A DNA stretch of 64,000 nt from Thermosynechococcaceae cyanobacterium Okahandja (lineage in GTDB: Bacteria > Cyanobacteriota > Cyanobacteriia > Thermosynechococcales > Thermosynechococcaceae). Numbering within the stretch: the first letter of the stretch is position 1; each line of letters opens with the position of its first letter. The translations under genes were made by a program, and so were the position numbers. Below, piece by piece: positions 1 through 64,000 of the stretch. The notes under the pieces were generated by a model. It was not told the origin of the DNA, did no database searches, and saw only the letters and a list, made by a program, of their open reading frames with translations. The stretch spans positions 2,480,001 through 2,544,000 of the forward strand of contig CP136945.1 of NCBI GenBank assembly GCA_041530395.1, given 5' to 3'.

Positions 1-1168
1 GTACATTATCATTGAACCCACCGAAGCCCTAACGGTGATTGATGTTAACTCCGGCTCGTTTACCAGTTCTGCCACCTCGCGGGAAACAGTGCTGTGGACG
101 AACTGTGAGGCGGCCACGGAAATTGCCCGCCAACTGCGCCTGCGCAATATTGCCGGGGTGATTATTGTTGACTTTATTGATATGGATTCCCGCCGCGATC
201 AACTCCAGTTGCTCGAGCACTTTAGTAAGGCGCTGCGGGCTGACAAGGCACGTCCCCAAATCGCTCAGCTTTCGGAGCTAGGCTTGGTGGAGCTAACCCG
301 CAAACGGCAGGGGCAAAATATCTACGAACTCTTTGGCCGTCCCTGTCCCACCTGTGGCGGCTTGGGACACTTGGTGCATTTACCCGGTGAGCCGGAGGAT
401 AGCGCGGGTGAAAGTGTGGAGCGATCGCCCCTGCCCCGACCGGCAGAGCCGCGCCGCACGATTGAAAACCGCAATGAACCCAACGGGTTTACCCCTGACA
501 CTCAGTTTCTTAACCACCCCGACTATCAGGAGGTGGGGGGAGCGCGCCGCTCTCCTGCCCGAACCCCGCGAAGCACCCATACCAGCACCGGTCATCGTCC
601 CGTCCGCCGCAACAATGACAGTCGTGGCAGCGAGAATGGCAATGGCCGTAAAGTCATTACCACCCCCACGGTGGTTGACGTGCCCAGCCCTGTGAAGCCG
701 AGTAGCGAGCCCCGTTCTGTGCGCTCACCTCGGCCCAGTCGCGCTGAACCCTCGGAAGTTGTCACGGTAACCATGACCGAGCAGGAGCAAGCGGTCTATG
801 CCGAAATTGGGATTTCTCCCCTCGTGCTACACCCGGAAGAGATTAAAAATCCGCGTTCTGCGATTGTCATGGTGGCCAGCCCCGGGCAAGCCCCTCTGCC
901 GTTACCGGAAAAAGTCACTCGCCCCCTTGGGGACGCCGCAGCAGAGGATGTCATCGAGACGAGCGACTTGCCTCAGCCAGCGCCGGATGAGCCGATCCCG
1001 GTTCTTGCTGCCGCCACGGTACCCCCTAGCCCCGACGTGGTTGAGCCAGCGCCAGAAACACACCTGCCTGAGAGTGGGGGGGCACCAGAATCCATCGTCT
1101 CCGCAGGACGACGGCGGCGGCGGCGCGTCACCAGTAGCGATGCGGCCACCCTTGAGCCAGAGACCTAG
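1..1168 (+). CDS. rne: Ribonuclease E/G, 3' part (truncated at window start)
   Basis: Endoribonuclease for mRNA decay and rRNA processing. The open frame begins at base 2 and is already inside the catalytic domain (residues reading IEPTEALTVIDVNSGS, typical of RNase E/G), so the start lies before the window. The zinc-link motif CPTCGG is visible at about bases 347-364. After it comes a long proline-, serine- and arginine-rich low-complexity tail, as in other cyanobacterial RNase E proteins. The tail ends with a run of six arginines followed by VTSSDA. Cyanobacterial RNase E is known to end in an arginine-rich peptide that binds polynucleotide phosphorylase, and this looks like the same element. 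The glutaminase gene starts 11 bases downstream on the same strand. Identification is firm; only the 5' end is missing. Confidence 0.95.
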   Translation, partial: YIIIEPTEALTVIDVNSGSFTSSATSRETVLWTNCEAATEIARQLRLRNIAGVIIVDFIDMDSRRDQLQLLEHFSKALRADKARPQIAQLSELGLVELTRKRQGQNIYELFGRPCPTCGGLGHLVHLPGEPEDSAGESVERSPLPRPAEPRRTIENRNEPNGFTPDTQFLNHPDYQEVGGARRSPARTPRSTHTSTGHRPVRRNNDSRGSENGNGRKVITTPTVVDVPSPVKPSSEPRSVRSPRPSRAEPSEVVTVTMTEQEQAVYAEIGISPLVLHPEEIKNPRSAIVMVASPGQAPLPLPEKVTRPLGDAAAEDVIETSDLPQPAPDEPIPVLAAATVPPSPDVVEPAPETHLPESGGAPESIVSAGRRRRRRVTSSDAATLEPET

Positions 1169-1179
1169 AGACGGCCAAC

Positions 1180-2064
1180 ATGGTGGCAGGCCTACAGCAA
1201 TTAAGCGCTGACCAAGTTTACGACTGGATCAGGCAGGTGCAGCTTGGCGGTCAGCCGTTGTCGCGACTGCCGCAGAAGGATGCGGAGGCCTTTGCGTTTG
1301 CCCTTTTGACCCATGGGCATACCCTTACCCTCGGCAGTGGGGCGCTTACCTTTCCCTTGATGAGCGTGATTAAGCCGTTTTTACTGCTGTACGCCCTCAG
1401 CCACTGGGATCAGCAGGTGTGGGAATGGGTGGGTCAACGTCCCTCGGAGTACCCCTACAACTCCGTTTTGCAGTTAGCCCTTGACCAAGGGTGGCCGCGC
1501 AATCCCATGATTAACAGCGGGGCGATCGCCCTCGCGGGTCGTTTGGCGGCGGTGGGGGGGGTGGCGGCCTTTCAGGAGTGGCTAAATGGCTGTGCCGGAA
1601 CCGCGTTGACTGTTGACACAACGGTACTGGCGGCGGTGTATCGCCATCCCAACTGGCACAATCGCAGCTTAGCCCATTACTTGGCGGACTCCGGTCGGGT
1701 CGCTGATGCCATGGCGGCTCTAGATAGCTACAACCAGATCTGCTGCCTGCAGGGAACCATTCAGGACGTGGCACGCCTAGGGCTACTGTTGGCCTGTCCC
1801 CATCCCCAGATTTGCGATCGCCACCGCCATGTGGTGAACACATTAATGCTCATGTGCGGCCTCTACGAAGACTCCCCCCGCTACGCCCTTGATATTGGTT
1901 TGCCGATGAAATCGGGGGTGAGCGGCCTAATTTTGGCCGTGGTGCCACAGCAGGGGGCGATCGCCTGCTACAGCCCACCGCTGGATGCCAGTGGCAACTC
2001 GGTGCTGGGACTACACCTGCTCCAGCGTATCAGCCACCACCTCCGCCTCAGTCCCCTGAGCTAG
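1180..2064 (+). CDS. glsA: Glutaminase (serine-dependent, GlsA type)
   Basis: Hydrolyses L-glutamine to glutamate and ammonia in the cytoplasm. The 294-residue protein has the beta-lactamase-like nucleophile motif SVIK (Ser62, Lys65), the family signature NPMINSGAI, and a C-terminal KSGVSGLILAVVP segment close to the usual KSGVGGGILAVVP. Length is normal for the family. The ATG is 11 bases after the rne stop, so co-transcription with rne is likely. The last 54 bases overlap the end of the convergent khpB gene. A run of eight G at 1554-1561 falls inside the coding region. Family assignment is strong; the substrate is inferred from the family. Confidence 0.9.
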   Translation: MVAGLQQLSADQVYDWIRQVQLGGQPLSRLPQKDAEAFAFALLTHGHTLTLGSGALTFPLMSVIKPFLLLYALSHWDQQVWEWVGQRPSEYPYNSVLQLALDQGWPRNPMINSGAIALAGRLAAVGGVAAFQEWLNGCAGTALTVDTTVLAAVYRHPNWHNRSLAHYLADSGRVADAMAALDSYNQICCLQGTIQDVARLGLLLACPHPQICDRHRHVVNTLMLMCGLYEDSPRYALDIGLPMKSGVSGLILAVVPQQGAIACYSPPLDASGNSVLGLHLLQRISHHLRLSPLS

Positions 2065-2547
2065 CTGCACCACCAGACGGCGATCGGGTTCCTCACCGCG
2101 ACTAAAGGTTTCGAGGGTATCGCTATGAACCTTCACAAGGGTATGCACCACTCGCCGCTCCGCCGCATTTAAGGATTGAATTTCCACCGTTTCACCGGTT
2201 TCGAGCACTTGGGTGGCCACTTGCCGGGCAATAGCTTGAAGCTGGTCGTAACGGGCCTTGCGATACCCAGCTAGCTCAAGGGTAAAGGCAATTTGCGCCT
2301 CCCGCGGCTGTCCCAGATTTAAGGTAGCGTTCAATAGGTACTGTAGTGCGTCCAGCGCCTGAGCATTGTGGGCAAGGAGTGCGTCAACCTGAGCCGCACT
2401 GAGGGGCTGATCCTGAATTTCCAGCCAGTGGCCGCTCACCAGATCCGCTAAGGGGGAGGGAATCAGCCGCACCGTGGTTTTGAAGCCCCCTAGGGCCAGT
2501 GCCTGCTCTAACCACCGTTGGCCAGCGGCAATGGGATCATCCGTCAT
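2011..2547 (-). CDS. khpB: KhpB/Jag-type R3H RNA-binding protein
   Basis: Predicted small RNA-binding protein of about 178 residues. The C-terminal half carries an R3H-like region (ERRVVHTLV, then HSDTLETFSRGEEPDRRLVV); the middle resembles the KH part of Jag/KhpB. It lies directly downstream of yidC, the usual position of this family in bacteria. The reading frame is open up to a TTG at 2559, but the ATG at 2547 (protein beginning MTDDPIAAG), eight bases after the yidC stop, is the more likely start. Its 3' end overlaps glsA by 54 bases tail to tail. The exact cellular role in cyanobacteria is not shown by the sequence. Confidence 0.85.
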   Translation of the reverse strand: MTDDPIAAGQRWLEQALALGGFKTTVRLIPSPLADLVSGHWLEIQDQPLSAAQVDALLAHNAQALDALQYLLNATLNLGQPREAQIAFTLELAGYRKARYDQLQAIARQVATQVLETGETVEIQSLNAAERRVVHTLVKVHSDTLETFSRGEEPDRRLVVQLAQGTEAEVVADTLEQV

Positions 2548-2555
2548 TGGCTCTC

Positions 2556-3758
2556 TCAACTGGAAGGATTACGCTTCGATTTGGGGGCTTTGGCCCCTTT
2601 GCTGCCCTTTGCCTCAAAGGGTAGGGAACTGCGATTTTTCATGGCCTCAGCGCGCTCCTGCTCCGCCACCAGCTTTTGGATATTTTCCGGCAGCGGCTCT
2701 CGTTGGAGGATAAAGGTTTGCACCGTTTGGAAAATGTTGGCAATGAGCATGTACAGCAGCACCCCCGCCGGTAACGGGAAAAACAGGAACATGCCCGAAA
2801 AGATAATGGGGGTGAGTTGATTAACGGTTTGCTGCTGAGGGTTGCCGGTACTGCCCTGCCCCGATAGGAGTTGGTTGACGTACAAACTCACCCCAAAGCC
2901 AAGGATCATGATCAAAATATCCCAGTGAATAGCGCCCCAGTTAATCTGGCGACTCCCATCCGGCAGGGTGGTAATCAGTTCACTGTCGATCGCCCCCACA
3001 TGACCTAGGGCAGAGATAAATAAAAATCCTTTGTCAGCCGCAATGCCGGGAATGGTACCCTGCACGGTAATATCCCCCGGCTGAAGTGCTTGCAGGTGCC
3101 CCTGCTCATCAATGGTGGCGCGCTCTTGGCCACGGATAATTTGCCATTTGGGTTGCAGGTGACTGTTGGGGTAAGCCGCAGCTAGCTCAGCAAAGGGCTT
3201 GCCGTCCTTGGTTTGAAACAGAATCTGCGTCTGTTGCCCAATGCCAATTTTGTTCCCTACCGGCACCACTGCTTGCACCGGAAAATGCACCCCTTCATCC
3301 ACGTAAATATTTTGGGGTTTGGTGGCAAAGGGCTGGACTTGAGTCACCTGCTCCGGTGGCACAATTTGCAGGTTCACTTGGTAGTTCACGTCAGCAAAGG
3401 GGGAACCCCGCAGCGTGGCAAACAGGGCAAACAGGATCGGCAGTTGCAACAGTAGGGGAAAGCACCCCGCCAAAGGATTGCCAAATTCCTTATAGACCTC
3501 CGCCATGGCCTGCTGCTGCTCGGCGGGCTTATCTTTGTATTTTTGCTGAATTTCCTGCATCCGCTTTTGCATGATGGGCTGCACCACCTTCATGCGCCGC
3601 ATATTGCGGATTGAGCCTGCGCTCAGGGGATACACCGCAAAGCGAATGACCAGCGTCAGCGCCACAATGGCTAAGCCATAGCTCGGCACAATCCCGTAGA
3701 AAAAATCAAGGATTGGCAGCATGACATTGTTGGAGAGGAAACCGATACCAAAATCCAT
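2556..3758 (-). CDS. yidC: YidC/Oxa1/Alb3 membrane protein insertase
   Basis: Inserts proteins into the cytoplasmic and thylakoid membranes, alone or with SecYEG. The 400-residue protein has the YidC core: a first transmembrane segment with the conserved groove arginine ([11 protein letters not shown], Arg39), the basic cytoplasmic hairpin ([15 protein letters not shown]), the [11 protein letters not shown] segment, and three further hydrophobic stretches between residues 278 and 350. The C-terminal tail is lysine-rich, as in Oxa1-like proteins that touch the ribosome. An extra segment of about 150 residues lies between the second and third membrane segments; residues 180-248 resemble a bacterial Ig-like (Big_2) fold. 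An AGGA Shine-Dalgarno sequence precedes the ATG. It sits in the rpmH-rnpA-yidC-khpB cluster. Confidence 0.95.
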
Positions 3759-3805
3759 GGAATCCTGCGGCTATGGGTGAACAGTTAACAGAATCATCTT
3801 AGGGG

Positions 3806-4543
3806 CTAAGAACCAATTGCGCCACTCACGCCCTTGGCAGCCGGGCTGAGTTTTTCGGAAATAAAATCATAAATTTCACGAAAACGGGGAATGGCCCGCA
3901 TTTCTAGGCGGCTGCCATCTTTGAGGGTCACCACCATGTCACCATAAACCCCCCAGCCCCGCGGCACCGTGACGACTTTGGTAATTTCGCTGTAGATCAC
4001 ATCGGAGCGATCGCGCCCCATCCAGCCACCAATGACGGTAATGCGGCGGTTGGTAATGCGGTAGCGCAGCCACAGGGCACGGACAATGGCTCCAGCGGTG
4101 AGGGGCAAGCAAATGACCGTAAACCCCAAGAGCACGTTGATGAGTAAATCTCCCCAGTGGGGGCCACCTTCGTAAAAAACCTCTTCTGTAATCCCCGGCA
4201 TTTCAATTACCCCTGCGGTTGCCATTAACTGCGTTAATTGGGCGCGACACTCGCTGTCACTCACGTTGAGGGCAGCCTGACGCACTACCACAATCATATC
4301 CCACCCCACGGCCATCTGGGAGAGGAGGCTACGGCAAACCCGCCGCCACTGGCGCTTCAGCCGATTGCGATCAACGGCTCGCTTGCTAACGCGCTTGCTG
4401 ACGACAATGCCAATACGGGAAGAGCTAGGTGTAGCTTGGGGTGCCAACCACAGCACCAACAGCCTGCCGTGGTAAGCCTGTTTGCACTGGTAAACCCGCT
4501 CAAAATCACGGCGATCGCGCAGACGATGGGGGGGTGGCAGCAC
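3806..4543 (-). CDS. rnpA: Ribonuclease P protein fused in frame to a PH-like membrane domain
   Basis: One continuous 245-codon frame. Residues 1-112 are the RNase P protein subunit, which helps the RNase P RNA trim tRNA 5' leaders; the basic signature SKRVSKRAVDRNRLKRQWR is clear. Residues 116-235 form a second domain with two hydrophobic segments (LLINVLLGFTVICLPL) and a PH-like part (RYRITNRRITV...VIYSEITKVVTVPRG). This second part is typical of a separate cyanobacterial gene found between rnpA and yidC. At the junction an ATG (codon 115, base 4201) follows AGGGG by eight bases, so the PH-like part may also be translated on its own. The start is GTG, overlapping the rpmH stop (TAGTG). A true fusion, dual translation, or a one-base sequencing error that removed a stop are all possible. 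Confidence 0.88.
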   Translation of the reverse strand: MLPPPHRLRDRRDFERVYQCKQAYHGRLLVLWLAPQATPSSSRIGIVVSKRVSKRAVDRNRLKRQWRRVCRSLLSQMAVGWDMIVVVRQAALNVSDSECRAQLTQLMATAGVIEMPGITEEVFYEGGPHWGDLLINVLLGFTVICLPLTAGAIVRALWLRYRITNRRITVIGGWMGRDRSDVIYSEITKVVTVPRGWGVYGDMVVTLKDGSRLEMRAIPRFREIYDFISEKLSPAAKGVSGAIGS

Positions 4544-4680
4544 TAGAGTGCCAGTCGTGCCCGTCCCTTGCGCCGCCGTGCTTTAATCACATTCTGACCC
4601 GATTTGGTGCGCATACGAGCGCGGAAGCCGGAGGTGCGTTTGCGTTTGCGGACGGTGCCGCCCAGTGTACGTTGAGTCAT
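4543..4680 (-). CDS. rpmH: 50S ribosomal protein L34
   Basis: A 45-residue, very basic protein beginning MTQRTLGGT and containing the L34 signature ([13 protein letters not shown], then [11 protein letters not shown]). It is a structural protein of the large ribosomal subunit. The ATG is at 4680 and the TAG at 4545-4543; the last base is shared with the GTG of rnpA, so the two are translationally close. The 158-base region to dnaA (4681-4838) must hold divergent promoters. I see no clear consensus -35/-10 pair there and no DnaA boxes of the TTATCCACA or TTTTCCACA type. Confidence 0.97.
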
Positions 4681-4838
4681 GGCTATGTATGATTGTTGAA
4701 CAGTATGTAAAGGTTCCGCCCCAGTACCGGTCAGAGCGATCTACAATCGTATCACTTCTTGTGAGGCAGGGGTAGCCAAGGTTACCCGTAGTGCCGCGAT
4801 GGCTTGTCATTGCCTGCTAGTTCATTGACGAGGTTTTT

Positions 4839-6194
4839 GTGATTAGCTCTGCCGACGAACTTTGGCACCAAATTTTGGAGCGGCTGCAACTGCTGTTGAG
4901 TCGGCCAACGTTTGAAACATGGATCAAAACGGCAACCGTCCAATCCTTCGATGGGCAGGTCCTGAGCATCTGCACCCCCAACCCGTTTGCCCGCAATTGG
5001 CTGCAAAAGTATTACCTCAAAACCATTGCCGATGTTGCCCGCGAAATCGTGGGCGAGGCCATCACCATTGAGTTGGCGATCGCCCAAGGGGCTGAGCACG
5101 ATACCAGTATTCGTCCCACCAGCCCAGATCCTAGCCCTGCGCCCACCCCCCGCCAGCGGGGCAGCGATCTCAATCCCAAGTATGTGTTTTCCCGCTACGT
5201 GGTGGGGCCCAATAACCGCATGGCCCATGCCGCCTGCCTAGCGGTAGCGGAGTCGCCCGGGCGGGAGTTTAACCCCCTCTTTCTCTGTGGGGGTGTGGGT
5301 CTCGGCAAAACCCATCTGATGCAGGCCATTGGCCACTACCGCCTAGAAATTGATCCCAACGCCAAAATCTTTTACGTTTCTACGGAGCAGTTTACCAACG
5401 ACCTGATTGCTGCCATCCGCAAAGACAGTATGCAAAGCTTTCGCGAGCACTACCGCGCCGTGGATGTAATGCTGGTGGATGATATTCAGTTTATCGAAGG
5501 GAAGGAATACACCCAGGAGGAGTTTTTCCATACCTTCAATACACTGCACGAAGCCGGGAAACAGGTGGTGCTAGCCAGCGATCGCCCCCCCAGCCAAATC
5601 CCGCGCCTGCAAGAGCGGCTGTGCTCCCGCTTTTCCATGGGGTTGATTGCCGATATTCAGCCCCCCGATCTGGAAACCCGCATGGCCATTCTGCAAAAAA
5701 AAGCGGAGTACGAAAACATTCGTCTGCCGCGGCAGGTCATTGAGTATATTGCGGCTAGCTACACCTCCAACATTCGCGAACTGGAGGGGGCACTCATTCG
5801 CGCTGTGGCCTATATTTCCATTTCGGGGCTGCCCATGACCGTGGAGAATATTGCCCCCGTCCTCAGTCCGGCCACCCGCAAAATTGAAACGTCACCGGAG
5901 GTCATTTTGAATGTGGTCTCCGAGACCTTTAATGTTTCAATTAACGATCTTAAGGGCAACTCCCGCCGCCGCGAAATTAGCATGGCGCGTCAGGTGGGCA
6001 TGTACCTCATGCGGCAATACACCGGCTTAAGCCTGCCGAAAATTGGCGAAGAATTCGGCGGCAAAGACCATACCACCGTCATGTATAGCTGCGATAAGGT
6101 GGCGGAACTCCAGCGCAGCGATCCCGAAATGGGTAGCCTGCTGCGGCAACTGAGCGATCGCATTAACCTTGCCAGTCGGCCCACGGAACCCTGA
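4839..6194 (+). CDS. dnaA: Chromosomal replication initiator protein DnaA
   Basis: AAA+ ATPase that binds DnaA boxes and opens the replication origin. All four domains are visible: N-terminal domain I (LWHQILERL), a short proline-rich linker, the AAA+ core with Walker A ([10 protein letters not shown]), Walker B ([10 protein letters not shown]) and sensor residues, and the C-terminal helix-turn-helix signature ([13 protein letters not shown]). The start is GTG at 4839, preceded by GAGG. The 451-residue length is typical. It is divergent from rpmH, a common bacterial arrangement. No DnaA-box cluster is visible beside it, so the window gives no evidence that the origin is here. Confidence 0.97.
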
Positions 6195-6219
6195 GCCACC
6201 GCCCGCCGATCGCCCTTGG

Positions 6220-6248
6220 TTGAGCGCCAAGAGTGCCAACGATAGAAT
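6220..6248 (+). promoter_or_regulatory. Sigma70-type promoter for msrA
   Basis: TTGAGC at 6220-6225 and TAGAAT at 6243-6248 are separated by exactly 17 bases, a good fit to the consensus. The predicted transcript would start near 6255, about 27 bases before the msrA ATG. Position and spacing support it; not tested. Confidence 0.6.
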
Positions 6249-6281
6249 GGGGAAGTACTCAGGCGTTGTTGGTGAGTTGCG

Positions 6282-6950
6282 ATGGCCTTCTTCGGATTTA
6301 AGAAATTAACCCTGCCCAGTCCCAGTGCCGCCTTGCCCGGGCGCAGTGAACCGATGCCGATTCCTGAGGCCCACCTTGTCAACGGCCACCCCTTAGCGCC
6401 CCCCTACCCAGAGGGTCTGGAATTGGCCATGTTTGGCATGGGCTGCTTTTGGGGGGCAGAGCGTAAGTTCTGGCAAGTGCCCGGGGTTTACGTCACCGCC
6501 GTGGGTTACGCGGGCGGCTACACCCCCAACCCCACCTACCAGGAGGTGTGCACGGGGATGACCGGCCACAATGAAGTGGTGCGCGTGGTCTATGACCCCC
6601 AACAGGTGAGCTATGAAACGCTGCTGAAGGTGTTTTGGGAAAATCACAACCCCACCCAAGGAATGCGCCAAGGCAATGATGTGGGCACCCAGTACCGCTC
6701 TGGCATTTACTATTACTCCCCGCAGCAAAAAGCCCTTGCCGAAGCCAGCCGCGATCGCTACCAAGCGGCTCTAACAAAGGCCGGTCACGGCAAAATTACA
6801 ACCGAAATTGTCGCTGCCCCTGAATTCTATTTTGCCGAAGCGTATCACCAGCAGTACCTGCACCGCCACGTCAATGGCTACTGTGGCCTCGGCGGCACCA
6901 ACGTTCCTTACGAGTTGCCTGCGGCTGAGGCGAGCACGATCCAGTTGTAA
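6282..6950 (+). CDS. msrA: Peptide methionine-S-sulfoxide reductase A
   Basis: Repairs oxidised proteins by reducing the S-epimer of methionine sulfoxide, using thioredoxin as electron donor. The active-site motif GCFWG (Cys55) follows an N-terminal extension of about 45 residues, and the family motifs GYAGG, GHNEVV and HNPTQ are in order. A second cysteine near the C-terminus (NGYCGLGG) is a candidate resolving residue. At 222 residues it resembles the long cyanobacterial and plant forms. It has its own predicted promoter and stands as a single gene between dnaA and a small exported protein gene. Confidence 0.95.
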
Positions 6951-7125
6951 CCAGTTGTGAACGAATGTGGCAAAAACAGCGGCCTCTCCCCAAGGCCAGT
7001 ATCTAGCCGTTAGAATAACTAGAAATAGCCTAGGGCGACGTGCCCCGATGGTTTGATAACCCAGACGCAGTCAGGAGTCAGCGTTTCCTTGACGCTAGCC
7101 ACCCATCACCTGAGGATCCTTACTC

Positions 7126-7422
7126 ATGCGTAACTCCTGTGTTATATCACTGCTGGCCATTGCCGGTACACTCGCTGTGGCAACGGCTCCTGCGGTTGCT
7201 AATTCCGCCGCGATTGGCGCGATTGAGGTCAGCCCGGATCTGCGCTCGGCGCTGCAAACCGCCCCAGAAACATCCCCCAATGCTAACGACCTGCAATACC
7301 CCGAGGGACTGGAGGCCAGCTTATCCCCTCAGCCGGTGCGCCTGCGGCAGGACCCAAAAGTGTACAAGCAGTTTGAGGAGCCACGTAACAACCGTGGGGT
7401 GGGCTTTACCCTAGGGATCTAG
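7126..7422 (+). CDS. Small exported protein of unknown function
   Basis: A 98-residue protein with a clear signal peptide: short basic start (MRNS), hydrophobic core, and a likely cut after AVA-N near residue 26. The mature part, about 70 residues, has no cysteine and no motif I recognise. GAGG lies about ten bases upstream of the ATG. A TAGAAT at 7011-7016 could be a -10 element, but no matching -35 is visible. Its stop at 7420-7422 abuts the stop of the convergent antiporter gene. Predicted to be periplasmic or lumenal; function unknown. Confidence 0.7.
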   Translation: MRNSCVISLLAIAGTLAVATAPAVANSAAIGAIEVSPDLRSALQTAPETSPNANDLQYPEGLEASLSPQPVRLRQDPKVYKQFEEPRNNRGVGFTLGI

Positions 7423-9486
7423 CTAGTGCCGCTCATGATGAGGCTCGCCAAACAGAATCACGGATGTGTGCAATTGTTGCACCACTTGGGTGGTTACGTC
7501 ACTCACGGTTAAGCCTCCGGCTGTGCCGCGGCGAATCGATCGCATGAGGACGAGGTCGCATTGCTCTGCCGCCTGCAAAATGGCGGTGGCAATATCGTTA
7601 CTGACCACGGTCTTAATGTCGGTGGCAATGCCTTCTGCCTGCTCTTGGGTAATGGCGCGTAAATCCTTTTCAAACTGAGAGGCCTGCTCTTGGGGCGTAC
7701 TGGGCAGCACCACATGCAACAGGATCACCTTGGCCTGACTGACCCCCGCTAAGGCTTGGGCAAAACGAACCACCCGCAGGGTTGTCGGGGTTAAATCCCG
7801 CGTGGGCACCAGAATGGTGGCAATGTTTTCCGGGGCATCCAACAGCCGGGTAATGGCCACCGGGCAGGGACTCGACCAGAGGACGCTATCAATCATGCTG
7901 CCAAAGAGCCGTGCCCGCAGACTACTGGTTTCTGACCAGCCAAGGACAATCAGGCTGGCATTTTGTTCCCGACTGAGACGGGTAATGCCAAGGGCAATAT
8001 CATCATCAATGCGGATGGCGGGGGTGACCTCAACACCGTAGGCCTTGGCTAGCTCCACCGCTCGCCGCACTAACTTACGACTGCGGTTTAACTCACCGTC
8101 AAGGCGCGGATCGTCCATGTGGACTTGGCCGCGGACAATGGCCACCGAGACCACCCGCCCCGACTCGTAGCGCGCCAGTAGGGCCGCCAATTCAATGAGC
8201 GATCGCTGGGTTTGGGGGTTATAGACGGGCACCACGACCGTAAAGGGAGACGGCTGCGGGTCTTCGGCATCCACATGCGCTCCCTCCCACCAAACCGCCA
8301 CCTCATCAATTTCCTCTGGCTCCGGCTGGGGAATCGGCAGCCGATTGGCGGTGCGCGCGGTAATAATCGGCCCCAAAATAGAGGTGACCACCATCAGTAC
8401 CAGCACACTATTGAGAATATCCTTCGTGAGAATCCCCTGCTGAAAGCCCACCAGCGTGGCTGCAAGGGTGGCCGCCACCTGCGGCAGCGACAGCGACCAC
8501 ATGGTCAGCATCTCGACGCGACTGTAGCGATACCAGAGGGCCGCCAGCCACGCGGCAATGAACTTACTGCTAATCAGGCCAACCACAATGGCCACCGTAA
8601 TGCCAATGGAGGCCAGCGTCTTCACAAAGGCGGGAATATCAATCAATAGCCCCATATCCACAAAAAAGAAGGGGATAAACAACACCCCGCCTACAAATTC
8701 CACCTTTTCTTTGACCGGGCTATCCCCCAGCACATCATTGACCGCTAAACCGGCGAGGAACGCACCGACAATCTGCTCCACGCCAATAATTTGTGCCCCA
8801 ATCGAGGCCACAAAGAGCGCCAAGAGGGTAAACAAAAACTGATTGCCCTGATCCTCCCGCGATCGCCGGAAAAATTCCTTCCCGGCGCGATCAAACCCCC
8901 AGAGCACTAAGACGCAGTACAGCCCTAGGGTGATCAGTTGATTCACAAGGGTGAGGGCGGTAAACTCCCCCTGCTGAATCCCTACGCAAATCGCCAGTAC
9001 CACCAGGGCGGCGGTATCCGTAAAAATGGTGGCACCAATGGTCACGGTCACGGCTTCGTTTTGTACCACCCCCAACCGCCGCACAATCGGATAGGCCAAC
9101 AGGGTGTGGGAGGCCAGCAGCGAACCAATCAGCAGCGAGGCATTCCAGCCAAAGTTAAACCAGCGGCCAATGGCAATCCCCGTAAAAATGGGCACAATGA
9201 ACGTCAGAACACCAAAGGTCATCGACCGTTGGCGGGTTTTGCGGAACTGACTCAGATCAATTTCGAGGCCGGCCACAAACATCAGATAGACCTTGCCAAT
9301 GTCCGATAGTAGCTTCATGGTCTCGGTGCCGTGCTCTAGAAACCGCAAGCCATTGGGGCCAAGAATCACGCCCGCCAAGAGCAAGCCCACGAGTCCGGGT
9401 AGGTGTAGCCGTTCAAACACCGGCGGAATGACCAGAATGACGGCCAGCAGAACCGTAAAGACAAAAATGGGGTTGCTGACATCCAT
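7423..9486 (-). CDS. CPA2-family cation:proton antiporter with two universal-stress domains
   Basis: A 687-residue membrane protein. Residues 1 to about 390 contain 11-13 hydrophobic segments of the Na+/H+ exchanger fold (LHLPGLVGLLLAGVILGPNG, MFVAGLEIDL, IVGAFLAGLAVND). The cytoplasmic tail carries two universal stress protein (USP)-like repeats, about residues 410-540 and 555-682, including LIVLGWSE and VLMRSIRRGTAGG. The second retains a G-x-x-G-x9-G-like pattern for nucleotide binding. It probably exchanges Na+ or K+ for protons under nucleotide control; the ion is not determined by sequence. It stands alone, convergent with the small exported protein gene. Confidence 0.88.
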   Translation of the reverse strand: MDVSNPIFVFTVLLAVILVIPPVFERLHLPGLVGLLLAGVILGPNGLRFLEHGTETMKLLSDIGKVYLMFVAGLEIDLSQFRKTRQRSMTFGVLTFIVPIFTGIAIGRWFNFGWNASLLIGSLLASHTLLAYPIVRRLGVVQNEAVTVTIGATIFTDTAALVVLAICVGIQQGEFTALTLVNQLITLGLYCVLVLWGFDRAGKEFFRRSREDQGNQFLFTLLALFVASIGAQIIGVEQIVGAFLAGLAVNDVLGDSPVKEKVEFVGGVLFIPFFFVDMGLLIDIPAFVKTLASIGITVAIVVGLISSKFIAAWLAALWYRYSRVEMLTMWSLSLPQVAATLAATLVGFQQGILTKDILNSVLVLMVVTSILGPIITARTANRLPIPQPEPEEIDEVAVWWEGAHVDAEDPQPSPFTVVVPVYNPQTQRSLIELAALLARYESGRVVSVAIVRGQVHMDDPRLDGELNRSRKLVRRAVELAKAYGVEVTPAIRIDDDIALGITRLSREQNASLIVLGWSETSSLRARLFGSMIDSVLWSSPCPVAITRLLDAPENIATILVPTRDLTPTTLRVVRFAQALAGVSQAKVILLHVVLPSTPQEQASQFEKDLRAITQEQAEGIATDIKTVVSNDIATAILQAAEQCDLVLMRSIRRGTAGGLTVSDVTTQVVQQLHTSVILFGEPHHERH

Positions 9487-9547
9487 GGCCGCCTACCGTG
9501 CTGTGTAAATCTATGCTTAATTCTTAATTCAAATCACATTATGCCCG

Positions 9548-10786
9548 TTAGGCCTGCTGGGCATCAAAGTAGCGGCCAATCGTTTCCACATCCTTGTCGC
9601 CCCGGCCTGAGCAGTTGAGGACAATGCGTGGCTGACCCGTGAGTTGTGGGCACAGGGTGTCAAGGTAGGCAAGGGCATGGGCGGTTTCAAGGGCGGGTAA
9701 AATGCCTTCAAGCTGTGCTAACCGTACACAGGCGGCGATCGCCTCCGCATCGGTCACACTGTAGTATTCTGCGCGGCCAATCTCTTTTAAGTAGCTGTGC
9801 TCAGGCCCCACCCCCGGATAGTCAAGACCCGCACTGATCGAGTGGGCTTCTACCACTTGGCCGTCTTCGTCTTGGAGCAGGTAGCTCATGGCACCGTGGA
9901 GTACCCCCACCTCCCCCTTAGTGAGAGTAGCGGCATGGCGGCGGCTATTCACCCCTTCGCCAGCGGCTTCAACGCCAATGAGGCGCACGCGGGTATCGGG
10001 CACAAACTCGTGGAACAGCCCCATGGCATTCGAGCCGCCCCCCACACAGGCCAAGAGAATATCTGGGGAGCCGCCCCACTTTTCTTGGCACTGCTGCCGC
10101 GTTTCGGCACCAATCACCGCATGAAACTCCCGCACCAGCATTGGGTAGGGGTGGGGACCGGCCACGGAGCCTAAGATATAGTGGGTGGTTTCAACGTTGG
10201 TCACCCAGTCGCGAATGGCTTCGGAGGTGGCATCCTTGAGGGTGCCGGTGCCCGTGCTCACAGGCGCTACTTCTGCCCCCAGCAGCCGCATCCGCAGCAC
10301 GTTCAGGCGTTGCCGCTCCATATCCTGTACCCCCATGTAGATTACGCACTGGAGGCCAAAGCGAGCACAGACGGTGGCGGTGGCCACACCGTGTTGACCG
10401 GCTCCGGTTTCAGCAATGATGCGTTGCTTACCCATGCGCTGTGCCAGCAGAACTTGGCCGAGGGCATTGTTAATTTTGTGGGCACCGGTGTGATTCAGGT
10501 CTTCCCGCTTCAGGTAAATCTGGGGTTGACCTTGGGCATGGGCGTAGTGGGCACTGAGCCGCTCGGCAAAGTAAAGGGGGCTGGGGCGACCCACGTAATC
10601 GTGGAGTAGTTGCTGCAACTGCCGCTGAAAGTCCGCATCGTTGCGATAGTGATGAAACGCAGCCTCTAGCTCGGCTAGGGCGGGCATCAGGGTTTCGGGG
10701 ACGTACTTACCGCCAAAGCGACCAAAGCGTCCCCGCGCATCGGGACGAGCAGCGGTACTCAGGAGAGACGAAGCAGCAGCAGTCAC
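9548..10786 (-). CDS. trpB: Tryptophan synthase beta subunit
   Basis: Catalyses the last step of tryptophan synthesis, joining indole and serine with pyridoxal phosphate. The PLP lysine is in [13 protein letters not shown] and the phosphate-binding glycine-rich motif is [26 protein letters not shown] near the N-terminus is the family signature. The frame is open up to a TTG at 10813, but the GTG at 10786 has AAGGA at eight bases and gives a 412-residue protein of normal size. No trpA is nearby, as is usual in cyanobacteria where trp genes are dispersed. Confidence 0.97.
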
Positions 10787-10837
10787 AGGCACAATCCTTA
10801 ACGAGTAATCCAAGGGGTCTTATGAGATTGTGCCACG

Positions 10838-11614
10838 TTAGGGAAGACGACGGCTGAGGGCACGCCCGGGATTGAGCCAGTCCTCTAGGCACTGCTCTAG
10901 CACCTGCATTTCCGGAAAGAGGCTCTGCCGCAGCCATTGACCGATCGCATCTAGGGGAGAAAATTCTGCCCCCACCTGCCAGTTGGCACCTTGGCTGAGG
11001 GGCGTGAGGTGGTTGCCCGGCAGTTTGAGCGCCGTCACCAGATCGCCAAATTTCGCTTTCAGGAGGCTGCGGAGGCGGGGGGTCTGATCAATGTCATCAT
11101 CTTGGAAGCGAATCAGGAGATTGCGGCGCACCGGGTAGCGCTCTTGAATCAGGCGTTCGGTTTCCGTTGGGCTGGGGCTAAACTCGATGCCGGTGGGAGC
11201 TAGATTTTCCATCCAAGGAATCGATTGGCTGGCGGCGTAGTTGTTAAAGGCCATGAACATATTGCCGGCGCGATCGCCATCGTAAAGACTATTCAGCAGC
11301 AGATGGAGTTTGCAGCCCATACTGTGCCCCATGCCGTAGATGGGTAACCCGGGCGGATAGCCTTGGCGGTACTCTAGCCAATCGAGGGCGTAGTCCAGTT
11401 TGTTGAGCACCTCAAGGGCCATTGCCGCGTGATCAAACGTATTCACAAACGGGGTGGCAATAATGCCATAACCTACTGCGGCCAAGTGCTCCAGCAGCCG
11501 CCGATAGGTCAACTGTGGTGCTGCCGCCACAAAGGCCCCCCCTAGGAAATGAATCCAACCCACGGGACGCATTGGCACCAGCAGCCAATTCCCCCGCACC
11601 TCTTGCCACTCCAA
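10838..11614 (-). CDS. DUF1350 family alpha/beta-hydrolase-like protein
   Basis: About 258 residues and typical of the DUF1350 family of cyanobacteria and plastids. The N-terminal stretch VGWIHFLGGAFVAAAPQLTYR and the nucleophile-elbow-like GMGHSMGCK suggest an alpha/beta-hydrolase fold. A catalytic activity is not established from the sequence. The frame is open back to 11698, but that would overlap the start of the divergent gene at 11691. TTG at 11614 (protein starting LEWQEVRGNW), with GGAG ten bases upstream, fits the family start better. Start uncertain, family firm. Confidence 0.82.
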   Translation of the reverse strand: MEWQEVRGNWLLVPMRPVGWIHFLGGAFVAAAPQLTYRRLLEHLAAVGYGIIATPFVNTFDHAAMALEVLNKLDYALDWLEYRQGYPPGLPIYGMGHSMGCKLHLLLNSLYDGDRAGNMFMAFNNYAASQSIPWMENLAPTGIEFSPSPTETERLIQERYPVRRNLLIRFQDDDIDQTPRLRSLLKAKFGDLVTALKLPGNHLTPLSQGANWQVGAEFSPLDAIGQWLRQSLFPEMQVLEQCLEDWLNPGRALSRRLP

Positions 11615-11690
11615 AATGATTGAACTCCAAACGTGCCTAAATACTTGTAATGTAACGAATACGGGGACAACGGTGTGACGGGAGCAAGGT

Positions 11691-12875
11691 ATGGTCACTC
11701 AACTCATCGCCTTTGGGGCAGCGGGACTCGGGGCACTGGCAGCACTGGTGGCGCTAGGGCTGGAGTGGCGCTATCGCACGCGGCCAGCGCATCCTTTGGA
11801 GATTATTCCTGCCACTTGGAACCTTGAGGTCTATGAACCGCAGCACTATCGCTTTGTCGGTCAGTTGGGGCTAAGTAACCCCCACCGCGGCCTTGAGGTC
11901 ATGGTGCCCCATCTTACGGCGGAGGTGGTTCTGCTGGCAGATAGCAGTGTGGAGACCATTCAAACGGACGTACACATCACGCCGCAGCACCCGGAACCGG
12001 AATTTGCGCCACGGGCCGATGGCTATTGGTTTGCCTATATTGTCAAATCCACCAAGCAAACCCATGTGGAACTGCGGGTGGATCTGCGGGGGGTGAATGT
12101 TGCAGATGTCACCGCGGCATGGGTGAAGGTTCACTACGTTGCCTACGGTCCGCACGGTCGCTTTAGCAAAACTCACCATGAATTTATTCCCCTGAAGTTT
12201 CCGGCAAAGGGAGAGGTGGGTACTTGGCGGCAGGCGCCGGGCTGTCGGGTACTGCCTATTCGTACCCACTTACTCACGCCCTTGGATGTGCCGCTAGAGG
12301 TGGTGAATCGCTACGTTCTGCCCCATGCCCAAGCAGGCGATATTGTGGCCATTGGCGAAACCCCCATCGCGATTATTCAAGGTCGCCTTAAGGATCCGGC
12401 TCAGTTAACACCCGGTTGGGTGGCGACGCGGGTGTGTCAGTTCTTTTTGCCTACTTCAAGTTTAGCGACCGCCTGCGGCATGCAAGCGCTGGTGGAGGAG
12501 GTGGGGGGGCTGCGGGTGTTGCTGGCATTTTTGGGGGGGGCGATCGCCCGCGTCTTTGGCTATCGGGGTGGTTTCTACCAGTTGGCGGGGGAGCAAGCTC
12601 GCCTGATTGACGACGTGACCGGCACCCTACCACCCTACGATCAGTTTATTGTCATGGGGCCGGCCAACCCCCAAGCAGTGGTGGATGAGCTTGCCGCCAA
12701 AACGGGGCTTGGGGTGGCCATTGTGGATGTCAACGACTTGGGGGCGGTGAAAGTCCTTGCCGCTAGTGCCGGCGTGTCGCGGCAACTGTTAACCGCTGCC
12801 CTGCGCAAAAATCCGGCCGGGAATGCCGCTGAGCAAACCCCCGTTGTCCTGATTCGCCCGGAAAACTCTCTCTAG
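11691..12875 (+). CDS. F420-0:gamma-glutamyl ligase-like protein, membrane-anchored
   Basis: A 394-residue protein with one N-terminal hydrophobic segment (residues 4-24), then a region unique to cyanobacterial homologues, then a segment resembling CofE-type F420 ligases from about residue 195 (HLLTPLDVPLEVVNRYVLPHA, GDIVAIGETPIAIIQGR). Cyanobacteria are not generally known to make F420 through a complete pathway with this protein, so the true substrate is unknown. It is divergent from the DUF1350 gene, and its stop overlaps the stop of the convergent methyltransferase gene by four bases. Family resemblance is good; function is open. Confidence 0.75.
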   Translation: MVTQLIAFGAAGLGALAALVALGLEWRYRTRPAHPLEIIPATWNLEVYEPQHYRFVGQLGLSNPHRGLEVMVPHLTAEVVLLADSSVETIQTDVHITPQHPEPEFAPRADGYWFAYIVKSTKQTHVELRVDLRGVNVADVTAAWVKVHYVAYGPHGRFSKTHHEFIPLKFPAKGEVGTWRQAPGCRVLPIRTHLLTPLDVPLEVVNRYVLPHAQAGDIVAIGETPIAIIQGRLKDPAQLTPGWVATRVCQFFLPTSSLATACGMQALVEEVGGLRVLLAFLGGAIARVFGYRGGFYQLAGEQARLIDDVTGTLPPYDQFIVMGPANPQAVVDELAAKTGLGVAIVDVNDLGAVKVLAASAGVSRQLLTAALRKNPAGNAAEQTPVVLIRPENSL

Positions 12876-14203
12876 GGGGTGCTTACTAGAACAAACAGGC
12901 CGGTTTCTAGGCGGGTGAGTAACGCTTGGAGTTGCTGCTGGGCGGTGGCGGCCTCCAGCGGTTCAAGGGTGACCGGATCGAGGGGCGCAAGTTGGCGGTA
13001 GCGATCGCACAACGCCGGAAAGGGTAAAGGCTGATCAAAAAGGGGCAGCAGCGTGGCCAACCCCAGCGGATCCACATAGACCGAACTGGGACTGGCAGCA
13101 CTGATGAACGTGCCTAAATCCACAATCAGGCGATCCCTGAGGTAGGTCGTCCATTTCTCGCGAATGTCCGGTGTTCGTAACTGGGGGTGTAGGTGGATCG
13201 TTGCCTGCTGCCACTGATCGCTCGTCCACTCCTCAAGGGGCGTGATCTCAGGGCGGCTGCCTGCATGGCCACACCAAAAATCCAGCAGCCGATGCACCGG
13301 GTGCAGCAGTTCGTACATTTCCAGTTGCACGGGCAAGGGCACATCCGGCAAGCTCAGGGCCAGAAACGTGGGTAAATTCTCCGGATCCTTAAACAGGTCC
13401 AGCAGGTTCCACTGCCGCCAGTTCACCATTGAAATGAACTCCAGTTCTGCCGCCGCGAGGTAATCAAACATCTCGGGAATGGTGCTGCCCTTGTCCCCCA
13501 CTAGTAAGTGGTTGGCCAGCAGCGTTTCATTCGTTACATTGTTGGCCTCACTGTAGCGGGGGTTCCATGCCCGCGCCCGCAGATCCACGCCCTCCTTCAG
13601 TTCCCCCATGATCTCGCGGACAATTTCCATTTCCATTTCTTCGGGGTTGCCATCCATGAGTCCCATTAACTTAAAGAGGCTTTGGGCGCGATAAAAGGGA
13701 AAGCGTTGGAAGGCACTGTGTAAGTTCGCCCGTAAAATGCCGTCTGGCTTGAGGACACTCTTGAGGGCCTGCAAACCGGCCACCGGATCCGGCAGCAGGT
13801 AGAGCACCTCATCGCAGTTAATATAGTCAAACTGCTCCCCCCACTCCGGTAACTCCAAAATTGAGCGGGCTTCAAAGGAGACATTCTCAATGTTGTGGAA
13901 TTTGAGTCGCTCTACCGCCAACTTGACGGATTCCGGCGATAGATCAATGCCAACAATGTCCGCCCCGGGGTTGGCGATCGCCAAGACGAGGGACTTGTAG
14001 CCCGTGCCACAGCCTGCATCCAGAATCCGCTTACCTTGGGTCTCACTCACCCGCCGATCCCTTAAATAAAACGCCGTCACCAAATCGTGGATAAACAGGA
14101 TATTCGGGTCATCTTTGGGGGATTTATCCACCGCAATGCGAGGATAGGGACCATAGTCAAACTGGCGGCGCACCTTCTCAAGATCAGCGTCAGCAGCCAT
14201 CAA
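12872..14203 (-). CDS. Class I SAM-dependent methyltransferase, two-domain
   Basis: A 443-residue protein. Residues about 55-190 form a Rossmann methyltransferase domain with motif I (ILDAGCGTGYKSL), motif II (IVGIDLSPESV) and motif IV (FDYINCDEVLYLL). Residues 200-443 form a C-terminal domain with no motif I recognise, rich in leucine and aromatic residues. Substrate unknown. The start is the ATG pair at 14203/14200. It is convergent with the F420-ligase-like gene, with stops overlapping by four bases, and divergent from clpP. Confidence 0.82.
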   Translation of the reverse strand: MMAADADLEKVRRQFDYGPYPRIAVDKSPKDDPNILFIHDLVTAFYLRDRRVSETQGKRILDAGCGTGYKSLVLAIANPGADIVGIDLSPESVKLAVERLKFHNIENVSFEARSILELPEWGEQFDYINCDEVLYLLPDPVAGLQALKSVLKPDGILRANLHSAFQRFPFYRAQSLFKLMGLMDGNPEEMEMEIVREIMGELKEGVDLRARAWNPRYSEANNVTNETLLANHLLVGDKGSTIPEMFDYLAAAELEFISMVNWRQWNLLDLFKDPENLPTFLALSLPDVPLPVQLEMYELLHPVHRLLDFWCGHAGSRPEITPLEEWTSDQWQQATIHLHPQLRTPDIREKWTTYLRDRLIVDLGTFISAASPSSVYVDPLGLATLLPLFDQPLPFPALCDRYRQLAPLDPVTLEPLEAATAQQQLQALLTRLETGLFVLVSTP

Positions 14204-14335
14204 TCAGCACTCCGAAACGAACTAAGGGTAAGCAACACAGCCTCCTCAACCATAGCGTGAGTTGGCTCACCTCTTGCCGCAGCCGCGCTAAATTTTGTTA
14301 CTGTAGGAGGAAGAGCGTCAGCAGAGAAGCGTTTT

Positions 14336-14932
14336 ATGCCCATCGGAGTGCCTAAAGTCCCTTATCGGATGCCTGGGGAACCCTACACCCAGTGGATTGA
14401 CATCTATAACCGCCTCTACCGGGAGCGGATTATTTTCCTAGGCAAGGAAGTGGATGACGAGATTGCCAACCAGATTGTGGCGGTCATGCTCTACCTTGAC
14501 TCTGAAGATCCGGGCAAAGATATTATGCTCTACATTAACTCGCCCGGGGGGTCGGTCACCGCGGGCATGGCCATTTACGACACCATGCAGCACATCAAGT
14601 CGGATGTGGTCACCATCTGCGTGGGTCTTGCCGCCTCGATGGGATCATTCCTGCTGGCGGCGGGGGCCAAAGGCAAGCGGTTGGCACTGCCCCACTCGCG
14701 GATTATGATTCACCAGCCCTCGGGAGGAACGCGCGGTCAGGCCACGGATATTGAAATTGAAGCGCGGGAAATTTTACGGGTGCGGCGGCAGTTAAACGAA
14801 CTGTATGCCTACCACACCGGTCAACCCCTTGAAAAAATTGAGCGGGATATGGATCGGGATTATTTCATGTCCGCTGAAGAGGCGAAGGCCTACGGCCTCA
14901 TTGATCGCGTCATTGAGGAGCGCCCCAACTAA
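14336..14932 (+). CDS. clpP: ATP-dependent Clp protease proteolytic subunit ClpP
   Basis: Serine protease that forms the degradation barrel of Clp complexes. The full catalytic triad is present: Ser101 (GLAASMGSF), His126 ([10 protein letters not shown]) and Asp175 (DRDYFMS). It is therefore an active ClpP rather than the inactive ClpR paralogue also found in cyanobacteria. The 198-residue length is normal and the N-terminus ([15 protein letters not shown]) is typical of a cyanobacterial ClpP. A purine-rich AGGAGGAAGAG tract lies 21-31 bases before the ATG. Which ClpP paralogue this is cannot be decided from sequence alone here. Confidence 0.96.
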
Positions 14933-14963
14933 TGCCACTGCTGTTTGATTGAGGATGAACTCC

Positions 14964-15368
14964 ATGTTCCTGCGCTCATTTTCCGGTGTGGCGGCGGTGC
15001 TTGTGGCGAGTGCTGGTCTTTGCCTGAGTCAGCCCGCCCGCGCTCAGTCCGCTAGCCCCTTTTCCGAAGAAACGCTCATGAGTACTGTCGAGCAAATGAG
15101 TGACTCGTTGGCCAGTTATATTAAGGGTTCGAGTTGTGCCGATGTGGCTAAAATTGTCAAAATGATTCCCACCGATGGCAACAGCCCGCCACCCGACCCT
15201 AGCTCGATTCTTGGCTCGGTGATCCTTACGGTGAAAAATAGTCCCAATTTGCAGTCCACGATCGCCACGCGGGTGGGGCCACCCCTGATTAATAAAATGC
15301 TTGAGTGTAACATGATTTCTGTGGATCTACTGATGCAGGCCACCACGGCTCCCCGCAGTCCCCGCTAA
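14964..15368 (+). CDS. Small exported protein of unknown function
   Basis: The frame opens at a TTG (14949), but the ATG at 14964 has GAGG nine bases upstream and gives a 134-residue protein starting with a standard signal peptide (MFLRSFSGV..., cut likely after ARA-Q). The mature part has two cysteines (SSCADV and LECNM) about 55 residues apart, which could form a disulfide in the periplasm. It starts 31 bases after clpP on the same strand and may share its transcript. No family recognised. Confidence 0.7.
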   Translation: MFLRSFSGVAAVLVASAGLCLSQPARAQSASPFSEETLMSTVEQMSDSLASYIKGSSCADVAKIVKMIPTDGNSPPPDPSSILGSVILTVKNSPNLQSTIATRVGPPLINKMLECNMISVDLLMQATTAPRSPR

Positions 15369-15381
15369 GTAGAGGGCTGAC

Positions 15382-18300
15382 TTAGGAATGGTATTCGGGA
15401 TAGCAGCAGTAGATGTTGCGACCGCGAGCTTTCGCTTGGTAAAGTTGCTCGTCGGCGAGACGAATTAGCTCGGTTGCCGGTTGGCCTACCGTGGGTTGAA
15501 GCGCCACAACCCCCAGACTCAGGGTGATGCGATCGCCCACCCCAGAGGCCGCATGGGGAATATGGAGGTGATACACCAGGTGCTGAATCCGCTCGGCAAT
15601 GCGGATACTACCCGGCAGATTGGTATTGGGCAAAATCAGGGCAAACTCTTCGCCACCGTAGCGAGCCACTAAATCCGTGGGTCGCCGTGCCGCTTGGGTC
15701 AGGGTATGGGCGATCGCAATCAGGCAGTCATCCCCCACTTGGTGACCGTAATAGTCGTTAAAGTCCTTAAAGAAATCCACATCAGTTAGAATCAGGGCGA
15801 TAACGGTTTGCTCCCGCTGCGCTAACTGCCACTGTTGCTCAAGGTATTGGTCAAAGTAGCGGCGGTTGGCAATTTGAGTCAGGCCATCAATGGTGGCCAA
15901 GCGCGATAGCTCCGCATTCATGGTTTGCAAATGGCTGTAAAGCTCTGACTGCTCAATGGCCACTGCCAGTTGCTCCGCTAGGGTGCGCGCCAGTTCCTTC
16001 TCGTCGTGAGTCCAGCCGTGGCGGTTATTTAACCGCTGTAGAGAAAACGCTCCCCAAATCTGATCGTTTACTTTAATGGGGCAGATGAGCCAGCCACCGG
16101 AAAACTGCTCAACAATGTTGCGGTTAATCTGATCTTGGGGATCGACCACCGCAGGCGGTTCAGCAATCTGTCCCTGACGCAGGATGTCGGCAATGGGGTT
16201 GCCGCGATCGGGGATGACTAAGCCGATAACGGATTTAAGGTCGGGGTGCTCCAGATGCTCGACTAAATGTACCCAGTGATCCTGCTCGGGATGATATCTA
16301 ACAATCACCGCCCGATCGCTGTGCAACAGACGGCTCACGTCCTGGACGGCGGTTTGTAGGACGGTCTCTAGCTCGGCAGAGTCGCGAATATCCTGAATGA
16401 GTTGGTTGAGGGTACGCTGCTGCTGCGCCTGCTGTTGTAGGGTATCTTCCTGTCGTTTGCGATCGCTAATGTCACTGAAGGTGAGAATGACTTGCTCAAT
16501 CGTGCCCTCCGGCGTAAACTGCGGATCCGCTGTCACCTGGAGCCAAACCCGTTCTTGGGTGCACCGATTGAGAATGCCCATGACCTGATTTTGGATGCGG
16601 CGTTTCTCCTGAATTGCCTGCATCAGGGGAAATTGAGCGGGGGGCATGGGGCTGCCGTCGGCGTGGAGGGCATCCCACGACCACTCGACAATGGCCTGCC
16701 CAAGGACATCGGCGGCTTCTGTACCCAGCAGGGCGCAGCCTTTGGCGTTGACAATCTGCACCCGCAGATCTGCGCTAATGAGCATAACGCCAACATCCAA
16801 ATCCGCAATTAAATGCTGCAACAGCGCTTCTCGCTGCTGGAGGTCCTGTACGGCGGCGGCCCGCGCTGCTTCTATTTGGTTCAGTTGGGTAATATCGCGC
16901 ACCACACACAGGATATGCTGTTTGCCTTTATAGAGGAGCGGCGTGGCAAAAATATCCACGTCAATGACGCGACCATCTTTACACAGATGCTTGGAGACCC
17001 CCCGCCATGGCTCTTTTTGGCGAACCGTCTGGAGAAAGTCCGCCACCATTGGATAGTTGTCAGGATGGACAAACTGCTCTGGGCGCAGTTGTAACATTTC
17101 ACTGCGGCTGTAGCCGTGCATGGCGCAGAGGGCGGCATTCACCTCAATCACTTGCTCTTGGTGGGCATCGTAAATGACCAGCCCCTCTGCCACCGATTCA
17201 AAGACGCTGCGGTACTGGGCTTCCCGCTCATCCAGTTCGGCTAGGACTCGTTTGCGATCGCTAATATCGGTGCCCACCAACACGCAGCCTGTAATTTGCT
17301 CCTCGTCATCCATGAGCGGAAACAGGTGGGAGAGCATATAGCGGGGATGCTCATCCTTGCCGCACAGCAGCAGTTCTTCGCCGCTGATGGTTTCTCCGTG
17401 CAGCACCCGCTCAATCAACGCGTCAACCCGCTCTGGGGACTCCTGTGGATGGAGTAACCCGCCATAGTGCATTCCGGGGGTCACTTGAGCCATCGCCAAG
17501 GTATCTAAGCCCGCCCAATTACTGGTCAGCAGGGTTTTGGCGGGGGTGAGGGTAACAATGAGAACCGGGCAGTTATCCACGAGTTGTTCGTAGCGGCTCC
17601 GCTCCCGCTCCAGCGACAGTAGTAGCTGGCGTTCAGTGGTAATGTCGGCAATGAGGGCAATGAGCAACTGGGGTTGGCCTTCGGGATCCCGCACACAGGA
17701 GAGGGTCAGGCTTCCCCAAACGGTGTGGCCGTGCTTATGCCGGTAGCGCTTCACAATTTGGTAGGTGTGGCGCAGCCCCAGTTGACACTCGTTAATGAGG
17801 GTGGCTTCTTCGGGCCAGTCCTCGGCAAAGGTAAGATCGTGGGCGGTCAGTTGCGCTAATTCCGGGGCGCTGTAACCTAAAAATTTACAGAAGGCGGGGT
17901 TGCAATAGGTGAGGCGGTAGCCATCGGCAGGACTGGTGACGACGATGCCCACTTGGGCATTTTCAAAGACGGCGCGCCACCGATATTCGCTCTGCTGGAG
18001 TGCCTGTTCGGCAACGATGCGCTCGGTTTCATCGACTAGGATGCCTTCGAGGGCGATCGCCTGACCTGTGGCATCATACACCCCCTGACCATACTCGTGT
18101 ACCCAACGAATGGAGCCATCGGCATGGAGAATGCGGTAGCCCACATGAAAGGGCTGCCCCTGTGCTAAGCCCTGATGAATGATCCGGTTGACGCGATCGC
18201 GATCCTCGGGATGGGTAATGCTGTTATAACTGCGAATGCGGTTGTGGATTAACTCGGTGTGGGGGTAGCCCGCTAAGGTACTAAAGTTGGGGCTGAGGTA

Positions 18301-19134
18301 CTCCATTGTCCAGTGCTCATCGTTGCCGCAGCGGTAGAGAATGGCTGGCAGATGCTCCACCAAGTTGCGATAGCGTTGCTCACTTTCCCGCAGCCGGAGT
18401 TCCTGCTCCTTCGTGTCGTGAATACTGGTGATGACCGCCACCCCTGATACCCCCTCTAACGCTGGGTTAAATTCGCGGCGATCGCACACCCACACGTAGT
18501 GCCCCTTAGCGTGTTGAACCCGATAGCTGACCATAACGCAGGTAGCCCGAGACTGGCTGAGGGCGATCGCCTCGGCAAAGGCGGGCTGATCCTCAGGGTG
18601 CAAACGTGCCTGCCAGCCCTGTAGGGTCAGGGGCAGTTCGCTAAGATTGCAGCCAAGAACCCGCTGACTGTCACCACTCCACTGGCAGCGATCGCCATAG
18701 CACTCCCAAAATAACTGTTGGCCTAGGTTGGTTAGGGTACGAAAGCGCTCCCACCACTTTTCCAGTTCACTGACTTGGGCCTGTTGGAGAACGCGGCTAC
18801 GTTGGCGCTCAGTAATATCTGTCAAGATCAACGTCACGCCCGTGGGGTCTGGCGTGAGGTTGGCCTGCCACCAGCGTTGATCGGTGGGGTCATAGCAGTC
18901 CCACTGCTCCGGCACCTGAGCCTGAAGCGCTCGGTCAATACGCCCCTGAGACACCTGAAACGGCGCGGGTAAGAGCGTATCCAGCGGTAGCCCCACCATG
19001 CCACAGCCCAGTTGCCCCACCAACGATTCTGCGGCGGCATTGGCAAACGTGACCACTCCCTTGCGATCCGCCGCCAACACCGGATGGGGCAGCCGTTCCA
19101 AAATCTGCGCAAGAGAAGGATCAGAGCGATTCAT
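15382..19134 (-). CDS. Multi-PAS/GAF diguanylate cyclase
   Basis: A 1250-residue predicted cytoplasmic sensor with no membrane segments. I count seven PAS-type units (roughly residues 10-110, 130-245, 255-375, 385-505, 515-635, 645-760, 775-905), several ending in the PAC pattern DITERQ, DISDRKR or DITQLNQ. A GAF domain follows at about 925-1065, then a C-terminal GGDEF domain with an intact GGEEF active site (RYGGEEFAL). The RxxD inhibitory site (RPTD) sits five residues before GGEEF, so feedback inhibition by c-di-GMP is expected. There is no EAL domain. The GAF lacks the cysteine of bilin-binding cyanobacteriochromes in the region I can compare. It should make c-di-GMP in response to an unknown signal. 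Confidence 0.92.
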   Translation of the reverse strand: MNRSDPSLAQILERLPHPVLAADRKGVVTFANAAAESLVGQLGCGMVGLPLDTLLPAPFQVSQGRIDRALQAQVPEQWDCYDPTDQRWWQANLTPDPTGVTLILTDITERQRSRVLQQAQVSELEKWWERFRTLTNLGQQLFWECYGDRCQWSGDSQRVLGCNLSELPLTLQGWQARLHPEDQPAFAEAIALSQSRATCVMVSYRVQHAKGHYVWVCDRREFNPALEGVSGVAVITSIHDTKEQELRLRESEQRYRNLVEHLPAILYRCGNDEHWTMEYLSPNFSTLAGYPHTELIHNRIRSYNSITHPEDRDRVNRIIHQGLAQGQPFHVGYRILHADGSIRWVHEYGQGVYDATGQAIALEGILVDETERIVAEQALQQSEYRWRAVFENAQVGIVVTSPADGYRLTYCNPAFCKFLGYSAPELAQLTAHDLTFAEDWPEEATLINECQLGLRHTYQIVKRYRHKHGHTVWGSLTLSCVRDPEGQPQLLIALIADITTERQLLLSLERERSRYEQLVDNCPVLIVTLTPAKTLLTSNWAGLDTLAMAQVTPGMHYGGLLHPQESPERVDALIERVLHGETISGEELLLCGKDEHPRYMLSHLFPLMDDEEQITGCVLVGTDISDRKRVLAELDEREAQYRSVFESVAEGLVIYDAHQEQVIEVNAALCAMHGYSRSEMLQLRPEQFVHPDNYPMVADFLQTVRQKEPWRGVSKHLCKDGRVIDVDIFATPLLYKGKQHILCVVRDITQLNQIEAARAAAVQDLQQREALLQHLIADLDVGVMLISADLRVQIVNAKGCALLGTEAADVLGQAIVEWSWDALHADGSPMPPAQFPLMQAIQEKRRIQNQVMGILNRCTQERVWLQVTADPQFTPEGTIEQVILTFSDISDRKRQEDTLQQQAQQQRTLNQLIQDIRDSAELETVLQTAVQDVSRLLHSDRAVIVRYHPEQDHWVHLVEHLEHPDLKSVIGLVIPDRGNPIADILRQGQIAEPPAVVDPQDQINRNIVEQFSGGWLICPIKVNDQIWGAFSLQRLNNRHGWTHDEKELARTLAEQLAVAIEQSELYSHLQTMNAELSRLATIDGLTQIANRRYFDQYLEQQWQLAQREQTVIALILTDVDFFKDFNDYYGHQVGDDCLIAIAHTLTQAARRPTDLVARYGGEEFALILPNTNLPGSIRIAERIQHLVYHLHIPHAASGVGDRITLSLGVVALQPTVGQPATELIRLADEQLYQAKARGRNIYCCYPEYHS

Positions 19135-19216
19135 GGGGATGGCAGAAGAACAAAGGAACAGGGGAACACCAAAAATTAATCCGCAGGGGACTGCGCCGCT
19201 ACTCCTATCCTACGCT

Positions 19217-19237
19217 TTATATATATGAAAATATAAT
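19217..19237. promoter_or_regulatory. Very AT-rich inverted repeat upstream of the diguanylate cyclase gene
   Basis: TTATAT (19217-19222) and ATATAA (19231-19236) form an inverted repeat within an uninterrupted AT-only-like stretch, about 85 bases upstream of the start at 19134. Several -10-like hexamers occur on both strands, TATAAT at 19232-19237 on the plus strand among them. Both flanking genes read leftward, so it most likely contains the promoter of the diguanylate cyclase gene. Confidence 0.4.
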
Positions 19238-19270
19238 AGTCCGTACATGGCTTTGGTGCCCTCTGGTGAC

Positions 19271-22200
19271 CTACCATGGACTGCCAATCATCGTAAAGGC
19301 CGACCAGTAGTAAGGATGGCTGAGGGGGCGATCGCCTCCGGGCACCTCCGGCGGCAGCGGAATTTGTCCTTGGGGCGTTTGCAGTTGATTCCCCCTGACC
19401 CGAATATCTCCCCGGAGCATTGCCAACTGCGCCTGCCGTAGCGCTTCCGCCTTAATCGGTGCCGTATTAAGTTGGTTATAAAATTGAGCCATCAATGCCA
19501 GCGTGCCCTCATCACTCACGTACCACAAACTGGCCAGAACCGACTTCACCCCCGACTGCACCGCCAAACCGGCAAAGCCTAACTCCGCCCCCAAATCGCC
19601 AGCGGCAGTACGACACGCACTCAACGTCAGCAGTTCCGTATCTGGACGATAGAGCTGTAAATTGCGCAACTGTATCAGGTTCAACCGGCGATCGCTAAAG
19701 GCAATATAGGAGTTTTCGGGCGAGCCGGGCTGGAACTCACCGTGGGTTGCCAAGTGAACCACCTGATACCCACCCCCTTTGCGTTGCGTTTGCAAATTAG
19801 AAATGGTAAACGCCTCATTCAAAAACTCCGTCCCGCCGCCCAAATCTTGGCTAATTTTTGCCAACTCAATCGGTACCGCCGGTAAGGGCGACTGATCCAC
19901 AAACTCCGAAGCGCCCATGGCCAAAATCCGCCCCTGTTGAATATTGCGATAGCGGGCATCCATTAAGCTCATGCTGGGCACCAGCCCAACACTAAAGCGC
20001 TCCACCAAAAAGCCTTGACCATCGTGCAGTACCGCCATAGGAATGCCGCGCATCCCGGCATCCAGCACAAAGACCAACGTTTCTACCCCTTGCGCCTCCA
20101 GTTGGGGTCGCAGTGGTGCAATCAGCCATTGATAAAGCTGCTGCGAGGCAGGCAGGTAACTGCCGGTATTCACCAGCCGCGGATCCCGCACATTCTTCAT
20201 TAGTTCCTCAACCGCCTGCAGCACTTGGGCTTGTCCTACCCCCTTCACCGGCTGATAGATGGGGTCTCCCTCCGGTGTCACCGCCAATAGATCCGTTTGG
20301 TCGGGACGGCTGAGGGTGTAAATGACCGCTGGCTTTTTGCCCGTTTGCTTAGCAATTTCGTTAAGAAGGGCCTGAATTTGCTCTAGGGAGAGTTCATCCG
20401 CATCACAGGTGCGGCCAAAGTAACTGCTCACCTCTTGGCAGCCCATCTGATCTAGTAACGCGAGGGCATTTGCTAAATCATTATTTTCGAGGGCAAGGGC
20501 AATCTCCTGCGGGAAAAGCACTGGCGCAATATCACTCGGGGGCTGCAACGGCGGAATACTTGCCGGAGGGGGAGGTTGCAGCAAGTTATTGGTGGCCTGA
20601 GTACACTCATTACTATTCAGTTGCAATTGCGAGCACGGATCGGTGACCAGATCAGGCCCTAGGTTACGGAAGCGAATGTTGCCGCGCTCAACCGTGCCCG
20701 AAAGAATGGTGGGATTGCCATTCTCTAAAGGAGCAATCACCGAGGTTGGGGTCACCAGTGCCCCAAGGGTGCCATTGAGGGATGGATCGCCAACCAAGAA
20801 AAATGGATCGCTATTAATGAAAATATCGATGGCATTACCGTAAATACTGGTGGGGATGCCATTAAAACTAAACGCCCCCGTCAGTCGCAACGAGTTGCCA
20901 GCCGCAATACTAACATTTCCGGTGCCCGCATTAATAAAACTCAAGAGGATATTCATCCCTGAGAGGTTAACGTTACCGCCACTGCCAGCACTAATCAAAG
21001 ACCCACCCGTGATATTGCCATTACTAGCCGCAATCGAGATATTGCCACCGCGAGTAAAAATGTTGCCCGTGGTTACACTACCGTTACTGGCAGACAAACT
21101 AACAGGCCCCGCATTGGTGGTGAGGTTGGCGGTGCTAATGTTCCCCGTTGCGTTCAGGAATATTCCGGTACCGAGGGCACTCGTCAGTAGATTGCCTGTG
21201 GTGATCCCTTGGCCAATAAGGGCGATATTGCCACCCGCGGTTGAAATAGAACCAACATTGAGGCTCCCCTGACCAATGGGTAACTGGCTGAGGTTAGCTA
21301 GGTTAAGACCACCTGACTGGAAGGTCTGAAATGTTTGCGGCGTTGTCGAGAGAATGGTAATGCTAGCGTTATCTGTTCCTGTGATCGAGTTACCGTTGGT
21401 TGTGATGGAGCCAAAGCTAGCAATAATTAAGGGGTCTTGGACGGTCAGATTACTGATGACTGAAACGTTAGAGGGGCCACTGAGGATAATTGCGCCAAAG
21501 CCATTGGCTAGGGGTGTAAGGTCTGTTTGGCTAAAGGTGCCTGTATTCTTACCAAGAATAAAAGTACCTGATCCGGCGACACTACCCGCCCCACCGTTGA
21601 AATTAATTTGATTACTAGTTAGCGAGACAACACCGCTGCCAGTATTGAACGTGGAATTAAAGATGAGTTCATTACCATTAATTGTAAGGGGTGTGCTTGG
21701 GGTAGCGTCATTAATCGTGACCGGGTTATTAAATACTTGGTTACCGGTGGTATCTAGGTTGCCGCGAATTTGGGTTGTTCCGGTTGTGCCGGTGGTGATG
21801 CTGCCAACATTGATAGTGCCACCTAAAATGGTCATCCCTGATGAATTAAAACTTAAAGGATGATTACCACTAATATTGCCGTTAATATTAATACCAGAGC
21901 CATCAAAAGAAGTTGACCCTGCTAAATTAATATTACCGTTTACACCGATGGCCGAGCCGGAGAAGGAGGTGGCTCCTAGTAAATTCGTATTACCACTCAG
22001 GGTAATATTCCCCAAACCGGCTGTTACTGTGCCACCAAGGGAAATGGTACCATTTGCTGATGTAATGGTAATATTACCGACCCCCATCGTCATACTGCCT
22101 AGGGTGGTAATGTTGCCGTTGGCAGGCAAAATAATGTTACCTGTGGCATTTAAGGTGATAGTTGTGCCGTTGGTTTGGATGGGAGCATTGGCCTGAATGC

Positions 22201-23875
22201 TAGCAGCACTGATATTAATCGGGTTACTTAAAAAGAAGTTATTTTGAATGGCACCTTGCGCTTGCAAATCAAGGGCACCCTGAATTGAAATTTGACCCTG
22301 AATGATAATGTTGTTGTCTGCTTGCAACGTGAGGGAGTTGGTTGAGCCGCTAATAATCGGTGACTGTACGGTAATATTACCGGAGGGACCTACTGCACTA
22401 CTGGCCGTTGTAACAATCACATTGGATGAACTTAAGGCATTCAGCAATGTAGTGATGTTGAGGTAGGATAAGGTTGCGGTATCGGGATTCGCTTGGAAGG
22501 GGGAGCTAGAACTGATTGCAGAATCTGAACTGTCAGAGATAAAAATATCGGTTGGATCAAGGAGGAGGGTTCCGGTAGCACCGTTGGTTGCCGTGGTATC
22601 AACAAGACCCTGAAAGTCAAGGTACTGCTTCCCTGAGACTTCGACAAAGCCACCATCGCCACTAAGGGTGCCGCCGCGGGCTGTAATCTGACCGTAAAAG
22701 CGGGTGCTGCTCTCGGCCCAGTTGATGATGGTGCCGCCGTTGCCATTGTTGAGGGCATTGGCATTGAGGGTACTGCTGGCATTGACAAAGAGGTTCTGGG
22801 CGTTAAAGCTGCTATCTAGGCGATGGGTGCCCGTGGTGCCCCCCAAATAGTCACCCCCCACAAGAATGGTGCCGCCGCCAGTTGCACCCGAGGCGTTCAG
22901 TTGGGCATTGATTAGGCCAATATTGCTCCCCAAACCGGCAATGGTGATCTGGCCGCCTTGGCCGCTTGGGCTGGCCACGTTAAGGGTACCGCCCACAATG
23001 GCGGTGTTGCTTGTCATGGGCAATTTGGTGGCATCATGAACCAAGCTAATGGTGCCATCGGCATTTTGAATGACGCTGTTCACGGCGGGGTAGCCATTGC
23101 CTCCGGCCAGTAGGGTGGGTAACTCCACGGCTTGGATGACGCGATCCGCTGGCAGGCGCTCTTGGGGAATCTCTAAGCTGAGGAGCATTCCTTCTTGGGA
23201 AACGCGCACTAGCCCGGTCTCGGGCACAGCTACAATGTTTACGGTACCCCCAGGAGCCGTTAGGGTGCCTGTGTTGATCACCTGATGCGCCATGAGGCTG
23301 AGGGTTTGACCGGGGTTGACGCTGAGGGTGCCTTCATTGATGAGGATGCCCTTGTTGGCAAATTCAAAGCCAGTGGGGTTGCCTACTAAGTTGGTGTAGG
23401 TATTGCTGCCGTTAAGGTCAAATATGCCGCCAGCAAAGTGAACTCGCGATGCGGTGGAGGCATGGAAGGCGGCAGGTAGGTTGAGGCGGGCATCGAGGCC
23501 AAAGACAATACCCGCTGGGTTCAGTAGGTAGAGGTTACTGTTGCCGCCACTGACTTGAAGGAGACCATTGATGTAACTGGCATTGCCGCCGTTGACCCCC
23601 GCGAGGATATTGCGAATGTGGGGGTTTGAAAGGAAGTTGGCGGTTTGACCACTGCCAACCCCAAACTCTCGAAATAGATGAAAGAGGTTTTTGCCATCGC
23701 CGGAGAGGGTGCCACCCCCAATGTTGAATTGGTTATTGATGACATCAACGGTGGTACCGGTGGTATTGGCAGCAGGGACAATTTGCGCCTTGGTGCTGGG
23801 AGCCAGTAGGGAGAGGCTGGCGACACCAATTAAAGTGCCGGAACATAGGGTTTTGCAAAAAGATGTATTGATCAT
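19271..23875 (-). CDS. Two-partner-secretion exoprotein with C-terminal CHAT caspase-like protease
   Basis: A 1534-residue exported protein. A signal peptide (cut likely after TKA, residue 30) precedes a filamentous-haemagglutinin N-terminal secretion domain (about 31-250) with its hallmarks NPHIRNILAGVNGG and LYLLNPAGIVFG. Residues 250-1090 are repeat-like, rich in Gly, Asn, Ser and Thr, and typical of a beta-helix. Residues about 1184-1534 form a CHAT domain with catalytic His1378 (HLATHGEF) and Cys1421 (LTLSACRTAAG). It is thus a TpsA-like passenger carrying a caspase-like protease. No TpsB outer-membrane partner is in the window. The passenger uses a more AT-rich base composition than its neighbours and contains no HIP1 site over 4.5 kb. 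The target of the protease is unknown. Confidence 0.9.
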   Translation of the reverse strand: MINTSFCKTLCSGTLIGVASLSLLAPSTKAQIVPAANTTGTTVDVINNQFNIGGGTLSGDGKNLFHLFREFGVGSGQTANFLSNPHIRNILAGVNGGNASYINGLLQVSGGNSNLYLLNPAGIVFGLDARLNLPAAFHASTASRVHFAGGIFDLNGSNTYTNLVGNPTGFEFANKGILINEGTLSVNPGQTLSLMAHQVINTGTLTAPGGTVNIVAVPETGLVRVSQEGMLLSLEIPQERLPADRVIQAVELPTLLAGGNGYPAVNSVIQNADGTISLVHDATKLPMTSNTAIVGGTLNVASPSGQGGQITIAGLGSNIGLINAQLNASGATGGGTILVGGDYLGGTTGTHRLDSSFNAQNLFVNASSTLNANALNNGNGGTIINWAESSTRFYGQITARGGTLSGDGGFVEVSGKQYLDFQGLVDTTATNGATGTLLLDPTDIFISDSSDSAISSSSPFQANPDTATLSYLNITTLLNALSSSNVIVTTASSAVGPSGNITVQSPIISGSTNSLTLQADNNIIIQGQISIQGALDLQAQGAIQNNFFLSNPINISAASIQANAPIQTNGTTITLNATGNIILPANGNITTLGSMTMGVGNITITSANGTISLGGTVTAGLGNITLSGNTNLLGATSFSGSAIGVNGNINLAGSTSFDGSGININGNISGNHPLSFNSSGMTILGGTINVGSITTGTTGTTQIRGNLDTTGNQVFNNPVTINDATPSTPLTINGNELIFNSTFNTGSGVVSLTSNQINFNGGAGSVAGSGTFILGKNTGTFSQTDLTPLANGFGAIILSGPSNVSVISNLTVQDPLIIASFGSITTNGNSITGTDNASITILSTTPQTFQTFQSGGLNLANLSQLPIGQGSLNVGSISTAGGNIALIGQGITTGNLLTSALGTGIFLNATGNISTANLTTNAGPVSLSASNGSVTTGNIFTRGGNISIAASNGNITGGSLISAGSGGNVNLSGMNILLSFINAGTGNVSIAAGNSLRLTGAFSFNGIPTSIYGNAIDIFINSDPFFLVGDPSLNGTLGALVTPTSVIAPLENGNPTILSGTVERGNIRFRNLGPDLVTDPCSQLQLNSNECTQATNNLLQPPPPASIPPLQPPSDIAPVLFPQEIALALENNDLANALALLDQMGCQEVSSYFGRTCDADELSLEQIQALLNEIAKQTGKKPAVIYTLSRPDQTDLLAVTPEGDPIYQPVKGVGQAQVLQAVEELMKNVRDPRLVNTGSYLPASQQLYQWLIAPLRPQLEAQGVETLVFVLDAGMRGIPMAVLHDGQGFLVERFSVGLVPSMSLMDARYRNIQQGRILAMGASEFVDQSPLPAVPIELAKISQDLGGGTEFLNEAFTISNLQTQRKGGGYQVVHLATHGEFQPGSPENSYIAFSDRRLNLIQLRNLQLYRPDTELLTLSACRTAAGDLGAELGFAGLAVQSGVKSVLASLWYVSDEGTLALMAQFYNQLNTAPIKAEALRQAQLAMLRGDIRVRGNQLQTPQGQIPLPPEVPGGDRPLSHPYYWSAFTMIGSPW

Positions 23876-24224
23876 GGGGTTTATAAAAATGATTTAGTAG
23901 TCAGCACAAAAAGGTTACGTGCTGGTTATCAATAAAAGTTTACCGTCACGGCCGTTGAACGCTCTCCCTATAAACCTATCCCTAGTAGGTTGGAATAGGA
24001 CTGAAGAAAAATGAAACAACTCAAAAGTCTGAAGAGGATCCGTACTCTATTTAATTAAATCGTTGAGGATGTTTTTGTGGTTGCGCAGAATGATGTGCCT
24101 CTTTATGAACCGGCACTATCTGGCACTCGAATTTAGTATAAAACGCGAATCCAGGGCAACTCGGAGGAGAAGCCCGCTCCGTACCGCTTAAGCAGTACGG
24201 CGTCGGGAGTATGTCACTGTTGGC
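23876..24224. other. Intergenic region of 349 bases
   Basis: No gene is supported here on either strand. It contains a small inverted repeat (AACCTA at 23973-23978 and TAGGTT at 23986-23991) and an AT-rich central part. Its right end is a hairpin-rich sequence resembling an IS200/IS605 right terminus, listed separately. The promoter of the TPS-CHAT gene must lie here, but no clear -35/-10 pair and no Shine-Dalgarno sequence precede its ATG. Confidence 0.6.
24173..24217 (+). mobile_element. Solo IS200/IS605-like right end (relic)
   Basis: The stretch folds as nested stems: CCCG (24173-24176) with CGGG (24204-24207), and CCGTAC (24179-24184) with GTACGG (24195-24200) around a GCTTAAGC palindrome. 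It ends ATGTCAC at 24217. The layout GAAGCCCG...hairpin...CGGGAGTATGTCAC recalls right termini of IS200/IS605 elements carrying tnpB, from memory of such elements. No tnpA or tnpB is present, so it would be a relic or a small non-autonomous element. It ends eight bases from the end of the PP2C gene. Confidence 0.4.
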
Positions 24225-26063
24225 TCAAAAAAGGCAGCTTAGGGAGGAGCGCAGCTTGAAGCGCAGGGCGATCGCCGTCAGGTTATCGTGACCATTGACT
24301 TGATTGCCCAGCTCAATAAGTTGGCGGAGGGTTTGGCTCAGAGGTACGCTAAAGTCGAGCATTGGCACCAAATGGCTAATAATATGGGTTTCGAGGCAAC
24401 GGTTATCGGAAAGGCCATCGGAGCACAATAAAATTAACGTATCCTCATCAATGGCAATATCTGTGACGTCAGGCGCAATGGATTGATTACTGCGCGGTCC
24501 AAGGGCTTGGGTGAGTTGGTAGGCATCGGGGCGAGCGTAGGCAATCTCGGGTTCGACCCCTTGCTGAATGAGCCGCTGACCCACTTCATGGTCAATGGTG
24601 AGTTGCTCTAAGCCATGGCGCTTGGTAAAGCGATAGATGCGGCTATCGCCCACATGGCCGATGCGGAGGTGATAGTTATCTACCAGAGCCATGACAAGGG
24701 TGGTGCCCATGCGACCACTGCCGGTTTTGGCATTGTGTTCGTTGGCCTCGAAAATCACTTCGTTGGCGCGATAAATGGCCTTCCGCACCTCGTCGGCGCT
24801 GGGCAGTTCGCCCTGCCAAGGCCACGTTTGCTCAAAGTATTCATAAACGGTTTTGGTGGCAAGGGAGCTAGCTACTTCGCCTTCGGCGTGCCCCCCCATG
24901 CCGTCACACAGGACAAATACCCCTTGGACATTCAGTTGCTGGCCGCTGGGGGTAACCCGCAACTGCTGGCGATGATTCATGAGGTAAACGTCTTCGTTAT
25001 GGTGCCGATCGCGCCCGACATCGGTTTGCGCCGCAATTTCCACCTGTACCAGTTGACGCGGCAATAGGGCGGTAGGTGCTTCATCAATAGCGGTATGCTC
25101 GTCGTCCTCTGATATATCGTCTGGACCATTAACCAACTCCTCTGCCTCGGTTGCCTCCTTAAGGTCCTCGAGGGGGTCGGTGCGCAGGGTTTCTGCTAAG
25201 GAGTCTAGGAGAATTTGCATCTCGGTAATAGTTTCGAGGGGCGCGGTACTTAAGGAGACCAACAGGGGCATGAAGACGGCTTGGCGACGCTCTGAGGTAT
25301 TGGCAAACAGTTGCCGCCACACACTGACAAGGGTGGGTTGTTGCGCCCTGGGCTGAAACCGTTCAGCAAGGGGCGGCATAAAATCTAGTTGGTGTAGCCG
25401 CAGGCTTTGGTCGGGGTTGACGGCTAGGTTTTTAATATTGAGTAGGGAATAGTGCCCCTGCCATGGTTCGAGGAGTTGCCAGAGGCTGAGCATGTCTTCG
25501 AGGTAGTTAAAAAGACGCTCGTCGGGAATGCTGTCGTCTTCCCACACATCTTTGAGGGGGCGAGCCGCATGATTGTAGTCTAGGATCACACCATGGCATT
25601 GATCCGCGGGCACGTTGGGGGTGGAAACGTAATCGAACCACGCATCATGAATGGCCGGAATAGATTGGGGGTTGGCAAGGTTCAACACTAGGTAGGCGAT
25701 CGCCACCCGGCTCAGCCCGGGATAGATGGCCTGTAGCTGTGCGATGGCCTTTTCTGGATCTGAGGGGTCTAGCTCCGCTGCCCACAGTTGGGGCGAGGCC
25801 TGCAGCTGTGCCAAAAAAGTGGTCTCTTCCGGTTGGAGATCCTGCACCAGTTGCGGTAAGTCGCAGGCATAGCGGCTATCCCAACGCTGATAACGGTGCT
25901 GTGGGTCGAAATAGGCGGCGGCATTGGGGGGATCCGTATCCTGCTCAAAGACACTCTCGGCAACCTCGGGATTGGGAATGGCCAATATGGGATGATCGCT
26001 ATACGCAGGGTACAGGACACCCCACCAAAGCCTGAGGTCTTGATCGGTTTGAGCAGTATGCAT
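24225..26063 (-). CDS. PP2C-type protein serine/threonine phosphatase with N-terminal extension
   Basis: A 612-residue protein. The C-terminal PP2C domain (about residues 350-605) has the metal-binding motifs in order: RHHNED, LCDGMGGHAEGE, GHVGDSR, LLCSDGLSD and GHDNLT. It should remove phosphate from Ser/Thr (or Tyr) residues with Mn2+ or Mg2+. The N-terminal 340 residues are not a standard phosphatase part. One segment (YSLLNIKNLAVNPDQSL then LHQLDF) resembles the catalytic loop to DFG region of a degenerate protein kinase. An acidic linker (about 295-335) joins the halves. The ATG at 26063 has no clear Shine-Dalgarno sequence. The target is unknown; neighbours are the TPS-CHAT and pseudopilin genes. 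Confidence 0.9.
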   Translation of the reverse strand: MHTAQTDQDLRLWWGVLYPAYSDHPILAIPNPEVAESVFEQDTDPPNAAAYFDPQHRYQRWDSRYACDLPQLVQDLQPEETTFLAQLQASPQLWAAELDPSDPEKAIAQLQAIYPGLSRVAIAYLVLNLANPQSIPAIHDAWFDYVSTPNVPADQCHGVILDYNHAARPLKDVWEDDSIPDERLFNYLEDMLSLWQLLEPWQGHYSLLNIKNLAVNPDQSLRLHQLDFMPPLAERFQPRAQQPTLVSVWRQLFANTSERRQAVFMPLLVSLSTAPLETITEMQILLDSLAETLRTDPLEDLKEATEAEELVNGPDDISEDDEHTAIDEAPTALLPRQLVQVEIAAQTDVGRDRHHNEDVYLMNHRQQLRVTPSGQQLNVQGVFVLCDGMGGHAEGEVASSLATKTVYEYFEQTWPWQGELPSADEVRKAIYRANEVIFEANEHNAKTGSGRMGTTLVMALVDNYHLRIGHVGDSRIYRFTKRHGLEQLTIDHEVGQRLIQQGVEPEIAYARPDAYQLTQALGPRSNQSIAPDVTDIAIDEDTLILLCSDGLSDNRCLETHIISHLVPMLDFSVPLSQTLRQLIELGNQVNGHDNLTAIALRFKLRSSLSCLF

Positions 26064-26107
26064 TACAGACTATGCCGCAGAGACAGCCGGAGCACTTCTA
26101 CGCGCCC

Positions 26108-26113
26108 ATTATA
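26108..26113 (-). promoter_or_regulatory. Candidate -10 element for the PP2C gene
   Basis: A perfect TATAAT on the minus strand, 45 bases upstream of the ATG at 26063. No recognisable -35 hexamer lies at the right spacing. Plausible as a promoter from position only. Confidence 0.4.
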
Positions 26114-26169
26114 AATAAGCCTATTGTATAGCGATCGCTCCCACGGCATCATCGCCAACGGATGATTGC

Positions 26170-26703
26170 TTAAGTGCAATCGTTACCTTTGCGGGAGCGC
26201 ACCGTACCCAGCAGTGTCACCACCTGCACACAACGCTGATTTTCCACTTGGGTATTGCCCAACGGCTGTAGGGTCAGTTGCTGGGGTGGGGTGTTGGTAA
26301 TGGCCACCCGACCGTTAAATTCGTAGGTGAGACGGTAAGAGCCACTCACAAGGGGGAGGTTAGTTTCTGAGGCTACAATTTCAAACTTGTTGGCATCATT
26401 CTCCAGCAGGTTTTGCCACTGCCACTCGGTGATAGGCGTGGTGGCGCGGTTCACCGACCACTGCACGCGGCCATCTTGGGTGCGAAAGGCCGCCGTCCAG
26501 CGCAGGTTTTCCCGCCGTGCCCCCGCTTGTGCCAGCCGCATCGCCGAAATTACTTCATTCACCCCCGATCGCATCCGCTGCTCACTTAAGAGCGAGAACC
26601 ACGAGACCCCGGCCAAGCTGCCGAGCAGGCCAATAATGAGTACCACCACCAGCACCTCAATGAGGCTGAACCCACGCTGGGAATGGGTAAGCTTCGTTAA
26701 CAC
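26170..26703 (-). CDS. GspH/FimT-like type IV pseudopilin
   Basis: A 177-residue prepilin-like protein. A short leader (MLTKLTHSQRG) ends in glycine and is followed by FSLIE with the key glutamate at +5, then a hydrophobic helix (VLVVVLIIGLLGSLAGV). This is the substrate pattern of the prepilin peptidase PilD. The frame extends far upstream, but the GTG at 26703 has AAGGAGG eight bases before it and comes 13 bases after the hpsC stop, so that start is well supported. Two cysteines near the C-terminus (RCVQVV, NDCT) may form a disulfide. It is the fourth gene of the hpsA-B-C cluster and could correspond to HpsD, but I cannot confirm that. Confidence 0.85.
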   Translation of the reverse strand: MLTKLTHSQRGFSLIEVLVVVLIIGLLGSLAGVSWFSLLSEQRMRSGVNEVISAMRLAQAGARRENLRWTAAFRTQDGRVQWSVNRATTPITEWQWQNLLENDANKFEIVASETNLPLVSGSYRLTYEFNGRVAITNTPPQQLTLQPLGNTQVENQRCVQVVTLLGTVRSRKGNDCT

Positions 26704-26716
26704 AGCAATGTCCTCC

Positions 26717-27709
26717 TTAGTTACCCGGCACTTTTTGATACACACCGCGACTGAGTACCGTGGTGGTGAGCACGGGCCGCACCGCTTCATCTTGGGGGCG
26801 AATGGCCGGCTTGCCGCGGGGGTTGGCTCGCAGATACACAAACGTGGCCGTGTTAAAGTTCGAGCCACGACTGAGCACGCAGGCATAGAAACTATTGGGG
26901 GGAGAGGTGCTCAGGGCTGGCGTGCGCACGTAGGCGTTAATGGTAGGTGTGGTAACCGCCCCTTGGCAGGCGATCGGGGTATTGCTCAGGTCGGTCCAGT
27001 TGGCATCAATAAAATCGGCCACAACCGGTAGGTTGGCCAGATCATTGCTGGGGCTAGAGGTCTGGAGGTTGGCCCCCGTGGTTAAATTCAGCGGCCAAGC
27101 GGCAAAGTTGGTGTTGTTGGTGGGATCCACATAGCCGGGGGTTTGGTTAATGGTGGTGCCGTTGAGGGTTGCGTACTGCCGCAGTTGATAGCGCCGCAGC
27201 CGCGCCACCCCCTGCCACTCACTGTCTGCTGTGGTGTCGAGGTAGTAAATGACCAACGTATAGGCACGGCGGGCATTTTGTACCCGTAGGCACTGAGCAT
27301 CACCGCTAGGGCAACTGGTGGGCAACACAAAGGCGGGATTGTTGTCGTAGGGCAGTTGCTCTAAAATCCACATGGCCAAAATGGGGCGGATATTCGCCCC
27401 AAAGTTGGGGAAGTAGTTGGTTAGGGGCGCGCGGGGACTGCCATCGGCGTTCGCACATAGGCCAGCCCCCCGTAAACACTCGCCATCATACACAAACGTG
27501 GCCTGCGCCAAATCCGCCACGATAAAGTTCATCGCCGACTGGAGTTCTTGGCGCACTTCGTTGAGGGAGGCCTCCCGCGACTCGGTTTCAATCATGTCAA
27601 TGAGGATGGCTCCAAGGGTAACAGTAATCACCGAGCCAATCAACAGCGAGACGAGAATCTCAATTAAGGTAAAGCCACGGCTCACTCGCCGCCACAGCCG
27701 CCATCGCAT
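26717..27709 (-). CDS. hpsC: Pseudopilin HpsC-like
   Basis: A 330-residue prepilin-like protein: a basic leader MRWRLWRRVSRG, cleavage site G^FTLIE with +5 glutamate, and a hydrophobic helix (ILVSLLIGSVITVTLGAI). GGGAGG lies seven bases before the ATG. The globular part is large for a pseudopilin and contains several cysteines (GECLRGAGLC, SCPSGDAQC). In filamentous cyanobacteria such as Nostoc punctiforme, Hps pseudopilins are required for hormogonium polysaccharide secretion and motility. The order hpsA, hpsB, hpsC matches that locus. The name is given by family resemblance and synteny. Confidence 0.8.
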   Translation of the reverse strand: MRWRLWRRVSRGFTLIEILVSLLIGSVITVTLGAILIDMIETESREASLNEVRQELQSAMNFIVADLAQATFVYDGECLRGAGLCANADGSPRAPLTNYFPNFGANIRPILAMWILEQLPYDNNPAFVLPTSCPSGDAQCLRVQNARRAYTLVIYYLDTTADSEWQGVARLRRYQLRQYATLNGTTINQTPGYVDPTNNTNFAAWPLNLTTGANLQTSSPSNDLANLPVVADFIDANWTDLSNTPIACQGAVTTPTINAYVRTPALSTSPPNSFYACVLSRGSNFNTATFVYLRANPRGKPAIRPQDEAVRPVLTTTVLSRGVYQKVPGN

Positions 27710-27720
27710 CGGGTGCCTCC

Positions 27721-28371
27721 CTAGCTACAGTCAGTAATGGAACAAAGGGTGGTGCTGGAGTCGCCCTGCACAATGTCGGTGGTAATCACCGCGAGGGGTA
27801 AGCCGGTGTTACCAATGGAGGTGGTCATGGTGGCGGGCTGCTGCGGAATGGGGGTGGTGGTACTGGGGCTGCCGCTGGTAAAGGTGGCGCGGCTATAGAC
27901 CCGTACCTGCATCGGGTAGCCAACAATGCGGCTGTTGGGGCCAAGGGTGAGGGTGCCCCGATACATTTGCACCACAAACTCAACATTGTTAAATGTGCGT
28001 AGGCAGCCTTGGGTGGCTGTGGTTGGTAAGCCCATGCCGCCACCGGTGCAGGTGGTGACGGTGGTGGGTGGTGCCTGCCCCGAGAGCAGGTTGGGTTGGC
28101 CGAGGGGAGCCGCCACCGAGCTTGCGGGCGGAATCACGCTGGTGGTAACGTTCACTCCCTGTTCCATGAGCACACGCATCCGATCGGCTTCCGCAAGGGC
28201 AAGGGCGCTGGCTTGGGCAATGCGATCGTTTTGCACCCGCGTGGCCGCAACAATCATTAGGGGCGCAGCGAGAGCCGCAACGGCCACGTTAGCCACCAGA
28301 ATGGCCACAATACACTCCACGAGGGTCAGCCCCTGCTGGGCCACGCGCACAGGCAAATAACGGATCTTCAT
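27721..28371 (-). CDS. hpsB: Pseudopilin HpsB-like
   Basis: A 216-residue prepilin-like protein with leader MKIRYLPVRVAQQG, cleavage before LTLVE (leucine rather than phenylalanine at +1, glutamate at +5), and a hydrophobic helix. AGGAGG lies six bases before the ATG at 28371 and overlaps the stop codon of hpsA, showing tight translational coupling. A GTG one codon upstream is less well spaced. The C-terminal region ends with two cysteines (TTLCSITDCS), as is common in pilins. Part of the hpsA-B-C-pseudopilin operon. Confidence 0.8.
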   Translation of the reverse strand: MKIRYLPVRVAQQGLTLVECIVAILVANVAVAALAAPLMIVAATRVQNDRIAQASALALAEADRMRVLMEQGVNVTTSVIPPASSVAAPLGQPNLLSGQAPPTTVTTCTGGGMGLPTTATQGCLRTFNNVEFVVQMYRGTLTLGPNSRIVGYPMQVRVYSRATFTSGSPSTTTPIPQQPATMTTSIGNTGLPLAVITTDIVQGDSSTTLCSITDCS

Positions 28372-28381
28372 CACGCACCTC

Positions 28382-31300
28382 CTAGATGGGGCAACCCGTC
28401 ACGCTGGGATCGACCCGGCCACCCCCATCGGGACGATTGGCGCAGCGTAACCGCAGAATATAGGGATCGTCGGCAGGTAATTCGGTGTAGTATTCACTCC
28501 GCTGCCGCGCTGGGGTAATAAAGCGGGAGGCCACCGGCCCTGCTGGAGCCAACTGGAGACCTACATCGTAGCCCCACCGCCGAGCCGGCGCACCGTAATA
28601 CTTAATACGCTCATTAGTATCGGCAGGACAGTTAAACGCCGTGTTGACGTCGCGGCAAGCAGCAGTTGTGGGCACTTCCCACTGATCTTGGTCAAACGGA
28701 CCCGTGGCTTGGGTCGAGAAGCTAAGCTGAATGAACGACCCCTGAATCCAGAGGTTGCCCCATCCTTCAATAAAGCGGGGGAAGTTGTGCATGCCGCCGT
28801 AGGACTGGGTGGGGCGCGAGGGCACAATGCCGCTGATAATCACGGCGTTAACGCGCGTATCTGCGGCTCCATTGCGCGATCGGTCATCCCCAAAGCCGTA
28901 GTAACTGTTGTAGGGGTTATTGGGGGCGGGGTCGCCACCCGTGCCGCTGGGATAGAACTTCAGCTCGTCACCATTGCGGTCAATGCGCTCCCCCGTTAGG
29001 TGATTAATGGCCCACGGGGTACCATTGCGATCCACAAAGATGGGGGAACTGGGGTCGAAGGGGCTTTCCCGTAGCCAGACCCCATTCGCCAGTAGGTCGG
29101 CACTGGGGCGGTTGGCATTGAGGAACGAGGTGCGCAGGTTAGCGGTGTTAAGGCACCCAGGATAGACCGGACTGTTGGAGCTATTGTTCACCCGGGCCGC
29201 GTCTGCCGTTTCTTGGGTATAGTTCGTGGCCACGTTTTCCGGTGACTGATTCCCATACCCTTGAATCGTGTTGTTGTAGGCTTGGGCAAAGTAGTCGTTG
29301 GCAGAGCCGTTGCAGAAGTTACTCGAAAGAATGGTGACCGCATCCCCTAAAATTTCGGTGGGTCGCCACGTGTCGGAGTCGGGGCGGGCAAAACGACCGT
29401 CAAGGGTGGTGCGGTTATCGTAAAACTCGGTGGGCCCAAAGTTATCGGGCAGTTTTTGGGTGAACTCTTCAATGCGGTTCCCCTCACTGGTGGTGCCGTT
29501 GGTACTGTGCCAGTTAAAGTGCCCTTGGATATAAACGGGGTTATCGCTAATAAACGAAAGACCGGCAATGTTTTTATCCGCAGGAATGCCTTGGCGATCC
29601 AGCCGAACCCCGTTCCAGAGCCGGAAGCCGTTGGGGCGGCGCATCGGGTCGGCAAAAAAGTCCACGGGCTTGGTGGAAATACCCCGATTGGTGAGTACCG
29701 GGTCGTGGGGATTGGCCGGATCGGTGTTCATCCAGTTCTGGCCGCTCACCGCCGGGCGGGCAATGCCGTCTTCGCGCACCGCATCTTCGCGGAAGGCATA
29801 GACAATGCCCCCCATCGGCAGCCACGTATCACCGCCAATGGGAGTGCGCCGCAGCAGGTCAAGATCCAGATCCATTTCCCGTGCGGCCATTTCCTCGCGG
29901 CCATTGAAGAGGGTGTTGTCGAGGAAGGCCACATTGCGGGCATTGCCGTTAAAGTCAATGATCTGGTTCAGCCGATTGGGGAAACGGTTCCCGCCAATGA
30001 GCACTCCCGCCCCCGCCTCGGTGGGAATTAAAAAGTCACTGGGGGTGGGGCGGGGCGTGGCGGCGATCGCCGCGGGGGTCACGCCATTAAAGATAGCCCG
30101 CAAGGCCGGATACTTAATGACCGTGTTAAAGGTGCCCAGAATGGGGGCTGTCGGACTTGAGCTACCGCTGCGCTCAGCTAAGCGAACAATGACGGAGCCA
30201 GTAGGAATGGGGCTGGAGCCGCTACCACCACTGCGCTGGGTGCCGCCAAGGTAGCGCAACGTAACGGGGCCAGCGGCTGGGGTTATGGGCAATTGCACCA
30301 CAAAGCGCCCCTCGAGTTGACCCCAGTTGGGTTGGCGAATTTCGACAATATCACCAGCCCCTAGGGCAATGTTTGTTGTGAGCGTGACTGTAGTGTTAAG
30401 AAGCGGATTGTTGGGGAACGATACGGGGGCACTAACCGTTCCAGTTACTAGGGTGGCTCCCAGCGGCATGATCGAGGCAGAGGCACCCGCCCGAATAACG
30501 GTACCGCTAGACACATTCCCTGCTGGAGCCGGGTTGGGGTTTCGTAGTTTGACCGACAGGACTTTGCCAGTGAGGTTATCACGAATAACCTCCCTAATCT
30601 CCATCTGCCCCACGCCCGCAATATAAACACTGCGGTTAACATCTGAAGGCCGCACATCAAAGTTATAGCTCGGGGCATCTTCTAGCTGGACGGTGACCTC
30701 ACGGCCAGGCTGGGGCATCGGAAACTCCTGACCAATGACAAACCCCCGCTTGTTCTCCCCTAAGCAAAAGGCATCCCGCAGGTGTTGATAAGCGTTAGGA
30801 ATGCTGCAACTGTAGCCTGATGGGTTGAGCTCGTAGTTCACCTGCTCTTTGAGGGCAATGAGCCGCGCCAAGCGGGCATTCACATCGGTAGCAGTTTCCT
30901 GGAGGGGGCGTGCTGACCAGCTTGCATTGCTAGTGAGGGCGGTAATGTAGGCGTTGGCATCGAGGTAGCCGCCCCGATAGGTCAGGCGACGATCTCCGGG
31001 AAAGCCTTGGCGATAGACCTCTACCCTACTGCTGGTGTGGGTGTCACGGAAGGGATAGACCTCACCATTGCTGAGGGGAGGCGGCGTAGTTGGTATAGTT
31101 GGTTTCTGGAAGTCATCTAAGTTGGCAATTGCTTCGTTAAGCGGCCCAAGCTGCCCTAGATCAAAGCTAAGATTTTCCAGCGTATTCACACTGTGAGCCA
31201 GCATCCCCAGCATACAGGCGGCGGTTTGGCGGGTGCTTTGATCCGCTAGGCTATCGTTGCCATAGGTGGGGTCGAGGGCACGCGCTAGGTTAGAAAAGTT

Positions 31301-33526
31301 CCCTGCCCGCGTACTCAGCGGGTTGGGGTGAGTAACCCCCGCTTCCTGCCGCGGCGGAAAGGCACCTAGCATGCCGCTGGCACCGGTACTTTGATCGGCG
31401 GCATAGTTCACCAAGTTACGCAGTGCCGTCTGCATGGGGGTGCTGTTGGGGTTGGGCGGCACAAACTCCCAGCCGTTGGTGCCCCGACCGGTAAAGAAGT
31501 CAAAGAACTGGGTTCCCGCGGGCAGGGTCACTCCCGCATACTGGTTAAACATGATGCTGCGCAGGGCGGCTTGGGGGGTGCCGTGGTGGTGGGTGGTGGC
31601 CAAGCAGGCAATGGGTTCGTAACCGCCGGTATCTTGCCCCGGGTAGGGCTGCACAAAGGGATCGGGAATGCCGGAGTTAACGGTGGTGCCTGCCGCTTTG
31701 TAGTGGTAAATGGCGGTGGCTTGCACGGCGGCAAGGTCATCCCGCAGGGCGCGGTGCTGGTAAAATTCGTTGCGGCGGGCATTGTTGGCGGTGTTGCCCG
31801 CTGGCGGGTCAAGGGGTTTGCCCAGTTCCAGCCGCTCGCCCACAATAATCCGCAGCCCTTCTTGGCGGGCGCGGCGTTCCCAGTAGCCATCTAACCCGAC
31901 TTCAGTGCGGCGATCCACTTCCGCAGAGGCGGGGACGGTGTTGCGCAACAGCAGTTGATTCGTCGAGGGAATTTGGGTGCCAATGAGGGTGCCATCCGGT
32001 ACGACGCGATCCGCAAATTCAGCGGCCACCGCCGGGTTGTTTTCGAGGGCATCGCGGGTAACATTGGCATAGACGGGGCGCGGTCCGTAGCGATCGTCGG
32101 CGCGGTAGGTATCGTCCACGTAGGGCTTAGAAACCTGCTGGTTCGAGAACCGCCCCGTCCCGCCCGTATCGGCGGGGCCATAGAATTGGCTGGTCCAGTT
32201 ATTGGCGCGATAACTGGCATTGCTGGTGTCAGCGGTGGCGCGCGATCGGCTGCGATCGTCGGTAACAATCAACACCGGATTCAGCGCCAACTGCGCCGGT
32301 TGGCTCACGCTATCGACCACCGAGTCACGGCTGGCACGAAACTGGGTATTTTGCCCAGGCGGATCGCTATCGCCGGTGGTGTAGGGGTCGGCAGGGGGTT
32401 CGCGGTAGGAGTGTACCGTAGTGATACCACTGGTGTTGTTGTCCCGCAGGGTACCGGCAATAAACTGGCCTTGGAAAATTGGCTCACTGGTGTTGCCGTC
32501 GTTATCGAAGTCGAAGATATCCGGCACCTGAGCGGTGGTAATTTCCGATGCGGTACGGGTATAAATACAGGAGCGGGGAGAACTCACCAAGTAGGCGGTG
32601 AAGTTGTTGCCGCCCCCAACAAAGATGCTGCCCTCGGTGTGCATGGCCCCATTCCAACGGAACGGCGGCCCAGGGAAAATTTCGAGATCGTTGCGGAACC
32701 ACGCCCCCCACTTGTTGCCGCGATCCAGTTCCCGCTCTTGAGTAAACTCTAGGGTGGCTAGGGCTTGGCCGCCATTGCGGTTTTCATACACAAAGGCATC
32801 AATTTGAAAGTTCTTGCGGAGGCTGGCAGACCCCACACTGTCCCAGCCCGCCTCGGCGGTTTCGGCGGCCACCCCCCCAGCACTGGCGCACTGACCTGCT
32901 GTTTCCGAAATGTTGAGCGATCGATTACGGGTGACAAGGGTAGCGGCCTTTTGGGCATCGGTTTGGTTAATTTGGGTGTCGTTGGGGCGGGTCATTAAGA
33001 TCGAGTAGGCGACAATGGAGTCGGGCGTGGGCTGAAAGACCCATGCGTTATCGAGGTCGCCATCGCCGTTAATGTCAATGCGCTGCTCGTCGTCGAGGGT
33101 GTAGGGGTCGGGGTTTGCCCCTTCATTGCGCATGAGCTCCTGAAGCCGCGCTTCCCCCGGCACACCACTGGGGCGGCGCGGTTCTCGGGTAAAGAGGTAC
33201 TCGAGCTTGGCCTTGGCGCGGTCAATGGCGGGGGTGGCCGCATTCAACACTTGAATATCTTGGCGCTCACCGGCCACTTGGCTGGTGCGGTTGAGGGTGC
33301 GCAACATGAGGGCACCCACCGTTAGGGTCAGCACCAACACCACAATAATGGCGGTGGGCAAGACAAACCCCGCCCGACCCCAGCGGGCAGACCGCTGCTG
33401 CCGCCGTAGGGGGGACAGGCGACGCTGTAACCACAGTCGCAGTTGATAAAATAGGTGGCGGATGCTGCGAATCAGCTTACGATACTGTCGTTTAGAAAGG
33501 CCGAAGCGTCGGTGGTGCTGAGTCAT
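28382..33526 (-). CDS. hpsA: HpsA-like giant prepilin-type surface protein
   Basis: A 1714-residue protein. The first 50 residues are strongly basic and are followed by GRAG^FVLPTAIIVVLVLTLTV, a prepilin-like cut site and membrane helix in which position +5 is threonine, not glutamate. The long extracellular part has no repeats I can name and contains scattered cysteines. It resembles HpsA of the hormogonium polysaccharide locus in size, N-terminal organisation and gene order. AAGG lies seven bases before the ATG. It is the first gene of a four-gene leftward operon, with stop and next Shine-Dalgarno overlapping. Likely assembled or exported with a type IV pilus or pseudopilus; the role in this organism is inferred. 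Confidence 0.82.
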   Translation of the reverse strand: MTQHHRRFGLSKRQYRKLIRSIRHLFYQLRLWLQRRLSPLRRQQRSARWGRAGFVLPTAIIVVLVLTLTVGALMLRTLNRTSQVAGERQDIQVLNAATPAIDRAKAKLEYLFTREPRRPSGVPGEARLQELMRNEGANPDPYTLDDEQRIDINGDGDLDNAWVFQPTPDSIVAYSILMTRPNDTQINQTDAQKAATLVTRNRSLNISETAGQCASAGGVAAETAEAGWDSVGSASLRKNFQIDAFVYENRNGGQALATLEFTQERELDRGNKWGAWFRNDLEIFPGPPFRWNGAMHTEGSIFVGGGNNFTAYLVSSPRSCIYTRTASEITTAQVPDIFDFDNDGNTSEPIFQGQFIAGTLRDNNTSGITTVHSYREPPADPYTTGDSDPPGQNTQFRASRDSVVDSVSQPAQLALNPVLIVTDDRSRSRATADTSNASYRANNWTSQFYGPADTGGTGRFSNQQVSKPYVDDTYRADDRYGPRPVYANVTRDALENNPAVAAEFADRVVPDGTLIGTQIPSTNQLLLRNTVPASAEVDRRTEVGLDGYWERRARQEGLRIIVGERLELGKPLDPPAGNTANNARRNEFYQHRALRDDLAAVQATAIYHYKAAGTTVNSGIPDPFVQPYPGQDTGGYEPIACLATTHHHGTPQAALRSIMFNQYAGVTLPAGTQFFDFFTGRGTNGWEFVPPNPNSTPMQTALRNLVNYAADQSTGASGMLGAFPPRQEAGVTHPNPLSTRAGNFSNLARALDPTYGNDSLADQSTRQTAACMLGMLAHSVNTLENLSFDLGQLGPLNEAIANLDDFQKPTIPTTPPPLSNGEVYPFRDTHTSSRVEVYRQGFPGDRRLTYRGGYLDANAYITALTSNASWSARPLQETATDVNARLARLIALKEQVNYELNPSGYSCSIPNAYQHLRDAFCLGENKRGFVIGQEFPMPQPGREVTVQLEDAPSYNFDVRPSDVNRSVYIAGVGQMEIREVIRDNLTGKVLSVKLRNPNPAPAGNVSSGTVIRAGASASIMPLGATLVTGTVSAPVSFPNNPLLNTTVTLTTNIALGAGDIVEIRQPNWGQLEGRFVVQLPITPAAGPVTLRYLGGTQRSGGSGSSPIPTGSVIVRLAERSGSSSPTAPILGTFNTVIKYPALRAIFNGVTPAAIAATPRPTPSDFLIPTEAGAGVLIGGNRFPNRLNQIIDFNGNARNVAFLDNTLFNGREEMAAREMDLDLDLLRRTPIGGDTWLPMGGIVYAFREDAVREDGIARPAVSGQNWMNTDPANPHDPVLTNRGISTKPVDFFADPMRRPNGFRLWNGVRLDRQGIPADKNIAGLSFISDNPVYIQGHFNWHSTNGTTSEGNRIEEFTQKLPDNFGPTEFYDNRTTLDGRFARPDSDTWRPTEILGDAVTILSSNFCNGSANDYFAQAYNNTIQGYGNQSPENVATNYTQETADAARVNNSSNSPVYPGCLNTANLRTSFLNANRPSADLLANGVWLRESPFDPSSPIFVDRNGTPWAINHLTGERIDRNGDELKFYPSGTGGDPAPNNPYNSYYGFGDDRSRNGAADTRVNAVIISGIVPSRPTQSYGGMHNFPRFIEGWGNLWIQGSFIQLSFSTQATGPFDQDQWEVPTTAACRDVNTAFNCPADTNERIKYYGAPARRWGYDVGLQLAPAGPVASRFITPARQRSEYYTELPADDPYILRLRCANRPDGGGRVDPSVTGCPI

Positions 33527-33779
33527 GGGACAACCTTAGGGGGGGTAGGGAACTATCCGGACCAACAGGGGTCTGATCACTCTTAGTGTGGTTATTTTTC
33601 CGCTAAAAATTTCAGGCGGATGGGAACCTCTTCATAAAAATTTACAATTTATGCAGGGATTCGGTTGGGCGGCACACCCACCATAACCACACCAACAACC
33701 GCAACTATTCTAATTTCGTATTTTGACCGTTAGTTTAAGGATAGGGAGTGACCCAGATCACGAACGTAGGACAACCGCG

Positions 33780-36188
33780 ATGGGGCAGTGGGTGCAAGTT
33801 TTAGTGGACTGCCCCACGGGGGAGGAGGCCTACACCTACGGGGTGCCCACGGGCTGGTCGGTGGCGGCGGGGGATGTGGTGGAGGTGCCCTTTGGCCGCC
33901 AGATGCGGTGCGGGGTGGTGCTGGGGGTGCTCAGGGATCTGCCCCAGCATCTCTCGCCGGATCAGGTGCGATCGGTGGCGGCGGTGGTGGGAGCCTCGTT
34001 TTTGCCTGCGGGCTACTGGTCGTTACTGGAGCAGGTGGCGGCCTACTACTGTACGCCCTTGGTGCAGGTGGTGCGCACGGCCTTACCGCCCGGGGTGCTG
34101 GGGCACTCGCACCGGCGGCTGCGCTTGCGATCAACGGCCATACCGCCCCTGTCGGCAGTGGCGCAACGGCTTGTGCAACTGCTGCAAAGGAGTGCCACGG
34201 GGGACTACAGTGTGCGTTACCTCCAACAACAGGTGCCCCGTGCCCAACGGGGGATTACTGAACTGGTGCGCTTAGGGGTGGCGGAGGTGTATTTAGCGCC
34301 GCCCCCACGGCAGCAGGCCCAGTGGCAACAGGCGGTGGTGCTGTTGCGTTCGGATGGGGCAGGACTGAGCGATCGCCAACGGCAGATTATTCAATACCTT
34401 CAGCAGCAGCCCCAAGAGTGTTGGCTACAGGAGGTGGTGCGGGCAACGGGCAGCAGCACCCAAACCATTCAACGCTTGGCGCAGCGGGGGTACGTGGCCA
34501 TTGTGGAGCGGCAGCGGTGCCGTTTAGATCAGGGGGTGGCGGTGCCGATGGATCTGCCCCAATCTTTAACGCCTGCCCAAGAAACGGCGTTGGCGGCGAT
34601 TTTGGCGGCGTTGGGGACGGCGCACCGGTTTTTGTTGCACGGGGTCACGGGGTCCGGTAAAACCGAGGTGTATTTACAGGCGATTGCCGCCTGCTTGGCG
34701 CGGGGGCGATCGGCGTTGCTATTGGTGCCGGAAATTGGTTTAACGCCGCAGTTGACGGATCGGGTGCGGGCACGCTTTGGCGAGAAGGTGGTGGTTTACC
34801 ACAGTGGCCTGAGTGATGGGGAGCGCTATGACACGTGGCGGCTGACGCTGTTGCCGGAACCACGGGTGGTCATTGGCACCCGTTCCGCCATCCTACTGCC
34901 CCTTGTGGGGTTGGGTCTCATTACCTTAGATGAGGAGCACGACCCGAGCTACAAGCAGGATCAACCGCAGCCCTGTTACCATGCCCGCACGGTTGCCGAG
35001 TGGCGATCGCGCCAAGAACAGTGTCCCCTCATTTTAGGGTCGGCCACGCCCGCGCTGAGTACATGGCACTGGGCCACTGCCGGCGACCTCACGTACCTGA
35101 GGTTACCGCAGCGGATCCATGGGTTACCCCTGCCGCCGATTACGGTGGTGGATATGCGCCAAGAGCTACAGCAGGGCAACCGCACCATGTTTAGCCGGGT
35201 GCTCCAGCAGGCTCTCAGGGAACTGCCGCAGCAGCGGGCGCAGGCTATTTTGTTTATTCAGCGGCGCGGCCATAGTACGTTTGTAGCCTGTCGCAGTTGT
35301 GGCACCGCCCTGCATTGCCCCCATTGCAGTGTTTCCCTCACGGTGCACTTACAGGAGCCACACGCCCAAGTGTTACGCTGTCACTACTGTAATTACCGCC
35401 AAGGGTTGCCCCAGCGCTGCCCAAGCTGTGGTTCCCCCTACCTAAAACCCTTTGGCAGTGGCACCCAGCGCGTGGTGGCACAGTTGCAGCAGCACTTTCC
35501 AGACCTGCGGGTCCTGCGCTTTGACAGTGACACCACCCAACGCAAGGGGGCGCATCGTCAGCTTTTGCAGGAGTTTGCCGCCGGTAAGGCCGATGTCATG
35601 GTGGGCACCCAGATGCTCACCAAGGGGATTGATTTACCCCAAGTGGCTGTGGTGGGCATTTTAGCTGCCGATGGCTTGCTCCATTTACCGGATTACCAAG
35701 CGGCAGAGCGCACGTTTCAGGTGCTTACCCAAGTGGCGGGGCGATCGGGACGGGGGCACGTCGGCGGTCGCGTTATTTTGCAAACCTACGTGCCGGAGCA
35801 TCCGGTCATTGGGGCGGTGCAAACCTACGCTTGGGAAACGTTTGCCCAGCAGGAACTGGCCAGCCGTGAGCCGTTGGGCTACCCTCCCTACCGCCAGTTG
35901 ATTCTGCTGCGCCTGAGCAGCCCAGACCCGGATCGGGTTGCCGCCGTGGCCACGACCCTAGCGGAGCAGTTGGCTACCCTTGCCCCCATCCAGCGGGGAG
36001 ACTGGCAGATCCTAGGCCCGGCACCGGCGGCGATCGCCAAAATTGCCCAGCGCTACCGCTGGCAAATTCTGCTTAAGGGCAACCCAGACACCCTCGGTCG
36101 TTTAAGCCCCCACCTGCTGAGCCTAAAGCAGCAGTGCCCGTCGCAGGTGCGCCTAAGTATTGACGTTGACCCCCTGAACTTCCTTTAG
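33780..36188 (+). CDS. priA: Primosomal protein N' (replication restart helicase PriA)
   Basis: 3'-to-5' DNA helicase that reloads the replisome at stalled forks. The 802-residue protein has the N-terminal 3'-end-binding region (YTYGVP, VPFGRQMRCGVV), Walker A (GVTGSGKTEVY), the DEEHD Walker B box, and an eight-cysteine zinc-binding insert (CRSC, CPHC, CHYC, CPSC). Helicase motifs V and VI (GTQMLTKGIDLP, QVAGRSGRG) follow. The frame is open from 33723, but the ATG at 33780, preceded by AGG at nine bases, gives the family-standard N-terminus (MGQWVQVLVDC). Its last 36 bases overlap the convergent cruF gene. Confidence 0.95.
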   Translation: MGQWVQVLVDCPTGEEAYTYGVPTGWSVAAGDVVEVPFGRQMRCGVVLGVLRDLPQHLSPDQVRSVAAVVGASFLPAGYWSLLEQVAAYYCTPLVQVVRTALPPGVLGHSHRRLRLRSTAIPPLSAVAQRLVQLLQRSATGDYSVRYLQQQVPRAQRGITELVRLGVAEVYLAPPPRQQAQWQQAVVLLRSDGAGLSDRQRQIIQYLQQQPQECWLQEVVRATGSSTQTIQRLAQRGYVAIVERQRCRLDQGVAVPMDLPQSLTPAQETALAAILAALGTAHRFLLHGVTGSGKTEVYLQAIAACLARGRSALLLVPEIGLTPQLTDRVRARFGEKVVVYHSGLSDGERYDTWRLTLLPEPRVVIGTRSAILLPLVGLGLITLDEEHDPSYKQDQPQPCYHARTVAEWRSRQEQCPLILGSATPALSTWHWATAGDLTYLRLPQRIHGLPLPPITVVDMRQELQQGNRTMFSRVLQQALRELPQQRAQAILFIQRRGHSTFVACRSCGTALHCPHCSVSLTVHLQEPHAQVLRCHYCNYRQGLPQRCPSCGSPYLKPFGSGTQRVVAQLQQHFPDLRVLRFDSDTTQRKGAHRQLLQEFAAGKADVMVGTQMLTKGIDLPQVAVVGILAADGLLHLPDYQAAERTFQVLTQVAGRSGRGHVGGRVILQTYVPEHPVIGAVQTYAWETFAQQELASREPLGYPPYRQLILLRLSSPDPDRVAAVATTLAEQLATLAPIQRGDWQILGPAPAAIAKIAQRYRWQILLKGNPDTLGRLSPHLLSLKQQCPSQVRLSIDVDPLNFL

Positions 36189-37061
36189 GGAGGTGGCCTC
36201 CGCCAGCCACCAGAGGGCCACCACGGGCACTACCCCCAAGACCACCCCCAAACTGGTGGGAATCCAAAAGCGCGCATCCAGCGAGGTCAGGGTAATAATT
36301 GCGCCAAAGGCAAAGTTCACCAGATACACCACAAGGGGCGTAATGAGTTGGGCGCGGTTCACCACCATGGGCTTCGGCCACCAGGCCACCATCCCCAGCG
36401 CCATAAAGAGGGCACCGGTGCCCGTCCAGCCCAAAATATTGCGGTAGGGCATCCCAAAAAATTCGCCCACCTCCTGAAACTGCCAGAAGGGAACCGCTGT
36501 TTGACTCATGGCCGGATCCAAGACAAAATCCCAAGCCGTCAGAAAGACTGCCCCCAGCAGCACCGTCAGCACTGCCGCACCAACCCCAAGGGCTTTGCCC
36601 TGCCGCAAGGGTCGGCTCACAAACCCACTGTAGGCCAGCAGGAACGTGACCAAGCCCATGTAAAACCACGACAGGGGAATGGTAAGGGGGACTAGCCCCG
36701 CCACCTTGTAGCCCAAACCGCTGAGGTAGCTGTAGTGGCCAAAGGGAAAGCCGGTACTGGTGCCCAGCAGTTCACTGGTTAAGGAGATGCCCACCGCCGG
36801 TAGCAAAAACCCCAGCAGCTTGCCAAGGCCAAAGTTACGGTAGGCATGGAGGGCGATCGCCAACGCCCCCAGCACAATGTAAACCACGCCACCGCTCCCC
36901 ATACTGAGGTGAAATAACTGTTGCCCCCACGGTGGCAGCGCCAGAATAAACTCGGGATGGGGCACCACCAGCAGCAAGCCCGCCAAGCCAAAGGCCATGG
37001 CCACGATATGACTCATGAGGCAGACTTGCTCAGCAAGGTAAAGGCGGTTGATCGGTTTCAT
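36153..37061 (-). CDS. cruF: CruF-type carotenoid 1',2'-hydratase
   Basis: A 302-residue integral membrane protein with about seven hydrophobic segments. The stretch ELLGTSTGFPFGHYSY then LGYKVAGLVP is highly characteristic of the CruF family, which adds water to the psi end of gamma-carotene on the way to myxol glycosides (with CruG). The ATG at 37061 (MKPINRLYLAEQ) is preferred over an upstream in-frame start. The gene is convergent with priA with a 36-base overlap. No cruG is adjacent. Function assigned by family. Confidence 0.85.
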   Translation of the reverse strand: MKPINRLYLAEQVCLMSHIVAMAFGLAGLLLVVPHPEFILALPPWGQQLFHLSMGSGGVVYIVLGALAIALHAYRNFGLGKLLGFLLPAVGISLTSELLGTSTGFPFGHYSYLSGLGYKVAGLVPLTIPLSWFYMGLVTFLLAYSGFVSRPLRQGKALGVGAAVLTVLLGAVFLTAWDFVLDPAMSQTAVPFWQFQEVGEFFGMPYRNILGWTGTGALFMALGMVAWWPKPMVVNRAQLITPLVVYLVNFAFGAIITLTSLDARFWIPTSLGVVLGVVPVVALWWLAEATSLKEVQGVNVNT

Positions 37062-37120
37062 AGGGGCAGTCTCAACGACAAGGGCGCACAACCCTGTTTA
37101 CAAATGTTTATAATGTACCA

Positions 37121-37133
37121 CCTCTGGCAGAGG
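37121..37133. promoter_or_regulatory. 13-base palindrome upstream of cruF
   Basis: CCTCTG and CAGAGG flank a single G, 60 bases upstream of the cruF ATG and ten bases before the stop of the next gene upstream (37143). A TATAAA on the minus strand (37112-37107) lies just downstream. It could be an operator for cruF or a weak terminator for the upstream gene; there is no T-run. Confidence 0.3.
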
Positions 37134-37142
37134 AGCGTACCC

Positions 37143-37676
37143 TTAGGGGGGTGGGTTTGCCGCGGCCAAAAACGCCGCCACACTGGTGGCCAACTGTTGA
37201 AAGTTAGGTTCAATCTGCTGCCCGAGGTAGTCTTCCACGGCGTGGGCAATCATCCCGGCCAAGAACCTGGGCACCCCATGGATGTGCTGGGGGTCAATTC
37301 GTAAATGGCCACGGCTGGTAATGATGGTACCCTCGGGGGTGGCAATAAAGTGGTTTTTCCCCTGACAGTCAACGGCCTCCGTAAAGGCGTGGGGGGCAAT
37401 GCGCCAGTGGGTGGAGTAGTCCCGGTCATCCCAGTGACTGTAGTCGGTCCAGGAGAGCATGGCCTCGCTGAGGAGGGCACGGGCCGCGGCAGGGATCTCG
37501 CCACCCCCATGCCAAATGAGCACCATATCTAACGTGTGGGGTTGCTCAGAGCGTTCCTTCAGGTCAATGGCGCGCACATTGGGCATCCAAGCGACTAATT
37601 CCGGTAGGCGATCGCGATAGGTGCGATACACTTGCTCGCGGGGGTAGGGGAGGTGTACTTGGCTAGAAATTTCCAT
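37143..37676 (-). CDS. START/SRPBCC-like ligand-binding protein
   Basis: A 177-residue soluble protein of the coenzyme Q-binding/START (SRPBCC) type: it begins with MEISSQVHLPYPREQVYRTYR and proceeds through HWDDRDYSTHWRIAPH and HIHGVPRFLAGMIAHAVEDY, consistent with a helix-grip fold. Many cyanobacterial members are annotated DUF2505-like, but I cannot fix the subfamily. The ATG at 37676 follows the stop of the channel gene by four bases, with GGAG upstream, so the two are co-translated. Ligand unknown. Confidence 0.7.
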   Translation of the reverse strand: MEISSQVHLPYPREQVYRTYRDRLPELVAWMPNVRAIDLKERSEQPHTLDMVLIWHGGGEIPAAARALLSEAMLSWTDYSHWDDRDYSTHWRIAPHAFTEAVDCQGKNHFIATPEGTIITSRGHLRIDPQHIHGVPRFLAGMIAHAVEDYLGQQIEPNFQQLATSVAAFLAAANPPP

Positions 37677-37680
37677 GCCC

Positions 37681-39099
37681 CTAGCTCCACTGGGGGCATT
37701 GGCGGGCAATGAGGACCACGTAATCTCCTAACTGCAACGGATAGTCAGCGGGCGGGTTCACGTAGGTTTGGCGGCGGCCATCCAGACGGCGCTCCACCGC
37801 CACCAAAAGGGCATCGTACTCTTTTTTGAGGTGGCTTTGCACCTGCCAAAAGGACTGGGCGGCAAAGGCACTGGGCAGTGGCAGGCGATAAAACTGGTTC
37901 CCCACCTGCACCGTAATCAGTTCCGCAAACACGTCCATGGCACCTTGGTTGCGCACGGCGTTACCAATCAGGTGGCCGGCCATTTCATCTGCCACCACCA
38001 CGTCTTCTACGCCAGCGGCCTGCAACTGCACGTTATTGTTACGGTCTAGAAGCTGGGCACAGGTGTAAATGCTGGGGTTCAGTTTTTCGATGGTGAGGGT
38101 GGCCAACACCGTGCGGGCATCCCGATCTTGGTCACTGCGGGGTTGGCTGGCATCGGCTAGGAGAATGGCGCGGGAGGCATGGTAAATTTGCACCTTCTCT
38201 AAAACATCGATGCGGGTGTAGTCCCCCTGATGAAAATACAGGCGGTTTTGATCCACGCTGCGCAGTTCATTCAGGGGAAGCTGCTCTAGCTCCACCACAA
38301 TAACAATAGGGGCGTGCCGCGTTTGGGGATCCGCTTGCAGTTCTTGCAGCACAAGGGGGGCGCTACGGTTCCAGCCACACAGGATAATGTGGTTGCGCAG
38401 CTCGTCAAGGTCAAAATTTTTAATATTCATAACCGACTGGAGACGCTTGACCATCAAGGCGGAGACTAAACCGGTAAAGACGGCAAAGAGGGTTAACCCC
38501 GCCAACACCACCACAAGGGTAATGACCCGTCCGGCATGGGTTTGCGGATAGGCCCCAATCGGCTCTGCCGACACTAGGGAAAAGAAGCTGTACCAAAGGG
38601 CATCCCCCAAGTTCTTAATGTCGGGGTTACTCGTTCCTTCGATGATATAGAATGCCAGCCCGCCAAAGAGCATGATCAACACAATCATTAACAGGGCGGA
38701 AATTTGGGCGCTATACACCCGCGAAAACCGCGGTGACAGGTAGTGCAGATTGCGGTTAATTAAAATGGCGGCGCGGGGCAGCCGAAACAGGGGCAGCAGC
38801 CGGAATAGGGTGAACTGCGGTGGCATCGGCAAAATGGCCACCAGATCCAGCCAGTAATGACGGAAAAATCGCCGCTTTTTGCGGGCGATCGCAAACCGCA
38901 CAAACAGTTCAATGAAAAAGCACATCCGCAGCGGTAATTCCGCCAGCATCAGCCCGACGTGGGGTTGCCCTTGGCCGACCCACAAAATATCCACCACCAC
39001 AAGGACGGCGGAGAGCAAAATTAAGATCACCAGCCCCCACTCGACCCGCGGTGAGTGGATAAAAAAATCTAGTTGCTGGCGCAGGCGACCGCGTCCCAT
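37681..39099 (-). CDS. Voltage-gated-like ion channel with RCK/TrkA domain and non-canonical filter
   Basis: A 472-residue protein. Residues about 20-215 contain six membrane segments of the ion-transport fold with a pore loop; an Arg-rich S4-like stretch (LFRLLPLFRLPRAAILINR) is present. The TrkA-N/RCK domain begins at about residue 230 (NHIILCGWNRSAPLVLQEL), and a TrkA-C-like part ends the protein. In a K+ channel the pore would read TVGYG; here it reads SAEPIG (Ser177-Gly182, bases 38554-38571), with WYSFF before and YPQT after exactly as in K+ channels. The ion is therefore uncertain. The ATG at 39099 has GGGGA seven bases upstream. The SRPBCC gene follows four bases after its stop. Confidence 0.85.
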   Translation of the reverse strand: MGRGRLRQQLDFFIHSPRVEWGLVILILLSAVLVVVDILWVGQGQPHVGLMLAELPLRMCFFIELFVRFAIARKKRRFFRHYWLDLVAILPMPPQFTLFRLLPLFRLPRAAILINRNLHYLSPRFSRVYSAQISALLMIVLIMLFGGLAFYIIEGTSNPDIKNLGDALWYSFFSLVSAEPIGAYPQTHAGRVITLVVVLAGLTLFAVFTGLVSALMVKRLQSVMNIKNFDLDELRNHIILCGWNRSAPLVLQELQADPQTRHAPIVIVVELEQLPLNELRSVDQNRLYFHQGDYTRIDVLEKVQIYHASRAILLADASQPRSDQDRDARTVLATLTIEKLNPSIYTCAQLLDRNNNVQLQAAGVEDVVVADEMAGHLIGNAVRNQGAMDVFAELITVQVGNQFYRLPLPSAFAAQSFWQVQSHLKKEYDALLVAVERRLDGRRQTYVNPPADYPLQLGDYVVLIARQCPQWS

Positions 39100-39153
39100 G
39101 GAAATCCCCAACCCAATGGCCTAGCAAGGCGCGATCGCCCCCCAAGGGAACGC

Positions 39154-39402
39154 CTACGTGGGAATGAGTTCACCCGGGCGTAAACGCGACCACCGACCTT
39201 GTTCTTCCATGAAGCTAGCACAGCCAACGACATCCCATTCCAGTTGAATTTCATCCCCCTGGGTGCGGATATTGACGTTAATCGTCGGCTCAATCGGCAC
39301 AAAATCTGGGGTCATGGTGAGATGGGGCTGTTGGTGCTGCGCTTCCACCTCATGGTAGGTGGTACACCGATCCACAAGGGCACAATTCACACAGATACAC
39401 AT
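39154..39402 (-). CDS. ycf34: Ycf34 family iron-sulfur-associated protein
   Basis: An 82-residue protein conserved in cyanobacteria and red-algal plastids. It begins MCICVNCALVDRCTTYH and ends RWSRLRPGELIPT, both typical. Four cysteines are seen early and one later (VVGCASF), consistent with the Fe-S cluster reported for the Synechocystis homologue, where loss affects photosynthetic electron transport under some conditions. It lies between the channel gene and dxs, all reading leftward. Confidence 0.9.
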   Translation of the reverse strand: MCICVNCALVDRCTTYHEVEAQHQQPHLTMTPDFVPIEPTINVNIRTQGDEIQLEWDVVGCASFMEEQGRWSRLRPGELIPT

Positions 39403-39452
39403 AATGGACTCTCTCCCAAGGTCTTGACACCCTAGTTCCTAGGTTAGCCCAC

Positions 39453-41363
39453 TTAGCCAACGGCTGCCGTGGGTTGTGGCACGGCGAACTTGGCCATAAT
39501 GGTTTCTGCCATCTGCGGCGGCGTTAAGCCCAAGGTCGCTTTCGATTGATCGGGGGTGGCGTGCTCCACCAGCACATCCGGTACGCCCAAGCGCAATACC
39601 GGCACCAGCACCCCCGCCTCCTGCAATGCTTCGAGCACGGCACTGCCAAAGCCCCCCATTAGGCACCCCTCTTCAAGGGTGACCACCCGTCCCAGTTGCC
39701 GCGCCAACGGTAAAATTAACTCGGTGTCTAGGGGTTTGGCAAAGCGGGCGTTGATCACAGCGGCGCTCATGCCGTGTTCCTTGAGGATTTCCGCCACCTG
39801 CATTGCCGGATAAACCATCGAACCATAGGCCACCAAAAGAATGTCATCCCCTTGGCGCAGCAGTTCCCCTTTGCCAATGGGGAGCGGCTCCCAGCCTTCC
39901 TCCATCAGCGCCACACCGTAGCCGTTGCCGCGGGGGTAGCGCAGGGCGATCGGGCCAGCCGTGTAATTAATCCCTGTCACCAACATTTGCTGGAGTTCGG
40001 CTTCGTCCTTGGGTGCCATCAGCACCATGTTGGGCAGGCAGCGCAGGTAGGCAATATCGTACATCCCTTGGTGGGTTGGACCATCTGCCCCCACAATACC
40101 CGCCCGATCCATGCAGAAAAAGACCGGCAGGTTTTGAATACAGACATCGTGGACAATTTGGTCGTAGGCCCGTTGCAGGAACGTGGAGTAAATGGTGGCC
40201 ACCGGGCGCATCCCCTGGGTGGCTAAGCCAGCGGCCATCGTGACGGCGTGCTGCTCGGCAATGCCCACGTCAATGTATTGTTTGGGCAGCCGCTTTTGCA
40301 AAATATCGAGACCCGTCCCCGTGGCCATGGCGGCGGTAATGCCAATGATGCGCGGGTCATTTTCCGCCAGTTTGGTCAGAGTTTCGCCAAACACTTTCGA
40401 GTAGCTTGGCGGCTTGGGTTTGCTCGAGGGCTTGGCTTTGCCCGTCACCAAATCAAAGGGGTTTTGGGCGTGGTAGCCCACCTGATCTTTCTCGGCAATG
40501 GCATAGCCTTTCCCTTTGACGGTGACCACATGCACCAAGACCGGACCGGCAATGGTGTGGGCGTGGCGGAACGTGGCAATCAGTTCTTCGAGGTTATGGC
40601 CATCCACCGGCCCGACGTAGGTAAAGCCCAGTTCTTCAAAGACGGCACCCACTTTGGGCACGGCGAGGCGTTTCATGCCCTCTTTCAGGCGCTGCATTTC
40701 TGGGGTTAGGTTTTCGCCGAGGAAGGGGATGTGCTTAAACTGCTCTTCGAGGTTATCGGCAATAAATTGAACCTGCGGCGACAGACGAATTTTGTTTAAG
40801 TAGCGGGGAATCGCCCCCACGTTGGGGGAAATGGACATTTCGTTGTCGTTGAGGACAACCATCAGGTTGGTGTCGGGTAAGTGCCCAGCATGGTTAATGG
40901 CTTCGAGGGCCATCCCGCCAGTGAGGGCACCATCGCCAATGATGGCCACGACCTTAAAGTCTTCTCCCTTCAGGTCGCGGGCGATCGCCATCCCTAAGGC
41001 TGCCGAGATACTGGTGGAGGCATGACCCGCACCAAAGTGGTCAAAGGGACTTTCCCGCAAATTGAGGTAACCGGCAATGCCATCCTTTTGCCGCAGGGTA
41101 TGGAAATTGTTGTAGCGACCCGTGAGCATTTTGTGGGGGTAAGCCTGGTGCCCCACATCCCACACCACGCGATCGCGATCCAGATCTAGGGTTTGGTACA
41201 GGGCAATGGTGAGTTCCACCACCCCTAAGCCCGGCCCAAGATGTCCCCCCGTTGCCGCCACCGTTTCCAGATGCTTATCGCGAATCTGAGCAGCAATTTG
41301 ACTCAGTTGGGCAATGGATAGCCCGTGCAACTGGTTCGGATGGGTAAGCTCACTCAAATGCAT
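39453..41363 (-). CDS. dxs: 1-deoxy-D-xylulose-5-phosphate synthase
   Basis: First enzyme of the MEP isoprenoid pathway, joining pyruvate and glyceraldehyde-3-phosphate with thiamine diphosphate. The 636-residue protein has the TPP motif ([15 protein letters not shown]), the N-terminal HVGHQAY-like segment ([12 protein letters not shown]) and the transketolase-type middle and C-terminal domains ([30 protein letters not shown]). The ATG at 41363 ([12 protein letters not shown]) is the family start; an upstream in-frame start is rejected. It feeds carotenoid, chlorophyll phytol and quinone synthesis. Confidence 0.97.
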
Positions 41364-41478
41364 AGAAACGCGACCTCGCAAGATACCTCGTGGGATAGTT
41401 CACCGCTAGACTAATCTTGACCAATCCGGAGGGGACTACCTTGTGACTGATTCTAGCAAAGTCCTCCAGTCACGTTTT

Positions 41479-42066
41479 CTATTGTGCCCCTAAGCGCGGT
41501 GAAAATCCGCAGTAATCGCGAAACAACTCATCATACACCGCCAGCCCTGCCTGATACACCTTGCTCAGGTGCTTAATTTGGCGGGTGCTGCCATCGGTAT
41601 AGTTTTGCGCCAACCAGATGGCCCAGTCGTAAAAGCGGCGGCGCGACCACTGCTGCCAGTAGTTGGCCAAAATGCCCCGGGCTAAGTCAGTGCCTAAGCG
41701 CTTGGGGTAGCGGTGCTGCACCGCGAGGGTTTGCAGGTCCTCAACAAAGCGCCGGGTCATGGCATCCAGCAGTGTTAAGGGTAGGGTGGCGCACTGGCAG
41801 GCCCGCTCAAAGGCCTCACTCACGGCCAAGGAGTCGCGATTGACCTCCTCCGCCACGAGGCGACCTCGGCCATCTAAATGCCGCTTGACGGTACAGAGGG
41901 GCACTTGGGTCAAGTTGTACCCTTGGCAGGCCAAATAAACGCGGAACTGACGGTCAAGGCGTTCTACCTGCTCTTCCCTCAGATGCACACCCAAGTCCAA
42001 GAGAAGTTGGGCAAAGGTACGGTGGTCGGTGTCAGGGGCAGTGGTGGTCACAGTGGATTGGGGCAT
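41479..42066 (-). CDS. Conserved hypothetical protein
   Basis: A 195-residue soluble protein, rich in Arg, Leu and Gln, without signal peptide or membrane segment. I do not recognise the family. The C-terminal half contains WQQWSRRRFYDWAIWLAQNY and the N-terminal half FAQLLLDLGVHLREEQVERL, suggesting an all-helical fold. The ATG at 42066 has GAGG about ten bases upstream. It lies between dxs and folP, all leftward, with 74 bases to the folP stop. Confidence 0.65.
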   Translation of the reverse strand: MPQSTVTTTAPDTDHRTFAQLLLDLGVHLREEQVERLDRQFRVYLACQGYNLTQVPLCTVKRHLDGRGRLVAEEVNRDSLAVSEAFERACQCATLPLTLLDAMTRRFVEDLQTLAVQHRYPKRLGTDLARGILANYWQQWSRRRFYDWAIWLAQNYTDGSTRQIKHLSKVYQAGLAVYDELFRDYCGFSPRLGAQ

Positions 42067-42140
42067 GGGTACACACCTCGCAGGAGTTCAATAGATCATC
42101 CTGCCGATAACCCACAGGTATGCACCGGCGTTGGGTACCC

Positions 42141-42992
42141 CTAGGGGGAAGCGCTCTGGCGGTAGAGGGCATCCGCCATCCGACACACCTGCACCATGGC
42201 GGCCACATCGTGTACCCGTACCATGTCAGCCCCTTGGCCAATGGCATGAGAGCAGGCAACGGCGGTGCCCCAAACCCGTGCTTTTGGGTCGGGCTGGTGG
42301 AGGGTATCGCCGATAAAGCGTTTGCGCGACGGCCCAATCAGCAGTGGATAGCCAAGGGACTTAAACGCAGATAACTGCCGTAGCAGTTGCAGGTTCTGGG
42401 GGGTGGTTTTGGCAAAGCCAAGGCCGGGATCCAACATCAGGTGGGCGGGAGGGATGCCCTGGGCGATCGCCTGTTGGGTTTGCGCCTGAAAATAGCGCCG
42501 TAAATCGCCAATGAGATCCTCATAGTCGGTTAACTGCTGCATGGTGGCGGGGGTACCGCGCCGATGCATCAGGATATAGGGCACCCCCAGTTCCGCCACG
42601 GTTGCAAACATGGCCGCATCCGCCTGCCCTCCAGAGACATCGTTGACAATGTTGGCACCGGCGGCCACCGCCGCACGAGCAACCTCTGCCCGGGTGGTAT
42701 CAATCGAGATGGGAATGGCGGATCGCTGGCGGATCCCCTCAATGACCGGCAGCACCCGCGCCAACTCGGCACTCACCGGAATAGAACTGGCGCCCGGCCG
42801 GGTGGACTCCCCCCCCACATCAATGACATCTGCCCCTGCGGTCACCATCTCTAGGGCATGGGCAATGGCACTGGCGGGGTTAAAAAAATCACCGCCATCG
42901 CTAAAGCTATCGGGAGTAATGTTCAAAATCCCCATCACGTAGGTGCGTTTTCCCCAAACAAGGGCGCGATCGCCCACCTGCCAGCCGCTCAC
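42141..42992 (-). CDS. folP: Dihydropteroate synthase
   Basis: Joins p-aminobenzoate to 6-hydroxymethyl-dihydropterin diphosphate in folate synthesis. The two signature motifs are clear: VMGILNITPDSFSDGG and DVIDVGGESTRPG, followed by MHRRGTP and LLIGPSRKRFIG. The frame is open far upstream, but the GTG at 42992, with AGGA about nine bases before, gives a normal 283-residue protein. That GTG overlaps the TGA of the upstream transporter gene (GTGA), so translation of the two is coupled. Confidence 0.95.
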   Translation of the reverse strand: MSGWQVGDRALVWGKRTYVMGILNITPDSFSDGGDFFNPASAIAHALEMVTAGADVIDVGGESTRPGASSIPVSAELARVLPVIEGIRQRSAIPISIDTTRAEVARAAVAAGANIVNDVSGGQADAAMFATVAELGVPYILMHRRGTPATMQQLTDYEDLIGDLRRYFQAQTQQAIAQGIPPAHLMLDPGLGFAKTTPQNLQLLRQLSAFKSLGYPLLIGPSRKRFIGDTLHQPDPKARVWGTAVACSHAIGQGADMVRVHDVAAMVQVCRMADALYRQSASP

Positions 42993-44395
42993 GTTCCGGT
43001 ATCCTTTTGGCGCTGTGCGTGTAACTTTAAGAGAATTTCTTGGTGCACCGACTCGGTAATCGGGTAAAGGTAGGCCAGCACTAACCCCACCATCAGGCAC
43101 AGGGTTGGCAGTGGCCCAATGGCAACGCGAATGGCCAGCAAGGCCGACTCCGGCTGCACCGGGGGGGGCTGCCCCGCCACCGAAGAGATATAGCCAGCCC
43201 ACTCTAGGGCCTGCCCTACCAGAAACAGCCCTAAGGCTAGACCAATTTTTTGCAGCAGTACCATAAAGGCATAGAACACCCCTTCGCGGCGCTGGCCACT
43301 GTTGAGTTCATCCAAATCAATCACATCCGGGATCATTGACCACGGCACGAGGTAGGCGGTCGAAACCCCGAACCCGGCCACAATAGCAAAGGTGTAAAGC
43401 AGCAGGTACTGCCCCGGCTGTAGGAGAAACAGTCCCGCTTGGGCAATAATCCACAGGGTCATGCCCATGTAATAGACTGCTTTTTTGCCCACCCGTCGGC
43501 TCACGGCGCTCCAGACAAACAGCATCACCATGGCCGTTGCCTGTACCGCAAGAGCCACTTGGGTATAGTCCGCCGGACTGAGCTTCAGCCAATCGCCCAC
43601 AAAGAAGGGAATCAGAGACGCGGTAATCTGCACCGCCAGCCAAGAGCATAGGTAAATGCCCATGACGAACAAAAAGGGACGGTTACTAAACACAAGCCGC
43701 AATTGTGCCTTCAGGGGCAAGGTTCCCGTGGTCTGGACGGTCTGGTTAAACTGCTGTACCCGCTGGCGGGTGCCCCACACACACCAGTAGATGGGCAACA
43801 CCGACAGAACTGCCGCAATACCGCCCAACAGCAGGTACTGGGTTTGTTGATTTTCGACCAGTTGGAAGATAATTTGCGCCAAAATGAGGGAGCCAATGCT
43901 GCCGCCAATGGAAAAGGCAAAGCGAAAACTATTGAGACTGGTGCGTTCGTTGTAATCTTCCGTGAGTTCAGGGGTTAGGGCAGTATAGGGCAGGTTCACC
44001 GCTGTATAGAGGGTGTTAAAGAGAACCCCCATCAGGATGTAGTAGCCAAAGAGCAGCCATTGATTGTCAGAGGGCACCAGCCAGTTCAGGAAAAAAACGA
44101 GACCAAAGGGAATGGCGCTATAGATCATCCAGACGTGCCGCCGTCCCCATTTTGCTGAGCGGGTGCGATCGCTCAAAAAACCAATAATCGGGTCATTAAT
44201 GGCATCCCAAATTTTACCAATCATCAGGACACTGCCCGCCAAGCCCGCGCTCAAGCCCGCCACATTGGTGAGAAAGACCATTAAAAAAAATACTTGCAGG
44301 TTGGCGGTAATGGCGGCTCCCAGATCCCCCGCCCCAAAGGCCAGCTTTGTCGCCAAGGAGAGGGGCGGGCGTGATGAGGCCATCGATGATGTCAT
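42989..44395 (-). CDS. GPH-family (glycoside/pentoside/hexuronide:cation) MFS symporter
   Basis: A 468-residue, 12-segment transporter. The pattern KLAFGAGDLGAAI at the N-terminus, IGKIWDAINDPIIGFLSDRTR and KWGRRHVWM are typical of the GPH (MelB-like) branch, as is YLVPWSMIPDVIDLDELNSGQRREG. The substrate in cyanobacteria is unknown and is not necessarily a sugar. The ATG at 44395 has GAGGAG five bases upstream. Its stop overlaps the folP start, and it follows sqdX after a 23-base gap, so all three may form one transcript. Confidence 0.9.
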   Translation of the reverse strand: MTSSMASSRPPLSLATKLAFGAGDLGAAITANLQVFFLMVFLTNVAGLSAGLAGSVLMIGKIWDAINDPIIGFLSDRTRSAKWGRRHVWMIYSAIPFGLVFFLNWLVPSDNQWLLFGYYILMGVLFNTLYTAVNLPYTALTPELTEDYNERTSLNSFRFAFSIGGSIGSLILAQIIFQLVENQQTQYLLLGGIAAVLSVLPIYWCVWGTRQRVQQFNQTVQTTGTLPLKAQLRLVFSNRPFLFVMGIYLCSWLAVQITASLIPFFVGDWLKLSPADYTQVALAVQATAMVMLFVWSAVSRRVGKKAVYYMGMTLWIIAQAGLFLLQPGQYLLLYTFAIVAGFGVSTAYLVPWSMIPDVIDLDELNSGQRREGVFYAFMVLLQKIGLALGLFLVGQALEWAGYISSVAGQPPPVQPESALLAIRVAIGPLPTLCLMVGLVLAYLYPITESVHQEILLKLHAQRQKDTGT

Positions 44396-44418
44396 GCAGG
44401 CTCCTCAGGGTAGGGCAA

Positions 44419-45558
44419 TCAACGGGTCAGGACCACATCCGGTTGCGCGGTGGGCAGTACAGACTCATAGTACCGTTCTAATTGCTGGGTGGCGGCAGCC
44501 CAACTCCAGCGTTCCGCTTCCCGGCGGGCATTCTGGCGCAGGGTTTCGCGGGCGGTGGCGGAATTAAATAGGCGTTGACAGGCTACAACCGCTCCTTCAG
44601 GGTCTGCCGGATCAAACAAAAAGCCGTTCTCGCCATCGGTCACAATATCGGGAATGCCACCGCTGTTGGCGGCCACCACCGGACAACCGGCGGCCATGGC
44701 TTCTAGCAGCACCAGACCCAAGGTTTCGGTACGGGAGGGGAACACAAACACGTCCGCCGAGGCAAAGGCGGCAGCCAAGCGCTCTCCCTTGAGATAGCCG
44801 ACAAAGTGGACAGGGGTATGGGCAAAGTGTTTTTCAAGCGTTTCGCGGTGGGGGCCATTCCCCACAAGGGCGAGGCGGGCACGGGGAATGCGCTCGAGGA
44901 TTGGCTTGATGTGCTCAATTTCCTTTTCGGCGGAGAGCCGCCCGACATAGAGGAGGAGCGGATCATCGACATGGCCTTGGCTGAGGAACTCGCGCATTTG
45001 GCGGCTGCGGTGTTGAGGCCGAAAGAGTTCAACATCCACCCCCCGCTGCCACAGATCTAGATGACGGATGCCGTGCGCCCGCAGTTCGGCCACCATTGCC
45101 GAGGAGGTACACAGATTAAGTTGGGCGCGATTATGGCCAGCTCGCAGCAGTGCCCACAACAGCCCCTCTAAAAACCCCAGGCCATAGTACTTTAGGTACT
45201 GGGGCAAATGGGTGTGGTAGGAGGCCACAAGGGGTAGTTGTAAGGTTTTGGCGTAGTACAGCCCCGCTAACCCCAGCACCGCCGGATTCACCACATGGAT
45301 AAGATCGGGTTGAAAGCGTTCCAGCACCTTTCCAATGGCCGGGCGGGGCAATGCCAACTTGAGTTCTGGGTACAATGGAAGCGGAAAGCCGGAGATGCCG
45401 TAAACTTGGGCACCTTCGTATTCGTCAAGACCACCTGCGGGGGCAATTACCAAGACCTGATGACCATGCCGCTGAAGATGACGCACCGTTTGACACAGCC
45501 GAGTCACAATGCCATCGACCTTGGGCAGGAATGTTTCGGTAAATAGCGCAATCCGCAT
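44419..45558 (-). CDS. sqdX: Sulfoquinovosyltransferase SqdX (GT4)
   Basis: Transfers sulfoquinovose from UDP-sulfoquinovose to diacylglycerol, making the thylakoid sulfolipid SQDG. The 379-residue protein has the GT4/GT-B features: N-terminal FTETFLPKVDGIVTRL, HTHLPQYLKYYGLG, and the C-terminal E-x7-E donor site region (SRTETLGLVLLEAMA). The N-terminal sequence matches SqdX as I know it. AGG lies seven bases before the ATG. sqdB (UDP-sulfoquinovose synthase) is not in this window. Confidence 0.85.
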   Translation of the reverse strand: MRIALFTETFLPKVDGIVTRLCQTVRHLQRHGHQVLVIAPAGGLDEYEGAQVYGISGFPLPLYPELKLALPRPAIGKVLERFQPDLIHVVNPAVLGLAGLYYAKTLQLPLVASYHTHLPQYLKYYGLGFLEGLLWALLRAGHNRAQLNLCTSSAMVAELRAHGIRHLDLWQRGVDVELFRPQHRSRQMREFLSQGHVDDPLLLYVGRLSAEKEIEHIKPILERIPRARLALVGNGPHRETLEKHFAHTPVHFVGYLKGERLAAAFASADVFVFPSRTETLGLVLLEAMAAGCPVVAANSGGIPDIVTDGENGFLFDPADPEGAVVACQRLFNSATARETLRQNARREAERWSWAAATQQLERYYESVLPTAQPDVVLTR

Positions 45559-45668
45559 GATGAAACCTGAATAGGACTAGAGTTTCCCCCATTCTCGACC
45601 TAGGGTGCCCCCCACGCAAGCCATAGGAACTAAAATTTTTGCCTGAGTTTATGCCGCGCTAAGGAGAA

Positions 45669-46262
45669 ATGGCCACAACCATGAGTAAAGCAGAATTGTT
45701 GGGGGCGATCGCCGGTCTCAATCGCGGTATTTTAGCCACCCCCCGCGATCGCCGGTTAGTGGCGGCCCTGGCTACCGACCTTGAAGCCCTCAACCCCACC
45801 CCTGATCCTTTGGCGGCAACCGATAAGCTGGCGGGGGACTGGCGGCTCCTCTACACCAGCAGCCAAGCGCTGTTGGCATTGGATCGCTCCCCCGTTGTCA
45901 AGCTGGGGCATATTTACCAGTGCATTCGCCCGCAGCAGCAGCGCATCTATAATATTGCTGAAATCTATGGTTTGCCCCTGCTCGAAGGCATCATTAGTGT
46001 TTTAGCGCGGTTTGAACCCCTGACCCAGCAGCGGCTACAGGTGTATTTTGAGCGCTCGATTGTGGGCTTTCGCCAGTGGCTGAACTACTACTCCCCGTCC
46101 CAGTTTATTCCCCAACTCCAGAGTCAGCGACCCTTGGTGGCGCTGGATGTGCCCCTAAACAGTAATGATCAGCAGGGCTGGCTGGATATTACTTACCTCG
46201 ATGACGACTTACGGATTGCCCGTGGTAACGAGGGGAGCTTATTTATTCTCAGCCGCGTGTAA
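45669..46262 (+). CDS. PAP/fibrillin family protein
   Basis: A 197-residue plastid-lipid-associated (fibrillin) family protein with a lipocalin-like core: GDWRLLYTSS near residue 56, YNIAEIYGLPLL, and the C-terminal WLDITYLDDDLRIARGNEGSLFIL. In cyanobacteria and plastids these proteins associate with thylakoid lipids and photoprotection. The ATG at 45669 has AAGGAG only two bases away; the next ATG (45681) is an alternative start. It is divergent from sqdX. Confidence 0.85.
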   Translation: MATTMSKAELLGAIAGLNRGILATPRDRRLVAALATDLEALNPTPDPLAATDKLAGDWRLLYTSSQALLALDRSPVVKLGHIYQCIRPQQQRIYNIAEIYGLPLLEGIISVLARFEPLTQQRLQVYFERSIVGFRQWLNYYSPSQFIPQLQSQRPLVALDVPLNSNDQQGWLDITYLDDDLRIARGNEGSLFILSRV

Positions 46263-46273
46263 AGGCCACAAGC

Positions 46274-46279
46274 TATAAT
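46274..46279 (+). promoter_or_regulatory. Candidate -10 element for smpB
   Basis: A perfect TATAAT, 29 bases before the smpB ATG and just after the stop of the preceding gene. No consensus -35 hexamer is visible at 16-18 bases. Likely start of transcription near 46286. Confidence 0.5.
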
Positions 46280-46308
46280 GACAGTTCCTGTGTGTGCCGT
46301 TGCCCGCC

Positions 46309-46767
46309 ATGAGCGAGAGCTATAAAGTTATTAGTGATAATCGGAACGCTCGCTTTCAGTACGAGATTCTTGAGACCTATGAGTGCGGCATTGTGCTGCT
46401 CGGCTCGGAAGTCAAGTCGATTCGGGCAGGCAAGGTGAATTTACGGGATGGCTTTGCCCGCATTCGCAACGGTGAAGTGTGGCTTTTTAATGTTCACATT
46501 TCTCCCCACGACAGCACCAACCCATCCTACAACCATGATCCCCTGCGCGATCGCAAACTGCTGCTACACAAGCAGGAAATTCGCAAACTGATTGGTAAAG
46601 TGGAGCAAAAGGGGTTAACCTTGGTGCCCTTGAAGCTATACCTGAAAAATGGTCGGGTCAAGGTTGCCCTTGGCCTAGGCCGCGGTAAAAAGCTGCACGA
46701 CAAGCGCGCCGACTTGAAACAACGCCAAGATAAGCGCGAGATGGAGCGTGCCCTCAAACGTCGCTAG
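46309..46767 (+). CDS. smpB: tmRNA-binding protein SmpB
   Basis: Partners tmRNA in rescue of stalled ribosomes (trans-translation). The 152-residue protein contains the signatures [23 protein letters not shown] and the basic C-terminal tail ([15 protein letters not shown]). The ATG at 46309 ([11 protein letters not shown]) is chosen over an upstream GTG at 46294, because the earlier start would add residues absent from the family and lie closer to the -10 element. No tmRNA gene was recognised in the window. Confidence 0.97.
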
Positions 46768-46792
46768 GCGGGGGGCATGGGTAAGAAACATC

Positions 46793-46821
46793 CTGAAACA
46801 CACTGAAACACACTGTAGAAT
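46793..46821 (+). promoter_or_regulatory. Candidate promoter with tandem 10-base repeat before DUF3318 gene
   Basis: CTGAAA (46793-46798) and TAGAAT (46816-46821) are 17 bases apart, an acceptable sigma70-type pair. The -35 and spacer are made of two copies of CTGAAACACA in tandem followed by CTG, which could bind a regulator. The predicted transcript starts about 18 bases before the ATG at 46846. Confidence 0.45.
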
Positions 46822-46845
46822 AACGGTATATTTTAGGACTGTGCT

Positions 46846-47496
46846 ATGACCTCTGCTGCTTCCTCAGTTGCCCGCTCTGATTTAGCAGAATTACGCCGCC
46901 TCAAGGCGTTGCTACCGCCTGAACTGCAAAGCTGGGTCATGATTGAGCCGGCGAGTGGTGTGAACCCCCCCCTCATTACCTGCGAAGAAATTGGCAAGGA
47001 TGAGGTGGAGATTCAAATTGACCTTGCCCGCTGGGATCAACTGGCCAAGGATCAGCGAAATCTACTGTTTTGGCATGAGGTGGCGCGCATCCAAAATGAC
47101 ACGATTCCCCGCGATGGCTGGGAGATGGCCGCCCTTGCCATTGGTTTAGGGGGCGCGGTGGGGGAACTCTGGGTACAGGATGGCCTGCTCCTGTTACTGG
47201 CTCTTGGGCTGTGTGGCTTTTCCGGCTGGCGGCTGTACCAGCGCAACAACGGTGAAAAGGTGCTTAAGGAAGCCATTGCAGCGGATGAACGGGCGATCGC
47301 CCTTGCTACGCGGTTTGGTTATGAACTCCCCAATGCCTACAAAAGCTTGGGCAGTGCCCTGAAGTTACTGATTGAGCAAAGCCCCAATCGTCGCCAGCGT
47401 AAGCGCTATGAGCTACGGCTACAGGCCCTGAAAAAAAGTGCCGCCAAAGCTAAAGCCCGGATGCAAAACCTGCAAACCGATACCCTCCCCCAGTAA
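46846..47496 (+). CDS. DUF3318 family membrane protein
   Basis: A 216-residue protein typical of the cyanobacterial DUF3318 family: a soluble N-terminal domain (SDLAELRRLKALLPPELQ, LARWDQLAKDQRNLLFWHEVARIQ), one or two hydrophobic segments at about residues 92-128, and a basic helical C-terminus (QSPNRRQRKRYELRLQALKK). The pattern LFWHEVARIQ contains a HE pair but no complete HExxH. Function unknown. AGGA lies about seven bases before the ATG. The next gene starts at the base after its stop, so they form an operon. Confidence 0.8.
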   Translation: MTSAASSVARSDLAELRRLKALLPPELQSWVMIEPASGVNPPLITCEEIGKDEVEIQIDLARWDQLAKDQRNLLFWHEVARIQNDTIPRDGWEMAALAIGLGGAVGELWVQDGLLLLLALGLCGFSGWRLYQRNNGEKVLKEAIAADERAIALATRFGYELPNAYKSLGSALKLLIEQSPNRRQRKRYELRLQALKKSAAKAKARMQNLQTDTLPQ

Positions 47497-47706
47497 ATGG
47501 CTACCCCTCACAAACGCCGCCTACTGGTGCCAGCCATCATTCTAGTGTGGACCATGGCCAGTTTGGGGGTGATGGGGCAATTTGATCTGCATCCAGTGCT
47601 GCGCTACTACGGCTGGACCTTTACGGCTCAGGTTGCCTTTTTAATTTTCTTTTGGCCCACGCTGTGGCGACAGGTCAGCAAGAAACAGCGGGACCGTTCC
47701 CCGTGA
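47497..47706 (+). CDS. Small membrane protein, two transmembrane segments
   Basis: A 69-residue protein that starts directly after the DUF3318 stop (TAAATG) and whose TGA overlaps the GTG of the next gene. Two hydrophobic helices (LLVPAIILVWTMASLGVMG; FTAQVAFLIFFWPTLW) connect through a short loop and end in a basic tail. This tight packing and a strictly open frame support a real gene. I do not recognise a family. Confidence 0.65.
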   Translation: MATPHKRRLLVPAIILVWTMASLGVMGQFDLHPVLRYYGWTFTAQVAFLIFFWPTLWRQVSKKQRDRSP

Positions 47707-48611
47707 AACTCAACGATCATGGCGTAACGGATGGTGAACTGATGCGGTGCTGGTTGCCGCAACCAACGGCAGATGGCTCAGTAACGTTTTTTTCGCCGGA
47801 GTTTGGCGAGTGCTTCCACAGTCGAGCCGGGGCACAGCAGGAAGCCCTCGAAAAGTTTGCGATCGCCACGGCACTGCCCACAAAACGCCACCGTTCCCAT
47901 CTTACCCTCCTAGATATTTGCTATGGCTTGGGCTACAATACCGCCGCTGCCCTAGAGGTCATCTGGCAAACGCCTCCCCATTGCCACGTCACGGTGATAG
48001 GCCTAGAGTTGGATGCTACGGTGCCGCGGGCGGCGATCGCCCACCTACCGCCATGGTCAGACGCAGTGGTGGCGGTTTTGGAGGGCTTGGCGACTCAGCA
48101 GCGCTACCGCAGCCCTACCTGTGAGGCTGAGTTGCGCTTAGGGGATGCCCGCCAGACGATTCAAGACTTGGTGGCCGGGGGGTTTCAGGCGGATGCGATT
48201 TTTCTGGATCCCTTTTCGCCGCAGCGGTGCCCCCACCTGTGGACGGTGGAATTTTTGGGGCAAGTCGCCCAGTGCTTGGCGGCGGATGGGTACTTGGCTA
48301 CTTATTCGCGGGCGGCAGCGGTGCGATCGGCGCTCTTAGCCGCGGGTCTGCACTTGGGCACGCTACCGGTGAGTGCCCCCCAAGCCTCCCATGAGTGGTC
48401 CCAGGGCACCCTTGCCCGCTGGCAGCCCACAGGACTCATTCCCCTGTCGGCCATGGAACAGGAGCACCTGCAAACCCGCGCCGGTATTCCCTACCGCGAT
48501 CCGTTGCTTGCGGATACCCCCGCCCAAATTCAGGCTCGGCGACACCGAGAACAGCAAACCTCTGACCGCGAATCCACCAGCCAGTGGCGGCGGCGCTGGG
48601 GTATTCACTGA
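47703..48611 (+). CDS. MnmC-like SAM-dependent methyltransferase (DUF752 type), stand-alone
   Basis: About 302 residues. It contains a Rossmann core (TLLDICYGLGYNTAAALE, VIGLELD) and the MnmC-type motif DAIFLDPFSPQRCPHLW, which in MnmC lies in the methyltransferase domain that completes mnm5s2U34 in tRNA. The FAD-dependent domain of bifunctional MnmC is absent. The GTG at 47703 overlaps the stop of the preceding gene (GTGA). In plants and some bacteria such single-domain MnmC enzymes exist. The tRNA role is inferred. Confidence 0.8.
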   Translation: MKLNDHGVTDGELMRCWLPQPTADGSVTFFSPEFGECFHSRAGAQQEALEKFAIATALPTKRHRSHLTLLDICYGLGYNTAAALEVIWQTPPHCHVTVIGLELDATVPRAAIAHLPPWSDAVVAVLEGLATQQRYRSPTCEAELRLGDARQTIQDLVAGGFQADAIFLDPFSPQRCPHLWTVEFLGQVAQCLAADGYLATYSRAAAVRSALLAAGLHLGTLPVSAPQASHEWSQGTLARWQPTGLIPLSAMEQEHLQTRAGIPYRDPLLADTPAQIQARRHREQQTSDRESTSQWRRRWGIH

Positions 48612-49357
48612 GGCAGGGACGGCGGCGAGCGATAGGCGGTTTTGAGGCTCCAGGCGAGGATAGCTACCGTTAAAACCGAGATCAGCGCCCCCCACAACCA
48701 ATAGGGCAAAAAGAGATACTTTTGCAGCAGACCCGTGTCGGAGAGGTGCCCCCCCGGAATCGCGTACGTGAATAGGTAGCCCACCTGATGGAACGTGCTG
48801 ATGCAGGCTTGCACCCCTAAAAACTGAATGCTAAAGTCCTTCAGCCAGCGGCTACCGCGGTAGGCAATCAGTAAAATGCCGATCCCAATCAGGGGCATAA
48901 AGACAATGCCAAAGAGGGAGCGCACCCACAACAGGGTGGAGACTAGGATGATGATGCCTAAGGCCTGAAGGCACAGCGTCGTGGCACGGGCAGAGCGGGA
49001 CGACAAAATCAGAAGACTGCCAGCCACTGCCGGTCCTAGGGGGCCACCCATGGCCACTAACCCATGGCCAAGCCGCCCCAGTAAGACTTCACCGCCGTAG
49101 CGGGCAAACCCTGAGCCATTGGGGAAAATGACTAATTCCCGAAAATAGCCCCCCAACAGAATTGCCGTGAGGCCATGGCCCATCTCGTGAAACCAAGTGG
49201 CTAAAATCGTAAAGGGATAGAGCAGGTAATTGCCAAAGGGAATCTGCCACAGGATCACCGTTGCTGCCGCTGCGCTGCTAAGCCAGAGGATACTGCGCGG
49301 TGCCTCGGGGGAGGAGGGCACCCCTAGCTCGGGGCGATCGGGACGGAACTGAGCCAT
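48605..49357 (-). CDS. M50-family membrane metallopeptidase-like protein
   Basis: A 250-residue membrane protein with five or six hydrophobic segments. The zinc motif HEMGH is in WFHEMGHGLTAILLGG within the second segment, as in site-2-protease-type M50 peptidases; a second conserved region is GGPLGPAVAG. It lacks a PDZ domain. It may be a protease acting within the membrane or a related inactive homologue. Its stop overlaps the convergent MnmC-like gene by seven bases, and infC lies just upstream (15 bases). Confidence 0.8.
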   Translation of the reverse strand: MAQFRPDRPELGVPSSPEAPRSILWLSSAAAATVILWQIPFGNYLLYPFTILATWFHEMGHGLTAILLGGYFRELVIFPNGSGFARYGGEVLLGRLGHGLVAMGGPLGPAVAGSLLILSSRSARATTLCLQALGIIILVSTLLWVRSLFGIVFMPLIGIGILLIAYRGSRWLKDFSIQFLGVQACISTFHQVGYLFTYAIPGGHLSDTGLLQKYLFLPYWLWGALISVLTVAILAWSLKTAYRSPPSLPQ

Positions 49358-49372
49358 CGTCCTAGGGGAGGG

Positions 49373-49903
49373 TTAACGTTTGGGAGCCAAAAACATAATC
49401 ATATTGCGGCCTTCCTGCTTGGGGGCTTGCTGCACCTCGGCTACCGCCTGTAAATCGTTGGCCATGCGCTTGAGCAATTCTTCCGCCAGATGGGAGTGCT
49501 GAATCTCGCGACCGCGAAAGGTGACCGTTGCTTTGACTTTATCACCCGCTTTCAGGAAACGCTCGGCGCGATTAATGCAAACATTATAGTCGTGTTCTTC
49601 AATTTTGTAGCGCATTTTCACCTCTTTTACGTCTGAGGTGTGCTGCTTTTTGCGCGCTTCGCGGGCTTTCTTTTCCTGCTCGAAGCGAAACTTGCCGTAG
49701 TCGATGATTTTACACACTGGTGGGTCAGCTTTATCACTGACAAGCACCAGATCCAATTCCTTTTCGCGGGCGATCGCCATGGCCTCTTGGGATGTCATGA
49801 TGCCCAACTGAGAACCATCACTATCAACAACGCGCACCCGTGGAAAACGGATGCGTTCATTAATCATGGGTTGATCTTGCTGTGTTTTTTTGGTGAGAGC
49901 CAC
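49373..49903 (-). CDS. infC: Translation initiation factor IF-3
   Basis: Binds the 30S subunit and checks start codon and initiator tRNA. The signature [21 protein letters not shown], the basic central helix ([16 protein letters not shown]) and the C-terminal domain ([18 protein letters not shown]) are all present. GTG at 49903, with AGG five bases before, gives 176 residues, the family norm; the frame extends to a TTG at 49936 that is less likely. The 5' region holds an 11-base palindrome and, further upstream, the terminator of the acyltransferase gene. Confidence 0.96.
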
Positions 49904-49914
49904 TGGTACCTGGG

Positions 49915-49925
49915 TTGTAATACAA
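49915..49925 (-). promoter_or_regulatory. Palindrome TTGTATTACAA before infC
   Basis: On the minus strand the sequence GTTGTATTACAA ends 11 bases before the infC GTG. The same 12 bases occur in the same orientation upstream of typA (62648-62659). It could be an operator or a 5'-UTR element. Confidence 0.35.
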
Positions 49926-49940
49926 CAATTGAGCAAATAT

Positions 49941-49989
49941 AAAAGAGCAGCCCATTGCCCCTATAACGGGTCACAACGCTCCGCTGCTC
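49941..49989 (-). terminator. Intrinsic terminator of the acyltransferase gene, or infC leader attenuator
   Basis: On the minus strand GAGCAGC (49989-49983) pairs with GCTGCTC (49951-49945), which is followed by TTTTATATTT. The loop of 31 bases can fold further. It begins about 36 bases after the stop of the acyltransferase gene at 50026 and lies between that gene and infC. A terminator is the simplest reading; an attenuator for infC is also possible. Confidence 0.55.
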
Positions 49990-50025
49990 CCTGCTATCCA
50001 TCTTAGCCGACGAATGGCAGAACCC

Positions 50026-51399
50026 TCAGCCAAGGGTGGGCACAATCAAGGCTTCAAACTGGGAGCGAATGGCCGCCGTGACCTCCTTAACCGCTTGCCG
50101 CGCCCCTTGGCGATCGCGCTGGTAAAGGGGCCAATACTGGGTTAATTCAATGGGTTCCCCCACACTTAAGCGCACCCGCCGCGGCCCCACTAAGCCATTC
50201 ACCTGAGACTGTTTGCCTTCGAGCCAATCAAAGGTGCGCCAGAGGATCAGCACCACTTCGGCAAAGCGATCAATACTGGGTTGCTCCCGCACATAGCTGC
50301 CGGTGACCGACGTAAACCGCTCCGCTAGGCGCATATGGCGCAGGCGCACATGGGCCTCTTCCGCCAGCCAGTCCGCTAAGCAGCGTTCCACCGACGAGAG
50401 TTGCTCCAGATCGCCCCGAAACATGCGCTCCCAAGCGGCAATTTCAATGCGGCGACAGCGATCCACAAAGTCCTCGCTGGGCTTGAGGCCAAAGTAGTCT
50501 TCGGCCACTACCAGGACACTGTGGAGCAACCGCTGTAGGCGTGCCGCCAACTCGGCATTAGCCGTTTCAAAGCTGGGCAAGGGGGGAAACTGCTGCCGAT
50601 AGGACTTGGCATAAAAGGCTTCTAGGCGATCCAACAGGTGCATCGCCAAGTTAAACAGGCGACGGTACAGCCCCTCTGGATCTGCACCCGTGGTAGCCGT
50701 GCCACAGCCTAGTCGCTGCTCAAGCTGATCGAGGAGATGGGCAATTCGTGCCCAAGATGGCTTTGCAAGGGTGTACTGAATGCCAATGGGCAGAATGACC
50801 ACCGGTAGCGATCGCCCCGCCTTCGCCAAATCCTCTAAGCACCAGAACCCCAGTTGTGCCACCCCCGGCTCTAGGGGAGCCACCCGCTCATTGTGTTCAT
50901 TGGTCGCACCTTCCGGTGCCGCGGCCAAGGGAAACTGCCCCTCCAGTAATAGCTGCCGCGCCGCCCGCAGCCCTTGGGTATCCAGCTTACCGCGGATAAT
51001 CGAACTCCCCCCCAAGCGAGAAAAGAGCCAGCCCACCGCCTCCCCCGCCCACAGGGGAATGCCGCGATCGTAAAGAAAATAGCCATTTGTAGGAGGCTTG
51101 AGGCGAATCCCCCGTTGTTTCGCCGCCCGGGGTAACAGGTGCCACATCAGGTAGCCCATCACCAGCGGATCATCGGTACTCGGATGGCGAAAGGCCAGCA
51201 GTAAGCGCAACTGCCCCGCCTGAAACTGTGCATAGGCGTGGGCAAGGGTCTCAACGTTCACCCCTTTGAGCGTGGTAAAGCCGAGGCCGTAACGCAAGTA
51301 CAGGGGTAAAATCCGTGAGAACCCCCACCACACCGGATAGCTAAACCGCTGCGGCAAAAAGTGCAACGGTGGACGAGCAGCAGTGACAGCACTAGACAT
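50026..51399 (-). CDS. PlsC-type glycerolipid acyltransferase-like protein
   Basis: A 457-residue protein with the acyltransferase H-x4-D motif (FRHPSTDDP) and a downstream APEGATNEHN motif (EG site). This is the PlsC/GPAT family pattern, which adds acyl chains to glycerol-3-phosphate or lysophosphatidate at the membrane. It is longer than a typical PlsC, with a C-terminal region of about 200 residues of helical character and unknown role. GAGGAG lies seven bases before the ATG. It is downstream of hslO and has a terminator. Confidence 0.8.
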   Translation of the reverse strand: MSSAVTAARPPLHFLPQRFSYPVWWGFSRILPLYLRYGLGFTTLKGVNVETLAHAYAQFQAGQLRLLLAFRHPSTDDPLVMGYLMWHLLPRAAKQRGIRLKPPTNGYFLYDRGIPLWAGEAVGWLFSRLGGSSIIRGKLDTQGLRAARQLLLEGQFPLAAAPEGATNEHNERVAPLEPGVAQLGFWCLEDLAKAGRSLPVVILPIGIQYTLAKPSWARIAHLLDQLEQRLGCGTATTGADPEGLYRRLFNLAMHLLDRLEAFYAKSYRQQFPPLPSFETANAELAARLQRLLHSVLVVAEDYFGLKPSEDFVDRCRRIEIAAWERMFRGDLEQLSSVERCLADWLAEEAHVRLRHMRLAERFTSVTGSYVREQPSIDRFAEVVLILWRTFDWLEGKQSQVNGLVGPRRVRLSVGEPIELTQYWPLYQRDRQGARQAVKEVTAAIRSQFEALIVPTLG

Positions 51400-51422
51400 G
51401 GGGCAGACTCCTCAGCGTGAGG

Positions 51423-52322
51423 TTAAACCGAGGGGGTGGCCAACTCGGCAATTAATTGCTCTAGCATAGGCTGATCTGCCCAATAAACGGCATTACAAAA
51501 TTGACAGGTGGCTTCCGCCTTTGCCTCTGTGGCCAGAATATCCTTGAGCTCCGCTTCCCCCAAAAGCTTCAGTGCCCCCAACATGCGCTCGTGAGAGCAG
51601 CCGCAGTGAAAGCGTACCAGTTGCCGCTGGGGCAGGATTTGCAGGTCCATATCCCCTAGCAACTCCTGAAAAATATCCGGCAGGGTGCGACCGGCTTGTA
51701 ACAGGGGCGTAAACCCCTGCAAATTGGCCACCCGCTCCTCAAGGGTGGCAATCAGATGCTCATCATTGGCCGCCTTGGGTAAGACTTGCAGCATCAGGCC
51801 ACCGGCGGCGGTTACGCCGTCTTCCCCCACAAAGACCCCCAGCATCAGCGCCGAGGGGGTTTGCTCGGAGGTGGCTAAGTAGTAGGTCACATCCTCGGCA
51901 ATTTCGCCAGAAACCAGTTCCACGGTGCTGGCGTAGGGATAGCCGTAGCCCAAGTCGTGAATGACGTAGAGATAGCCTTGCGCTCCGACAGCCGCCCCCA
52001 CATCTAATTTCCCCTTGGCATTGGGGGGCAGTTCTACGGTTGGCCGCTGCACATAGCCCCGCACGGTACCATCGGCCCCCGCATCGGCAAAGATAACCCC
52101 CAACGGCCCATTCCCTTTAATCCGCAGATTAACGCGGGCTTGGGGCTGCTTAAAACTCGCCGCTAAAATGAGTCCGGCTGCCATGGTACGACCGAGGGCA
52201 GCGGTGGCCACGTAGGAGAGTTGATGGCGCTGCCGTGCCTCGTTGGTCAGTTGGGTGGTGATGACCCCCACGGCGCGAATGCCCTCGGCTGCGGCTGTTG
52301 CCCGTAACAAAAAATCCGCCAT
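51423..52322 (-). CDS. hslO: Redox-regulated chaperonin Hsp33
   Basis: Holdase chaperone activated by oxidation and heat. The 299-residue protein has the four C-terminal zinc cysteines in the C-x-C...C-x2-C arrangement (CGCSHER then CQFC), and an N-terminal Hsp33 start (MADFLLRATAAAEGIRAVG). The ATG at 52322 is chosen over an in-frame upstream start because it matches the family N-terminus and has AGGGA just upstream. It precedes the acyltransferase gene with a 23-base gap. Confidence 0.96.
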   Translation of the reverse strand: MADFLLRATAAAEGIRAVGVITTQLTNEARQRHQLSYVATAALGRTMAAGLILAASFKQPQARVNLRIKGNGPLGVIFADAGADGTVRGYVQRPTVELPPNAKGKLDVGAAVGAQGYLYVIHDLGYGYPYASTVELVSGEIAEDVTYYLATSEQTPSALMLGVFVGEDGVTAAGGLMLQVLPKAANDEHLIATLEERVANLQGFTPLLQAGRTLPDIFQELLGDMDLQILPQRQLVRFHCGCSHERMLGALKLLGEAELKDILATEAKAEATCQFCNAVYWADQPMLEQLIAELATPSV

Positions 52323-52385
52323 AGATCCCTGCAATGTTTCGTTACATTTAGCATAACGGCCTGCCGGAGTTCTGCTCAAATTCGG

Positions 52386-53873
52386 CTAGGGCTGGGCCGC
52401 GGGGGCTAACACGGCCTTAACCCAAGCTTGCATCTGGCTGAGGATGGCCTGTACTTCGGGGGGGGAGGGGGCTTGACAGTACAGTCGCAGCAGGGGTTCG
52501 GTGCCGCTAAAGCGCACCAGTAGCCAGCCACCGGTCTCAAGCTGAAATTTATAACCATCGATGGTGGTACAGCCCACGACGGCGCTGTTGCCAACCTGTG
52601 GTGGGGGCTGGGTTGCCAGCAGGTGTTCGAGGTGCTGACGCTGCTGCTGATCCTGTAGAACCACATCAATGCGATCGTAGGCGCTATAAAACCCGGTCTG
52701 GTGTTGCAGGTCTTGGTAATAGGCGGTGATGCTGCGGCCAGAGGTGACCATTGCTTCTAAAACGTACAGGGCGGAAAGGAGGGCATCCCGCTCGGGGATG
52801 TGGTGGCCATAGCCAATGCCGCCGGATTCTTCGCCCCCCAAGAGGATTGGCTCGCCCGCCCTCATGCGATCGCCAATGTACTTAAAGCCAATGGGGGTTT
52901 CAATGACGGCAAGGCCGTGCCGCGCGGCAACGTGGGTAATTAGATCAGAGCTACTAATGGATTTAATGACGGCACCGCGATGGGGGCTGTGCTGGGCGAG
53001 GTGATCAATCAAGATGGGGATGATCTCTTGGGCGGTATAAAGTTGGCCGTCGCCATCGAGCACCGCAAGGCGATCGGCATCGCCATCAAAGACACAACAG
53101 ACGGTGGGCGCTGTTTTAGGCTGTTGCTTTAGGTATGCCTGCGTCTGCTGTAAGTACCGGCCAATGGGTTCGGGGGCACCGCCACCAAACAAGGGGTCGC
53201 GATCGCTACGGAATTCGGGTATCGCCACCCCCAGTAGCCGCGCCAACCCTCCTGCGGCGACCCCGTGCATCACATCCGCATAGACGTGCAGTTGCCCAGT
53301 GGCAATCGCTTCGCGAATGGGGGCGCAGTTCACCTGTTGTTGGAGGGCAGCACAATAGCTCGGCCATGGGTCAAAGTACTGCTGCGATCCCCGACCGAGG
53401 GGGGGTGGCTCCCCACTAGCAAGCTGGGCTTCAATGGCTTGGGTGACGGCGGGGGGCACTGAACCGGCAAAGGCTCCCTTCACCTTCAACCCGCTATAGA
53501 TGCCCGGGTTGTGGCTGGCCGTGATCACCAGAGCACCGATTGCCTGCGTTGCTTTGACGGCCCAACTAAAGGCGGGGGTGGGTGCAGGCACCTGCGAGAG
53601 CCACACCTCATACCCAGCACTCACCAAGAGATCGGCCACCGCAGCAGCAAAATGCTCTGCCATAAAGCGGCGATCGTACCCCACCACAATGGGTGCAGAA
53701 CCGGTCTGGCCATAGGTGCGGTGCAACACCCAAGCGGCTGCGATCGCCGCCCGTTGGAGTCGCGCAAACGTAAATTCAGCACCAATAATGCCACGCCAGC
53801 CATCGGTGCCAAAGCGAATGGGGCTGTCTTCGGCCACCCGCAGGTGGGCCAAGGGTAACACGTCAGAGGCCAT
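52386..53873 (-). CDS. Phosphoglucomutase/phosphomannomutase family protein
   Basis: Interconverts sugar-1- and sugar-6-phosphates via a phosphoserine. The family motifs are in order: FGTDGWRG at the N-terminus, TASHNP (active-site serine), DGDADR (metal loop), GGEESGG (sugar loop) and RFSGTEP (phosphate loop). The 495-residue length fits. Whether it acts on glucose, mannose or glucosamine phosphates is not fixed by sequence. No strong Shine-Dalgarno sequence precedes the ATG at 53873. It is divergent from sodB. Confidence 0.9.
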   Translation of the reverse strand: MASDVLPLAHLRVAEDSPIRFGTDGWRGIIGAEFTFARLQRAAIAAAWVLHRTYGQTGSAPIVVGYDRRFMAEHFAAAVADLLVSAGYEVWLSQVPAPTPAFSWAVKATQAIGALVITASHNPGIYSGLKVKGAFAGSVPPAVTQAIEAQLASGEPPPLGRGSQQYFDPWPSYCAALQQQVNCAPIREAIATGQLHVYADVMHGVAAGGLARLLGVAIPEFRSDRDPLFGGGAPEPIGRYLQQTQAYLKQQPKTAPTVCCVFDGDADRLAVLDGDGQLYTAQEIIPILIDHLAQHSPHRGAVIKSISSSDLITHVAARHGLAVIETPIGFKYIGDRMRAGEPILLGGEESGGIGYGHHIPERDALLSALYVLEAMVTSGRSITAYYQDLQHQTGFYSAYDRIDVVLQDQQQRQHLEHLLATQPPPQVGNSAVVGCTTIDGYKFQLETGGWLLVRFSGTEPLLRLYCQAPSPPEVQAILSQMQAWVKAVLAPAAQP

Positions 53874-53952
53874 TGGGGGTAACCACCAAACTCCTGAAAC
53901 AATACCACGCCAGATTCTTCAGCGGGCATGGCCGCCTTCGGGTAGGCGCTAA

Positions 53953-53975
53953 TGGTATAATTATTGCGAATTATT
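53953..53975 (+). promoter_or_regulatory. Extended -10 promoter with AT-rich repeat for sodB
   Basis: TGGTATAAT (53953-53961) is an extended -10 element with no -35 needed. It overlaps a direct repeat AATTATT-GCG-AATTATT (53959-53975). The AT-rich repeat overlapping the start of transcription resembles an iron-regulator (Fur-type) site, but this is only a resemblance. The leader to the sodB ATG would be about 100 bases. Confidence 0.45.
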
Positions 53976-54066
53976 AACGAGGCGATTAGTGCTCCATCCC
54001 AGTGCTAGTCCTAAGCGTTTACCTTAGTCGCCTAACCCTCACCCGTTTAGAGAGGTACTGAACACT

Positions 54067-54669
54067 ATGGCATTTGTACAAGACCCCCTACCGTTTGATC
54101 CCGGTGCCCTTGAACCCTACGGCATGTCTGCCAAAACCTTTGAGTTCCACTATGGTAAGCACCACAAAGCCTACGTTGATAACTTGAACAAGCTGACCCA
54201 AGACACCGAGTTAGCCGATAAATCCCTCGAGGATGTCATTCGCTTGAGCTATGGCGATGCTGCCAAAGTGGGCATTTTCAATAATGCGGCGCAAGTGTGG
54301 AACCACACCTTCTTTTGGAATAGCCTCAAGCCCGGCGGCGGTGGCAGCCCGACCGGGGATGTGGCGGCTCGGATTAACAGCGCCTTTGGCAGCTTTGACG
54401 AGTTTAAGAGCCAGTTCAAAACCGCTGCTGCCACCCAGTTTGGCAGTGGCTGGGCGTGGCTGGTTCTAGAGGCAGGAACCCTCAAGGTCACCAAAACCCC
54501 CAATGCCGAAAACCCCTTGGTGCACGGTCAGGTGCCTCTGCTGACCCTCGATGTGTGGGAGCACGCCTACTACCTCGATTTCCAAAATCGCCGTCCCGAC
54601 TTCATTGATAATTTCCTGAATCAACTGGTGAATTGGGACTTTGTGGCCAAAAACCTTGCTGCGGCTTAA
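54067..54669 (+). CDS. sodB: Iron superoxide dismutase
   Basis: Converts superoxide to oxygen and hydrogen peroxide. The 200-residue protein shows the Fe-SOD pattern: [36 protein letters not shown] and the metal ligands in [11 protein letters not shown]. The residue pattern AAQVWNH supports Fe rather than Mn. It has no signal peptide, so it is cytoplasmic. It has its own extended -10 promoter and is followed by a strong intrinsic terminator. Confidence 0.95.
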
Positions 54670-54712
54670 GCGCTAGCGGGCAATTTTTGCCGATTTTGGC
54701 CGATATTATCTT

Positions 54713-54744
54713 GGGGGTGCCAGCGTTCGGGTGCCCCCTTTTTT
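54713..54744 (+). terminator. Rho-independent terminator of sodB
   Basis: GGGGGTGCC (54713-54721) pairs with GGTGCCCCC (54730-54738), a nine-pair stem with two G-U pairs and an eight-base loop, followed by TTTTTT. It starts 44 bases after the sodB stop. Confidence 0.85.
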
Positions 54745-54833
54745 AGGGCTGAGCCAGTGGGAGGTTTGCGCACTTCGGTAAAATCTAGCCATTGTCTTGC
54801 CCCTTGATCCACGCCAAGCATTGGAGTTGCCCT

Positions 54834-55340
54834 ATGGTTGCGGTTTACCCCGGCAGTTTTGACCCGATTACGTTGGGGCATTTGGATATTATTGAGCGGG
54901 GGACGCGCCTGTTTGCTGAGGTGATCGTGGCGATCGCCCACAACCCTCAGAAGAAGGCGCTGTTTAGTGTTGAGCAGCGCCTTGTCCAAATTCGAGCCGC
55001 AACAGCGCATCTGGCCAATGTGCGGGTGGATACCTTTAATGGCCTGACGGTTGACTACGCGCGATCGCAGCAGGCGAAGGTATTACTGCGGGGGCTGCGG
55101 GTACTCTCGGACTTTGAATACGAATTACAAATGGCTCATACCAACAAAAGCCTATGGCCAGAGATTGAAACCGTGTTCCTCACCACATCAAATGAGTATA
55201 GTTTCTTAAGTAGTAGCCTAGTGAAAGAAATTGCCCGATTTGGTGGTAATGTTCGTCATCTTGTTCCAGCAACGGTTGCGAAGGATTTAGAAGAATGCTT
55301 TACTCAAAACCCGATCAGATCACCACAACCACCGGCATAA
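54834..55340 (+). CDS. coaD: Pantetheine-phosphate adenylyltransferase
   Basis: Fourth step of coenzyme A synthesis: adenylylates 4'-phosphopantetheine. The nucleotidyltransferase motif [12 protein letters not shown] (T/HxGH) and the C-terminal [13 protein letters not shown] are typical. The ATG at 54834 ([11 protein letters not shown]) with GGAG eight bases upstream gives 168 residues; the longer in-frame start is rejected. The next gene starts 46 bases before its stop in another frame. Confidence 0.96.
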
Positions 55341-55933
55341 CAGAGCTACCGGACAGCCGCACGGGTGCCACCCCGCTGCCACTGCTCCAGCAACTGCAAC
55401 GACTGGAAGAACTGCTGATTTTAGAAGGCACAAAGATTCCGCTCACCGGGCGCAAGCTCATCGATGAAGACCAAGTCCTTGCCCACCTTGCCCAAATTGA
55501 GGAAGCGATTCCCGAATCGGTGGATTTGGCGCAACGCATCCTCAACCAGCGGGATGAGCTATTGAAGCAGGCGCAACAGCGTGCCCAAGAGATTATTCGC
55601 CATGCCGAGCAGCGGGCCGCCCAAATTGCCGATGAACTGCGGATTCGCCAACAGGCGGAGCTAGAAGCCCAAAAAATTCGCCAACAGGTGCAGCAAGAAG
55701 TGGAGCTGATGCGACAGCGAGCCATGGAGGAACTGAACCTGCTGCGCCAAAATACCGAAAAAGAACTGGCGCACCTGCGGCAAGTGACCCGCCATGAGTG
55801 CCAAGAGCGGCAGCAGGAAGCCGATGCCTACGCCGAGCGCACCCTTGCGGAAATGGAACGGCAGTTTAAGGAAATGCTGGCGGTGATCCAAAATGGTCGC
55901 CAATACCTGAAGCAACAGCAGGCCTCCCGTTAG
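55295..55933 (+). CDS. Coiled-coil DivIVA-like protein
   Basis: A 212-residue protein. From about residue 55 to the end it is almost continuous charged coiled coil, rich in Gln, Glu, Arg and Ala ([31 protein letters not shown]). This resembles cyanobacterial DivIVA-like (Cdv3-type) proteins that affect cell division, but ATP-synthase b-like stalks look similar. The ATG at 55295 has AAGGA nine bases upstream, so the 46-base overlap with coaD is real. Function tentative. Confidence 0.75.
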
Positions 55934-55935
55934 CC

Positions 55936-56484
55936 CTAGGGACCGCCGCGATCGTAAATGGCAATGTTCCACTGTCCCCCCTCACTGGTTTGGTAGGCCA
56001 CATAGCGACCATCGCCGCTAATGCTGGGGTGCCGACACACCCCCCGCACTGCTTGGCTGAGGAGTTGGGGTTGCTGCGTCTGGCGATCATAGACAAAGAC
56101 ATCGGGTCGTCCCCGCTCGGTTGAAATGTAGGCAATAAAGCGGCCATCCTCACTGAGGCTGGGTTGCTCTTGGCTGGAGTTGGGGCGATTGAGGTTGGGC
56201 AGATCCACAAAACGACGTTCCTGCAAATCGTACAGGTACAGGTTCCGCTGCCCTTGGCGATCGCTGCCAAAGGCTAAGTAGCGGCCATTGCCACTGAGGG
56301 CCGGAAACTCATCGGCGGCGGTACTGTTGAACCCTGCCCCTTGGTTCACCGGTGGCGGCACAAATCCGCGTAGATCTTGACAGCCCAGCAACAGGCTCAG
56401 GAGCACTATCCCCAGCAGCCCCCTAGCGCGGTTTAAGCGGCTCCAAGGTAAAGAACGTTTGAAAAATGTCCGTATCCACCTCAT
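55936..56484 (-). CDS. Lipoprotein with TolB-like (PD40) beta-propeller repeats
   Basis: About 182 residues: a basic N-terminus, hydrophobic core and lipobox (LSLLLGC) predict a lipoprotein. The mature part has at least three PD40 blades (FPALSGNGRYLAFGSDRQG, QPSLSEDGRFIAYISTERG, HPSISGDGRYVAYQTSEGG). It is too short for a closed propeller on its own and might form part of a complex. The ATG at 56484 lies inside the upstream alpha-E gene (62-base overlap); a GTG further in is a weaker alternative. Convergent with the DivIVA-like gene, two bases between stops. Confidence 0.72.
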   Translation of the reverse strand: MRWIRTFFKRSLPWSRLNRARGLLGIVLLSLLLGCQDLRGFVPPPVNQGAGFNSTAADEFPALSGNGRYLAFGSDRQGQRNLYLYDLQERRFVDLPNLNRPNSSQEQPSLSEDGRFIAYISTERGRPDVFVYDRQTQQPQLLSQAVRGVCRHPSISGDGRYVAYQTSEGGQWNIAIYDRGGP

Positions 56485-57382
56485 TCATTTGCTGCTGCAA
56501 ACTGTCTAAAAACTCGTGCATTCCTTGCTCAATAATGTCTTCAATGGTGAGGTAATCTAAGTGGGAGCGCAAGCGACCCAAGTGGCGCTCCACACGATTG
56601 TGCCAACTGCCCGCGGGGGTACCGGTAATTTTGTAGAGGGACTTTTCCACCTGTAATAGGCAAAAGCGAATGGCCCGCGGAAATTCGGCATCTAAAATTA
56701 AAAACTCGGCCACCCCGGCGGGGGTAATGCGGTGCAAGCCCCGTTTGCGGTACATTTCGTAGGCGCTGGCCGACTTCAGTAGCGCAATCCAACCCAACTC
56801 ATCAATGGGGCTGCCAACATCCTCCACCGAGGGCAACAGCAGGTAGTACTTAACATCCAGAATGCGGGAGGTCTTATCGGCCCGCTCCAATAACCGCCCC
56901 ATTTGACCAAAATGCCATGCTTCATTGTGGCTCATGGTGCTATCCATGACCCCGGCAAACAGGTGACTGGCCTGTTTCACCTGTTCTAGGAAGCTGGCGG
57001 TTTCCACCTGATTAGGGGCGTGGGCGGCTTCCCGCACCATGGTGTAAAAGGAATTCACCTGCTGCCACATTTCCGAGGAAATGACTTCGCGCACAGAGGC
57101 GGCATTTTCGCGGGCGGCGCGAATGCAGGACACAATGGAGTTGGGGTAGCTAGCATCAAAGGTGAGGAAGTGGATCACATTCTCCGCCGTGGCGCTGCCG
57201 TAGTGCTCCTGAAAAAAGGGTAAATCCCCCGTAGTTAAAACAAGGGGTTCCCACTGCCCACCCGGGTGGCCGGGTAGGTCGAGGAGCATGTTGAAGTTAA
57301 CATCCACAAACCGGGCAATATTCTCTGCCCGCTCAATGTAGCGATTGAGCCAATAGACAGCATCGGCAACGCGACTTAACAT
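56423..57382 (-). CDS. Alpha-E (DUF403) domain protein
   Basis: A 319-residue helical protein beginning MLSRVADAVYWLNRYIERAENIARF, the signature of the alpha-E family, with LILDAEFPRAIRFCL further on. In many bacteria this gene lies next to a circularly permuted ATP-grasp gene and is thought to work in peptide or amide synthesis; that partner is not adjacent here. The frame is open to 57508, but the ATG at 57382 matches the family start and clears the divergent ycf20 gene. Confidence 0.85.
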   Translation of the reverse strand: MLSRVADAVYWLNRYIERAENIARFVDVNFNMLLDLPGHPGGQWEPLVLTTGDLPFFQEHYGSATAENVIHFLTFDASYPNSIVSCIRAARENAASVREVISSEMWQQVNSFYTMVREAAHAPNQVETASFLEQVKQASHLFAGVMDSTMSHNEAWHFGQMGRLLERADKTSRILDVKYYLLLPSVEDVGSPIDELGWIALLKSASAYEMYRKRGLHRITPAGVAEFLILDAEFPRAIRFCLLQVEKSLYKITGTPAGSWHNRVERHLGRLRSHLDYLTIEDIIEQGMHEFLDSLQQQMNEVDTDIFQTFFTLEPLKPR

Positions 57383-57441
57383 ATACTGGCAAGCATCTAC
57401 TCCGTGCTCACACTGTAGCAAGCTTTGCCCGCCCTGAACAT

Positions 57442-57774
57442 ATGCAGCAAACCCGCTTAAATACGCTTCTAGATCGTCTGGGGAGGCAGATTCAGGCGCA
57501 GTTAACAAACCCGTGGCGACGGCTGGCCACCCTGACGATTGCCCTGCTCTTTGGTGTGTTTTCGGGGCTGGCCATTTCCTCGACCGCCGGTCAGGTGGGC
57601 TACTTAGATATTGTGGCCTCTGCCTTGGTGGCGATCGCGGCAGAAGTCATTAGTGCCATTTTCTATAGCGATCGCTGGCAGTTACGCCGCACCCTCTTGG
57701 GGGAGGTCTTAAATGCCTTCAAGTTTGGTGTCCTCTACGGCCTATTCCTAGTGGCCTTCCTCTTGGGCAGTTAA
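57442..57774 (+). CDS. ycf20: Ycf20-like protein (DUF565)
   Basis: A 110-residue membrane protein of the Ycf20/DUF565 family: MQQTRLNTLLDRLGRQI, NPWRRLATLTIALLFGVFSG and AISSTAGQ are characteristic. It has two or three hydrophobic segments. A plant homologue is linked to photoprotection; in cyanobacteria the role is not settled. It is divergent from the alpha-E gene and 50 bases upstream of the RDD gene. Confidence 0.85.
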   Translation: MQQTRLNTLLDRLGRQIQAQLTNPWRRLATLTIALLFGVFSGLAISSTAGQVGYLDIVASALVAIAAEVISAIFYSDRWQLRRTLLGEVLNAFKFGVLYGLFLVAFLLGS

Positions 57775-57824
57775 GGGAGGCGGTAGTGCCATGATCGGGA
57801 TCATTGTTCTAGCAGTGGGTTCTC

Positions 57825-59582
57825 ATGTTTGGTTTTAAGCGCCGCGGGCGACCAGCCCAGTCCCTTTCCAGCGGCAACATTGCCACGGTTGCCCTAGAAC
57901 TTTACCGTCATCAAGGCAACCGCTACTTTTTGCTGAGCCTCTTTGCCCATGCGTGGTTTTTTTTGTTGACCATTGCTGCCGTTCTCATTTTGCTGGTGAC
58001 GACTGTGATTGCGGGGGTTGCCCTTGCCGCCATGAATGGGGTGGGCGGCTTTGTCATTTTGGTGGCCGTTGGCGCTCTGATGGCTCTACCCTTTTATCTG
58101 TTTGGTTGGACGCGGCTGATAGCTAGTGGTGCCCTCATTTCGCGGCGCATCTATACGGTGCTGGCCGCCCTAGAGGAGTCGGAGCAGCAGGCGCGCACAC
58201 TCATTTTTCCGAAAATGGCGAACTATTTGCTGGCAACGCTACTGGTGGGACTCATTCTGGTAGCGGTCTATACCGTTTTAGCCGCGATCGCCTACGTTGT
58301 TTACTTGGGCATTTGGCCCCTCATTCAACTCATTGACGCGGAAAACCTCTCCGAGACCGCTAGGAGCTTTCTGTTGATTGGCATGGCCCTTGGGGGCCTG
58401 CTGCTATTGCTTGTTGCCCTGTTAGTCATTTCCTACTTTACGGCTCGCCTTTCTCTGGTGGATGTTGTCCTTGCCCTTGAGCCGGAGACCACCCCCGTGC
58501 AATCGGTGCAGCGGAGTTGGCAACTCACCCGAGGACAGACATGGCATACCCTCACCGTTTTCTTCATTGCCTCCCTGCTGGCCATTCCCGCGAATATTGT
58601 GGCCAGTATCATCAATAGTCTCGTGATTATCCCGATTGCCGGATTATTTGTCGGCGTGCTGTTATTACCCCTGTGGCAAGGCATTAAAGCGGTGATGTAC
58701 TGGGATCTGCGGGTGCGCAATGAGGGGGCAGCCTTTCAAGTGCGCCCTGAAGCGGCCAACCCAATGCGCTGGCTGCGGCGAGTGACCCTGCGCACTCCCG
58801 AAAGCATTGAACTGGACTTTGCCCTTGCCGGAATTGGCAGCCGTGCCCTTGCGTGGCTCATTGACCAGGTGATTCTCTACACGGCTCTGGTGCTTGTTAC
58901 GTTGCTGGCGGCCTACCTCTACGTGTATGCCGTCTATCCATGGCTCATCGACGTTTTACCCAACAGCAACCAAAGTATCGAGGCATGGAGCTTGGGGCTA
59001 TACCTTTTGGTGATGTTTGCCCTCTATAACGGCTACTACATTTTTTTTGAAGCCTACTGGCAGGGGCAAACCCCCGGTAAACGCTATGCGGAAATCCGCG
59101 TTGTCCAAGACAATGGCCGGCCCATTCGGGTCAAAGAAGCCACCCTGCGCAGCCTGCTCCAGTCCATTGATTTTGCTTTTTTTGGCATAGGGGCGCTCCT
59201 TATTGCGTTAACGCGATCAGAAAAGCGGCTTGGGGATATGGTGGCAGGAACCCTAGTGATTCAGGATGAGCAGGCCACTCGACTCGCACCCACCGCACCC
59301 GTGGTCAAGGACGGCCGCTCAGAACAGGTGGCTCAATTGCAGGCGATCGCCCGCTGGGAACACATGACCCCTGAGCACTATCTCATGCTGCGTAACTTCC
59401 TGAACACGCGGGATCAACTCAGTCCGGCGGGTCGCCACCAAGCGGCGCGGGAGTTGCGGCAACACCTCGAGCCGGTATTAGCCCCGCCCGAGAACCCCTT
59501 GCGCGTCCTCGACACGGAAGAATTGTTAGAAACCCTGTACATGGCCTACCGCCAACAGTATCACGCCCCACCATCCCCTTGA
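57825..59582 (+). CDS. RDD-domain multi-spanning membrane protein
   Basis: A 585-residue protein with about nine to eleven hydrophobic segments. The first half (residues 1-290) is a glycerophosphoryl-diester-like or DUF975-like membrane block; the second contains an RDD domain (IGSRALAWLIDQVILYTALVL, QTPGKRYAEIRVV). A soluble C-terminal tail follows (residues 470-585). RDD proteins are proposed transporters or channels, with no agreed substrate. The next gene begins eight bases after its stop, with GAGGA before its ATG. Confidence 0.8.
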   Translation: MFGFKRRGRPAQSLSSGNIATVALELYRHQGNRYFLLSLFAHAWFFLLTIAAVLILLVTTVIAGVALAAMNGVGGFVILVAVGALMALPFYLFGWTRLIASGALISRRIYTVLAALEESEQQARTLIFPKMANYLLATLLVGLILVAVYTVLAAIAYVVYLGIWPLIQLIDAENLSETARSFLLIGMALGGLLLLLVALLVISYFTARLSLVDVVLALEPETTPVQSVQRSWQLTRGQTWHTLTVFFIASLLAIPANIVASIINSLVIIPIAGLFVGVLLLPLWQGIKAVMYWDLRVRNEGAAFQVRPEAANPMRWLRRVTLRTPESIELDFALAGIGSRALAWLIDQVILYTALVLVTLLAAYLYVYAVYPWLIDVLPNSNQSIEAWSLGLYLLVMFALYNGYYIFFEAYWQGQTPGKRYAEIRVVQDNGRPIRVKEATLRSLLQSIDFAFFGIGALLIALTRSEKRLGDMVAGTLVIQDEQATRLAPTAPVVKDGRSEQVAQLQAIARWEHMTPEHYLMLRNFLNTRDQLSPAGRHQAARELRQHLEPVLAPPENPLRVLDTEELLETLYMAYRQQYHAPPSP

Positions 59583-59589
59583 GGAATCT

Positions 59590-60204
59590 ATGCGTTACCT
59601 GATCCCCCTGAGCTGTAGCCTCGCTCTTTTGGGCATGATGCCCTTGGTCAGCAGCAGAGCTAACGACGCCACCCTACAAGCCGTTGCCCCCACCCCCCAG
59701 CGCTATACCCTCCTAGGGCTATCCTTTGAAACACCAATCCCCTTCTCCACCCCCACCGCCCTAGGGGAAAATGGGGTAGCCGTGGTCTATCCGCCGAACT
59801 CCGTGCCGGGCGAACACGAGCTAATGGTCAGTTTAATTAGCTTACCCAAAATGAGCGATGTCTTAGGGGAACTCTCAGATCAGGAATTGCGCAGTTGGTT
59901 GCGGTTCACTGAGGTGGATGGGCCGCTCTCTGCCACCCCCGCTCGGATTGAGCGCCCCTTTTTAGGGCGGCGTGTTCGTGGGGAGCTATTCTACCATCGT
60001 ACGCCGCGCCCGATTCATCAAGAGCTATACCTGATGCGTCTGCAAGGGGGACGCCGCCTCGCCGTTATTTTGGAAGCGGAAGAACACGTGCCGCTGCCCA
60101 TGATGGAGCAAGTGTTTAGCCATGTGGCGGCAACAGCGCAGGAATTATCGCCGCGATCGCGGGAGTGGAAACGTAGTTTTGAATGGTGGAAAATTCGCCC
60201 GTAG
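59590..60204 (+). CDS. Exported protein of unknown function
   Basis: A 204-residue protein with a signal peptide (MRYLIPLSCSLALLGMMPLV, cut near SSRA-N). The mature domain begins RYTLLGLSFETPIPFSTPT and is predominantly beta-like; it has no recognised motif. It is likely periplasmic and co-transcribed with the RDD gene (eight-base gap). The C-terminal region (EWKRSFEWWKIRP) is aromatic and basic. Function unknown. Confidence 0.7.
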   Translation: MRYLIPLSCSLALLGMMPLVSSRANDATLQAVAPTPQRYTLLGLSFETPIPFSTPTALGENGVAVVYPPNSVPGEHELMVSLISLPKMSDVLGELSDQELRSWLRFTEVDGPLSATPARIERPFLGRRVRGELFYHRTPRPIHQELYLMRLQGGRRLAVILEAEEHVPLPMMEQVFSHVAATAQELSPRSREWKRSFEWWKIRP

Positions 60205-60243
60205 GGTCAGGCCCCTTGGGTCAGGTGGCGCGCAACTGTACGC

Positions 60244-60249
60244 TATAAT
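60244..60249 (+). promoter_or_regulatory. Candidate -10 element for argF
   Basis: A perfect TATAAT 32 bases before the argF ATG. No convincing -35 hexamer is present at 16-18 bases. Confidence 0.5.
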
Positions 60250-60281
60250 CGCCCTGCGGAACAATCGTACTAGGGTAAGCC

Positions 60282-61196
60282 ATGGACACACTGCGGGGGC
60301 GAGACCTACTGAGTATTGCTGACCTCTCGGCAGCGGAGGCACAGTACCTACTCAAGTTAGCAGCCCAGATGAAGATTGGTGAGGTGTCTCCCCACTGTCC
60401 GGCGGTGTTGGGATTATTGTTTCAAAAGGCCTCAACCCGAACGCGGGTTAGCTTTACGGTGGCCATGTACCAACTGGGGGGGCAAGTGATTGATCTGAAC
60501 CCCCAGTCCACCCAAGTGGGTCGGGGGGAGCCGCTAGCCGATACCGCCCGGGTCTTGGATCGCTACCTCGATGCGCTGGCGATTCGCACCTACGGTCAGG
60601 CAGAGTTACAGTTATTTGCTGACTATGCCCGCATTCCGGTGATTAATGCCCTCACCGATCGCGAACATCCCTGCCAAGTCCTTGCGGATTTACTCACACT
60701 GCAGGAATCCTTTGGTGGGTTAGAGGGGTTGACCCTGAGCTACATTGGCGATGGCAATAATGTGGCGCATTCGCTGCTGTTGGGCTGTGCGCTCATGGGG
60801 GTGAATGTGCGGGTTGCGGCACCGGCAGGGTTTGAACCACTCCCAGAAATTGTCGAGCAGGCGCGAACCTTAAGTCAGGGACGCACGGAAGTTACGGTAA
60901 CCACGGATCCCTATGCCGCCGCCAGCGGTGCCCATGCCCTCTATACGGATGTTTGGGCCAGTATGGGGCAGGAGGCGGAGGCAGGCGATCGCCAACCCAT
61001 TTTTCAGCCCTACCAAATTAATGATTCGCTACTGGCGGTGGCGGATCCCCAGGCAATTGTTCTGCACTGTCTGCCCGCCCATCGGGAAGAAGAAATTACC
61101 GCCAGTGTCCTTGAAGGGCCGCAATCGCGGGTGTGGGAGCAAGCGGAAAACCGCCTCCATGCCCAAAAAGCCCTTTTAGTCAGCCTGTTGGGATAG
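60282..61196 (+). CDS. argF: Ornithine carbamoyltransferase
   Basis: Makes citrulline from ornithine and carbamoyl phosphate in arginine synthesis. The carbamoyl-phosphate motif STRTR, the HPCQVLADLLT motif and the ornithine-site HCLPAHREEE are all present. The 304-residue length is normal. AGGG precedes the ATG. It has its own -10 element and is followed four bases later by the ABC permease gene. Confidence 0.97.
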   Translation: MDTLRGRDLLSIADLSAAEAQYLLKLAAQMKIGEVSPHCPAVLGLLFQKASTRTRVSFTVAMYQLGGQVIDLNPQSTQVGRGEPLADTARVLDRYLDALAIRTYGQAELQLFADYARIPVINALTDREHPCQVLADLLTLQESFGGLEGLTLSYIGDGNNVAHSLLLGCALMGVNVRVAAPAGFEPLPEIVEQARTLSQGRTEVTVTTDPYAAASGAHALYTDVWASMGQEAEAGDRQPIFQPYQINDSLLAVADPQAIVLHCLPAHREEEITASVLEGPQSRVWEQAENRLHAQKALLVSLLG

Positions 61197-61200
61197 TGCT

Positions 61201-62064
61201 ATGACCCTTGTGCCACTGCGCCGTCTGTGGTTCCCCGCCCAACTGTCGAACCCACTCCTGTGGATTGGGGCGCTCATCTGTGGCCTGTTTGTGGCCGCTG
61301 CCCTGTTGGCACCCGTAGCACAAGCTGTGGGCTGGGTGGCCAACCCGCAAGAGTTTCTGGATTTTCCCATTCACGCGCCGCCCTCACGACAGCACTGGTT
61401 TGGCACCAACCGTCTGGGCTATGATGTGTTTTCGCGCACCCTTTTTGGCACCCAAGCGGCACTACAGGTGGTGGCGGTGGCAACGGTGTTTAGTGTGGGG
61501 CTTGGGGTTCCCCTTGGGTTGCTGAGTGGCTATCGCGGCGGCGGGTTGGATCGCGCCCTGCTCTTTCTCATGGATACCCTCTATACCCTGCCGGGGCTGC
61601 TGTTGGCGGTTACGGTTGCCTTTGTAGTGGGTAAGGGGGTCGTGAATGCCGCCGTTGCCCTGAGTGTGGCCTATATTCCCCAGTACTATCGGGTGGTGCG
61701 CAACCATACCGTCAGCCTTAAAAACGAAGTGTTTATTGAAGCGGCCCGCGCCATGGGGGCCTCGACACCGCGGATTTTGCGGCGCTATTTGCTGGTGAAT
61801 GTGTTGCCCAGTATTCCGGTGCTCTTTACCCTAAATGCAGCGGATGCCATCTTAACGTTGGCGGGGTTGGGCTTTTTGGGCTTAGGCTTGCCGCCGGAGG
61901 TGCCGGAGTGGGGGCAGGATCTGCGCCAAGCGCTAGACGGTCTTTCGGTGGGCATTTGGTGGACCACCCTGTTTCCGGGACTGGCAATGACCACCCTTGT
62001 CGTGGGGTTATCGCTCCTCGGGGAGGGCTTAGGAGAGCGCCTCGATCCGCGGCGGTTACACTAG
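61201..62064 (+). CDS. ABC-transporter permease of the DppC/OppC type
   Basis: A 287-residue inner-membrane protein with six hydrophobic segments. An N-terminal oligopeptide-permease start is followed by HWFGTNRLGYDVFSRTLFG, and the EAA loop (EAARAMGASTPRILRRYLLVN) docks to the ATPase. Such permeases import peptides, nickel or related solutes with a DppB-type partner, two ATPases and a binding protein; none of these is in the window. It sits four bases after argF and two bases before cobU. Confidence 0.88.
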   Translation: MTLVPLRRLWFPAQLSNPLLWIGALICGLFVAAALLAPVAQAVGWVANPQEFLDFPIHAPPSRQHWFGTNRLGYDVFSRTLFGTQAALQVVAVATVFSVGLGVPLGLLSGYRGGGLDRALLFLMDTLYTLPGLLLAVTVAFVVGKGVVNAAVALSVAYIPQYYRVVRNHTVSLKNEVFIEAARAMGASTPRILRRYLLVNVLPSIPVLFTLNAADAILTLAGLGFLGLGLPPEVPEWGQDLRQALDGLSVGIWWTTLFPGLAMTTLVVGLSLLGEGLGERLDPRRLH

Positions 62065-62066
62065 CC

Positions 62067-62618
62067 ATGGCCAGACATATCTTGGTAACGGGGCCGAGCC
62101 GCTCGGGTAAAAGTGAATGGGCAGAATCCTTGGCTGCCGCCGCGGGTGCCCCGGTCATTTATATTGCCACGGCGATCGCCACCCCTGCGGATTCGGAATG
62201 GCAGCAGCGGATTGCCCAACACCAAGCCCGCCGTCCCCCCCACTGGCAATTATGGGAGTGCCCGGTACAGCTTGCCGACACCTTGAGCCAACTCCCGCCG
62301 GATCACTGCGCCTTGGTGGATTCCCTTGGTACGTGGGTGGCCAATACCCTCGAGCAGGAGGCCGACCAATGGCAGGTTACGGTACAGGCATTGCTTGAGG
62401 CTGTCAATCAGTGTGCCGCCCCCCTGATTCTTGTGGCCGAAGAAACCGGTTGGGGCGTGGTGCCCGCCTACGCCAGCGGTCGTCGTTTTCGCGATCGCCT
62501 CGGCCAGCTGTGCCAGCAGGTGCGCCCTCTGATGGCGGAGGTTTACCTTGTCACCGCTGGGTTTGCCCTCCCCCTCCACCAGTTGGGGATCCCCCTGCCG
62601 ACGACCAGATTGAGCTAA
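62067..62618 (+). CDS. cobU: Adenosylcobinamide kinase / adenosylcobinamide-phosphate guanylyltransferase
   Basis: Bifunctional enzyme of cobalamin (or pseudocobalamin) assembly. The 183-residue protein has the P-loop GPSRSGKS, the WECPVQLADTL segment and the EETGWGVVP motif characteristic of CobU. The GG pair before the P-loop of many homologues is GP here. The ATG at 62067 is two bases after the permease stop; the longer open frame from 61908 overlaps the permease gene and is rejected. Confidence 0.93.
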   Translation: MARHILVTGPSRSGKSEWAESLAAAAGAPVIYIATAIATPADSEWQQRIAQHQARRPPHWQLWECPVQLADTLSQLPPDHCALVDSLGTWVANTLEQEADQWQVTVQALLEAVNQCAAPLILVAEETGWGVVPAYASGRRFRDRLGQLCQQVRPLMAEVYLVTAGFALPLHQLGIPLPTTRLS

Positions 62619-62648
62619 GATTGTAACGGTTTGTCACACTCCTCTGCG

Positions 62649-62659
62649 TTGTATTACAA
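62649..62659 (+). promoter_or_regulatory. Palindrome TTGTATTACAA before typA
   Basis: The 11-base palindrome, preceded by G to give GTTGTATTACAA, ends 18 bases before the typA ATG. The identical 12-mer precedes infC in the same orientation. Candidate operator or leader element. Confidence 0.35.
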
Positions 62660-62677
62660 AATTTGCGGGAATCGTCT

Positions 62678-64000
62678 ATGAGTCTGCCCATTCGCAATGT
62701 TGCGATTATTGCCCACGTTGATCACGGCAAAACCACCCTTGTGGATGCCCTGTTGCGGCAGTCCGGTACCTTTCGCGAGGGGGAAGAGGTTCCCGATTGT
62801 GTGATGGACTCCCACGATCTAGAGCGGGAACGCGGTATTACCATCTTGGCCAAAAACACCGCCGTGCGCTACAAAGATTTAACCATCAACATTGTTGACA
62901 CCCCCGGTCACGCCGACTTTGGCGGCGAAGTGGAGCGGGTGCTGGGAATGGTAGAAGGCTGTCTGCTGATTGTCGATGCCAACGAAGGGCCGATGCCCCA
63001 AACCCGGTTTGTCCTGAAAAAAGCGCTTGAGAAGGGGTTACGCCCCATTGTCGTGGTCAATAAAATCGATCGCCCCCAAGCGGAACCCTACAAAGCCATT
63101 GATAAAGTGTTGGATCTCTTTATTGAACTGGGGGCTGATGACGACCAGTGCGAGTTCCCGTACCTATTTGCCTCCGGTCTTGCTGGCTATGCCAAAACCA
63201 ACCTAGACGACGAGGGCAAGGATATGCAGCCCCTCTTTGAGGCGATCGTCCGCCATATTCCACCGCCCGTGGGCAATCCCGCGGCTCCCCTCCAGCTTCA
63301 GGTGACCACCCTCGACTACTCCGAGTATTTAGGGCGGATTGTCATCGGCAAAATCCACAACGGAACGGTTGAAGTGGGGCAGCAGGCGGCCTTGGTCAAA
63401 GATAGCGGCCAAATTGTCAAAGCCAAAATCACCAAGTTGCTCGGGTTTGAGGGCCTAAAACGGGTCGAATTGAGCTGTGCCAGTGCCGGTCACATCGTGG
63501 CGATCGCCGGTTTTAGTGATGCCAACATTGGCGAAACCATTACCTGCCCCAACGACCCTCAGGCGCTGCCCCTGATCAAGGTGGATGAACCCACGCTGCA
63601 AATGACCTTTGCCGTGAATGACTCCCCCTTTGCGGGTCAGGAAGGCACCTTTGTGACCTCCCGCCAACTGCGCGATCGCCTCTACCGCGAACTCGAAACC
63701 AACGTTGCCCTACGGGTAGAAGACACCGACTCCCCAGATCGCTTTGCCGTCTCAGGGCGGGGTGAACTGCACCTCGGCATTCTCATTGAGACCATGCGCC
63801 GCGAAGGCTATGAATTCCAAGTCTCGCAGCCCCAAGTCATCTACCGCGAAGTCAATGGCCAGCCTTGTGAACCCTATGAATGCCTCGTGCTGGACGTGCC
63901 CGACGAAGCCGTCGGTGGCTGTATTGAACGGCTAGGGCAGCGGCGGGGCGAAATGCAGGATATGCAAGTGGGAGGCAATGGCCGCACCCAACTGGAGTTT
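62678..64000 (+). CDS. typA: GTPase TypA/BipA (truncated at window end)
   Basis: Ribosome-associated translational GTPase of the BipA family. The 441 codons in the window stay open to the last base. G1 (AHVDHGKTT), switch region (ERERGITI), G3 (DTPGHAD) and G4 (NKID) are present, followed by domain II and the start of the EF-G-like domain III/V regions ([22 protein letters not shown]). The C-terminal part lies beyond the window. The ATG at 62678 gives [11 protein letters not shown], the usual start. It follows cobU by 59 bases with a palindrome in between. Confidence 0.95.

Follow-up and report, generated by a model that had tools for sequence, protein, structure and literature searches.

A conserved bacterial family of RCK channels with a Glu-Pro pair at the K+ selectivity-filter position

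A channel gene with an altered selectivity filter

The window, that is, the whole stretch of 64,000 nucleotides from Thermosynechococcaceae cyanobacterium Okahandja that we analysed, carries on its minus strand an uninterrupted open reading frame (37681-39111) that encodes a channel protein. According to the list of open reading frames and their translations, this frame gives 476 residues from a TTG codon at 39111 and 472 residues from an ATG codon at 39099. We use the ATG as the start, because the alignment of orthologues begins there, and thus place the channel gene at 37681-39099 (minus strand, stop codon 37681-37683), with the in-frame TTG adding four residues. The filter region of the translated protein is WYSFFSLVSAEPIGAYPQT. 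Counted from the ATG, the selectivity-filter position is occupied by S177-A178-E179-P180-I181-G182 (38554-38571, minus strand, read from 38571 to 38554), encoded by TCG GCA GAG CCG ATT GGG. A first-pass annotation of this DNA had reported SAEPIG with exactly these residue numbers and coordinates, and had stated that the codons confirm it without any frameshift. The reading frame, translation and codons bear this out. Moreover, SAEPIG occurs in all Thermosynechococcus relatives that we found, written with different synonymous codons in the orthologues compared, and a sequencing error or frameshift at the filter is therefore ruled out.

In Thermosynechococcus, the reading frames that flank the channel gene are conserved; in the window these are an upstream reading frame, presumably dxs, and small reading frames. 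The neighbours are common only to close relatives and not to the whole clade, with no conserved partner-like neighbour found, so we dropped gene neighbourhood as a clue to function. Among plasmid records, all matches are distant, with at most about 25% identity. Related database entries bear the name 'potassium channel family protein'. Elsewhere in the window's own genome, the channel matches a single distant RCK channel (E 1.8e-05; L002, G000:C1:96584-97165, minus strand). Its filter, GVGYGE, is of a more usual kind, so that the organism retains a second channel that is a candidate for K+ conduction.

Domain architecture and predicted structure

The protein matches the Pfam families Ion_trans (E 1e-10), Ion_trans_2 (2.8e-06), Slo-like_RCK (5.6e-13) and TrkA_N (1.3e-10), all above their cut-offs, and the Slo-like_RCK score (49 bits, cut-off 24) establishes that an RCK domain is present C-terminal to the pore. 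For structural comparisons we used an AlphaFold2 model built from a 46-sequence alignment (mean pLDDT 84.4), which replaced an earlier model from 22 sequences (pLDDT 66.8) that was poor in the RCK domain. The predicted fold (all coordinates on the minus strand) begins with a voltage-sensor-like domain S1-S4 (residues 17-121; 38737-39051), consisting of helices 17-41, 48-71, 75-88 and 97-121 with block pLDDT values of about 76-94, and matching the BK voltage sensor by profile. It continues with the S5 outer pore helix (residues 123-154; 38638-38733), the pore helix (residues 164-177; 38569-38610), which also aligns to the pore helices of K+ channels, and the S6 inner pore helix (residues 188-224; 38428-38538). 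Pore helix, filter loop and S6 are in the order found in K+ channels. A single cytoplasmic RCK domain (residues 236-472; 37684-38394), supported by Slo-like_RCK and TrkA_N and by VIA-align superposition on the MthK RCK domain and the CASTOR gating ring, completes the protein. The pore-loop fold of K+ channels (outer helix, pore helix, filter, inner helix) is present by alignment, model and fold matches, and the window protein is a BK-like six-helix channel with one RCK domain.

Among solved structures, Slo/BK, MthK and the CASTOR gating ring come closest in fold. The best whole-chain PDB match to the family profile is human BK, which is matched from S1 to RCK1 (E 1.2e-24); KvAP is matched with E 9e-21. 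Slo1 also ranked top in Foldseek, in a run on the first, weaker model (pLDDT 66.8). Like the window protein, the eukaryotic K+ channels Slo1/BK and Slo2 have S1-S6 followed by RCK, and whole Slo chains match its fold over 436-461 residues (VIA-align Z 15.5-17.3). However, Slo channels have two tandem RCK domains and TVGYG, whereas the window protein ends after one RCK domain, and the S4 segment of its lineage is partly replaced by proline. The RCK domain of MthK, a Ca2+-gated K+ channel from archaea, superimposes with Z 20.4 (VIA-align; 2.4 Å over 212 residues), and its pore helix and S6 can be aligned as well, but MthK has two transmembrane helices and TVGYG. At the positions of the MthK Ca2+ ligands D184, E210 and E212, the alignment reads Asp, Gln (Q349) and Leu (L351) in the window protein, so that only the Asp is kept.

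The S4 core (residues 100-110, RLLPLFRLPRA; 38770-38802, minus strand) stands out in our comparison of S4 segments. In the window's lineage, the Thermosynechococcaceae, it has the pattern R100-P103-R106-P108-R109, with arginine replaced by proline at position 103, whereas most other clade members keep RxxRxxRxxR. This contrast suggests that voltage sensing could be a general property of the clade, possibly weakened or lost in Thermosynechococcaceae.

With regard to the filter, the first-pass annotation had aligned the flanking pore with K+ channels, and this alignment holds: the match of a pore profile of 57 clade members to TVGYG pores spans 53 columns and needs no gap (hhalign probability 98, E about 1e-13). 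The replacement is thus positionally exact. S177-A-E179-P180-I-G182 corresponds letter for letter to T-V-G-Y-G-D, E179 taking the place of the first GYG glycine and P180 that of the Tyr, and the TxGYG/TxGFG signature is absent from the window protein.

Conservation of the Glu-Pro pair

We gathered relatives by genome searches and one scan of GTDB contigs, in which the sources were Thermosynechococcus, Symploca, Moorena, Coleofasciculus, Petrachloros, Leptolyngbyaceae, Planctomycetota, Deltaproteobacteria and Myxococcota. The pair at positions 179-180 is EP in 73 of the 83 clade members, QP in eight, DP in one and EM in one (whose filter loop is one residue shorter), and GYG in none. Position 179 is accordingly acidic or the corresponding amide in all 83 members. 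Among 36 representatives with less than 70% identity (mean pairwise identity 40%), P180 is found in all 36 and is as well conserved as any position of the protein, and at position 179 there is Glu in 31 of them and Gln in the other five. The clade filter consensus is [S/A/G]-x-[E/Q]-P-[hydrophobic]-G, with mostly I, V or M at position 181 and no Trp in the six-letter filters listed. Outside the filter, G190 and parts of S6 are, like P180, kept as strongly as the RCK core. These counts answer the question, raised in the first-pass annotation, of whether EPIG is conserved among homologues, and they agree with its proposal that the filter marks a conserved subfamily and is no isolated mutation, as the 83 members come from several phyla. 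TVGYG in close relatives, which had been set beforehand as the refuting observation, was looked for and not found.

Closer to the window, eleven Thermosynechococcus genomes keep the filter. Comparison with one relative (L003) gives dN 0.109 and dS of about 2, with synonymous sites near saturation, which indicates purifying selection. Divergence is lower in the pore (dN 0.056) than in the voltage-sensor part (dN 0.182), and five of the six filter codons differ synonymously, leaving the peptide unchanged.

The closest relative of the window gene (genome G309, L038 / L042) is 91% identical over residues 70-476 and keeps the filter as ISAEPIG. In the S2 region, near residues 70-92, its gene breaks into two reading frames that overlap, through either decay or sequencing error.

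Relationship to TVGYG channels

Bacterial RCK channels that retain a K+ filter are sisters of the Glu-Pro (EP) clade, with homologous RCK domain and pore. Those built like the EP channels have the filter TVGYGD or TVGFGD (L139-L157), and there are also shorter RCK relatives (L074, L007, L041); several are six-helix proteins, and the difference lies in the filter that they keep. Some genomes have both channel types; G707, for instance, has three GYG relatives beside its one EP channel. In a tree of S1-S6 and RCK from which the filter columns were removed, 65 EP rows and 25 GYG rows fall on opposite sides of a single branch (SH-aLRT 96), and in a tree of the RCK domain only, 43 EP rows lie on one side of a single branch (SH-aLRT 87). 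When the tree is rooted on the GYG rows, some of them long-branched, the EP clade falls within the GYG channels. This nesting fits a single loss of the K+ filter, a conclusion of moderate rather than strong confidence that is limited by the rooting and by the quick search method. The sampled family contained no filters intermediate between GYG and EP.

Cyanobacteria have a second family of proteins resembling RCK channels (about 360 amino acids; L010 and L015-L023, e.g. L010:1462-2544), which forms a separate clade in the RCK tree. Its filter region, MGEYPDKP, is two residues shorter than TVGYGDxxP, and its members are about 28% identical to the window protein.

Distribution

We counted matches at E 1e-60 or better in sampled genomes. 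In the window's order, 14 of 29 genomes have an EP relative, and one further genome has a distant TVGYG match. Matches occur in 21 of 246 sampled genomes of Planctomycetota, in 27 of 235 of the phylum to which the Myxococcota record belongs (in about three of these, the only relatives are GYG channels), in 12 of 146 of the phylum of the deltaproteobacterial record, and in 6 of 386 of Cyanobacteria. The first-pass annotation had connected the unusual filter with ion homeostasis in photosynthesis. That link finds little support here, since most members are in non-photosynthetic bacteria, which argues against a specifically photosynthetic role.

Proposed function and alternatives

We consider it fairly likely that the window gene encodes an RCK-gated cation channel of K+-channel descent, in which TVGYGD was replaced once, and which has a ring of four glutamates and is non-selective or permeable to divalent ions. 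The protein would be the subunit of a homotetramer on the BK/Slo plan (S1-S6 plus one RCK), and its four E179 side chains, at the level of the first Gly of GYG, would form an acidic ring. With the near-invariant P180, the backbone could not adopt the GYG geometry and would be held in a different and probably wider filter. The carboxylates would bind cations, which would pass partly hydrated and thus without selection for K+, so that permeation would most likely be non-selective or divalent (Ca2+/Mg2+). A ligand bound to the RCK ring would pull on S6 and open the channel. From what is known of other channels, one point speaks against the E179 ring, namely that side chains in an extended filter of the K+ type face away from the pore. 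The eight members with Gln at position 179 further count against a strict need for charge; the charge may be dispensable, and P180 is perhaps the more fundamental change.

We infer the tetramer, the ring, the permeant ions and the gating; several precedents, together with the expected misfit of proline, speak for this reading. In bacterial Nav channels, filter glutamates form a ring (PMC4436565). NaKTs of Tsukamurella paurometabola has the K+-channel fold with a proline-rich filter, and has lost K+ selectivity and is non-selective (PMC5052707), but it differs from the window protein in having two transmembrane helices, the filter LPMGNGPLSP (for which no similar relatives were reported) and no RCK domain. 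CASTOR is an RCK-ring channel without TVGYG that is Ca2+-selective and has an essential Asp in its acidic filter (PMC6697748). By analogy with these channels, divalent or non-selective permeation is plausible. The Nav analogy should be read as functional guesswork. Bacterial Nav/Cav channels (NavAb, NavMs, CavMr) resemble the window protein in having six helices and one filter Glu (or Asp) per subunit, but theirs is a T-x-E/D-x-W filter with a P2 helix and no RCK domain, whereas the EP filter has the length of a K+-channel filter. We rejected membership in the bacterial Nav family because the pore profile aligns to NavMs in S6 only (hhalign) and the Trp of the Nav filter is absent.

A sharper form of the same account, in which the channel is specifically selective for Ca2+ (divalent ions) and is a bacterial counterpart of the plant nuclear Ca2+ channels CASTOR/DMI1, seems to us rather doubtful. 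CASTOR, POLLUX and DMI1 share with the window protein an RCK ring, the lack of TVGYG and an acidic filter residue (PMC6697748); the CASTOR gating ring matches both the family profile (E 6.9e-16) and the model (VIA-align Z 17.4, 2.6 Å, 229 residues), and 75 of the 83 members have Glu or Asp at position 179. However, the filters differ (ADxGNH, in full AD(S/A)GNHA, as opposed to xxEPxG), the plant channels are predicted to have four transmembrane segments and contain a further soluble half, and Pfam Castor_Poll_mid scores 13.8 bits on the window protein, below its cut-off of 26.7. The Gln variants also weigh against it, and Glu by itself is insufficient for such selectivity, as one-domain Glu rings with an adjacent small neutral non-Gly residue are Na+-permeable (PMC10120453). 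A broader formulation, in which an ancient prokaryotic class of RCK-gated channels passed in one event from a K+ filter to a Glu-Pro filter that conducts Ca2+ or other divalent ions, as a possibly independent bacterial counterpart of CASTOR and other ligand-gated Ca2+ channels, may be entertained tentatively.

That K+ selectivity is retained through another arrangement of the filter backbone is unlikely. The rest of the pore is K+-channel-like, with equal spacing and without gaps, with G190 and S6 conserved, and TVGYG channels are the nearest relatives. The first Gly of GYG lies at the heart of the K+ sites, however, and the GYG glycines are required for a K+ filter; in the clade both are lost from their position and the Tyr is always replaced, with no intermediates in the sampled family. 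It is also quite improbable that the protein conducts no ions itself and joins a canonical RCK K+ channel, as a subunit or sensor, to silence or tune it. Genomes with both types, such as G707, would suit such a role, but P180, G190 and parts of S6 are conserved like the RCK core, the window genome offers only the distant L002 as a possible associate, and no partner-like neighbour is conserved. Finally, the split gene of G309 could be taken to suggest that the window gene is a degenerating or mis-sequenced K+ channel gene of this lineage alone. This is exceedingly improbable, and for the filter itself it is refuted by 83 members without GYG in several phyla, by the codon comparison and by purifying selection.

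The conservation of Glu-Pro across several phyla instead points to an old class of channels, unstudied so far and probably passing ions other than or besides K+. We found no paper describing a Glu-Pro filter in the open-licence literature. The cyanobacterial channel SynK was discovered with the TxGYGD motif as query (PMC2853561), and a clade without this motif is missed or misnamed by motif searches and record names. The EP channels and their GYG sisters constitute a natural experiment in which a single protein architecture exchanged a K+ filter for a different one and near relatives represent either state, and the question of bacterial ligand-gated Ca2+/Mg2+/Na+ channels thereby becomes directly testable. 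A sub-branch in Planctomycetota (L056, L058, L088) has the filter SLQPTLGEP, in which Gln replaces the filter Glu and the subsequent Gly is missing, and is a natural neutral variant that is useful for tests of the acidic ring.
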